DNA of 35,616 bases from assembly GCA_944385545.1 (NCBI GenBank), contig CALWXQ010000015.1, forward strand, positions 1 to 35,616, in the 5' to 3' direction. The stretch's first letter is position 1. Each line of letters opens with the position of its first letter. This DNA is from an uncultured Oscillospiraceae bacterium (GTDB lineage: Bacteria; Bacillota; Clostridia; Oscillospirales; Oscillospiraceae). The translations under genes were made by a program, and so were the position numbers. This document shows, piece after piece, positions 1 through 35,616 of the stretch. The notes below the pieces were generated by a model. It searched no databases. It was not told the DNA's origin and was given only the letters and a program-made list of their open reading frames with translations.

Positions 1-20
1 TCAGAGGTTATTCACAGTTT

Positions 21-86
21 TTATTTGGCACCCACTGTATAATGCGGTTTTTGGCATTTATGCGGTGTTGCCTTAAGTCCTTTCAT
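21..86 (-). CDS. possible 21-residue peptide ORF
   Basis: A short reading frame starts at ATG 86-84 on the minus strand. It has a good GGAGG ribosome binding site about 7 nt upstream and ends at TAA 23-21. The peptide (MKGLKATPHKC then QKPHYTVGAK) is basic with one Cys and no membrane segment. I recognise no family. It could be a real small protein, a leader of something left of the window, or chance. The ribosome binding site is the only support. Confidence 0.22.
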   Translation of the reverse strand: MKGLKATPHKCQKPHYTVGAK

Positions 87-132
87 ATCCAAGCCTCCAT
101 TCAAATTGCGATTTACCGCCATGTTATTCTAG

Positions 133-293
133 GGAAGCTCTGATGAAATCGGCAAGAGCTGATGCCGAGAGATTTTGACTCAGCCGAAAGTTCAAAAAGT
201 GGAGGAATACTGTATGTATTTCCCACTTTTTGAACTGCACGGATGGGGCAAAAGATCCGGCATTCAGCCAAAGACGATTTATTCAGAGATTCC
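133..293 (-). repeat. MITE-like palindromic element, copy 1 (161 bp)
   Basis: The element begins GGAAGCTCTGA and ends TCAGAGATTCC, flanked on both sides by CTAG (129-132 and 294-297), a candidate 4-bp target duplication. The centre folds into a long hairpin with arms containing GTTCAAAAAGTGG and CCACTTTTTGAAC. Its reverse complement matches the copy at 8219-8379 with only about 10 differences over 161 bp by hand alignment. It lies upstream of the GH85 promoter. Confidence 0.88.
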
Positions 294-441
294 CTAGCAC
301 AACATTGCGCGCTTCGCAATTATAAGGGAGGAAAAGAGGCGGCTGCGCGCCGGAAATCCGGGCATTGGATCGAAAACACCGGTTTTGAGAGATACGATCG
401 AAAAAACAAGAATATCTATGTAAACTGTACGGGAAAATGGG
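294..441. other. intergenic, no gene seen
   Basis: About 150 bp separate the repeat element from the GH85 promoter. One open frame runs out of the repeat into this stretch (243-464 plus) but has no ribosome binding site and no recognisable product. I see nothing else here. Confidence 0.5.
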
Positions 442-470
442 TTGAAATTTATTTGCTTTTGTGATATTAT
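442..470 (+). promoter_or_regulatory. sigma-A-type promoter of the GH85 gene
   Basis: TTGAAA at 442-447 and TATTAT at 465-470 are separated by 17 bp. The start codon follows about 60 nt later, and a small GGGAG/CTCCC hairpin (482-504) lies in the leader. Confidence 0.65.
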
Positions 471-531
471 ACATAATATCTGGGAGGGGATGCCTGCTCC
501 TCCCATTGTCATTACGAAAGGAGAACGATGG

Positions 532-3384
532 ATGAAGTTGATGAAGTTGATGAAGAAATCCCTTGCGCTGCTGCTGGTACTGGCAATGGTGGCTGCTTTG
601 GCAGCCTGCGGCGGCGCCCCCGCGGAAGAAACCCAGCCCACTCAGGAGGAAACGGTTCCTGTTCAGGAAACCGTTCCTGCCGCGCCCGTGATTTCCGTTA
701 CGGAGGAGAACACCTATACCAAGCCCCTGACCAATGTTCCCGAGGTGCCCTATTGGTTCCCTGCGGATTTGCTGAACTGGACGCCCAATGAAAACGGGAC
801 GGACATCTATAATGTCAGCAGCATTCCTTTGGCAAAGCGTGTTGACCGGGAGAAGCTGTCCACCGTCAACGCCACCCAGAACAAGGATGTGAAGGTCGTT
901 GCCATTTCCATTATGAACAGCAGCACCAGCGGCAACGCGCCCCACGGCCTGAACAGCGCCAATGCCAACATCTTTACTTACTGGCAGTATGTGGATACCC
1001 TGGTCTACTGGGGCGGCTCCTCCGGCGAGGGCCTCATCGTCACCCCCAGTGCCGACGTCATTGATGCCGGCCACAAGAACGGCGTCCCCGTGCTGGGCAC
1101 CGTGTTCTTCCCTCAGGCGGCCCATGGCGGCAAGATCGCGTGGCTGAACGACTTCCTGCAGAAGGACGACAACGGCGAATTCCCCATGGTGGATAAGCTC
1201 ATTGAGGTCGCCAACTACTTCGGCTTCGACGGCTGGTTCATCAATCAGGAGACCGAGGGCAGCGACAGCGATCCCGACGGCTTCCTGACCCAGGATCACG
1301 CGGTTCTGATGCAGGAATTCATCAAGGCCTATAAGGCAAAGGCCGGCGATGATCTGCAGCTGATGTGGTATGACTCCATGACCGTGGACGGGGAAATGGA
1401 CTGGCAGAACGCCTTGACTGATAAGAATAAGTTCTACGTTATCGGCGATAACCAGGAGGCTGTGGCCGATAGCATGTTCCTGAACTTCTGGTGGAACACC
1501 GAGGACTACGCCCCGGACGAACTGCTCAAGGCTTCCGCCGAGAAGGCCGCTGAGCTGGGCGTGGATCCGTATGATCTGTATGCCGGCATCGACGTCCAGG
1601 CAAACGGAACCAAGACAAACGTCCGCTGGAATCTGTACGCTCCTGAGGGACAGGCCCCTTACACCTCTCTGGGCCTGTACTGCCCCAGCTGGACATACTT
1701 CGCCGCCGAGGACTTCTTCACCGATTTCCAGGAGAAGGAAGGCCAGATGTGGGTCAATGAAAAAGGAGATCCCTTCGCGGACGTCACCGTGGAAACCGGC
1801 AAGTGGGCCGGTGTCTCCACCTACGCCGTGGAGAAGACCGTTGTGAACACCGTGCCCTTCATCACCAACTTCAGTCTGGGCAACGGCTATAACTTCTTTG
1901 TGGACGGGGAGAAGGTTTCCGCCAAGGACTGGAATAATCGCTCCTTGCAGGATGTGCTGCCCACCTATCGCTGGCATCTGGAGCAGGGTCAGGGCAACGG
2001 CCTGGAGGCTATTATGGACTATTCCGAGGCCTGGTACGGCGGCACCAGCCTGAAGCTGTACGGCAAGATGGCTGCCGGTCAGCCCACAACCCTGAAGCTT
2101 TATAGCTCCGATCTAGCCATCACCGAGGGCCTGTCCTGGACCATGAAGGCTAAGAGCAGCGTGGAAATGAATCTGGATCTGGTGGTCACCCTCTCCGACG
2201 GCAACATCCAAGTGATCCCCGGCGATCAGAGTGTGGGCGAGGCATGGACTACCGTTACCTTTGACATTTCCGGCCTGAGCGGCAAAACCGTTTCCGGCTT
2301 CGACATCCAGGTGACCTCCCCTGCGGATGTGTTTGGCATCAAGTTCTTCCTGGGCCAGATCGCCGTTACCGATCCGTCCGTGGAAACCCAGGCGGTGTCC
2401 GCCTCCGATCTGAAGGTGGACAGCACCAGCTTCGACGATGACGACTGCATCTACACCGGCGTCTGCCTGAGCTGGGCCGGCAATGCCGACCTGTACGAGA
2501 TCTACCGGATCAATCAGGACGGCTCCGTCTCCTTCCTGGACGCCACCCCCAGTACCGCGCTGTACATTAACGCCCTGGAGCGCAACGACGATACCAACAA
2601 GACCAACTTTAAGGTGGTTCCTGTGGATATCTACGGGAACCGGGGCACGGAATCCAACGTTGTGACCATGGATTGGCCTGACAACAGCCTGCCCAAGGCG
2701 GACTTCATGGCCTCCTCCACCCTGGTCGCCCCCGGCCAGGAGGTCACCTTCACCAGCCTGTGCTCCGCCAACACCGAGACGCTGACCTGGGAATTCCCCG
2801 GCGCCTCTGTGGAGACCAGCACCGACGTGGCCCCTGTGGTCAGCTACGCCGCGGAAGGCACCTATACCGTTAAGGTCACCGCCAAGAACGCCTCCGGCGA
2901 AGCTGTGGCCGAGAAGACGGATCTGATTACCGTTACCGCCAAGGTCACCGGCGATTTGGCCCTGCTCTCCGGCGGCAAGGATACCGAGGCTTCCGCTTAC
3001 GTCAACGAAAACGAGGCGCCTCCCTTCGCCGTGGATGGCGACTACAGCAAGAAGTGGTGCGCCACCGGTAACCCGCCCCACACCATCACCATTGATCTGG
3101 GCGATGCCAAGGCGGTGAGCCAGGTGAAGATCTTCCACGCCCAGGCAGGCGGAGAAAGCCCGGATATGAACACCAAGGCTTACACCATCCTGGTCAGTGA
3201 AGACGGTGAAACCTTCACCGAGGTGGTTAAGGTCACCAAGAACACCGACGGCGAGACCTCCAACACCTTCGCCGCTGTGAATGCCCGCTACGTACGGCTG
3301 GTGGTGGAGAAGCCCACCCAAGGCTCCGATACCGCCGCCCGGATCTACGAGGTGGAGGTCTATGGCCTGGACGAAGCCCTGTGA
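532..3384 (+). CDS. secreted lipoprotein endo-beta-N-acetylglucosaminidase (GH85) with PKD and discoidin domains
   Basis: A 950-residue exported enzyme. GH85 enzymes cut the GlcNAc-GlcNAc core of N-linked glycans, leaving one GlcNAc on the protein. The lipoprotein signal ends in LAAC with Cys26, so it should be anchored outside the membrane. The GH85 barrel covers about residues 72-390. The motif DGWFINQE supplies Asn238 and Glu240, matching the Asn/Glu catalytic pair of the family. Then come beta-sandwich and Fn3-like regions (about 400-720), a PKD domain (about 724-803) and an F5/8 type C/CBM32-like domain (about 807-950), probably for glycan or mucus binding. ATG 532 was chosen because AAAGGAG lies 8 nt upstream. 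The first 18 nt are two copies of ATGAAGTTG followed by ATGAAGAAA, so 541 or 550 could also serve. It appears monocistronic, with its own promoter and terminator. Confidence 0.87.
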   Translation: MKLMKLMKKSLALLLVLAMVAALAACGGAPAEETQPTQEETVPVQETVPAAPVISVTEENTYTKPLTNVPEVPYWFPADLLNWTPNENGTDIYNVSSIPLAKRVDREKLSTVNATQNKDVKVVAISIMNSSTSGNAPHGLNSANANIFTYWQYVDTLVYWGGSSGEGLIVTPSADVIDAGHKNGVPVLGTVFFPQAAHGGKIAWLNDFLQKDDNGEFPMVDKLIEVANYFGFDGWFINQETEGSDSDPDGFLTQDHAVLMQEFIKAYKAKAGDDLQLMWYDSMTVDGEMDWQNALTDKNKFYVIGDNQEAVADSMFLNFWWNTEDYAPDELLKASAEKAAELGVDPYDLYAGIDVQANGTKTNVRWNLYAPEGQAPYTSLGLYCPSWTYFAAEDFFTDFQEKEGQMWVNEKGDPFADVTVETGKWAGVSTYAVEKTVVNTVPFITNFSLGNGYNFFVDGEKVSAKDWNNRSLQDVLPTYRWHLEQGQGNGLEAIMDYSEAWYGGTSLKLYGKMAAGQPTTLKLYSSDLAITEGLSWTMKAKSSVEMNLDLVVTLSDGNIQVIPGDQSVGEAWTTVTFDISGLSGKTVSGFDIQVTSPADVFGIKFFLGQIAVTDPSVETQAVSASDLKVDSTSFDDDDCIYTGVCLSWAGNADLYEIYRINQDGSVSFLDATPSTALYINALERNDDTNKTNFKVVPVDIYGNRGTESNVVTMDWPDNSLPKADFMASSTLVAPGQEVTFTSLCSANTETLTWEFPGASVETSTDVAPVVSYAAEGTYTVKVTAKNASGEAVAEKTDLITVTAKVTGDLALLSGGKDTEASAYVNENEAPPFAVDGDYSKKWCATGNPPHTITIDLGDAKAVSQVKIFHAQAGGESPDMNTKAYTILVSEDGETFTEVVKVTKNTDGETSNTFAAVNARYVRLVVEKPTQGSDTAARIYEVEVYGLDEAL

Positions 3385-3413
3385 TCCGTTTGACCATCCT
3401 CCCTGCTGACACT

Positions 3414-3450
3414 AAAAATGCCGAACTTCCCCCGGGAAGTTCGGCATTTT
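3414..3450. terminator. bidirectional terminator after GH85
   Basis: A perfect 17-bp inverted repeat (3415-3431 and 3434-3450) with an A-tract on one side and a T-tract on the other. It lies 30 nt after the GH85 stop and can serve both strands, so it also backs up the convergent hsp20 gene. Confidence 0.88.
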
Positions 3451-3491
3451 CCCTGTAAGAACCCTTGCGCGCCGGGCCAACAACGAAGGAT

Positions 3492-3517
3492 TCCCGGGAT
3501 CCATTGGGATCCCGGGA
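3492..3517. repeat. perfect hairpin between GH85 and hsp20
   Basis: TCCCGGGATCC, loop ATTG, then GGATCCCGGGA, a perfect 11-bp stem just beyond the hsp20 stop codon. There is no T-run on either side, so it is not a classical terminator. It may stabilise the hsp20 mRNA 3' end. Confidence 0.5.
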
Positions 3518-3537
3518 GTATGCTTCGGACAGGGGCG

Positions 3538-3990
3538 TTATTGGATTTCGATGCGGCGGGCTGCCGGTTGAAGGGGTACCTTTTTGGGCAGGGTCAGCTT
3601 CAGCACGCCGTTTTCATAGCTGGCGCGGATGCCATCGGCGTTAATGCCGGTAATGTCATAGCTGCGGCGATAGGTGCCGTAGGAGCGCTCCACTCGTACC
3701 ACCTTGTCCTTTTCCTTGTGCTCTACGTTGGAATGGCGCTGGGCGCTGACGGTCAGGGTGTTGCCGTTCAGATCCAGGTGAATGTCTTCCTTGGCAAAGC
3801 CGGGCAGATCCGCCTCCAGAAGGAAGCTGTCGCCCTCGTCGGTGATATCGGTTTTGAACTCCGCCAGATCGGCCATGCGGAAGAAGTCGTCATAGGACGG
3901 GCCGAAGAAGCGGCGCTGCAGCTCCTCCATTTCCCGGAAGGGATTGTAGCGATCCATGGGATGATTCGTGCTTCGGGTAAGTTCAAACAT
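3538..3990 (-). CDS. small heat-shock protein, Hsp20/alpha-crystallin family
   Basis: A 150-residue ATP-independent chaperone that holds unfolding proteins in the cytoplasm. The alpha-crystallin domain covers about residues 40-140. It has the typical segments EADLPGFAKEDI, LTVSAQR, YRRSYDI, and ENGVLKLTLPK close to the C-terminus. The N-terminus (FNPF-like PFREMEELQRRFF) is also typical. A GGAGGC ribosome binding site lies 7 nt before ATG 3990. The CIRCE operator at 4296-4322 is about 305 nt upstream, and the repeat element at 4059-4217 sits between. This suggests HrcA control through an unusually long leader. Confidence 0.93.
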   Translation of the reverse strand: MFELTRSTNHPMDRYNPFREMEELQRRFFGPSYDDFFRMADLAEFKTDITDEGDSFLLEADLPGFAKEDIHLDLNGNTLTVSAQRHSNVEHKEKDKVVRVERSYGTYRRSYDITGINADGIRASYENGVLKLTLPKKVPLQPAARRIEIQ

Positions 3991-4058
3991 AACAATGCCT
4001 CCATTTTTTGCGTGGGCCCCTCCCAGCTTGACGGGTGCTGATCTTCAGGGCGCTCTTG

Positions 4059-4217
4059 GGAAGCTCTGAATCAATCGTCCGCGGCTGAGTACCCAATCGG
4101 TTTCCTTATCCGTTTCGTTCAAAAAATGGGAAACCCATACAGGATTCTCCTCTTTTTGAAGTTCGGATGGGGCGAAACCGTTGGACGTCAGAACTTGCCG
4201 ATTTCATCAGAGGCTAC
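4059..4217 (+). repeat. MITE-like palindromic element, copy 2 (159 bp)
   Basis: It begins GGAAGCTCTGA, ends TCAGAGGCTAC, and is flanked by CTTG on both sides (4055-4058 and 4218-4221). It keeps the GGGAAA...CATACAGGATTC core, with GTTCAAAAA/TTTTTGAAG arms less perfectly paired than in copies 1 and 4. It lies between hsp20 and its likely operator. Confidence 0.82.
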
Positions 4218-4295
4218 CTTGTTTTTCTTTTCTAAGAATACTGTACCCGGAAAAATCCAATATTGTGTGGCAAAATTGTAAACGGTCTGTTAATT

Positions 4296-4322
4296 TTAGC
4301 ACTCTCGTGAATAGAGTGCTAA
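4296..4322. promoter_or_regulatory. CIRCE operator (HrcA binding site)
   Basis: TTAGCACTC, 9 nt, GAGTGCTAA: an exact match to the CIRCE consensus. HrcA represses heat-shock genes at this site. On the minus strand it heads the hsp20 leader, preceded by a weak TTGTCA -35-like box. On the plus strand it lies 19 bp upstream of the -35 box of the DUF3793-flavodoxin promoter, a poor place for repression. So hsp20 is the likelier target. Confidence 0.92.
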
Positions 4323-4341
4323 AAGTGTCGCCAAAAAAGAC

Positions 4342-4370
4342 TTGACAAATCGGGGGCAGTCTGGTATACT
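4342..4370 (+). promoter_or_regulatory. strong promoter of the DUF3793-flavodoxin pair
   Basis: TTGACA (4342-4347), 17-bp spacer, TATACT (4365-4370). It sits just upstream of two palindromic operators. Confidence 0.85.
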
Positions 4371-4374
4371 TCGG

Positions 4375-4429
4375 TTAGTTAGCGCATGCTAACTTTTTAA
4401 GCAACCAAAAGTTAGCATACGCTAACTAA
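4375..4429. promoter_or_regulatory. paired palindromic operators, probably metal (iron) responsive
   Basis: Two sites of the form GTTAGC-N4-GCTAAC lie at 4378-4393 and 4411-4426, immediately downstream of the -10 box. Together they form a 23-bp inverted repeat (4375-4397 and 4407-4429) with one mismatch and a 9-nt spacer. The half-sites resemble the TTAG/CTAA half-sites of DtxR/IdeR/MntR regulators. An iron-sparing flavodoxin downstream fits an iron-dependent repressor. The identity of the regulator is inference. Confidence 0.65.
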
Positions 4430-4467
4430 AAATATCGGGGAAACTAATGTACAAGTGAGGTGAACGT

Positions 4468-5019
4468 ATGTCAGATCGATTGCTGGTGGAGCACTGCTCG
4501 CCCACGCTGGCGGGGTTAAAAACCGGGAGTCTGTTTACAGCCTCCTTTGCCAGTGAGGAACGGATGCGGGACAGTTTGCGAAGGCTGAACCGGCTGCTGG
4601 GGAAGAAGGGACTGCGGGTGATCTCTCTGCGCTACCGCAACGGGCGTGGGCTGATTTACGTGTACCGGCCCTGCCGCTTACGGGAGGATCTTCAGAAGGA
4701 AACGGCGAAAATCCTCCTGGAGGACTGCGGCTACTGCCGCGATTCCGCCGCCGGGTGCATCGCCGGCCTGATTAAACGGCTGAGCACCGGGGAAGACTTC
4801 CCCCATGAGATCGGCTTGTTTCTGGGCTACCCGGCGGAGGACGTGGCGGGCTTTATCCGCAATGGGGCGCACAACTGCAAATGCAGCGGCGTCTGGAAGG
4901 TGTACACCGATGTGGAAGCCGCCCAGAGACAGTTTGCCCTATACCGCCGCTGTACCAAGGCCTACCGGGCGCAGTGGGAAAAAGGAACGGATATTGAGCG
5001 GCTGACCGTGGCCGGTTGA
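4468..5019 (+). CDS. DUF3793 family protein
   Basis: A 183-residue cytoplasmic protein of unknown biochemical role, recognised as DUF3793 from the pattern HEIGLFLGYPAEDVAGFI, then HNCKCSGVWKVY, then FALYRRCTKAYRAQW. It is Cys-rich (CGYCRDSAAGC, CKC), which would suit metal or redox chemistry, but no function is proven. ATG 4468 follows a GAGGTG ribosome binding site. It is the first gene of a pair with flavodoxin (35-nt gap), behind a strong promoter with tandem GTTAGC-N4-GCTAAC operators. This suggests both are induced under the same metal-limiting condition. Confidence 0.82.
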   Translation: MSDRLLVEHCSPTLAGLKTGSLFTASFASEERMRDSLRRLNRLLGKKGLRVISLRYRNGRGLIYVYRPCRLREDLQKETAKILLEDCGYCRDSAAGCIAGLIKRLSTGEDFPHEIGLFLGYPAEDVAGFIRNGAHNCKCSGVWKVYTDVEAAQRQFALYRRCTKAYRAQWEKGTDIERLTVAG

Positions 5020-5054
5020 TATAAAATACAATGCAAAAGAAAGGTTGATAGGTT

Positions 5055-5477
5055 ATGCGTAAAATCGCCATCGTATATTGGAGCGGCACTGGCAATACCC
5101 AGACCATGGCGGAGGCTGTGGCCGACGGGGTCAAAGAGGCGGGCGGTGAGGCCAGGATATTCACCGCAACGGAATTTACGTCCTCCCAAATGGACGCGTT
5201 TGACGCGGTGGCCTTCGGCTGCCCCTCCATGGGAGCCGAGCAGCTGGAAGAAAATGAATTTGAACCCATGTTCCTGGACTGTGAGAGCAAGCTCTCCGGC
5301 AAGCGGATCGCCTTGTTCGGCTCCTACGGCTGGGGCCACGGGGAATGGATGCGCACCTGGGAGCAGACCTGCCGGGATGACGGGGCGATCCTGGTCTGCG
5401 ACAGCGTGATCTGCCATGAGGCGCCGGACGCAGAAGGGGAAACGGCCTGCAAAGCCCTGGGAGCGGCCCTGGTCTGA
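5055..5477 (+). CDS. flavodoxin
   Basis: A 140-residue FMN-binding electron carrier of the short-chain flavodoxin type, able to replace ferredoxin when iron is scarce. The phosphate-binding loop SGTGNT is at about residues 10-15 (YWSGTGNTQTMAEAV). Other flavodoxin segments are AVAFGCPSMGAEQLEE and ALFGSYGWGHGEWM, whose Tyr/Trp residues would stack on the flavin. An AGAAAGG ribosome binding site lies upstream of ATG 5055. It is the second gene after DUF3793, and a strong hairpin terminator follows 22 nt after its stop. Confidence 0.94.
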   Translation: MRKIAIVYWSGTGNTQTMAEAVADGVKEAGGEARIFTATEFTSSQMDAFDAVAFGCPSMGAEQLEENEFEPMFLDCESKLSGKRIALFGSYGWGHGEWMRTWEQTCRDDGAILVCDSVICHEAPDAEGETACKALGAALV

Positions 5478-5498
5478 GGAAGTTCCCGAAAAGCAGCC

Positions 5499-5537
5499 GC
5501 AAAATGCCGTTCTACCGGGAGTAGAGCGGCATTTTGC
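5499..5537 (+). terminator. terminator of the flavodoxin operon
   Basis: A 17-bp stem (one G-U pair) made by 5499-5515 and 5521-5537, with loop CGGGA and a closing AAAA/TTTT segment. Confidence 0.83.
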
Positions 5538-5577
5538 CATTGGTAGAGATTGGATTGCCGGGGAGGCGGCGGATTCC

Positions 5578-5606
5578 TTGACTTGGCAACGGGAATATGG
5601 TACAAC
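5578..5606 (+). promoter_or_regulatory. possible promoter upstream of the acyltransferase-like gene
   Basis: TTGACT (5578-5583), 17 bp, TACAAC (5601-5606). The repeat element copy 3 begins 8 nt after the -10 box, so it would be transcribed as part of the 5' leader. Confidence 0.45.
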
Positions 5607-5613
5607 TAACAGG

Positions 5614-5774
5614 AGAACCTGTTATGAAATCGCCTGCGGTTTAGAGCGAAACCGTTTGCTCCGTTCGTGCAGCTGAAAAAGAGGGAAATCCATACAGGAT
5701 TCCTCCATTGCTTGCAGGTTCGGCTGGGCCAATATCTCCCGGCGTCAGCTCTTGCCGATTGAATCGGAGGTTCC
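5614..5774 (+). repeat. MITE-like palindromic element, copy 3 (161 bp, diverged)
   Basis: It begins AGAACCTGTTATGAAATCG and ends CGGAGGTTCC. The flanks CAGG (5610-5613) and CAAG (5775-5778) look like a decayed 4-bp duplication. The conserved centre GGGAAATCCATACAGG is kept, but the central arms no longer pair well. This is an older copy, lying between a promoter and the next gene. Confidence 0.72.
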
Positions 5775-5837
5775 CAAGTGCGGGCGGCGGTACCGGCGGC
5801 CCGGAAACAGATCCTTTTCAAGCAAGGAGGTTTGCCT

Positions 5838-7136
5838 GTGACCTTTACGAAGGATCCTTCCAAAGAAAAAGCCCGTCTGCGGTGGCTCCCGTTGGATAAC
5901 GCGGCGAAAATCTACCCCGCGGCCAGGAGCAAGACCTGGAGCAATGTCTTCCGCCTGTCCGCCACCTTGACCCAACCGGTGGATCGGGCGGTGCTGGAGG
6001 AGGCGCTGGAGGCTGTGATCGGACGATTTCCTGCCATCTGCGCCCGTCTGCGCCGGGGCTGCTTCTGGTATTACTTACAGCAGATTGAGCATAGCCCGCA
6101 GATCCGGGAGGAATACAGCTATCCTCTGGTCAGAATGCCCGCGGCGGAGGTTCGCCGGTGTGCCTTTCGAGTGATCGTGTATCAAAACCGCATCGCTTTG
6201 GAATTCTTTCACGCCCTCACCGACGGCAACGGGGCTTTGGTGTTTCTCAAAACGCTGCTGGCGGAGTATCTGCGGCGCAGGTACGGCATTGCCGTTCCCG
6301 CGGAGCAGGGCGTTTTGGATCCTGCCCAGGAGCCGCTGGCGGAGGAACTGGAGGACAGCTTCCAGAAATACGCCGGTTCCCGGCGCGCCGGGCGGAAGGG
6401 AACGGACGCCTACCGGATCACCGGAACCAGGGAGACAGGGGGACTGCGTCACCTGACCTGTCTGGAGCTGCCGGTGGAGCAGACACTCCAAAAGGCACAC
6501 GAATACGGCGTCAGCCTGACTGCCTTTCTCTGCGCCGCCACCATGATGGCCATTCAGAATATCCAGGAGGAGCAGACGGCCCACCGGTGTCATCACCGTC
6601 CGGTGAAGGTGCTCCTGCCTGTGAATCTGCGCAAGCTGTTTCCCAGCGCCTCCTTGCGCAATTTTGTTCTCTACACCATCCCGGAGATCGATCCCCGGCT
6701 GGGGCGCTACAGCTTTCCGGAGATTTGTCGGGCAGTCCGCCACCGGATGGGTCTGGAGTTGGAGCCGAAGTTCATGAGCACTGTGATCGCTGCCAACGTC
6801 GCTGGCGAGCGGATCTTCGCGGTGAAGATCATGCCCTTGTTTCTCAAAAACCTGGTGATGAAAGCGGTGTTCCGCCGGGTGGGGGAACGGAAATCCTGCC
6901 TGAGTCTGTCCAACCTGGGGACGGTGCAGATGCCCGATGTCATGAAGCCCTACATCTCCAGGCTGGACTTTGTTCTGGGGATCCAGGCTACCGGCGCGTA
7001 TAACTGCGGCGTTGTGAGCTGGGGAGATACCCTGTATCTGAATTTGACCCGAAACATCCGGGAGCCGAAGCTGGAATACCACCTCAGCCAGGTCTTGCAG
7101 GAACTCGGCTTGAAGCCTCTGGTTCGGAGCAATTAA
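5838..7136 (+). CDS. condensation-domain/alcohol acetyltransferase-like protein
   Basis: A 432-residue protein of the CoA-dependent acyltransferase (condensation) fold. HALTDG gives His125 and Asp129-Gly130 of the HxxxDG motif that catalyses acyl transfer in this superfamily. The C-terminal half has LSNLGTVQMP and LNLTRN-type segments seen in this group. The substrate is unknown. GTG 5838 is preferred because AAGGAGG lies 7 nt upstream; an ATG-like start at 5778 has no such site and would overlap the repeat flank. The next gene, a zinc-ribbon membrane protein, starts 10 nt after the stop, so the two probably act together, perhaps in modifying a lipid or cell-surface alcohol. That role is inference. 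Confidence 0.72.
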   Translation: MTFTKDPSKEKARLRWLPLDNAAKIYPAARSKTWSNVFRLSATLTQPVDRAVLEEALEAVIGRFPAICARLRRGCFWYYLQQIEHSPQIREEYSYPLVRMPAAEVRRCAFRVIVYQNRIALEFFHALTDGNGALVFLKTLLAEYLRRRYGIAVPAEQGVLDPAQEPLAEELEDSFQKYAGSRRAGRKGTDAYRITGTRETGGLRHLTCLELPVEQTLQKAHEYGVSLTAFLCAATMMAIQNIQEEQTAHRCHHRPVKVLLPVNLRKLFPSASLRNFVLYTIPEIDPRLGRYSFPEICRAVRHRMGLELEPKFMSTVIAANVAGERIFAVKIMPLFLKNLVMKAVFRRVGERKSCLSLSNLGTVQMPDVMKPYISRLDFVLGIQATGAYNCGVVSWGDTLYLNLTRNIREPKLEYHLSQVLQELGLKPLVRSN

Positions 7137-7146
7137 GGAGGAGCCT

Positions 7147-7842
7147 ATGTATTGTGCCAATTGCGGCGTAAAGCTGGGGGAGGCGGAACAGGTCTGCCCC
7201 CTGTGCGCCACGCCGGCGTTTCACCCTGCGATCCCCCGGCCCGCCGGGGAGAAACAATATCCCCGGGATGTGTACCCGCCACAGCCGGAGCGGCCCCTGG
7301 CGGCCCAGATCGTGTCCACAGCCCTGTTCCTGCTGCCGATGCTTATCACTCTGCTGTGCGACTGGCAGATCAGTGGCAGAGTCACCTGGTCGGGCTATGT
7401 GGTGGGGGCGTTGCTGGTGGTCTATCTGGGAATGGTGCTGCCGTTCTGGTTTTCCAAGCCTCAGCCTATGATTTTCCTGCCACTCTGGTTCGCGGGAGTG
7501 GCGGCGTATCTTTGCTACATTGCCGCCTCCACCGGAGGCGATTGGTTTGTGCCCTTTGCCCTGCCGCTGACGGGGGTTCTGGGGCTGCTGTTCACAGCGC
7601 TGGTAGCCCTGCTGCGCCGGTTCCCCAAGGGACGGCTCCTGATTTGCGGCGGCGCGTTCGCCATGCTGGGCGGATACCTGACACTGCTGGAATGGCTGAT
7701 CTGGGCCGTATTCCGCCATCACCGGTTCATTGGCTGGTCCTTCTACCCTCTGATCGCGCTGCTCCTGCTGGGAGGGACTGTAGCGGCTTTATCCCTGAAC
7801 CGGGAAACCCGGGAAGCTATGGAGCGCAAGTTCTTTTTATAA
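7147..7842 (+). CDS. zinc-ribbon membrane protein (DUF6320-like)
   Basis: A 231-residue protein. Its N-terminus is a zinc ribbon with Cys3, Cys6, Cys17 and Cys20 (CANC and CPLC). A proline-rich linker follows, then about six hydrophobic helices from residue 57 onward (for example VSTALFLLPMLITLLC and FALPLTGVLGLLFTALVALL). It resembles DUF6320 proteins that sit beside acyltransferase-like genes in Clostridia. A ribosome binding site, AAGGAGG, overlaps the upstream stop codon, so the pair is translationally close. Function is unknown; it may anchor or partner the acyltransferase-like protein. Confidence 0.75.
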   Translation: MYCANCGVKLGEAEQVCPLCATPAFHPAIPRPAGEKQYPRDVYPPQPERPLAAQIVSTALFLLPMLITLLCDWQISGRVTWSGYVVGALLVVYLGMVLPFWFSKPQPMIFLPLWFAGVAAYLCYIAASTGGDWFVPFALPLTGVLGLLFTALVALLRRFPKGRLLICGGAFAMLGGYLTLLEWLIWAVFRHHRFIGWSFYPLIALLLLGGTVAALSLNRETREAMERKFFL

Positions 7843-7864
7843 CCCGGAAAAATGCTTTCCGATC

Positions 7865-7904
7865 AAAATCGCAGCCCACGCCAATGGCGAGGCTGCGATT
7901 TTTC
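7865..7904 (+). terminator. terminator after the zinc-ribbon gene
   Basis: AAAATCGCAGCC (7865-7876) pairs with GGCTGCGATTTT (7891-7902), followed by more T. It also faces the decayed minus-strand SLOG gene. Confidence 0.82.
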
Positions 7905-7933
7905 TGCATGGTGGAGACAGGGAGGACAGTGAT

Positions 7934-8536
7934 TCATCTGCTTGGCTGGTTTGGATACAGAAGGATTGTTTTCTTTTTCTTCTTGGCATACTGGAGGGTT
8001 TTTGCCGCGCCTCCCCACCCGTGTGTCACATAGGCAACAACCACATCGGCTACATCGGCCATCCACTGGTTTCGTTTAACAATAGCGTACCTGGGCGGTA
8101 CGGTTTCCAGGGGAGGATAGGCAGTAGAATCAAAAAAATCGGTGTTTATAGGGCGATTCAGATAGGCCAATACCAGGATCCGTTGGATTTGCGGATAAGA
8201 TTTTTTCAGCTTTGTTAAGGAACCTCTGAATAAATCGTCTTCGGCTGAATGCCGGATCTTTTGCCCCATCCGTACAGTTCAAAAAGTGGGAAATACATAC
8301 AGTATTCCTCCACTTTTTGAACTTTCGGCTGTGCCAAAATCTCTCGACATCAGCTCTTGTCGATTTAGTCAGAGGTTCCTTAAAACAGAAGCGGCGATGC
8401 TGTCAAATTCTCCATAACTGCCAAGATAAAAATGTGTGGCACCCTGTGCGATCAGGGCGTTGTTTACTGCCCACAGCCATGCCGCCGCCGCATCCGGATC
8501 ATCCACTTGTGCGTGTCCGCAAAATGTTACGTTCAT
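7934..8536 (-). pseudogene. SLOG-family (DUF1273/YoqJ-like) gene split by a repeat element
   Basis: The 5' part starts at ATG 8536 (GAGGT upstream) and encodes about 52 residues, MNVTFCGH through SIAASVL. It then enters the repeat at 8379 and stops in the terminal repeat (CTC TGA). The 3' part resumes at 8217 with TKLKKSYPQIQ and ends at 7934. Removing 8219-8379 plus one TTAA copy gives an unbroken frame of 145 codons (SVL-TKLKK). The rebuilt protein has GSYGEFDSIA, the YPPLE segment, RNQWMADVADVVVAYV and GGAAKTLQYA, as in SLOG/DUF1273 Rossmann-like proteins that bind nucleotide-derived ligands. These genes are common in phages and mobile regions. Each half also reads a few codons of repeat sequence. 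Confidence 0.85.
8219..8379 (+). repeat. MITE-like palindromic element, copy 4 (161 bp), inserted in a gene
   Basis: It begins GGAACCTCTGA and ends TCAGAGGTTCC, a perfect 11-bp terminal inverted repeat. TTAA flanks both sides (8215-8218 and 8380-8383). The centre forms a long hairpin, with GTTCAAAAAGTGG paired to CCACTTTTTGAAC. The host gene reading frame is restored exactly when the element and one TTAA are removed, which fixes the element ends. Confidence 0.93.
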
Positions 8537-8581
8537 AAGTACCTCGCTTCCTGAATGGTTTGGATTTGAATGGAGATACTT

Positions 8582-8614
8582 ACAATATAGCATATTGTGG
8601 AAATACCCACAATA
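8582..8614. promoter_or_regulatory. overlapping palindromic operator sites
   Basis: TATTGTGG, 6 nt, CCACAATA at 8593-8614 is a perfect 8+8 palindrome. ACAATAT, 3 nt, ATATTGT at 8582-8598 is a second one that overlaps it. They cover the SLOG promoter and lie upstream of the TATAAT box (8635-8640) in front of the HTH gene. The small HTH protein is the obvious candidate binder, but this is inference. Confidence 0.5.
8584..8612 (-). promoter_or_regulatory. promoter of the SLOG pseudogene
   Basis: On the minus strand TTGTGG (8612-8607), 17 bp, TATATT (8589-8584). The palindromes at 8582-8614 overlap both boxes. Confidence 0.6.
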
Positions 8615-8678
8615 CCGAAATTAAGAAACCACTCTATAATTTATAGAAAGCAGAGACTTTTGCAGGTGGTGGTTATGG

Positions 8679-8873
8679 ATGATCGATTACAGTCCGCTTT
8701 GGGAGACGATGCGGGAACGGGGGATCACCCAGTATTATCTTTTACAACATGGATTGGATAATAAGACCCTGGATTCTTTGAAGAAAAACAAGAATATCAC
8801 GCTGCTTACCTTGGAAAAACTGTGTGACCTCATTGGCTGCACGCCCAATGATATTGTCAAATTTCAAAAATAG
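8679..8873 (+). CDS. small XRE/Cro-type HTH regulator
   Basis: A 64-residue protein that is nearly all helix-turn-helix: MRERGITQYYLLQHGLDNKT, then LDSLKKNKNITLLTLEKLCDL, then IGCTPNDIVKF. The IGCTPNDIV ending is typical of the short YozG-like Cro/C1 regulators. AGGTGG lies about 9 nt upstream of ATG 8679, and a TATAAT box is at 8635-8640, but I see no good -35 box. It is divergent from the broken SLOG gene and shares the palindromic intergenic region, which fits autoregulation. It is followed by its own terminator. Confidence 0.85.
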   Translation: MIDYSPLWETMRERGITQYYLLQHGLDNKTLDSLKKNKNITLLTLEKLCDLIGCTPNDIVKFQK

Positions 8874-8917
8874 GCTGCTGAGAAATTCGATGTTCTCGGT
8901 AGCCTGTTTTCTTTTTG
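8872..8917 (+). terminator. terminator of the HTH gene
   Basis: A 13-bp stem with two G-U pairs (8872-8884 and 8893-8905), followed by GTTTTCTTTTT. It starts within the stop codon of the HTH gene. Confidence 0.8.
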
Positions 8918-9193
8918 AGGAACCTGTTTACAGAAAAGCTTCTCCCTGATTGGGGTCTTCCGTTGGCTTAGGGAACCGACTTTGATGGAAAAAGCCTTAG
9001 CCAGTTTTTCCGGATATTGATTTGGACTGGGACTGATGGGAGGTGCTATGTCAAAACTTCTTACCCCTGACAAAATCAAAGCAGTCAAAGCCATCCTTTT
9101 GCAACCAAGGACGGCTTAGCGTGTACCAACTTGTGTGCCGGGAGATAAAAGGCTACTAACACGTTACGAACAAATCGAATAATCCAATAAAAG
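8918..9193. other. gene-poor stretch with a possible gene remnant
   Basis: No intact gene is visible. A GGGAGGTG ribosome binding site precedes a 23-codon frame at 9048-9119 plus (MSKLLTPDKIKAVKAILLQ then PRTA) that looks like the start of a lost gene. The stretch abuts the 3' end of tRNA-Val, a common integration site, so it may be the scar of a decayed mobile element. I see no direct repeat of the tRNA end to prove it. Confidence 0.35.
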
Positions 9194-9230
9194 AAAACCC
9201 CTTAGAACCGTTGCGGCTCTAAGGGGTTTT
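9194..9230 (-). terminator. terminator of tRNA-Val
   Basis: A perfect 13-bp inverted repeat (9194-9206 and 9218-9230) with T-rich sequence on the minus side (TTTTCTTTTATT). It begins right at the encoded CCA end of the tRNA. Confidence 0.87.
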
Positions 9231-9307
9231 TGGTGGACGATATAGGACTCGAACCTATGACCTTCCGCACGTCAAGCGGATGCTCTAGCCAGCTGAGCTA
9301 ATCGTCC
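9231..9307 (-). tRNA. tRNA-Val (anticodon GAC)
   Basis: The minus strand gives a 7-bp acceptor stem GGACGAT/ATCGTCC, a D-arm TAGCTCAGCTGG, anticodon loop TTGACGT (anticodon GAC) within stem TCCGC/GCGGA, a T-loop GGTTCGAGTCC, and discriminator A followed by an encoded CCA. It is 77 nt long including CCA. It reads GUC/GUU valine codons. Confidence 0.95.
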
Positions 9308-9333
9308 GCATATTGTGGGCTGACGACTTAGTT

Positions 9334-9362
9334 AGTATACATGGCGGAGGGTATTTTGTCAA
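9334..9362 (-). promoter_or_regulatory. promoter of tRNA-Val
   Basis: On the minus strand TTGACA (9362-9357), 17 bp, TATACT (9339-9334), starting transcription about 20 nt before the tRNA. Confidence 0.86.
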
Positions 9363-9388
9363 GCCTTTTTTGAAAAAATCTGGATTTT

Positions 9389-9745
9389 CTATCCGGAGAC
9401 GCCGTCGATCTGCCCTTGATCGGAAAATTGGATGGTCAGCCGGTTGGGCAGACAGACGATCTGCATGCCGCCGCTGCAATAGCCCCTGGCCATGCAGTAG
9501 CCGTCAGGGCAGTTTGCCTGGGTTACGGCGATGCTGCCGTCCCGGACGGTGATCACGTTGTGGCCGCCTTGGGGGGTATCCACGGTGTATTCCTGATCCA
9601 CGGCCAGATCCAGCACAGCGATCACCCGGCCGTGGCTGGTGATCCTGGCGTAGGCTGCCTGGCTCTGGCGGAGCGAAAGCAGGCTCCCTGCCAGAGAAAG
9701 AATAAGCAGGGCGCTGAGGAGCAGGATCCAGGTGCGTGTTTTCAT
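9389..9745 (-). CDS. NusG domain II-containing protein
   Basis: A 118-residue membrane-anchored protein. One N-terminal helix (WILLLSALLILSLAGSLLSL) is followed by a beta-rich NusG-II domain with the family signature CPDGYCMARGYC ... IVCLPNRLTIQF. Its job is unknown; in Clostridia such genes lie beside apbE and redox membrane complexes. ATG 9745 has GAGGTGAT upstream and overlaps the apbE stop in ATGA, so the two are translationally coupled. Confidence 0.87.
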   Translation of the reverse strand: MKTRTWILLLSALLILSLAGSLLSLRQSQAAYARITSHGRVIAVLDLAVDQEYTVDTPQGGHNVITVRDGSIAVTQANCPDGYCMARGYCSGGMQIVCLPNRLTIQFSDQGQIDGVSG

Positions 9746-10662
9746 CGGTATATCACCTCGTAGCCGCATCCGGTGAGGGTCAGACCCTGGGTGGCCAGGA
9801 TGGTTCCGTCCCGGGTCACAAAGACGGCCTCAAAATCATCGCTCTCCCGCCAGAAGGCGATGCCCTCCTCCAAGCCCATGACAAACAGGGCGGTGGACAG
9901 GCAGTCGGCGGTGAGCCCGTCCCGGCAGACGATGGTCACGCTGCGCAGCCCGGAATCTGCTGGGTATCCGGTTTCGGGATCCAGGATGTGATGGTAGCGG
10001 CGGCCGTCCTGCTCGAAGTATTTCTGATAGTCCCCGGAGGTGACCACGGCCATGGTGCCGCAGACGGACAGAATCCCCAGATTGCCGCCTCCGTCGGGAC
10101 TCTGAATGGCGATCTGCCAGGGACTGCCGTCGGCCTTTTCTCCGAAGGTTTGCACGTTTCCTCCCAAGTTCAGGATGCCTCGCTGGATCCTTTGATCTTC
10201 CAGGAGACGGCACAGGTAGCTTCCGGCATAGCCCTTCAGCGCGCCGCCCAGATCCCACTGGGGCTGGGACAGGGCCTGGCGGATTTGATGTTCGTCGGGG
10301 ATCCGGTAGCTGCCGTCATAGAATCCCCAGGCCTGGCTGAGTAGGCGGAGCTTGGGGTCAAAGGCGCCGCCGGTGCGCAGGGACAGGGCCTCCACCTGCT
10401 CCAGCAGATCGCTGTGAGGGGCGGGGATGGACAACGATTCTCCCGCGTTGATCCGGCTGAGCAGGGAGTCCTCCCGGGTGACGGAGAAGGTTTGCTCCAG
10501 ATCATTGACCGCGTCGGCGCATATCTGGACGGTCTCCTGGGCGTCGGCGCCCCACAGGGAGAAGGTCATCACCGTATTCATGGCAAAGTGGGTCTTTTCC
10601 GCTTCCCGGCTGCACCCGCATAAGCTCAGAACAAAAAGGATCAGGAACAAAACGCGTTTCAT
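9742..10662 (-). CDS. apbE: FAD:protein FMN transferase (ApbE), lipoprotein
   Basis: A 306-residue enzyme that uses FAD to attach FMN covalently to Ser/Thr of extracytoplasmic flavoproteins (NqrB/C, RnfG/D, FMN-binding domains). It has a lipoprotein signal ending LSLCGC (Cys17), FAMNTVMTFSLWG, GGALKGYAGSYL, LNLGGNVQTFGE, HHILDPETGYPADSG and the late DCLSTALFVMG, all typical of ApbE. ATG 10662 was chosen for its GAGGTG site and its place at the signal peptide. No target flavoprotein lies in the window. It is coupled by ATGA overlap to the NusG-II gene. Confidence 0.93.
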   Translation of the reverse strand: MKRVLFLILFVLSLCGCSREAEKTHFAMNTVMTFSLWGADAQETVQICADAVNDLEQTFSVTREDSLLSRINAGESLSIPAPHSDLLEQVEALSLRTGGAFDPKLRLLSQAWGFYDGSYRIPDEHQIRQALSQPQWDLGGALKGYAGSYLCRLLEDQRIQRGILNLGGNVQTFGEKADGSPWQIAIQSPDGGGNLGILSVCGTMAVVTSGDYQKYFEQDGRRYHHILDPETGYPADSGLRSVTIVCRDGLTADCLSTALFVMGLEEGIAFWRESDDFEAVFVTRDGTILATQGLTLTGCGYEVIYR

Positions 10663-10782
10663 GCTGGCACCTCGGTATGGATGAAAGATCAGACGGATCC
10701 GGCCGCCGCTCCGCCGCGGAGGATTTCGTCGGGGTTCCTTGAAAGACAGTATACCAAGCTTTCCCGCAAAAGGCAAGAGAAA

Positions 10783-10814
10783 GGAAAACGCCCCGGCCGT
10801 GGAAAGCCGGGGCG
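10783..10814 (-). terminator. terminator of ygjV
   Basis: CGCCCCGGC pairs with GCCGGGGCG (10789-10797 and 10806-10814), followed on the minus strand by TTTTCC and more pyrimidines. Confidence 0.7.
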
Positions 10815-10827
10815 CGGAAGCGCCGCC

Positions 10828-11373
10828 TCAGGCGTTCTCCGCCGGTTTCCGGCGAAAGGCCCGTTTTCCCAAGGGAAGCCGCCAGCCCAGAATCCGGAAA
10901 ATGCCCGCCAGAGTGGATAGGATAGTCAGCACGTCAAAGGCGGCGGCCACATAATTGCCGTAGGCGCAATCGTAGACCAGCCACATGACCATGGTGAAGA
11001 TAATAATGGCCTTCAGCCGCGCCTCGCTTTGGATGTCCAGGAACCAGGTGAAGATACCGGCCGCCAGGAGAGGGAGCCACTGCAAGGGACTTTTGGTCAA
11101 CAGATCCAGGGACAGCAGGACCTGAAGGGCGATGAAGCCCAGCTTCAGAGAAAGGCTGACCTTCCATTTGCAGAAGGCAACGTTCCGGGCAATGCTGACC
11201 AAATTGCAGATACACCCGGAGTATGCCCCCAGTGCAAAATTTCCTAGGCCCATCAGGGCAAATTGCAGGCACTGCAGCGTCAGGATTCGCCTACGCGTTT
11301 GCAGAAGGCCTACCCAGACCATCAGTAGGCACCCGGCCAGGGAAAACAGATTGCCAAGGATCGCTAAATTCAT
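10828..11373 (-). CDS. YgjV-family inner membrane protein
   Basis: A 181-residue integral membrane protein with about six helices, matching the YgjV (Imp-YgjV) family: LFSLAGCLLMVWVGLLQTRR, LQFALMGLGNFALGAYSG, the short basic loop ARNVAFCKWK, and late hydrophobic segments ending FDVLTILSTLAGIFRI. Its function is unknown. The start at 11373 (MNLAILGN) has AGGA and GAGGTG sites upstream. A longer in-frame start at 11433 (MDMLSDAERVRYFYEV) has no clear ribosome binding site but may be real. The promoter at 11541-11513 leaves a long, structured leader. Confidence 0.78.
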   Translation of the reverse strand: MNLAILGNLFSLAGCLLMVWVGLLQTRRRILTLQCLQFALMGLGNFALGAYSGCICNLVSIARNVAFCKWKVSLSLKLGFIALQVLLSLDLLTKSPLQWLPLLAAGIFTWFLDIQSEARLKAIIIFTMVMWLVYDCAYGNYVAAAFDVLTILSTLAGIFRILGWRLPLGKRAFRRKPAENA

Positions 11374-11400
11374 AGGATTTCCTGTCACCTCATAAAAATA

Positions 11401-11505
11401 TCTGACGCGCTCCGCGTCAGACAGCATGTCCATAAAAACGGAACCGTCGTGTCTAACCGTTCCGGCTGTTTGTGGAGCGCCTGTCCCATCACAGGCGGAA
11501 ACCAC
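11401..11505 (-). promoter_or_regulatory. structured leader of ygjV
   Basis: In the transcript order three hairpins follow the promoter. The first has a GTGG/CCAC base around CGCCTGT/ACAGGCG (11505-11472). The second is CGGAAC/GTTCCG (11464-11439). The last is TCTGACGCG/CGCGTCAGA with a 3-nt loop (11421-11401) followed by ATATTTTTATG, resembling a terminator. If ygjV starts at 11433, the last hairpin would be coding. It matches no riboswitch class I know. Confidence 0.42.
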
Positions 11506-11512
11506 CGCGATG

Positions 11513-11541
11513 ATTATAGCAGACCGCCTCCGCACTGTCAA
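11513..11541 (-). promoter_or_regulatory. consensus promoter of ygjV
   Basis: On the minus strand TTGACA (11541-11536), 17 bp, TATAAT (11518-11513), a perfect match in both boxes. Confidence 0.88.
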
Positions 11542-11604
11542 GGCGGAACCGGAAGGATCGAGGATAATCCGGGGAAAAAGATGAGAAAAAGTTCAAAAAA
11601 CGCC

Positions 11605-11633
11605 TTGACAATTCATTTTAAGGATGCTAAAAT
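11605..11633 (+). promoter_or_regulatory. promoter of rplU-prp-rpmA
   Basis: TTGACA (11605-11610), 17 bp, TAAAAT (11628-11633). Confidence 0.87.
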
Positions 11634-11639
11634 AGATCA

Positions 11640-11715
11640 GCCGCATTGAAGGGGCTTTAAGTCGGCGCGCCTGCGCCGCGCCTTAAAAGCGAGACTACAC
11701 AAATAAAGTAGGTGA
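11640..11715 (+). promoter_or_regulatory. structured leader of rplU (probable L21 leader)
   Basis: The leader contains a stem CTTTAAG/CTTAAA enclosing GGCGCG/CGCGCC at about 11656-11690. Its place between the rplU promoter and start codon fits the L21 leader RNAs of Firmicutes, thought to let L21 control its own operon. The exact family match is not verified. Confidence 0.6.
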
Positions 11716-11720
11716 AACAA

Positions 11721-12032
11721 ATGAAAGCAGTTATCGTAACCGGTGGCAAGCAGTACACCGTTGCCGAGGGCGATGTTCTCTACATCGAGAAACTGAACGT
11801 GGAGGCTGAGGCCGCCGTGAAGTTCGATCAGGTGCTGGCTGTCCTGGACGGCGAGAACACCAAGATCGGCGCTCCCGTGGTGGATGGCGCTTGCGTGGAG
11901 GCCAAGGTGGTCAAGAACGGCAAGGGCAAGAAGCTGGACATCATCCGCTACAAGGCTAAGAAGAACGAGAAGCGCCACATCGGCCATCGTCAGCCCTACA
12001 CCAAGGTGGAGATCACCAAGATCGCTCTGTAA
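11721..12032 (+). CDS. rplU: ribosomal protein L21
   Basis: A 103-residue large-subunit protein (bL21) that binds 23S rRNA. It shows the family start MKAVIVTGGKQYTVAEGD, KFDQVLAVLDGENTKIGAPVV, and the late RHIGHRQPYTKVEI. ATG 11721 has a TAGGTG site 6 nt upstream; an in-frame ATG at 11712 has none. It is the first gene of the classical Firmicute rplU-prp-rpmA operon. Confidence 0.97.
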   Translation: MKAVIVTGGKQYTVAEGDVLYIEKLNVEAEAAVKFDQVLAVLDGENTKIGAPVVDGACVEAKVVKNGKGKKLDIIRYKAKKNEKRHIGHRQPYTKVEITKIAL

Positions 12033-12034
12033 TT

Positions 12035-12358
12035 ATGACGAGATGCGAATTTTTTACCGAGAATGACCGGATCACCGGCTTCTCTGTATCGGGTCACAGC
12101 GGCTATGCCGAGGCGGGCAGCGATATCGTCTGCGCCGCTGTCAGTGCCGCGGTTGCCATGGCCGAGGCCACCATCAATGATGTGTGCGGCGCCAAGGCCA
12201 AGGTTCGGGTCAAGGAAGACCAGGCTCGTGTCACCCTGACCCTTCCCGCTTCCTGCGACGAGGAGGAAAGCGTTCAGGCGGTGCTCGCCGGAATGATGCT
12301 CTACCTGTGCAGCCTGCGGGATGAATATCCGGATTATATCGAAGTTATGGAGGTGTAA
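12035..12358 (+). CDS. prp: ribosomal-processing cysteine protease Prp
   Basis: A 107-residue protease that trims the N-terminal extension of ribosomal protein L27, an essential step in Firmicutes. His21 in [10 protein letters not shown] and Cys33 in [10 protein letters not shown] match the His/Cys catalytic pair. It starts 2 nt after the rplU stop without a strong own ribosome binding site, so it relies on translational coupling. Its substrate gene rpmA follows 4 nt later and carries the matching cleavage motif. Confidence 0.95.
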
Positions 12359-12362
12359 CATC

Positions 12363-12644
12363 ATGCTGAAGATTGGTATTCAGTTCTTCGCTCACCACAA
12401 GGGCGGCGGTTCTACCAAGAACGGTCGTGATTCCGAGTCCAAGCGGCTGGGCGTCAAGCGTGCAGACGGTCAGTTCGTTCTGGCCGGCAATATTCTGGTT
12501 CGCCAGAGAGGCACCCACATCCATCCCGGTGTCAACGTTGGTATCGGCAAGGATGACACCCTGTTCGCTCTGGTTGACGGTACCGTCAAGTTCGAGCGTA
12601 AGGGCAAGGATCGCCGTCAGTGCTCCGTTTACGCTGAGCAGTAA
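12363..12644 (+). CDS. rpmA: ribosomal protein L27 with Prp-cleaved extension
   Basis: A 93-residue bL27 protein placed at the peptidyl transferase centre. The N-terminus [16 protein letters not shown] has the hydrophobic extension with the IQFFA motif cut by Prp, exposing the residues that reach the tRNA ends. The body is standard: [32 protein letters not shown] and [21 protein letters not shown] overlaps the end of prp. A strong terminator follows. Confidence 0.97.
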
Positions 12645-12653
12645 TCAAGAAGC

Positions 12654-12686
12654 AAAAGCTGCCGCAGTCTGTGCGGCAGCTTTTTT
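12654..12686 (+). terminator. terminator of rplU-prp-rpmA
   Basis: A 13-bp stem (12654-12666 and 12672-12684) with AAAGCTGCCGCA/TGCGGCAGC arms and six T. obgE begins 46 nt later and may receive read-through, as in many Firmicutes. Confidence 0.88.
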
Positions 12687-12731
12687 CGTAGAATCATCGG
12701 GCGGAGCTGGATGGCTTCGAGGAGGCAGTGT

Positions 12732-14006
12732 ATGTTTGTAGATAAGGTTAGAATCACGGTGATTGGCGGTCGGGGCGGTGATGGCGCCGTGGCCTTCCAC
12801 CGGGAGAAATATGTGGCCTCCGGCGGCCCCGACGGGGGAGACGGCGGCCACGGCGGCAGTGTCATTCTCCGGGTCAATGACAATCTGTCCACCCTGCTGG
12901 ACTTCCGGTATAAGCGCAAGTACCAGGCCGGGGCCGGCGCCAACGGCATGGGTCGGAAAATGTCCGGTAAACGGGGGGAGCCTTTGATCGTGGAAGTGCC
13001 CCGGGGCACGGTGGTTCGGGACGCGGAAAGCGGCCGGATCATTGCCGACCTGTCCACCGGCGAGGACTTTGTCATCGCCAAGGGTGGCCGGGGCGGCTGG
13101 GGCAACGCCCATTACGCCACTCCCACCCGGCAGGTGCCCCGCTTTGCCAAATCCGGCCTGAAGGGCCAGGAGCGGGACGTGATCCTGGAGCTGAAGCTGC
13201 TGGCGGACGTGGGCCTGGTGGGCTTCCCCAATGTGGGAAAATCCACCCTGCTCTCGGTGACCTCCAACGCCCGGCCTAAGATCGCCAACTACCATTTTAC
13301 CACCCTGTTCCCCAACCTGGGGGTCATCTATGTGGACGAGGGCGTTTCCTTCGTCATGGCGGATATTCCCGGCATCATTGAAGGCGCCGCGGAGGGAGCG
13401 GGACTGGGTCATGATTTCCTGCGGCATATCGACCGGTGCCGTCTGCTGGTTCATGTGGTGGACGTGTCCGGCAGCGAGGGGCGGGATCCGGTGGAGGATT
13501 TCCATGCCATCTGCCGGGAGCTGAAGAACTACAGCCTGGATCTGAGCGACCGACCCATGATCGTGGCCGCCAACAAGACGGATCTGCTGCCCCCGGATTC
13601 GGACAACCTGGAGCGGCTTCGGGCCGCGGCAGAGGCGGCGGGCTGTCCTATGTACGAGATCAGCGCCGGTACCACCCAGGGCACCCGGAATCTGATGCGG
13701 GTGGTGGCGGAGCGTCTGCGAACCCTGCCCCCGGTGACCATTTACCAGCCGGACTATGTGGAAGTGGTGGAAGCGCCTAAGGATCCCAGCGCCTTTGAAG
13801 TAGAGCACTACGGCAATACCTGGCTGGTCACCGGCGCCTGGCTGGAGCGGCTGGTTCAGGACATCAATTTCGATGATTACGAGTCCCGGAATTATTTTGA
13901 TCTCCAGCTGAGAAAATGCGGCCTGTTCCAGCGCCTGGAGGACATGGGGATCCAGGATGGGGATACGGTAGACATTTACGACATCGAATTCGAGTATCAG
14001 CGCTGA
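12732..14006 (+). CDS. obgE: Obg family GTPase (ObgE/CgtA)
   Basis: A 424-residue GTPase of ribosome assembly and stress response. The glycine-rich Obg domain fills residues 1-155 (GGRGGDGAVAFHREK, GGDGGHGG). The GTPase domain has G1 GFPNVGKST at 164-172, G3 DIPG at 211-214 followed by GAAEGAGLGHDFLRH, and G4 NKTD at 281-284. A C-terminal OCT domain covers about 350-424. ATG 12732 follows AGGAGG by 6 nt. Its position after rpmA is the common bacterial order. Confidence 0.97.
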   Translation: MFVDKVRITVIGGRGGDGAVAFHREKYVASGGPDGGDGGHGGSVILRVNDNLSTLLDFRYKRKYQAGAGANGMGRKMSGKRGEPLIVEVPRGTVVRDAESGRIIADLSTGEDFVIAKGGRGGWGNAHYATPTRQVPRFAKSGLKGQERDVILELKLLADVGLVGFPNVGKSTLLSVTSNARPKIANYHFTTLFPNLGVIYVDEGVSFVMADIPGIIEGAAEGAGLGHDFLRHIDRCRLLVHVVDVSGSEGRDPVEDFHAICRELKNYSLDLSDRPMIVAANKTDLLPPDSDNLERLRAAAEAAGCPMYEISAGTTQGTRNLMRVVAERLRTLPPVTIYQPDYVEVVEAPKDPSAFEVEHYGNTWLVTGAWLERLVQDINFDDYESRNYFDLQLRKCGLFQRLEDMGIQDGDTVDIYDIEFEYQR

Positions 14007-14066
14007 GCCCCCGGATCCCACCGGCGGTTTTCTGAACAGAATTTTTTGCATTTTTCAGAAAAGTAT

Positions 14067-14095
14067 TTGCCATTTTTGCGGTTATCCTATATAAT
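14067..14095 (+). promoter_or_regulatory. promoter of the AraC-type gene
   Basis: TTGCCA (14067-14072), 17 bp, TATAAT (14090-14095), 53 nt before the start codon. Confidence 0.8.
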
Positions 14096-14147
14096 GTATT
14101 TATGTCAACATTGTTGGCGCACGTTATGATCTTTTGGGGGGATTGCC

Positions 14148-15299
14148 GTGATCCGTAATCTGAACCAGGTGACTTTCCGGGACTTTGGCATCGTTCCGCC
14201 GGAGCGGACACAGTTGGCCCGGGATTCGGATAAGGGTGTTGCCGCTGTGTGGCAGCTGCCGCAGACGCAGGCACAGATTTATCGTGCCAGGTCTGAGACC
14301 TGGATCAGCTGCGGCAGCGGCACCAGCGTACTGTCCGTAAGCCAGGACGGAGAAATCTATCAGAATTTTTACCTGGACAAGACTGTGTGCGTCAAAAGCG
14401 GGGTGCTGTTCGGGCTGAGCTCTTTCCTGGGGGAGGCCACGGCCCTGGTGGCGGCGGTGACGGATCCGGAGCAGGTGGGCCAGCGGACGCTGGACAATCT
14501 GCGGATGGATTCCCATGTCCAGGTGGAGGGGATCTACACCTTTTTCTACCAGGAGAAGGAGCAGGGGTTCCTGTTTCCCGGGGAATCGCATCCCCTGGCG
14601 GAGCTGACCTATGTGGATCAAGGCGCGCTGCACTCCGTGGCGGATGGACAGGATCTGCTGCTGAAGCAGGGAGATCTGGTGATCTACGGCCCTGACCAAT
14701 GGCACATGCAGTATGCGGATATCGGTGTGGCGCCCCGGTTCATCACATTGTCCTTTGAAATCAAGGGGACGGATCTGAAGCCGCTGCTCAACCGCAAGTT
14801 CACCGCGCCTCAGAGGACGGTGACACTGCTGCAGAGCATGCTCCAGGAGCAGGAGCGCATGGACGATTACTCCGGCGGTATCATTCTGGCCCAGCTGAAC
14901 CAGCTGCTGCTGCTGCTCCTGCGGGAAGCAACCGCGCCCAAGGATCGGAAGCTCCAGACCGCCAGCGCGGTTCACAGCGAAAACGAGATCATCCGCCAGG
15001 CGCAGCAGTTTATCAGCGCCAACATCCGCCAGAAGCTCACCGTGCCCCTGGTGGCAAGACAGGTGGATGTAAGCCCCAGCTACCTGACGGCCCTGTTCCA
15101 CAAGAATCTTCAGATTTCCCCGGGAGAGTATATTCGCCGGATCAAGCTCCAGGAGAGCAAGCAGATGATCCGGGAAAACAACCTGAATTTCACCCAGATC
15201 GCGGCGGAGCTGCAATACTCCACTGTCCACCACTTCTCCCGCCAGTTCAAAGAGAAATTCGGCATCACGCCTACGGAATACGCGAAATCCGTTCGCTGA
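14148..15299 (+). CDS. AraC-family transcriptional regulator
   Basis: A 383-residue regulator. The C-terminal ~100 residues hold the two AraC helix-turn-helix units: VPLVARQVDVSPSYLTALF and FTQIAAELQYSTVHHFSRQ, ending in KFGITPTEYAKS. A cupin ligand-binding domain covers about 120-205 (HPLAELTYVDQGALH, QGDLVIYGPDQWHMQY). An extra N-terminal region of about 115 residues, with NFYLDKTVCVKSGVLFGL, looks like a second cupin-type fold. GTG 14148 follows GGGGGGAT by about 5 nt. The gene stands alone between its own promoter and terminator; its target is unknown. Confidence 0.88.
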   Translation: MIRNLNQVTFRDFGIVPPERTQLARDSDKGVAAVWQLPQTQAQIYRARSETWISCGSGTSVLSVSQDGEIYQNFYLDKTVCVKSGVLFGLSSFLGEATALVAAVTDPEQVGQRTLDNLRMDSHVQVEGIYTFFYQEKEQGFLFPGESHPLAELTYVDQGALHSVADGQDLLLKQGDLVIYGPDQWHMQYADIGVAPRFITLSFEIKGTDLKPLLNRKFTAPQRTVTLLQSMLQEQERMDDYSGGIILAQLNQLLLLLLREATAPKDRKLQTASAVHSENEIIRQAQQFISANIRQKLTVPLVARQVDVSPSYLTALFHKNLQISPGEYIRRIKLQESKQMIRENNLNFTQIAAELQYSTVHHFSRQFKEKFGITPTEYAKSVR

Positions 15300-15300
15300 A

Positions 15301-15336
15301 AAAATGCGTGCGCATCCATTGGGATGCGCACGTTTT
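15301..15336 (+). terminator. terminator of the AraC-type gene
   Basis: CGTGCGCATCC (15307-15317), short loop, GGATGCGCACG (15322-15332), then TTTT. The A-tract on the other side makes it usable for the minus-strand HPt operon too. Confidence 0.8.
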
Positions 15337-15363
15337 GTGATATGGGGGTTGCGCCCGGGGCAG

Positions 15364-15717
15364 TTACAGTGCGTTGATGGCTTGCAGGACGGACTGGTAG
15401 GTCTGGATGAGGGCGGGGAGCTTTTCGGCGGCGGCAGTGAGATGGCCGCTCCGGAGATCTTCGGTAATGGCGCTGGCCTGGCCGAACAGGGGCTTTATGG
15501 ACAGACTCCCTGCCACGCCCTTGAGCGTGTGAGCGGCGGCATAGGCGGCGGAAGCGTCGCCTGCCTCCATGGCCTGGAGCAGCTTGGCATGATTCGGATC
15601 CTGAGGGAAGCGCAGAAGAAACTTGAGCATCAGCGCTTCGTTGCCCATGAACCGTCCCAGGGCCTCCTGGGTGTCAATGCCTGCCTGCTGCAATTGCTGC
15701 AATTTGCTGGTTTCCAT
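15364..15717 (-). CDS. stand-alone HPt phosphotransfer protein
   Basis: A 117-residue four-helix histidine phosphotransfer domain. His63 in AAHTLKGVAGSL is the expected phosphate-carrying residue. Such proteins pass phosphate between the receiver domains of hybrid kinases and response regulators. ATG 15717 overlaps the TAA of the upstream REC-HD-GYP gene by one base, with GGAGGAGAC as ribosome binding site, so the two are made together. A hybrid kinase lies at 18393-20963 in the same orientation. Confidence 0.88.
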   Translation of the reverse strand: METSKLQQLQQAGIDTQEALGRFMGNEALMLKFLLRFPQDPNHAKLLQAMEAGDASAAYAAAHTLKGVAGSLSIKPLFGQASAITEDLRSGHLTAAAEKLPALIQTYQSVLQAINAL

Positions 15718-16796
15718 TATTTATTGTCTCCTCCTGTCGGGGTGTAGAACTGGATCAGGGTGGACTCCGCCTGCTTGAAATGGTGCAGCAGCTCCGGATT
15801 GAAGGCACCGCACTGGCCGCGCTGGATCATATCCATGGCATCAGAGGGCTGGAAAGCGTCCTTGTAGCACCGCTTGCTGACCAGAGCGTCGTAGACGTCA
15901 GCCAGGGCGACGATCTGTGTCCAGATGGGCGTTTCGTTTCCCTTCAGGCCGTGGGGGTAGCCCCGGCCATCCCAGCGCTCATGGTGGTGCATGGCAATGT
16001 CGTAGGCGTACTGATAGGCGGAGTGATTGCGCATTTGGGGGATCTGAGACAGAAGCTCCGCGCCCTTGACCGTGTGGGTCTTCATCAGCTCAAATTCTTC
16101 CGCGGTCAGCCGCCCGGGCTTGTTCAAAATAGCGTCGGAAATGGAGATCTTTCCCACATCGTGGGTGATGGAGGCCAGACCGATCAAATCGATCTGCTCC
16201 TTGGTCAGTTCCGCACCCAAGGGGGTGGTGCGCAGCAGGTGGCAGGTGATGTCCCGGATCCTGCGGACGTGGGCACCGGACTCGTCGCTTCGGAATTCGA
16301 TGGCGGTGGCCAGGGCCTCCACCATGCCCACGCTCATCTGGGCCAGCTGCTTGGTCTGCTGCAACAGCTGATTCTGCTGGCGTATCACTTCCGCGCTGAG
16401 CTCTCGCCGTGCGCGGAACAGCTCCATCACCGAGTCTACCCGGCGCTGTACCACATAGGGTACCACAGGCTTGGAGATCACGTCCATGACCCCCAGCTTG
16501 TAGGCCTGGTGAACAATGTCATCATCCGGGGAGGCGGTGATCAGGAAGAAGGGGATCCGATCCGTCAGGCCCAGGCTTTTCATACGCCGCAGAACCTCGA
16601 TGCCGTTCATCCGGGGCATGACCACATCCAGCAATACAGCGCAGAGGCTGTCGCCCAGCGCCAGGATTTTATCGATACCTTCGTCGCCGTCCTCCGCTTC
16701 GGCAATGGCGTAGGCGGTGGAGAACAGGTTCTCCAGAATGGCGCGATTCAACGCGTCATCATCTACGATCAAAATGGTTTCTTGATCGATATGCAT
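15717..16796 (-). CDS. response regulator with HD-GYP c-di-GMP phosphodiesterase domain
   Basis: A 359-residue two-domain protein. The receiver domain (1-125) has the acidic pocket VDDD and the phosphoacceptor Asp57 in LLDVVMP, plus Lys109. The linker is a coiled coil. The HD-GYP domain (about 155-345) keeps HDVGK (His212/Asp213), the MHHHERWDGRGYP run (His270-272, GYP 279-281) and ALADVYDAL, so it should hydrolyse c-di-GMP. ATG 16796 has GGAGG upstream. It is between the GGDEF cyclase and the HPt gene. Confidence 0.93.
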   Translation of the reverse strand: MHIDQETILIVDDDALNRAILENLFSTAYAIAEAEDGDEGIDKILALGDSLCAVLLDVVMPRMNGIEVLRRMKSLGLTDRIPFFLITASPDDDIVHQAYKLGVMDVISKPVVPYVVQRRVDSVMELFRARRELSAEVIRQQNQLLQQTKQLAQMSVGMVEALATAIEFRSDESGAHVRRIRDITCHLLRTTPLGAELTKEQIDLIGLASITHDVGKISISDAILNKPGRLTAEEFELMKTHTVKGAELLSQIPQMRNHSAYQYAYDIAMHHHERWDGRGYPHGLKGNETPIWTQIVALADVYDALVSKRCYKDAFQPSDAMDMIQRGQCGAFNPELLHHFKQAESTLIQFYTPTGGDNK

Positions 16797-16840
16797 GATT
16801 TTCCTCCGTTTATCTCTTTGGGCAGGGCAAGTCCTTTTGT

Positions 16841-18031
16841 TTACATGTTTTCTTCGGTGGAAGGGGAATCGCTGTTACCGCAGGAGCACCTTCTTTCGTG
16901 GAAGGCCCGCTTGCGGGCGTACATGTTCAGATCCATTTCCCGGAAGAAGGCTTCGACGCAATCCTGGGTGTACTCTGCCGAACCCATGGATACCATAATG
17001 GGGCAGGGGAGGGGGGAGTGGCGGTTAAAGCTGGCAAGATCCTGCTCGATTCGCTGTTCAACCAGTGAGCACATTTCGTCAGTGGAGTTTTCCAGCAGGA
17101 TTATGAACTCGTCTCCTCCGTAACGGGCCACTACGTCAGTCTTTCTGACGGTGGATTGCAGAATCCGGGCCAGGGCAATGAGAACCTCATCGCCGATCTG
17201 GTGTCCGAAGGTGTCGTTGGTGTTCTTGAAGTTATTGACATCCAGCATGATACCGTGAATCCGCACGCCTTTTTCCCGCTGCTTGTGCAGGTATTCCGTA
17301 TACTGCACCAGGTAGCTGCGGTTATAAAGATTGGTAAGCACGTCCATGAAGGAGTGCTCGTCCTTCAGGTGCAGGTACAGGCTGGTCATGCCGTAGGCCA
17401 CCGACGGCCAAATGGTGCTGATGCCGTAGAAGGCAAATTGCAGCAGATTGCCCACCACGATGGGAATCAGGAAGGAGATCAGGGGCATGAACACATGGGG
17501 GCTGCGCTTGCGGAACCGGAAGATTACCGTGGCACTGTGGATCAGGTAGAGGTTGGAAACCAGGTAGGTCAGAAGCACATGACGGGTGCGGCTGTAGTAA
17601 TTGTCCGAAGTGACGGAGAAGAAGATGGGGACGAACAGGTTGACAACGCACATCACACAGATGCAGATTGCCGGAATGCTCAGGATGAAGTAAAGAGTAT
17701 GCCGGGGGCGGGTGCTGTACAGCCGGGAATTGACGAAGATGCACCAGGTGTAGGCAAAGACGGAGCTGAAGGCAAACAGCAGACTGTTCAGCACAAGGGC
17801 CAATTGCCGCGCGCCGGGGAATTGAGCACCGTCTATGTAGAAGCTCAGGGATTCGATGATACACAGGAACATGCAGGTATAGCACATGGCAATGAACAGA
17901 CCGCTGCCGCGACCGGCGGCGTGGTTGCGGCGGTGCCAATTGGTCAGAATCAAAAAGACCAGAAATGCGCCCATGCCGTTGGCGGACAGAATCTGGGGGA
18001 GATTAACGGAAGAAGCGCTTGAAATAAGCAA
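16841..18031 (-). CDS. membrane diguanylate cyclase (GGDEF)
   Basis: A 396-residue protein that would make c-di-GMP. The N-terminal ~215 residues hold about seven hydrophobic helices, an input domain with no family I can name. The GGDEF domain follows (about 225-375): LTNLYNRSYL, MLDVNNFKNTNDTFGHQIGDEVL and the active-site GGDEF at residues 305-309. RKTD sits exactly five residues before it, a product-inhibition I-site. The start is taken as TTG 18031, since AAAGGAG lies 8 nt upstream and no better ATG exists. The tail ends with a Cys/Ser-rich segment. It is followed 44 nt later by the c-di-GMP-degrading HD-GYP gene. Confidence 0.88.
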   Translation of the reverse strand: MLISSASSVNLPQILSANGMGAFLVFLILTNWHRRNHAAGRGSGLFIAMCYTCMFLCIIESLSFYIDGAQFPGARQLALVLNSLLFAFSSVFAYTWCIFVNSRLYSTRPRHTLYFILSIPAICICVMCVVNLFVPIFFSVTSDNYYSRTRHVLLTYLVSNLYLIHSATVIFRFRKRSPHVFMPLISFLIPIVVGNLLQFAFYGISTIWPSVAYGMTSLYLHLKDEHSFMDVLTNLYNRSYLVQYTEYLHKQREKGVRIHGIMLDVNNFKNTNDTFGHQIGDEVLIALARILQSTVRKTDVVARYGGDEFIILLENSTDEMCSLVEQRIEQDLASFNRHSPLPCPIMVSMGSAEYTQDCVEAFFREMDLNMYARKRAFHERRCSCGNSDSPSTEENM

Positions 18032-18130
18032 ACAAAAAACTCCTTTCTAAAGGGAGTGGGCAAAAATGCCTGCAACGACGGAGAGGGAAGACGGGACTGA
18101 AACTCTGCTGGCAACGGTATTTCTACACCT

Positions 18131-18158
18131 ATTATAGCAGTTGGAATAAAAAATACAA
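18131..18158 (-). promoter_or_regulatory. promoter of the GGDEF-HD-GYP-HPt operon
   Basis: On the minus strand TTGTAT (18158-18153), 16 bp, TATAAT (18136-18131), about 100 nt before the cyclase start. Confidence 0.7.
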
Positions 18159-18209
18159 CTGGTTTTTTTATAACTGGAACAGCCCGGCGTGCCGGCTGGT
18201 TCCGCCCCC

Positions 18210-18243
18210 GGCCTGCCCCAGCCGGGGAAGCCTGGGGCAGGCC
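18210..18243. repeat. perfect 12-bp inverted repeat downstream of the hybrid kinase
   Basis: GGCCTGCCCCAG (18210-18221) and CTGGGGCAGGCC (18232-18243) with a 10-nt loop. It lies beyond the kinase stop on the minus strand and lacks a T-tract. It may be a weak or Rho-type end signal. Confidence 0.5.
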
Positions 18244-18304
18244 TCACGCTGACACGGAGGGGGGGTACGCATACTGACGGTTACGGACAATGCCGTTTTC
18301 TTTG

Positions 18305-18381
18305 GGGAGCTCTGAATCAATCGCCCGCGGCTGAGCCAAAATCTCTCGGCATTCGCCCTTGCCGATTTCATCAGAGCTTCC
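18305..18381 (+). repeat. MITE-like element, copy 5 (77-bp internal deletion form)
   Basis: It begins GGGAGCTCTGA and ends TCAGAGCTTCC, and both end regions match the full-length copies (GAATCAATCGCCCGCGGCTGA; CTTGCCGATTTCATCAGAG), but the central hairpin is missing. Flanks are TTTG (18301-18304) and TTCG (18382-18385), one mismatch apart. It lies 11 bp beyond the stop codon of the hybrid kinase. Confidence 0.82.
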
Positions 18382-18392
18382 TTCGGTTTGCG

Positions 18393-20963
18393 TCAATGTT
18401 CAGCGCGCAGGAAAAGATTCCGCAGCAGTCGGAGCAGCTCGTGCATGTCCAAGGGCTTGGATACGTGGCCGTCCATGCCGCATTCCAGGCACCGCTGGAT
18501 GTCTTCGGAGAAGGCGTCGGCGGTCATGGCGATGACGGGGATGTCCCGGTCGGGACGATCCAGGCTCCGCAAGGCCTGGGTGGCCTGATAGCCGTCCATA
18601 ACAGGCATGCGCAGATCCATCAGGATGGCGTCATAGAAGCCGGGCGGGGACTGGAGGAAAGCGTCTACGCAAAGCTGGCCGTTCTCCGCTCGCTCCACCT
18701 GGAAGCCCACCGCGCTCAGCAGCGCCTCGGCAATCTCCCAGTTCAGGTCGTTGTCCTCGGCGATCAGCAGCCGCTTGCCGGTGAAATCCTGCTCCTGGGC
18801 TTCCACCGCATCGGGCACGTCGCCCTGATCCGCAAAGCGGAGCAAGCCATAATATAGGGTGGATTTGAACAGCGGCTTGGAGATAAAACCACGGATCCCC
18901 GCCGCCCGGGCCTCGGCTTCGATATCGCTCCAGTCGTAGGCGGAGATCAGCAGCAGCGGCACGTGATCGCCTACGGTTTCGCGCAGACGGCGGGCCGTCT
19001 CAATGCCGTCCATGCCGGGCATTTTCCAATCCAGCAGAATCACCTGGTAGTCCAGGCTCTGACTGCGGCGCAGACGGGCCATTTCCAGAGCGCCTTGGCC
19101 ACTGGTGGCGTATTCGGCCTCCACGCCGATCTCTTTTAGGGAGGCTACGGCGCTTTGGCAGAGTTCTTCGTTATCGTCAACCAGAAGCATGCGCCAAGCG
19201 GGCAGGCACATGGTTTCCGCCGGCTGGGAGACCCGCTCCAGATCCAGGGTCACATGGAAGGTGGTGCCTACGTCCGGCTCGCTGGTCAGCTCGATGGTGC
19301 CCTGCATCTGGTCAACGATGTACTTGGTAATGGTCATGCCCAGACCGGTGCCCTCCGTCTTTTGCACCCGCAGCCGATCCTCCCGGACAAAGGATTCAAA
19401 GATCCGCTTTTGGAACTCCGGCGACATGCCGATGCCGGTATCCTTGACCCAGAAGTGGGTTCTGATAAAATCGCTGCCCTCGGGAGAATCCTCCTGCCGC
19501 AGCGTGACTTGAATGGATCCGCCTTCGGGGGTGAACTTCATGGCGTTGGACAGCAGGTTCAAAAGCACCTGATTCAGCCGGACGCCGTCGCACAGAACGT
19601 ACTCGCACTGGATATCATAAATGAAGATATCGAAGGTCTGCCGCTTCATTTTCACCTGGGGCTGGATGATGCTGACGATGCTCTCGGTGGTTTCCTGGAG
19701 GGATACCGGGTTCAGATTCAGGGTCAGCTTTCCACTTTCGATTTTGGACATATCCAGCACGTCGTTGATCAGCCCCAGAAGATGCTTGCTGGACAGAGCG
19801 ATCTTGCGCAGACAGTCCTGCACCTGCTCTTTCTTGTCCAGATTGGCGGCGGCGATGGCGGTCATGCCTACGATGGCGTTCATAGGCGTTCGGATATCGT
19901 GGCTCATATTGGACAGGAATTCGCTTTTCGCCCGGTTGGCCTGCTCGGCGGCCTGCTGCGCCTGAGCCACCGCCCGCAGCTGCTGCTGCGTCATGCGGTA
20001 GTATATCAGGAACAGGATCAGAAGCAGGCTCAGCAGGATCGCGCAGCCGCCCAGGGTGGAGATTACCCGCTTGCTGCCCAGCTGGGAAATGGCGTCATCC
20101 AAAGCGCCGTGGGGCATGACCATGACGAGGTACCATTCGGAATTGGGCAGGGGGGAGCAGTAGATGTGGCGGTTCTGGCCCTCCACGCTGAGGGAGAAGG
20201 AATAATCCTCTCCTTTTTCCAAAGCCGCGCCCATGGCATCCACCGCTTCCTGGGGGGTGGTGTCTTCAAAGGAGCAGTGCTCCAGCAGCCAGGAGTAGTA
20301 GCTGTCGCCGGAGATGCTGTAATTGCGCAGAATGAAGCTGCCGTCCTTGCGGATGATGTGGGCGAAGAACAGCGAGCCGTCGGCGTCCAGGGACATGGAT
20401 TCGTTGATATAGTCGATGGGCAGACCGGCTACCAGCGCGGTGCAGATCTGGCCGTCTTCCATGGGATAGCCCACCGAGTACGGATGTCCCACCGAAATGC
20501 CCAGCAGCAAGAACCGCTCGCCGGAATCGGATACGCCCACGGCCACTTTTTTCTCGCCCAGGTTCAGAGAGGCAAGGAAGGGCTCCTTGTTGAGGATCGT
20601 CAGAGGCGTTCCGTAAATCACGTCGGTATAGCCGCTGGTGGAGCAGGTGGCAAGGTAGGAAAAACCGCGAACCTTTGCCGCTTCCGCCAGGTCGGAGACC
20701 ATCTGAGGATTCCGTTGGGTGTGGGACGCGGGGGGAACGCGCTCAACGATGCCCTCTATCTGGGAAAGGCGCAGATCGATAATGGAACTGAAGTGCAGCT
20801 GCTGCTGGGCCGTCATCTCCTCCATGTACAGCTCGCCCACTTCGGTGATGGTGTCCCGGCTTTCTTGGAGCATAAACGAGGTCATCCAAGCAAAGACGGC
20901 CGCTGCCAGCAGCGTCAGCACCAGCAGGCTCAGCCAGAGGAATCGTGTGGTTTTGTTCTTCAT
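18393..20963 (-). CDS. hybrid sensor histidine kinase with two receiver domains
   Basis: An 856-residue membrane kinase. A helix at 8-30 and another at about 300-322 enclose an extracellular sensor domain of the Cache-like kind. The kinase core follows: H-box [14 protein letters not shown] with His355, N-box [14 protein letters not shown], then [10 protein letters not shown] and GTGLGMTI. Two receiver domains end the protein, with phosphoacceptors Asp645 ([12 protein letters not shown]) and Asp783 ([12 protein letters not shown]). ATG 20963 has GGGAGGGAC upstream. No HPt domain is fused, and a stand-alone HPt is encoded nearby at 15364, a natural partner. Confidence 0.93.
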
Positions 20964-21117
20964 AGTCCCTCCCTCTTTGCCTTGCTCCGGGGAGCGCCAG
21001 CTGCCCCAGCCATAGAACCGCTCCCCCTGCCGAAGCCCAAGGCAAACCGCCCCGGCGGGAGGAAAACGCTGATTCCGGGCAGGAAACGGCGGATAGTCCG
21101 TTCCCTTATGTGCGTAT
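20964..21117. other. leader region of the hybrid kinase, no gene seen
   Basis: About 150 bp between the kinase start and its promoter, GC-rich with short inverted repeats, and no open frame with a ribosome binding site. It would be transcribed as a long 5' leader. Confidence 0.45.
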
Positions 21118-21146
21118 ATTATACGGCCAATAACATTTAATTACAA
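21118..21146 (-). promoter_or_regulatory. promoter of the hybrid kinase
   Basis: On the minus strand TTGTAA (21146-21141), 17 bp, TATAAT (21123-21118). Confidence 0.72.
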
Positions 21147-21184
21147 ACCAAATCTTTCCATTTTGACAAAACTTCCGGCAAGAA

Positions 21185-21227
21185 CCGGTTTCGCGAGGGG
21201 AAGCCGGTATGCCCCTTGCGAAACCGG
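21185..21227. repeat. 16-bp inverted repeat overlapping the ymdB promoter
   Basis: Arms 21185-21200 (CCGGTTTCGCGAGGGG) and 21212-21227 (CCCCTTGCGAAACCGG) pair with one mismatch. The second arm contains the -35 box of the ymdB promoter, so it could be an operator or a transcribed hairpin of an upstream signal. Confidence 0.6.
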
Positions 21228-21244
21228 GGATCCTGGTGTATAAT
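21216..21244 (+). promoter_or_regulatory. promoter of the ymdB-sbcD-sbcC-like operon
   Basis: TTGCGA (21216-21221), 17 bp, TATAAT (21239-21244). Confidence 0.72.
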
Positions 21245-21356
21245 ACGTTGTACGCAGCAGCGCCGACAGGCTTGAACGCCGGGGCTGTTTCGCGTCTACC
21301 TCCGGAGCCCGGAACGGGAGACGGAGAAACCGGTGAATTTGCGGGGAGGCTGACCG

Positions 21357-22133
21357 ATGGATTGGAAAGTGCTGGCTGCGGGAGATGTGGTAGGCGGACC
21401 CGGCCTGCAATGTATTCGCCGCAACCTGCGCGGGCTTAAGCAGGAGCTGGGCGCGGATTTTGTGGTGGTCAACGGAGAAAATGCCGCTGTGGTGGGGATT
21501 ACCCCGGATCAGGCGGAGGATATTTTTGATGCCGGAGCGGACGTGATCACCCTGGGCAACCATACCTGGAGCAAGCGGGAGATCGTAAATTATATGGACG
21601 ACTGCTCCCGGATCCTGCGCCCGGCCAATTACGCCCCCCAGGCGCCGGGGATCGGGTGGAACGTGTATGAGACCCAGGCGGGTGCCGTGGCGGTGATCGA
21701 CTTGATCGGCCGGTGCGGCATGGATTACGGCCCGGACAACCCCTTTTTGCTGGTGGATAAGATTCTGAAGAAGATCCAGGCCCGGATCATTCTGGTGGAG
21801 CTTCACGCTGAGGCGACCTCGGAGAAGCTGGCCATGGGCTATATGCTGGACGGCAGGATCAGCGCCCTGTGGGGCACCCATACCCACGTGCCTACGGCGG
21901 ACGCCAGAGTGCTGCCAAAGGGTACGGGCTATGTGACGGATCTGGGCATGACCGGCCCCCGGGAATCGGTGCTGGGGATCCGGCCGGAGCTGTCCATCGC
22001 CAGGTTCCGGGGGGATCTGCCGGAGCGTTACCGGTGGGCGGAGGGGCCGTCGAAGCTGGAAGCGGTGCTCTTTACCATCGATGCCCGGACAGGAAGATGC
22101 CGCAAGGCGGAAAGGGTGGACAAATGGGACTGA
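21357..22133 (+). CDS. ymdB: YmdB-family metallophosphoesterase
   Basis: A 258-residue di-metal phosphodiesterase; the family hydrolyses 2',3'-cyclic nucleotides and affects biofilm and motility choice in Bacillus. Metal ligands are in GDVVG (Asp10), NGEN (Glu41/Asn42), GNHTW (Asn68/His69), ELHAEATSEK and GTHTHVPTAD. The late GMTGP is also typical. GGGGAGG precedes ATG 21357. It overlaps the next gene by 10 nt and heads a three-gene overlapping operon. Confidence 0.94.
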   Translation: MDWKVLAAGDVVGGPGLQCIRRNLRGLKQELGADFVVVNGENAAVVGITPDQAEDIFDAGADVITLGNHTWSKREIVNYMDDCSRILRPANYAPQAPGIGWNVYETQAGAVAVIDLIGRCGMDYGPDNPFLLVDKILKKIQARIILVELHAEATSEKLAMGYMLDGRISALWGTHTHVPTADARVLPKGTGYVTDLGMTGPRESVLGIRPELSIARFRGDLPERYRWAEGPSKLEAVLFTIDARTGRCRKAERVDKWD

Positions 22134-23188
22134 AAATACTGCACAGCGCCGACTGGCATCTGGATTCTCCCTTTGCCGGTTTCGCCGGGGAGCAGCAGCG
22201 CTTTTTGAAGCAGGAGCAGAGCCGGATCCCGGAAAAAGTGGCGCAAATGTGCCGGCGGGAGGGCTGCGACCTGATGCTCCTCAGCGGCGACATTCTGGAC
22301 GGAAAAGCCGGACGGGAGACCCTGGAAGGGCTGAAACGGGAGCTGGGCCGTTGCGGCGTGCCGGTGTTCATCGCGCCGGGCAACCATGATTTCGTGGGGC
22401 CGGGCAGCCCCTGGTTGGAGGAGGACTGGCCGTCGAACGTGTTCATTTTTACCGGCGGCGTGGAGGCGGTGGACATTGCCGCCCTGGACTGCCGGATCTA
22501 CGGCGGCGGCTTCCGGAGTATGGACTGCCCGCCTATGCTGGAGCGTTTCCGGGCGGAGGGAGGCCGGCGCTATACCCTGGGCGTATTTCACGGGGATCCC
22601 ACTCAGAAGGCGTCTCCTTACAATCCCATAACCGCCGCACAGGCCCGGGATTCCGGCCTGCAATACCTGGCCTTGGGTCATATCCACAAGGTGGGGGCGT
22701 TCCGGGCGGGGCAGACCCTTTGCGCCTGGCCCGGCTGCCCCATGGGCCGGGGCTGGGACGAAACCGGGGAGAAGGGCGTGTGTATCGTTACCTTGTCCGA
22801 TACCGCCCAGGTACAGGCGGTGAGCCTGGATACCCCACGCTTCCATCAGCTGGAGGCGGATATCACCGGCGGTGCGGAGGAAGCGCTGGAACGGCTACTC
22901 CCCGGCGCCGGCGGGACGGACTTTTTCAGGATCCGGCTCACAGGCCGGGCAGAGGTGGATCTTGGGGCGCTGAAGGCCCGGTTCGCCGCGTTCCCCAATC
23001 TGGAGCTGGTGGATCATACCCGGCCTGCCGGGGACCTTTGGGCAGACGCCGGAGAGGATACCCTGGAGGGGGTCTATTTTCGCATGCTGCGCCAGGGCAT
23101 GCTGGAGGATCCGGATAACGCGGAGCAATACCGTCTGGCGGCGGAAATCTCCCGCAGCCTTTTGGAGGGGAGGGAGGTTGCTTTATGA
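22124..23188 (+). CDS. SbcD/YhaO-like DNA repair exonuclease (metallophosphoesterase)
   Basis: A 354-residue calcineurin-type nuclease. Motifs: SADWHLDSPF (residues 8-17), LLSGDILDG, PGNHDF, GVFHGDP and ALGHIHK, the standard Mre11/SbcD metal ligands. The C-terminal ~120 residues would bind the ATPase partner. It is shorter than E. coli SbcD and closer to Bacillus YhaO. ATG 22124 lies inside the end of ymdB and its own TGA overlaps the start of the ATPase gene in ATGA, so the nuclease and ATPase are coupled. Confidence 0.88.
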   Translation: MGLKILHSADWHLDSPFAGFAGEQQRFLKQEQSRIPEKVAQMCRREGCDLMLLSGDILDGKAGRETLEGLKRELGRCGVPVFIAPGNHDFVGPGSPWLEEDWPSNVFIFTGGVEAVDIAALDCRIYGGGFRSMDCPPMLERFRAEGGRRYTLGVFHGDPTQKASPYNPITAAQARDSGLQYLALGHIHKVGAFRAGQTLCAWPGCPMGRGWDETGEKGVCIVTLSDTAQVQAVSLDTPRFHQLEADITGGAEEALERLLPGAGGTDFFRIRLTGRAEVDLGALKARFAAFPNLELVDHTRPAGDLWADAGEDTLEGVYFRMLRQGMLEDPDNAEQYRLAAEISRSLLEGREVAL

Positions 23189-25302
23189 GGATCTATTCCA
23201 TGACAGCCACCTTCGGCAAGCTGGAGCATGAGACGCTGACCTTGCAGCCGGGGCTGAACATCATCCATGCCCCCAATGAGTGGGGGAAAAGCACCTGGTG
23301 CGCGTTTCTGATGGCTATGCTCTACGGCCTGGACACTCGGGCCAAAACCACAAAAACCGCCCTGGCGGACAAGGAGCGATTTGCTCCCTGGTCGGGCAGC
23401 CCTATGGAAGGGCGCATTGACCTGCATTGGAACGGACGGGATATCACGATCCAACGCAGAACCAAGCGCCGGATCCCGCTGGGAGAGTTTTCCGCCTATG
23501 AAACCGCTTCGGGCCTGCCGGTGAAGGAGCTGACCGCTGCCAACTGCGGGCAAACGCTGCTGGGCGTGGAGCAGACCGTGTTCCGGCGGGCGGGCTTCAT
23601 CCGGCAGGCGGATCTGCCGGTGACCCAGGACGAGGCTCTGCGCCGCCGGTTGAACGATCTGGTCACCACGGGAGACGACAGCGGAGACGCTGACCGGTTG
23701 GCGGAGAGCCTGAAGGAACTGCGCAACCGTTGCCGCTATAACCGCACTGGCCTGCTGCCCCAGGCAGAGGCCCGGCGGGAGGAGCTGGAAAGCAAGCTGG
23801 CGGAGCTGGCCGCCCTGGACAGCCAGTGCCGGGACGTGAAGCGCCGTATGGAGGAAATGAAGGAGTGGCTGGCCAAGCTGAGCAATCACCGCCAGGCTCT
23901 GACCTATGCCCAGACGGCGGCAAATGCCCAGCGCATGGCCCAGGCCCGGGAGGATCGGGATCGGGCGGAGCGGACGTTGGAGGAGCGGGAGGCGGCCTGC
24001 GCTCAGCTGCCGCCTATGGAAACGGCGGAACGCACGCTGCGGGAGCTGCGGAGCTTCCGGGAGCAATGGAACAGCGCCCAAATGGAGCGGCAGATGCTGC
24101 CGCAAATGCCCCAGGCGCCTGAAATGCCTCAGCCCTTTGCAGGTATGACGCCCCAGGAAGCCCGGGAGATGGCCCGGGAGGAAGGTAGGGTCTATGCCGC
24201 GTTGGAGACAGGACGGCTTCCTGTGCTGCTGCTGGTGCTGGCCGCGGTGGGCGCCGGCGCGGCGGCGCTGCTGCTGTTCCAGAGAGCCTTTCCGGCGGCG
24301 GCCGCAGCCGGTGTGGGTACCCTGGCCGCACTGATCTGGAGCGTTTGGGAGCTTGTCTCCGGGAAGAAGCGGCGGCAGGCGCTGGCTAAGAAATACGGCA
24401 CCGGCCAATGGCGCCGTTGGGCAGACCCCATCGACGACTACGAGGCTGTCCTGCCGGGGTACGAGGAAGCAATGAAGGAATACCAGGATCTCAGCGGCGA
24501 CCTGGAGCTTCGGCTGATGATGCTGAATAAACGGCGGGGCGAGCTGTTCCAGGATCGGGAGCCTGAGGCGCTGTTGAACCATTGGCAGCAGATTCTGGAT
24601 GCCTGGGAGGCCTACCATGACGCCCGGCGGGAGGCCCAGCGGGCCAACAACTATTTCGAGACCATCAGCGCTTTGATCAAGCCGGTGGAAAAGCCGGCCA
24701 TGCTGGACAGCCTGACCTATTCCGAGGAAGATACCCTGCGGCTGCTAGGGGAGTGCGCCCAGGAGCAGCAGCGGCTGCAAAACCGCCTGGGGCAGTATCA
24801 GGGCCGCATGGAAGCCCTGGGAGATCAGGCTTCTCTGGAGGCCGCCCTGGCGGAGGAAAACCGGCGGATCGCCCAGCTGGAGCAGACCTATGCCGCCCTC
24901 ACCACGGCCATGGAGACGTTAGCCCAGGCCCGGGCGGAGCTGCAGCGGCGGTTCGCGCCCCGGATCACCCGGCGGGCACAGGAGCTGATGGAGGCCATGA
25001 CTTCCGGCCGCTACCACAGTCTGAGCATCGGGGAGGACTTTTCCTTGCGCTCAGGCGCCGGGGAGGAAGGGACTTTGCGCGATCACCTGTGGCGCAGCGA
25101 CGGTACGGTGGATCAGCTGTATCTGGCATTGCGTCTGGCGGTGGCGGAGGTGCTGACGCCCCAGGCGCCTGTGATCCTGGACGACGCTCTGGTACGCTTT
25201 GACGACCGGAGAATGCAGGCGGCTGTGGAGCTGCTGAAGCAGACTGCCGAACACAGGCAGGTGATCTGCTTTACCTGTCAAAGCCGGGAGACCCGGGTCT
25301 GA
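23185..25302 (+). CDS. SbcC/YhaN-like AAA ATPase with internal membrane segments
   Basis: A 705-residue Rad50-type ATPase. Walker A is APNEWGKST (29-37), with Ala in place of the usual first Gly. Walker B is PVILDDALVRFDD, and the signature region is SDGTVDQLYLALRLA, both near the C-terminus. Between them are long coiled coils, interrupted by two adjacent hydrophobic helices (LPVLLLVLAAVGAGAAALLLF and an Ala-rich one ending ALIWSVWEL, about residues 345-395), as in YhaN-type proteins. It is far shorter than SbcC. It probably forms a membrane-associated DNA-end processing complex with the preceding nuclease. Confidence 0.86.
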   Translation: MRIYSMTATFGKLEHETLTLQPGLNIIHAPNEWGKSTWCAFLMAMLYGLDTRAKTTKTALADKERFAPWSGSPMEGRIDLHWNGRDITIQRRTKRRIPLGEFSAYETASGLPVKELTAANCGQTLLGVEQTVFRRAGFIRQADLPVTQDEALRRRLNDLVTTGDDSGDADRLAESLKELRNRCRYNRTGLLPQAEARREELESKLAELAALDSQCRDVKRRMEEMKEWLAKLSNHRQALTYAQTAANAQRMAQAREDRDRAERTLEEREAACAQLPPMETAERTLRELRSFREQWNSAQMERQMLPQMPQAPEMPQPFAGMTPQEAREMAREEGRVYAALETGRLPVLLLVLAAVGAGAAALLLFQRAFPAAAAAGVGTLAALIWSVWELVSGKKRRQALAKKYGTGQWRRWADPIDDYEAVLPGYEEAMKEYQDLSGDLELRLMMLNKRRGELFQDREPEALLNHWQQILDAWEAYHDARREAQRANNYFETISALIKPVEKPAMLDSLTYSEEDTLRLLGECAQEQQRLQNRLGQYQGRMEALGDQASLEAALAEENRRIAQLEQTYAALTTAMETLAQARAELQRRFAPRITRRAQELMEAMTSGRYHSLSIGEDFSLRSGAGEEGTLRDHLWRSDGTVDQLYLALRLAVAEVLTPQAPVILDDALVRFDDRRMQAAVELLKQTAEHRQVICFTCQSRETRV

Positions 25303-25366
25303 CAGAAAAGAAACATGGCGCTGCCTCAAAATAGCGCTTTTACGAAACCGCATATAAAATACGTTT

Positions 25367-25404
25367 GGCTGGATTACCTTGTTTTGGTAATCCAGCCGTT
25401 TTTT
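25367..25404 (+). terminator. terminator of the ymdB operon
   Basis: GGCTGGATTACC (25367-25378) and GGTAATCCAGCC (25386-25397) form a perfect 12-bp stem followed by GTTTTTT. Confidence 0.9.
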
Positions 25405-25418
25405 ATGAAATCTCGGAA

Positions 25419-25479
25419 TCTTTTTTCAAATGCGCCGAAATCGTTGGGCGCCGGTTCCTTGGATTTCATCAGAGGCTTC
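25419..25479 (+). repeat. degraded right half of the MITE-like element, copy 6
   Basis: The stretch matches the right half of copy 2: a T-run, GCCGAAATCGTTGGGCG, then GATTTCATCAGAGGCTTC. The left half cannot be recognised, and several bases are lost in the middle. It ends directly at the stop codon of the GH95 gene. Confidence 0.55.
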
Positions 25480-27687
25480 TTACGATTCACAGGGGATGGG
25501 GGTGGGGACGTCCTTTTTCAGATCCAGGGTAAGTCTCTGCCCGTTGACCAGGATGGTCACCTGGCGGTCAGCGGCGGCGCGGATGGCGCCGGATACCACC
25601 CGGCCGTTTTCCCATGCGAAGGAGAGCGCCATGTTTCCCCGCACCCGCACGCCCTCTAACCGGCCGTGATCCCAGGAGGGCGGCAGGGCGGGGAGCAGGC
25701 GCAGGAAGCCCTCATGGCTTTGCACCAGGGCCTCCAGCATACCGGCCGGAGCGCCGAAGTTCCCGTCGATTTGGAAGGGGGGATGGTTGTCAAACAGGTT
25801 GGGCAGGGTGCTCTTTTGCAGCAGGGCTTGCAGGTGGTGCTCCACGGCCTGACCGTCCAGCAGCCGGGCGTAGAAATTGATGATCCAGGCCCGGCTCCAG
25901 CCGGTGTGGCCGCCGCCGTAGGACAGCCGCCGCTGCAAGGCCTTGGCGGCGGCTTCCATCAGCTCCGGCGTTCCGGCGTTGATCTCGGCGGCAGGGTAGA
26001 GGGCGTAGAGCTGGGAGATGTGCCGGTGCCCCGGCTCCGCCTCCTCAAAATCCTCGTTCCACTCCTGGATGGTTCCGTACCGGGGGCTGACCACCGTGGG
26101 CGGCAAGCGGCGCAGATACTCGGGCAAGCGGTCGGTCACCTCGTCGCGGATCTTCAGCTCCTCCGCCCAGGCCAGGGTGAACCGGAACAGATCCCGCAGG
26201 ATCTGGCAGTCCATGGCGGCGGCAGGGCAGATGGATACTCGCTGGCCGGAGGCCGGATCCAGGAATTGATTTTCCGGAGAGCTGGAGGGGGCGGGAACCA
26301 GGAAACCGGTTTCGGGATCTTCCGTAAGGAAGTCCAGGTAAAACAGGGCGCAGTCCCGAACCATAGGCCAGTACGCCTCCAGAAAATCCCGATCCCCGGT
26401 GTACAGATAATGCTCGTACAGGTGCCGGCAGCACCAGGCGGCGGCGGTATGGAAGGCGCCCCAGAGCGGATCCTGGCCGGGGGCGGTATATCCCCAGGGA
26501 TTGGTCAGGGTGTGGGCCACCCAGCCCCGGCAGCCGTACATGGAAGAAGCGGTCTTTTGACCGTGGCGGGCCAGGAAGGTCAGATACCGGTAAAGGGGCT
26601 GGCCGTATTCCGGAAGATCCACTGCGTCCACGAACCAGTAGTTCATCTGCAAATTGATATTGATGTGATAATCGCCGTTCCAGGGGGTCAGAAGGCTGTT
26701 GGCCCAAATGCCCTGCAAATTGGCGGGCAGCGTTCCCCAGCCGGAGCAGATCATCAGATACTTGCCGTAATCAAAGTAAAGCCGCAGCAGATCCGGATCC
26801 GTCCTGCCGCTGGCTACCCGGGCCAGCCGCTGATCGGTGGGTAGATCGGCGGCGTCGGGATCCGCCGGCAGGGTCAGGCGGCAGCGCCCCATGGCCTGGC
26901 TGATCCACTGCCGCTGGCTGTCCAGGATCCGGCAGAAGCCTGCCTGCCAGCCCTGGGCCAGCCGCTCCCGGCAGACAGGCTCCGGCGCTTCGCCCTGGTA
27001 GGAGGTGGCGGTGCAGGTGAGGATGGTGAAATAGGTGCAGCCTTCCAGGGTAAGTCCCTGGTGGTCAGCTTCGCAGACGCCGTCGCTTTGCACCTGGATC
27101 ACTGTGCAGTAGTCCAGGGCCTGGTTGCTGCCGGTGACCAGGATCTCGCCGGGGGCATACCGGATCTGCCCCTCCTCCCGGCGGAAGGACAGGCGGCACC
27201 GTTCCGTGCCGGTGATGTGGCTGGCGGTGATCTGGTATTGGTGAGAGGCGGTATGGAGCCGGGCGACGGGGCCGAAGCCGGTGCGGGCGATGCCGGTGGT
27301 CAGATCCAGCTGCCGTGTGTAGCCGGTGGTATCCGGGGCGGGGCTTTCCAGCACCAGCTCTCCGGCGGTCTGATAGCTTCCGTAGCCCTCGTCCTCGCAG
27401 CCCTTGCCCCGGCAGACCAGATATTCCCGGCAAAGCTCTTGGGCCTGGCGGTACTGACGCCGGAACAGCAGCTCCCGGATCCGGGGCAGCTGCTCCCGGC
27501 AGGCGGGATTGTCCCATTGGTAGGGACGACCGCTCCAAAGCGTTTCCTCGTTCAGCTGCAAGATCTCCCTGTTCGTGCCGCCGTAGACCATCATGCCCAG
27601 GCGCCCGCTGCCCAGGGGAAGGGCTTCTTCCCAGCAGGCGGCAGGGGCCTGATACCATAGGAGATTGCCGCGGACTTGCTTCTTCAT
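25480..27687 (-). CDS. GH95 family alpha-L-fucosidase
   Basis: A 735-residue inverting glycosidase that removes alpha-1,2-linked (or related) L-fucose. The N-terminal beta domain opens with LPLGSGRLGMMVYGG and LNEETLWSG. The helical barrel has WNGDYHININLQMNYW, giving Asn343 and Asn345; SPEN with Glu472 as likely acid; and FQIDGNFG with Asp641. These match the catalytic set known from Bifidobacterium AfcA by family alignment. No signal peptide, so it acts in the cytoplasm on imported sugar. ATG 27687 has GGAGGG upstream. It is divergent from the lacI gene and has its own AAAACGTTTT operator. Confidence 0.92.
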   Translation of the reverse strand: MKKQVRGNLLWYQAPAACWEEALPLGSGRLGMMVYGGTNREILQLNEETLWSGRPYQWDNPACREQLPRIRELLFRRQYRQAQELCREYLVCRGKGCEDEGYGSYQTAGELVLESPAPDTTGYTRQLDLTTGIARTGFGPVARLHTASHQYQITASHITGTERCRLSFRREEGQIRYAPGEILVTGSNQALDYCTVIQVQSDGVCEADHQGLTLEGCTYFTILTCTATSYQGEAPEPVCRERLAQGWQAGFCRILDSQRQWISQAMGRCRLTLPADPDAADLPTDQRLARVASGRTDPDLLRLYFDYGKYLMICSGWGTLPANLQGIWANSLLTPWNGDYHININLQMNYWFVDAVDLPEYGQPLYRYLTFLARHGQKTASSMYGCRGWVAHTLTNPWGYTAPGQDPLWGAFHTAAAWCCRHLYEHYLYTGDRDFLEAYWPMVRDCALFYLDFLTEDPETGFLVPAPSSSPENQFLDPASGQRVSICPAAAMDCQILRDLFRFTLAWAEELKIRDEVTDRLPEYLRRLPPTVVSPRYGTIQEWNEDFEEAEPGHRHISQLYALYPAAEINAGTPELMEAAAKALQRRLSYGGGHTGWSRAWIINFYARLLDGQAVEHHLQALLQKSTLPNLFDNHPPFQIDGNFGAPAGMLEALVQSHEGFLRLLPALPPSWDHGRLEGVRVRGNMALSFAWENGRVVSGAIRAAADRQVTILVNGQRLTLDLKKDVPTPIPCES

Positions 27688-27706
27688 AGAGGATCCCTCC
27701 TGAGAT

Positions 27707-27716
27707 AAAACGTTTT
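27707..27716. promoter_or_regulatory. LacI-type operator 1 (GH95 gene)
   Basis: AAAACGTTTT in the context GATAAAACGTTTTCTAC, in the 5' leader of the GH95 gene, 17 bp downstream of its -10 box. The CpG-centred palindrome is the classic form for LacI/MalR-like repressors. Confidence 0.8.
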
Positions 27717-27733
27717 CTACATCCGATAAATTT

Positions 27734-27762
27734 ATGATATACCACAATCTGGTAGAAATCAA
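27734..27762 (-). promoter_or_regulatory. promoter of the GH95 gene
   Basis: On the minus strand TTGATT (27762-27757), 17 bp, TATCAT (27739-27734). Confidence 0.72.
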
Positions 27763-27855
27763 CTATTTTTTAAATAAAATTAATTTTGTTTTTTCATCCT
27801 CCGAAATGGGCGCTTGGAGGAATTAACAAAAATGTAATATTCTGTAAAATGAAAA

Positions 27856-27883
27856 TTGACAAAGAGAGAAATCAAACTATAAT
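27856..27883 (+). promoter_or_regulatory. promoter of the lacI-GH94 genes
   Basis: TTGACA (27856-27861), 16 bp, TATAAT (27878-27883), with operator 2 starting 9 nt downstream at the expected transcript start. Confidence 0.86.
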
Positions 27884-27891
27884 AGAAAGAG

Positions 27892-27901
27892 AAAACGTTT
27901 T
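27892..27901. promoter_or_regulatory. LacI-type operator 2 (lacI gene)
   Basis: AAAACGTTTT in GAGAAAACGTTTTAC, just after the -10 box, placed for autorepression. Confidence 0.82.
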
Positions 27902-27938
27902 ACTTGCTGTCTCGCGGCAGATCGGAGGGTGTTTGCTT

Positions 27939-28934
27939 ATGGTAACCATTAAAATGGTAGCGCAAAGATGCGGCTTGAGCGTAGGCGCTGTGTCCAAAGC
28001 GCTGAACCATCAGCCTGGCATCAGCCCTGAGAAGGCCGCTTGGGTGCGGCAGGTTGCGGAGGAAATGCGCTACTACCCCAACGCGGCGGCCAGGACGCTG
28101 AAAACCAGCCGGAGCAATAACATCGGCGTGGTTTTCCAGAACAGACTGGTGCACGAGTATTTTTCGGAGATCCTGGAATCCATCCGGGCCTATATGGAGA
28201 AGCGGGGCTATGACATCACCTTCCTCAACGATGAGCGGGACTCCGGCATGAGCGTTTACGAGCATGCCATGCAGCGCCAGTGTGACGGGGTGCTCATCGC
28301 CCAGGGCTCCGCTCGGGCGGATCTGGATCGGCTGGTGCAGAGCGATATCCCGGTGGTGGCCATCGACCAGCTGTTCCAGGGGCGGACGGCGGTGCTCAGC
28401 GACAACGCCGACAGCTTCAATCAGATCATCGACTATCTGTACCAGATGGGACACCGGCGGATCGCCATGATCCACGGCGAGGACGGAGAGGTAACCCGGA
28501 TGCGGCTTGCGGGGTTCCACCGGGCCTGCCGGAAATGGGGACTGGAGGTTCCGGAGGAATATGTGGTAGCGGCTAAGTTCCAGGAGCCCAAGGATTCGGG
28601 CCTGGCTACCCGGCAGCTCCTGGCCCTGAAGAACCGGCCTACCTGTATCCTATACCCTGACGATATCTCTTACCTGGGCGGCGCTACGGAGATTGAGCGG
28701 CAGGGCCTTTCCGTACCGGAGGATATCAGCTGCTTCGGCTACGACGGCATTCGGCTGTCCCGGCTGCTGCGGCCCAGCCTGGCTACCTATCGCCAGGACG
28801 CGGAGCAGATTGGCCGCCGGGCGGCGGAGGAACTGCTGTTGGCCATTGAGGATCCGAAATGCTATGTACCCCAGATCGTCACCGTCGCCGGCAGCGTTCA
28901 GCCCGGGGACTCAGTGAAGGATCTGAATCAATAA
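27939..28934 (+). CDS. LacI-family repressor of the glycan locus
   Basis: A 331-residue regulator. The N-terminal helix-turn-helix MVTIKMVAQRCGLSVGAVSK and hinge PNAAARTLKTSRSN are typical LacI features. The sugar-binding domain follows (IGVVFQNRLVHEYFSEIL, GVLIAQGS, DNADSFNQIIDYL, GHRRIAMIHG, and late FGYDGIRLSRLLRPSLATY). ATG 27939 has CGGAGGG upstream. Three identical AAAACGTTTT sites lie before the GH95 gene, this gene and the permease genes, making it the likely local regulator. Confidence 0.93.
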   Translation: MVTIKMVAQRCGLSVGAVSKALNHQPGISPEKAAWVRQVAEEMRYYPNAAARTLKTSRSNNIGVVFQNRLVHEYFSEILESIRAYMEKRGYDITFLNDERDSGMSVYEHAMQRQCDGVLIAQGSARADLDRLVQSDIPVVAIDQLFQGRTAVLSDNADSFNQIIDYLYQMGHRRIAMIHGEDGEVTRMRLAGFHRACRKWGLEVPEEYVVAAKFQEPKDSGLATRQLLALKNRPTCILYPDDISYLGGATEIERQGLSVPEDISCFGYDGIRLSRLLRPSLATYRQDAEQIGRRAAEELLLAIEDPKCYVPQIVTVAGSVQPGDSVKDLNQ

Positions 28935-28967
28935 CAGCCATTGCTATGAGAATCGGAGGAGAAACCC

Positions 28968-31868
28968 ATGCACTATTCCATTGAACAGGCGCGAACCCAA
29001 AGCGTGACCGCCCGGCAGAAGATCCGGCAGATCTTCCCGGAAAAGGTCCATGGCCGATCCTATGACGCGGAGTTCTTCGCTGCCGACCGGGCGCGGGCCT
29101 TGGGCTTTACCGGGCTGCCCTACTACGCCCCGATCTGTGCCTATCTGCTGTCTGAGCATACCATCGCCGCTTTCCTGGATACGGTGCCGGGAAGCGTTCT
29201 GCTGGAGCAGCAGGAAGGGAAGATCCTTGCCGTGGCGCAGACCGGCGCTGTGCGCCTTCCGGAGGATGTGACCCAGGCCGTTCTGGCGGTATACCGCCGG
29301 GTGCTGGCCAGCCCCGGCACCCTCAACGAGAAAGGGGAGCTGATCCTGGATCTAAAGGCCTATCCCGTAGGCCCCCACTATCCGGTAAACCTGCTCCTGG
29401 GCAACCGGGCGGGGTATCCCTTCCCTTTGTGCACCACCCCCAAATCCGCCCTGGATGCCCTGGGACGGGGATCCTTCCGGGCCACCGGCGGCCAGCAGGT
29501 GCTGGCTACCCGATGCGTGCTGCAACTGGAGGAAAACGGTGAGCCTGCCAACCGGCAGTTCTATCTGGTGGAAAGCGGCAAGCAGATTTTCTACTCCGCG
29601 GATGTACATACCAATGTGGTCAGCGCCACCTGCCGCCACAGCCAGAACCGCAGCGTCATCACCTACCGAACCCAATGCGGTCTGGAGATCAAGCGCACCA
29701 TTTTCATCCTGCCCCAGCAGCCGGGTATGCCCAACGCGGTGGAGGCCCAGCGGGTGGAGGTGACCAACCTGGGAACGGCTCCCAGAGATCTGAAGATCGT
29801 GATGACCGGCGTCTTCGGCATCACCGGCCCCATGACCATTGCCAACGACGTGGTATATGCCAATGTGGTGGTGCAGAGTGAGATCTTTTATGAAGGCGGA
29901 CGGGCAGCGGCCATGACCCTGCACCCCAAGCCCAAGGAGGAACAGGGCCAGAAGCGGTTTGCCGCCCTGCTCTGCGGCGGCGAAACCATGGACGCTTTCT
30001 GCGCCAGCCAGTCGGATTTTGTAGGCAGCGGCACCCTGGCGAACCCGGAGCTGGTCAGCCATCTGCCCAGCCGCTTCAACCGGAAAATGGCGCCCTTCTT
30101 CGCTATGGAAAAGCGCTTTGGGGTGAAGCCCGGGGAGCGGGCTGTGATCGACGGGTTTGTGGGTATGATGGAGACGGAGGGGGATGTGAACCAGCCCTTT
30201 GACGAGGCGCTCCATCAGCTGCTGAGCACCTACCGGGATCCTGCCCGGCTGTCCGGGACCCTGGCCCAGGTGGTGGATTTCTGGGACAAGTACCCCGCTT
30301 ACCTGACGCCGGAGACCGGCGATCCCAGATTTACCGCTTATGTCAGCCATAATCTGCCCTTTCAGGTGCTGTACCAGACTTACGTATCCCGGGCCTTTGC
30401 CTGGACGCAGAAGTCCTACCGGGAAACCGGCTTCCGGGAGATCCAGGATATCTTCGCGTCTATGTATTACCTCAGCGCCATGGGAGAAAACGAACTGATT
30501 AAGGAGCTGCTGTCCAACTGGGTGCGCAACGTCTTCCGCATGGGGTATGCCTACCATGACTTTACCTTCGCCGGTAAGGAGCCGGGAGACTGCTCCGACG
30601 ATCAGCTGTGGCTGGTACAGGCGGTACACCGGTACGTGACCCTTACCGGGGACAAGGATTTCCTGCTGACGGAGTACCCCATTGCCGGAGAAACCGGCAA
30701 GCGGCCTCTGTGGGATACCCTGATGAGCATCCTGACCTACAGCGGGCGGATCTCCGTAGGCAAGCACGGCCTGCCCCTGCTGGATAAGGCGGACTGGAAC
30801 GATACTTTGAAGCTGGACAAGGTGGTGCTGAAAGGCCCCGCCAAGGAAGAAAGCTATATGGCGCAGCTGGCCCGTACCGGCCAGACCTACGGCGCTCCCT
30901 GGGAGAACGAGCTGTGCGAAAGCGTTATGAACGCCTGTCTGCTGAAGATCGCCGCCGACGCGGTGGCGGATATGGCGGGGCTAATCGGTAAGGAAGCCGA
31001 CGGGAAGGAAGCGGCGGATATCTCCGCGGGCGTGTATGAGAGCATGCAACGGCATGCCTGGAAAGGCGACTTTTTCGCCCGGTGCCTGATCAACGACGGC
31101 CGGGGCTATACCTACCTGGGCGCCAAGGGCGACGGCCTGTCCCTGGATCCCGACATCGACGGCAGCTACTTCCTCAATTCCTACAGCTGGCCCATCCTGG
31201 CGGGCATCGCCACGGAGGAGCAGATCGCCGCCATGCTAGGTATTGTCAAGAAGTATCTGAAAACCGACGCGGGCCTGAAGCTGTGTACCCTGGTGGAGTT
31301 CGACCGGCTTGGCGTTGCCACCGGAACGGCGCTGTATTTCCCCGGCGACCGGGAAAACGGCGGTGTCTTCAAGCATGCGGCCATGATGGCTACCGTGGCG
31401 TCGCTCCAGGCGGCAAAGACCGTTACAGACGAGGCCCTGGCCCGGGAGCTGGCGGAGCAGGCCTTCTTTATGATCGGCAAAACCGTTCCCTACGCCACCA
31501 TGGATAACCCCTTCGTTCTCAAGGGCAACCCCCGCTTCTGTACCCAGTACAACAATTCCGAAACCTGTGAAAACATCGGTCCCATGCTCTCGGGAACCGC
31601 CTCCTGGCTGACTTTGGCGGTTTACGAATTCCTGGGTGTGGATATCCGTGAAAACGATATGACGTTTAAACCTGTGATGCAGCCTGGAAAAACCGAAATG
31701 GCTTGCACCGTCAAGCTCTCTGACTGCACCATCCGCGTGCAGATCCACAGCGACGGAAGCCGCATTCGGGCGGGAAAAGGTACGCGCTACCTGCTGGACG
31801 GCCAGAGCGTAGGCAGCGTGATCCCCAGACCCCATCAGGGTGAGCACCTGATGTCCATCGACCTGTGA
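28968..31868 (+). CDS. GH94-like disaccharide phosphorylase, divergent N-terminus
   Basis: A 966-residue cytoplasmic protein. The helical barrel matches GH94 (cellobiose/chitobiose phosphorylases): FRMGYAYHDFT-like barrel entry, GDCSDDQLWLVQAVHRYV, GLPLLDKADWNDTL with Asp612 as the expected catalytic acid, ENGGVFKHAAMM, and the C-terminal LSGTASWLTLAVYEFLGVD. GH94 enzymes split a beta-linked disaccharide with phosphate to give sugar-1-phosphate. The first ~200 residues do not look like the usual GH94 start and the protein is longer than common members, so the substrate cannot be named. GGAGGAG precedes ATG 28968. It lies 33 nt after lacI. Confidence 0.75.
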   Translation: MHYSIEQARTQSVTARQKIRQIFPEKVHGRSYDAEFFAADRARALGFTGLPYYAPICAYLLSEHTIAAFLDTVPGSVLLEQQEGKILAVAQTGAVRLPEDVTQAVLAVYRRVLASPGTLNEKGELILDLKAYPVGPHYPVNLLLGNRAGYPFPLCTTPKSALDALGRGSFRATGGQQVLATRCVLQLEENGEPANRQFYLVESGKQIFYSADVHTNVVSATCRHSQNRSVITYRTQCGLEIKRTIFILPQQPGMPNAVEAQRVEVTNLGTAPRDLKIVMTGVFGITGPMTIANDVVYANVVVQSEIFYEGGRAAAMTLHPKPKEEQGQKRFAALLCGGETMDAFCASQSDFVGSGTLANPELVSHLPSRFNRKMAPFFAMEKRFGVKPGERAVIDGFVGMMETEGDVNQPFDEALHQLLSTYRDPARLSGTLAQVVDFWDKYPAYLTPETGDPRFTAYVSHNLPFQVLYQTYVSRAFAWTQKSYRETGFREIQDIFASMYYLSAMGENELIKELLSNWVRNVFRMGYAYHDFTFAGKEPGDCSDDQLWLVQAVHRYVTLTGDKDFLLTEYPIAGETGKRPLWDTLMSILTYSGRISVGKHGLPLLDKADWNDTLKLDKVVLKGPAKEESYMAQLARTGQTYGAPWENELCESVMNACLLKIAADAVADMAGLIGKEADGKEAADISAGVYESMQRHAWKGDFFARCLINDGRGYTYLGAKGDGLSLDPDIDGSYFLNSYSWPILAGIATEEQIAAMLGIVKKYLKTDAGLKLCTLVEFDRLGVATGTALYFPGDRENGGVFKHAAMMATVASLQAAKTVTDEALARELAEQAFFMIGKTVPYATMDNPFVLKGNPRFCTQYNNSETCENIGPMLSGTASWLTLAVYEFLGVDIRENDMTFKPVMQPGKTEMACTVKLSDCTIRVQIHSDGSRIRAGKGTRYLLDGQSVGSVIPRPHQGEHLMSIDL

Positions 31869-32079
31869 CCGGATGGATGCCAGACAGAGGGGAGGGAATG
31901 CCGGCAGCAATGCAGGGGGATTCAACGGCCCATAGCTGAGCCGATGAATTTCTGCTGAAAGAGAAAACGTTTTCTTTTTCAAATATGGATTTTCTGCGCT
32001 GTGGTGCGAAAGAAGCGCAGGAAATGCCCAATGGGGAAATACCCCAAAAACCTTGGAAAAATGAAACGGAGGAATGCTT
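31869..32079. other. intergenic region with operator 3
   Basis: About 210 bp. Besides the AAAACGTTTT operator I find no convincing -35/-10 pair (a TTCAAC/TGAATT pair at 31921-31950 is very weak) and no terminator after the phosphorylase. The operator nevertheless implies a promoter for the permease genes. Confidence 0.45.
31964..31973. promoter_or_regulatory. LacI-type operator 3 (permease genes)
   Basis: AAAACGTTTT in GAGAAAACGTTTTCTTTTTC, identical core to operators 1 and 2, 106 nt before the first permease. Confidence 0.78.
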
Positions 32080-33540
32080 ATGACAAGCCTAGTCAAGGCA
32101 CGGGAAGAAACGCGGCGGGGCAATACCCTGTACATCATCCACCGCGTGACGATCCTGCTTGCCGTCGTGTGTGTGTTCTATCCCGGCTTCAATCCCGGAC
32201 GGATCACCACCGCCATCAACCGCAACGTTTCCCTGTTCACCGCCAGCATTTCCTACAACTCCCTGGTCAGCGAGCTGGAGCGCGCGCTGATGCGTGGGTG
32301 GGTGCAAAGCTCCACCTTTGTGCTGGTCATGATCGCCAGCATCATTCTGGTGGTAGGCATCGCCCTCTGTGCCGTAGGCGGCTGCATGTCCGTGGGCAAC
32401 AACCGGATGCGCCGGAGTGGCCTGTGGTTCCCGCTGGCGGGTTCCGTGGCTATGACCGCCGGCCTGACCGGCCTGTACCTGGCCTACGGTCATATCGTCC
32501 AGGCCAATAACAAGCGGGTTCCCGCCCACTTCCCCGGGGGCTTCTGGCTCTTTGCCGTTTTCACCGCGGTGATCCTGATTAGCACCATTGTGCTGATCAT
32601 CCAGGATCGCCGGGAGAAGAAGGAACTGGAAGATAAGATGAAGATGAAGGAATCTTACAACCTGTTCCTGCTGATGCTGCCCTTCCTGGCATTGTCCTTT
32701 GTGTTCTCCTATCTGCCCCTGTGGGGCTGGCGCTACGCCTTCTTCGACTACAAGGCCGGCGGCGAACTGACCATGGACAACTTCGTGGGACTGTACTGGT
32801 TTACCTACCTGTTTGAGAATCCCGCCACCCGGGCCGACTTCTTCCGGGTGCTGAAGAACACCCTGGGCATGAGCGCGCTGGGCATCGCCACCAGCTGGCT
32901 GCCCATGGCCTTCGCCATTCTGCTGACCCAGATCCCCAACATGCGCTTCCGCCGGATTGTGCAGAACTTTACCACGGTGCCCAACTTCCTGGGCTGGACC
33001 ATCATCTACGCCGTGGCCCTGGCCATCTTCGCCACCGACGGCTTCATCAACAACTTCTTAAACAACATCCTCGGTATCAGCGCCAACACCAACTACCTGA
33101 TGAGCAACAGCCACATGTGGATCAAAATGCTGCTGTGGGGCCTCTGGAAGGGCCTGGGCTGGAACGCCATCATCTACATCTCCTCCATCACCGGCATTGA
33201 CCCGACCTTGTATGAGGCGGCGGAGGTGGACGGCGCAAACCGGTTCCAGAAAATGTGGAACGTCACCGTTCCCAGCCTGATGCCCACCTTCTTCGTGCTG
33301 CTGCTGATGAGCATTGCCAACATTCTCTCCAACGGTATGGAGCAGTACCTGGTGTTCTCCAACTCCATGAACGCCTCCAGCCTGGAAGTGCTGGATCTGT
33401 ACGTGTATAACCTGGGCATCGGCAACGGCCAGATCCCCATGTCCACGGCCATCGGCATGTTCAAGTCCGTAATCAGCGTTACGCTGCTCTTTGCCGCCAA
33501 CACCGCTTCCAAGAAGCTGCGCGGCGAGAGCATCATCTGA
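32080..33540 (+). CDS. LplB-type sugar ABC permease with extra N-terminal membrane domain
   Basis: A 486-residue inner membrane protein. The last ~290 residues are an LplB-like permease (LFLLMLPFLALSFVFSYLPL, DNFVGLYWFTYLFENP) with the EAA loop YEAAEVDGANRFQKMWNVTVP that contacts the ATPase. Before it lie about 190 residues with four extra hydrophobic helices and a charged linker (RREKKELEDKMKMKE), not part of a normal LplB. ATG 32080 is chosen because GGAGG is 7 nt upstream; ATG 32074 is too close. It is the first of three transport genes. No ATPase is seen, so a shared MsmK-like ATPase is likely. Confidence 0.88.
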   Translation: MTSLVKAREETRRGNTLYIIHRVTILLAVVCVFYPGFNPGRITTAINRNVSLFTASISYNSLVSELERALMRGWVQSSTFVLVMIASIILVVGIALCAVGGCMSVGNNRMRRSGLWFPLAGSVAMTAGLTGLYLAYGHIVQANNKRVPAHFPGGFWLFAVFTAVILISTIVLIIQDRREKKELEDKMKMKESYNLFLLMLPFLALSFVFSYLPLWGWRYAFFDYKAGGELTMDNFVGLYWFTYLFENPATRADFFRVLKNTLGMSALGIATSWLPMAFAILLTQIPNMRFRRIVQNFTTVPNFLGWTIIYAVALAIFATDGFINNFLNNILGISANTNYLMSNSHMWIKMLLWGLWKGLGWNAIIYISSITGIDPTLYEAAEVDGANRFQKMWNVTVPSLMPTFFVLLLMSIANILSNGMEQYLVFSNSMNASSLEVLDLYVYNLGIGNGQIPMSTAIGMFKSVISVTLLFAANTASKKLRGESII

Positions 33541-33556
33541 GGGGAGGTAACGAACT

Positions 33557-34471
33557 ATGGCAAGAGACGCAAAGACCAGTTCCCTGCGCTACAAGACCAG
33601 TTTCGGGGACAAGCTGTTCATGGTGATTAACGTTACCGTATTCGCAGTGTTTACCCTGATCTGCATTTTCCCGTTCTACTATCTGTTTATCAATACCATT
33701 TCCGATAACGATCTGGTGGGCAAGAACCTGATCACCCTGATCCCCCGGGGCATCCACTTCTCCAACTACATCGCCCTGAAGGACGTCAGCGATTTTGCCA
33801 ACTCCGTCATCGTCACCGTTTCCCGGACCATCATCGGCACCAGCCTGATGGTGCTGGTGTCCGCCCTGGCGGGCTACCTGACCACCAAAAAGGAGATGTG
33901 GCACCGGAGCCTGTGGTATCGGATGCTGGTGATCACCATGTATTTCAACGCCGGCACCATTCCCTGGTATATGAATATGCTGGGCCTGGGCCTGACGGAC
34001 AATTACCTGGGCTACATCATCCCCGGTCTGGTGGCCCCCTACAACATCATTCTCGTAAAGACCTACATCGAATCCATTCCCGCATCTTTGGAGGAAAGCG
34101 CCACCATTGACGGCGCATCGGCCATGCAGGTATTCAGTAAGATCATCCTGCCCCTGGCCAAGCCGATTCTGGCTACCATCGCCGTGTTCGGCGCCGTGGG
34201 CAACTGGAACAGCCTGCAGGACTCTCTGATCCTCATGTCCAACAGCCCGGAGCTGTACACCATGCAGCACCGTCTGTGGGTGTACCTGAATTCCTCCTCC
34301 AACCTGGCCACCGCCATGCAGACCGGCGGCTCTGTGACCTCGGCTATGCTCAATACCAAGGTCATCAAGTACACCATCTCCATGGTGACGGTAATCCCCA
34401 TTATGTTGGTCTATCCGTTCATGCAGCGCTATTTTGAAGAAGGCATTATGCTGGGCGCGGTGAAGGGTTGA
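33557..34471 (+). CDS. YtcP-type sugar ABC permease
   Basis: A 304-residue second permease (carbohydrate CUT1 subgroup used for oligosaccharides). Six hydrophobic helices, first NVTVFAVFTLICIFPFYYLF, and the EAA-type loop LEESATIDGASAMQVFSKII. It ends with the typical PFMQRYFEEGIMLGAVKG. GGGGAGG lies upstream of ATG 33557, 16 nt after the first permease stop. It pairs with the LplB-type subunit. Confidence 0.94.
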   Translation: MARDAKTSSLRYKTSFGDKLFMVINVTVFAVFTLICIFPFYYLFINTISDNDLVGKNLITLIPRGIHFSNYIALKDVSDFANSVIVTVSRTIIGTSLMVLVSALAGYLTTKKEMWHRSLWYRMLVITMYFNAGTIPWYMNMLGLGLTDNYLGYIIPGLVAPYNIILVKTYIESIPASLEESATIDGASAMQVFSKIILPLAKPILATIAVFGAVGNWNSLQDSLILMSNSPELYTMQHRLWVYLNSSSNLATAMQTGGSVTSAMLNTKVIKYTISMVTVIPIMLVYPFMQRYFEEGIMLGAVKG

Positions 34472-34513
34472 TCGAATATGCCAAATTGAACTACAGGAAA
34501 GGATGAACAACCA

Positions 34514-35616
34514 ATGAAGAAAACGATGAAGCGCACCCTGTCCCTGGCGTTGGCTCTGGTGATGCTGATGGGCATCCTGGCAGGCTGCGGCAGCGCGCCT
34601 GCCGCCAGCAGCGGCGAGACCTATCCCGAAGGCTACGACCCGCTGATCGACAATGAGGAAACCATCGAACTGGTAGTTTTCAGCCAGCTGGCCAACTGGT
34701 CCGGCGCCCAGGAAGGCTGGGGCGCGACTCTGCTGAAGGATATGTTTAACATTGAGATCACCATTATCCCCGACGCCGACGGCGCCTACGCCACCCGTAT
34801 GGAAAGCGGCGACCTGGGCGACATCATTGCCTGGGGCAGCAACGGCGACCAGTATCAGGACGCCGTGAACAAGGGCATGCTCTTTGCCTGGGAGGATGAG
34901 GATCTGCTGGCCACCTACGGACAGAACATTCAGAACTACTTCCCCGACGCTCTGGAGGCCAACCGGGCTTTGAACGCTGACGGTCAGATCTACGGCATCG
35001 GCCACGGCATTGCCGGCGAAAGCAACGAACACGACCTGTTCTTCTACGACTGGGGCATCCGCTGGGATCTGTATCAGCAGCTGGGCCATCCTGAGGTGAA
35101 GGATCTGGACGACCTGGTGGAAGTGCTGAAGCAGATGAAGGAGATCTGCCCCACCGGCGATGACGGCAACCCCGCTTACGCCGCCTCCCTGTGGCCTGAC
35201 TGGGACGGCACTATGGTTATGAACGTCAAGTCCCTGGCCTCCGCCTTCTACGGCTACGACGAGTTCGGCATCGGCCTGTATGACTCCGCCACCGGCAAGT
35301 TCTACGGCGCCCTGGATCCCGAAGGCCCCTACCTGAAGGCTCTGAAGTTCTACAACCAGCTCTACCGCAACGACTTGCTGGATCCCGACTCCATGACCCA
35401 GACCTTCGACACCATGTCCTCCAAGGTTCGCAACGGCAACGTCTTCTTCTCCGTGTTTGACTATGCCGGCAGCATCCTGTTCAACTCTGAGGAGCACCTG
35501 TCCCAGAACAAACTCATGGCTCCCCTGGTTCCCGAGGAAGCCAACACCATCGTCTACGGCCTGAACACCACCGGCAACGAGCGCATCTGGTCCATCGGCA
35601 GCAAGTGCATCTACCC
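34514..35616 (+). CDS. extracellular sugar-binding lipoprotein (partial)
   Basis: 367 codons are visible; the gene runs off the window end. The lipoprotein signal ends LAGC with Cys25. The mature part matches LipO/CUT1-type oligosaccharide-binding proteins: ETIELVVFSQLANWSG, TRMESGDLGDIIAWGSNGD, YGIGHGIAGESNEHD, WGIRWDLYQQLGHPEV and DLDDLVEVLKQMKE. AGGAAAGG precedes ATG 34514. With the two permeases it completes the uptake system, apart from the ATPase. Codon use matches the neighbours. Confidence 0.92.
   Translation, partial: MKKTMKRTLSLALALVMLMGILAGCGSAPAASSGETYPEGYDPLIDNEETIELVVFSQLANWSGAQEGWGATLLKDMFNIEITIIPDADGAYATRMESGDLGDIIAWGSNGDQYQDAVNKGMLFAWEDEDLLATYGQNIQNYFPDALEANRALNADGQIYGIGHGIAGESNEHDLFFYDWGIRWDLYQQLGHPEVKDLDDLVEVLKQMKEICPTGDDGNPAYAASLWPDWDGTMVMNVKSLASAFYGYDEFGIGLYDSATGKFYGALDPEGPYLKALKFYNQLYRNDLLDPDSMTQTFDTMSSKVRNGNVFFSVFDYAGSILFNSEEHLSQNKLMAPLVPEEANTIVYGLNTTGNERIWSIGSKCIY

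What the first reader, a model, noticed from the sequence alone, without database searches (positions are those of the whole stretch)
133..8379. A family of ~160-bp palindromic MITE-like elements with 4-bp target duplications
Four near full-length copies (133-293, 4059-4217, 5614-5774, 8219-8379; 159-161 bp) share 11-bp terminal inverted repeats (GGAACCTCTGA type), a central hairpin and the core GGGAAA..CATACAG.ATTC. Copy 1 is inverted relative to the rest. Flanks are CTAG/CTAG, CTTG/CTTG, TTAA/TTAA and CAGG/CAAG. Copies 1 and 4 differ at about 10 of 161 positions, so spread was recent. No transposase is in the window, as expected of a non-autonomous element. I know no named family that fits.
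Basis: seen in the sequence. Interest (0 to 1): 0.78.

Follow-up and report, generated by a model that had tools for sequence, protein, structure and literature searches.

The report
Hairpin mini-transposon with exchangeable ends
A bacterium carries about a hundred copies of a short folded DNA element that seems to jump with another element's enzyme, and in related species the same folded middle appears with a second, different pair of ends that fits a second jumping enzyme.

Summary
In detail: four 159-161-bp copies plus a fifth deleted to 77 bp. The genome has 251 matching ends against 3 for the reversed pattern. It is a true MITE: 67 of 115 copies have an exact 4-bp duplication (shuffled mean 13.7), 50 of 67 being YTAR. 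Relative G015 has two empty sites, one exact to the base. The donor type is an IS5-family (NF033581) element with the same ends.

The unexpected part lies outside the window. In other species of the genus the same ~130-nt hairpin core carries different ends, GGCAACACCGCACA, matching a second IS5-family element (transposase 48% identical) whose last 72 bp open this window. Ends match by family (0.845/0.814 within, 0.53 across); cores are 72% alike on average, 83% at best. The hairpin is kept by two-sided changes (41 of 62 pairs). The core tree places the second type twice among the first, but one origin is not rejected (AU p 0.159). I read this as one hairpin lineage that changed its caps, and so its transposase. 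Movement in trans and any function of the core are not shown.

The parts
1..72 (+). Right end of IS-B, the second IS5-family insertion sequence (cap ...TGCGGTGTTGCC); the contig begins inside it
   Evidence: 72 of 72 bases identical to the right end of the IS-B in L081
73..76 (.). TTAA next to IS-B, candidate target duplication (other side not in the contig)
   Evidence: sequence
129..132 (.). CTAG target duplication, left of copy 1
133..293 (-). MITE copy 1, family A, 161 bp
294..297 (.). CTAG target duplication, right of copy 1
4055..4058 (.). CTTG target duplication, left of copy 2
4059..4217 (+). MITE copy 2, family A, 159 bp, about 75% identical to copy 4
4218..4221 (.). CTTG target duplication, right of copy 2
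5614..5774 (+). MITE copy 3, degenerate, flanks CAGG/CAAG
8215..8218 (.). TTAA target duplication, left of copy 4
8219..8379 (+). MITE copy 4, family A, 161 bp; 8 further identical copies in the genome
8219..8235 (+). Left cap (terminal 17 bp) of copy 4
   Evidence: boundary from the longest core-only matches, query positions 18-148
8236..8366 (+). Hairpin core of copy 4, the part shared with family B
8367..8379 (+). Right cap (terminal 13 bp by the same matches) of copy 4
8380..8383 (.). TTAA target duplication, right of copy 4
18305..18381 (+). Fifth copy, 77 bp, middle of the core deleted, both ends kept; flanks TTTG/TTCG

Best explanation
The repeat is a non-autonomous mini-transposon (MITE) with two separable parts. 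Caps of about 13-17 bp at each end are the sites of an IS5-family DDE transposase supplied in trans; insertion goes mostly into YTAR sites and leaves 4-bp duplications. Between them is a ~130-nt palindromic core that is inherited as one lineage across the genus. Family A (this window) has GGAACCTCTGA caps, fitting IS-A. Family B, in other species, has GGCAACACCGCACA caps, fitting IS-B. The core lineage therefore changed its caps, and so its transposase, at least once. Shown: ends, duplications, empty sites, donor elements with matching ends, a shared core with different caps, arm-to-arm covariation. Inferred: mobilisation in trans by these transposases, and the route. A likely route is recombination between neighbouring A and B copies, followed by copying of one arm onto the other (hairpin template switching), which would repair a half-changed element and would also keep the arms matched.
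For: Duplications: 67 of 115 family A copies, shuffled mean 13.7, max 23; 50 of 67 are YTAR. Family B: 31 of 43, shuffled mean 5.6, max 11. Empty sites: a PFL-like gene split at C47 is uninterrupted in G015 with exactly 161+4 bp missing, CTGG standing for CTAG; the copy 4 site is also empty in G015, 70% identity, with 48 bp aligned beyond the junction. IS-A: 1224 bp in L160 with GGAACCTCTGA ends; NF033581 at 314.6 bits, cut-off 140; 16 of 31 IS-A-type relatives with both ends found (of 40 examined, of 80 loci kept) have exact 4-bp duplications (my count). IS-B: NF033581 at 352.8 bits, ends. Caps, first 16 bases: MITE-A to IS-A 0.845, to IS-B 0.529; MITE-B to IS-A 0.527, to IS-B 0.814 (9 IS-A, 4 IS-B). 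Core: B to A mean 0.72, best 0.83; A to A 0.82; terminal parts B to A 0.56. Covariation: 41 of 62 pairs changed on both sides, 229 cells against 69.1 shuffled, 0 of 500; 1537 of 1711 cells pair in B under a structure taken from an A copy. Core tree: 2 changes of cap, 0 of 200 bootstrap trees with 1. A and B stand side by side sharing CTAA in L373.
Against: The own genome (85% complete, 106 contigs) shows no IS-A transposase at E 1e-12 with the N-terminal 99 residues; its one DDE_Tnp_1 hit sits at a contig edge without these ends (L094). G151, which holds the complete IS-A, has no detectable MITE, and 15 of the 20 genomes searched for having an IS-A-type transposase have none. Only 6 of 136 genus genomes have an IS-A-type match at 72% or more over at least 75 residues, the query's own included. 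The genomes richest in family B (G032, G108, G155, G152, G126) show no IS-B-like match. One origin of B is not rejected (AU p 0.159; the bootstrap had not settled; starred branches force only 1 change). No true hybrid with one A and one B cap was found: one pattern hit in the loci held, which I judge an A variant. Beyond the caps IS-A and MITE share little: 1 of 21 IS 3' regions beat its 300 shuffles.
Confidence: 0.8

Rival explanations
1. Joint descent without exchange: families A and B split when the two IS5-family transposases split, each cap drifting with its enzyme while a constrained core stayed alike.
For: One origin of B is not rejected (AU p 0.159); both caps begin GG and both transposases are in one NCBIfam family.
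Against: The transposases are only 48% identical while cores reach 83% nucleotide identity. The core tree interleaves the labels: 2 changes in the best tree, 0 of 200 bootstrap trees with 1.
Confidence: 0.15
2. The core is a functional RNA or regulatory hairpin (for example an RNase III site or terminator) kept by selection because it makes insertions tolerable or useful, and the transposons are its vehicles.
For: Whole-length covariation; a majority apical loop CATACAG with several nearly invariant bases; copies of the own genome lie mostly outside genes (24 of 59 inside an ORF of 120 aa or more, control 80%).
Against: G-T pairs are not in excess on the strand tested (92 against 128 A-C); only a mild lean to the other strand, which folds better in 55 of 59. 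No Rfam match at the gathering score for the copies in the window. No expression data.
Confidence: 0.25
3. The two-sided changes come from hairpin template switching during replication, not from selection; the core has no function.
For: Two-sided changes are 8 times more frequent than expected already between copies 3-6% apart (48 against 5.9), including A-T to C-G changes with no wobble step. The process is described for E. coli (PMC7202029, abstract start seen) and proposed for RNA stems (PMC8794818, passages read).
Against: Copies under 3% apart show no two-sided change (0, expected 0.1). Row pairs are not independent. It does not explain why the core lasts across caps.
Confidence: 0.4
4. 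A REPIN or other non-DDE repeat family moved by a RAYT or HUH enzyme.
For: Palindromic, high copy, mostly outside genes.
Against: Exact 4-bp duplications, caps shared with IS5-family elements. That REPINs make no duplication is recalled.
Confidence: 0.02

Closest known systems
Bacterial MITEs derived from insertion sequences (Correia, Chunjie, QMITE in PMC10969869: passages and section 5 read; NEMIS and Nezha recalled)
   Same: Under 500 bp, inverted ends, short duplications, no gene, many copies, stem-loop
   Different: Here one core occurs with two cap types that fit two different transposases; I found no such case in the open-access library searched
IS5-family insertion sequences (NCBIfam NF033581)
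   Same: Ends, and the YTAR 4-bp target that is known for IS5 (PMC10359306, passages read)
   Different: The MITE has no transposase; only the caps are clearly shared, the core is not
Silkworm MITE families (PMC2997013, passages read)
   Same: Miniature inverted-repeat elements sorted by ends and internal sequence
   Different: Four of those families share ends with unlike interiors; here the interior is shared and the ends differ

Membership tests
Bacterial MITE | Short, no transposase gene | tested here: met
   159-161 bp in the window
Bacterial MITE | Inverted terminal repeats shared with an autonomous element | tested here: met
Bacterial MITE | Target duplication of constant length | tested here: met
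   4 bp, 67 of 115 exact; lengths 2, 3 and 5 near chance
Bacterial MITE | High copy number and sites that differ between relatives | tested here: met
Bacterial MITE | Moved in trans by the autonomous element's transposase | not testable with these tools
   needs an experiment
IS5-family donor (IS-A, IS-B) | Transposase over the NCBIfam cut-off | tested here: met
   314.6 and 352.8 bits, cut-off 140
IS5-family donor (IS-A, IS-B) | 4-bp duplication, YTAR | tested here: met
   16 of 31 IS-A-type loci exact, 14 of the 16 YTAR and two CTAT; IS-B 2 of 4 exact, both TTAG
REPIN/RAYT | No target duplication, Y1 transposase (recalled) | tested here: not met
   4-bp duplications present; the Y1 enzyme was not searched for

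The most novel reading that the evidence does not exclude
A self-maintaining DNA hairpin is the real unit of inheritance. It has changed its terminal caps at least twice, switching between two IS5-family transposases. Its full-length palindrome makes this possible, because copying one arm onto the other turns a half-changed element into a matched one and also keeps the stem paired.
Probability: 0.4. Interest if true: 0.75.

Novelty: new variant of a known kind. Interest (0 to 1): 0.6.

Why it matters
MITEs are usually seen as derivatives that depend on one parent transposon and decay once it is gone. A core lineage that swaps caps would be a parasite able to change its enzyme source. That would explain how such elements outlive their parents, and it gives a natural, testable case of hairpin template switching acting over a whole element.

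Tried and rejected
Transposase hunt by family: PF01609 (21 of 61 genus genomes), PF05598 (26 of 121), PF13546 (2 of 121). Of the 60 loci fetched by these, one (L151) had the family A end at 3 mismatches or fewer, and it gave the lead. Longer elements of 308, 309 and 578 bp in the own genome carry a second module, not a transposase. Contig C90 has a lone cap on unrelated DNA. Core in plasmids and phages: no match; one exact core match in viral contigs. IS 3' regions as source of the core: only L174 of 21 beat its 300 shuffles, the best of 21 tries, so not relied on. RNA sense-strand selection: not supported by the G-T count. RNAalifold on A1 gave only 25 pairs, energy -4.79; the 62-pair structure that I counted comes from the fold of one copy. 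An argument that I dropped on checking: deleted elements of 111, 97 and 80 bp carry exact duplications, but they may have lost their middle after insertion, so they do not show that the core is unnecessary; I lowered the RNA rival from 0.30 to 0.25, since this had been counted for it.

Rows: one search kept a few wrongly delimited rows (L262, L109, L121 and a second row of L004) and one duplicated region (L014, L016) in the 115. One search dropped the wrongly delimited, the identical and those outside 157-164 bp to reach 85; one search kept 59 of 85 (under 95% identity to each other). Family B sets keep one misdelimited row (L325). The orientation of B copies can be flipped; the tree script re-oriented them. 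The final tree left out L031, window copy 2, as a long branch, and collapsed 3 B cores identical to others; with L031 in, the count was also 2 changes. first compared the window with IS-B out of register (17-24 of 75); one search is the corrected comparison.

Full report
Observation. The 161-bp copy at 8219-8379 is present in 9 identical places in its own genome, itself included, and in many more at 90-99% (40 of 115 candidates scored). A block of copies shares one and the same 94% score, the mark of a second recently spread subfamily. The terminal pattern, up to 3 mismatches, occurs 124 times forward and 127 reverse against 2 and 1 for the reversed control in 2.03 Mb: by inference roughly 125 elements, shortened ones included. 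A fifth, 77-bp copy lies at 18305-18381. The whole element folds on itself: -41.5 kcal/mol as DNA, z -10.5, 0 of 200 shuffles.

Mobility. Of 115 distinct copies with flanks from this genome and its genus, 67 have an exact 4-bp duplication against a shuffled-partner mean of 13.7 (max 23). Matches of 2, 3 or 5 bp are near chance. CTAA 28, CTAG 10, TTAA 9 and TTAG 3 make 50 of 67 YTAR. Empty sites: the copy at C47:7315-7475 splits a pyruvate-formate-lyase-like gene. The left piece matches PF02901 positions 167-420 and the right piece 425-639. In G015 the same stretch is uninterrupted, 87% identical, and lacks exactly the element plus one 4-bp copy (CTGG there, CTAG here). The site of window copy 4 is also empty in G015, at 70% identity, with only 48 bp aligned past the junction. 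Of 59 copies of the own genome tested, 24 lie inside an ORF of 120 aa or more, against 80% of random points.

Distribution. The 161-bp copy finds matches in 24 of 37 genomes of the genus (own included; several of them single weak hits) and weakly in 1 of 23 others of the order. An exact pattern with both ends at the right spacing occurs in 27 of 136 genus genomes, its reversed control in none of the rows.

Donor. No IS-A transposase was found in the own genome. In G151 a complete 1224-bp element (L160, 647-1870, IS-A) has ends GGAACCTCTGAATAAATAG and GGAACCTCTGATTAA, flanks TTAG/CTAG, and a 327-aa transposase. It is NCBIfam NF033581, IS5 family, 314.6 bits against a cut-off of 140, with DUF772 and DDE_Tnp_1. 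A scan of named genomes confirmed 111 places and kept 80, among them Oscillibacter and other Oscillospiraceae. Of 40 that I examined, 31 had both ends, and 16 of these an exact 4-bp duplication (my count from the rows); the nearer ones have GGAA-CTCTGA ends, the more distant mostly a C-to-G or C-to-A variant of it. IS5 itself uses YTAR (PMC10359306, passages). Against a simple pairing: G151 has no detectable MITE.

The second cap. When I searched the MITE in 20 genomes holding IS-A-type transposases (5 of 20 matched), G032 and G005 gave dozens of hits covering only query positions 35-128 or 18-148: the core without its ends. Fetching 20 such places showed elements in which the core is bounded by GGCAACACCGCACAATTG and its complement, with 4-bp duplications in 17 of 19. 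With further copies the count is 31 of 43, against a shuffled mean of 5.6, max 11; 39 of 43 are 161-162 bp long. These caps fit another IS5-family element, IS-B: 1127-1150 bp in L079, L081, L136 and L080, NF033581 at 352.8 bits, transposase 48% identical to that of IS-A over 314 residues. The first 72 bases of this window are 72 of 72 identical to the right end of the IS-B in L081. The cap pattern, up to 2 mismatches, occurs in 37 of 136 genomes, the reversed control in none of the rows. It is abundant in G032 (60+59), G108 (49+44), G155 (30+26), G152 (26+27) and G126 (24+26); the own genome has 1. Some single hits are IS-B ends or chance. Those five rich genomes show no IS-B-like match.

Caps and core part ways. 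Over the first 16 bases, MITE-A ends match IS-A at 0.845 and IS-B at 0.529; MITE-B ends match IS-A at 0.527 and IS-B at 0.814; IS-A against IS-B is 0.508. Cores of B and A are 0.72 identical on average and up to 0.83, against 0.82 within A and 0.79 within B, while the terminal parts are 0.56. On a tree of 121 cores the cap label needs 2 changes (34 when shuffled), and 0 of 200 bootstrap trees have 1, though the bootstrap had not settled. Holding B together costs 19.7 log units, but AU p is 0.159, so one origin is not rejected. A and B elements stand side by side sharing CTAA in G004 (L373).

The stem. In 59 distinct family A copies, 89.2% of cells pair; 41 of 62 pairs have a two-sided change; 229 cells have one, against 69.1 shuffled, 0 of 500; sliding the partner by 1-3 columns gives 30-57. 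Relatedness inflates shuffle tests, and a structure taken from one copy favours itself against slid versions. Under the same structure, B cores, which had no part in it, pair in 1537 of 1711 cells (89.8%), slid 35-51%. Two-sided changes exceed independence 8-fold already between copies 3-6% apart, but are absent under 3%, where 0.1 was expected. G-T pairs are fewer than A-C pairs on the strand used (92 against 128), and the opposite strand folds better in 55 of 59: a mild lean to one transcript strand at most. Whether the core is needed for movement is open: deleted elements with duplications exist, but may have been deleted after insertion.

Mechanism. Shown: the ends, duplications, empty sites, two cap types on one core, two donor-type elements with matching ends, paired evolution of the arms. 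Inferred: mobilisation in trans, and cap exchange by recombination between neighbouring copies followed by arm-to-arm copying. Template switching between inverted-repeat arms is described (PMC7202029 and PMC8604942, abstract starts seen; PMC8794818, passages read). I found no report of one MITE core with two cap types in the open-access library searched; subscription papers are not held.

Limits. Most genomes are draft assemblies, which tend to lose multi-copy transposons (established knowledge).

Noticed in passing
window 1-72: The contig opens inside an IS5-family element (IS-B). About 63 bp in from its right end IS-B carries AACCTCTGAAT, a stretch of the family A cap (window 1-9 is its complement in part); seen in L079 and L081, with one change in L136, not in L080.
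   Followed up: partly
L109:1704-2011, L110:4269-4577, L121:1463-2040: Compound elements of 308, 309 and 578 bp in the own genome: a MITE with a second ~150-bp module set in one arm.
   Followed up: partly
L073, L074, L077 (G025, G029, G016): Copies of the core with ends GTAACCGCTGA or near it, perhaps a third cap; no exact duplication, and no such end in the 80 IS loci by exact pattern.
   Followed up: partly
copies: In element orientation the exact duplication is CTAA 28 times but TTAG only 3, suggesting oriented insertion.
   Followed up: no
window 4296-4322: TTAGCACTC-N9-GAGTGCTAA, the CIRCE heat-shock operator motif (recalled, not tested), lies beyond MITE copy 2 from the hsp20 gene (3541-3990), so the insertion may separate operator and gene.
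   Followed up: no
window 4374-4430: A long inverted repeat around GTTAGC..GCTAAC upstream of a DUF3793 gene, possibly an operator.
   Followed up: no
L383:2247-2407 (IMGVR_UViG_3300010262_000234): A family A type copy right after a TAA triplet that looks like a stop codon, in a contig filed as viral.
   Followed up: partly
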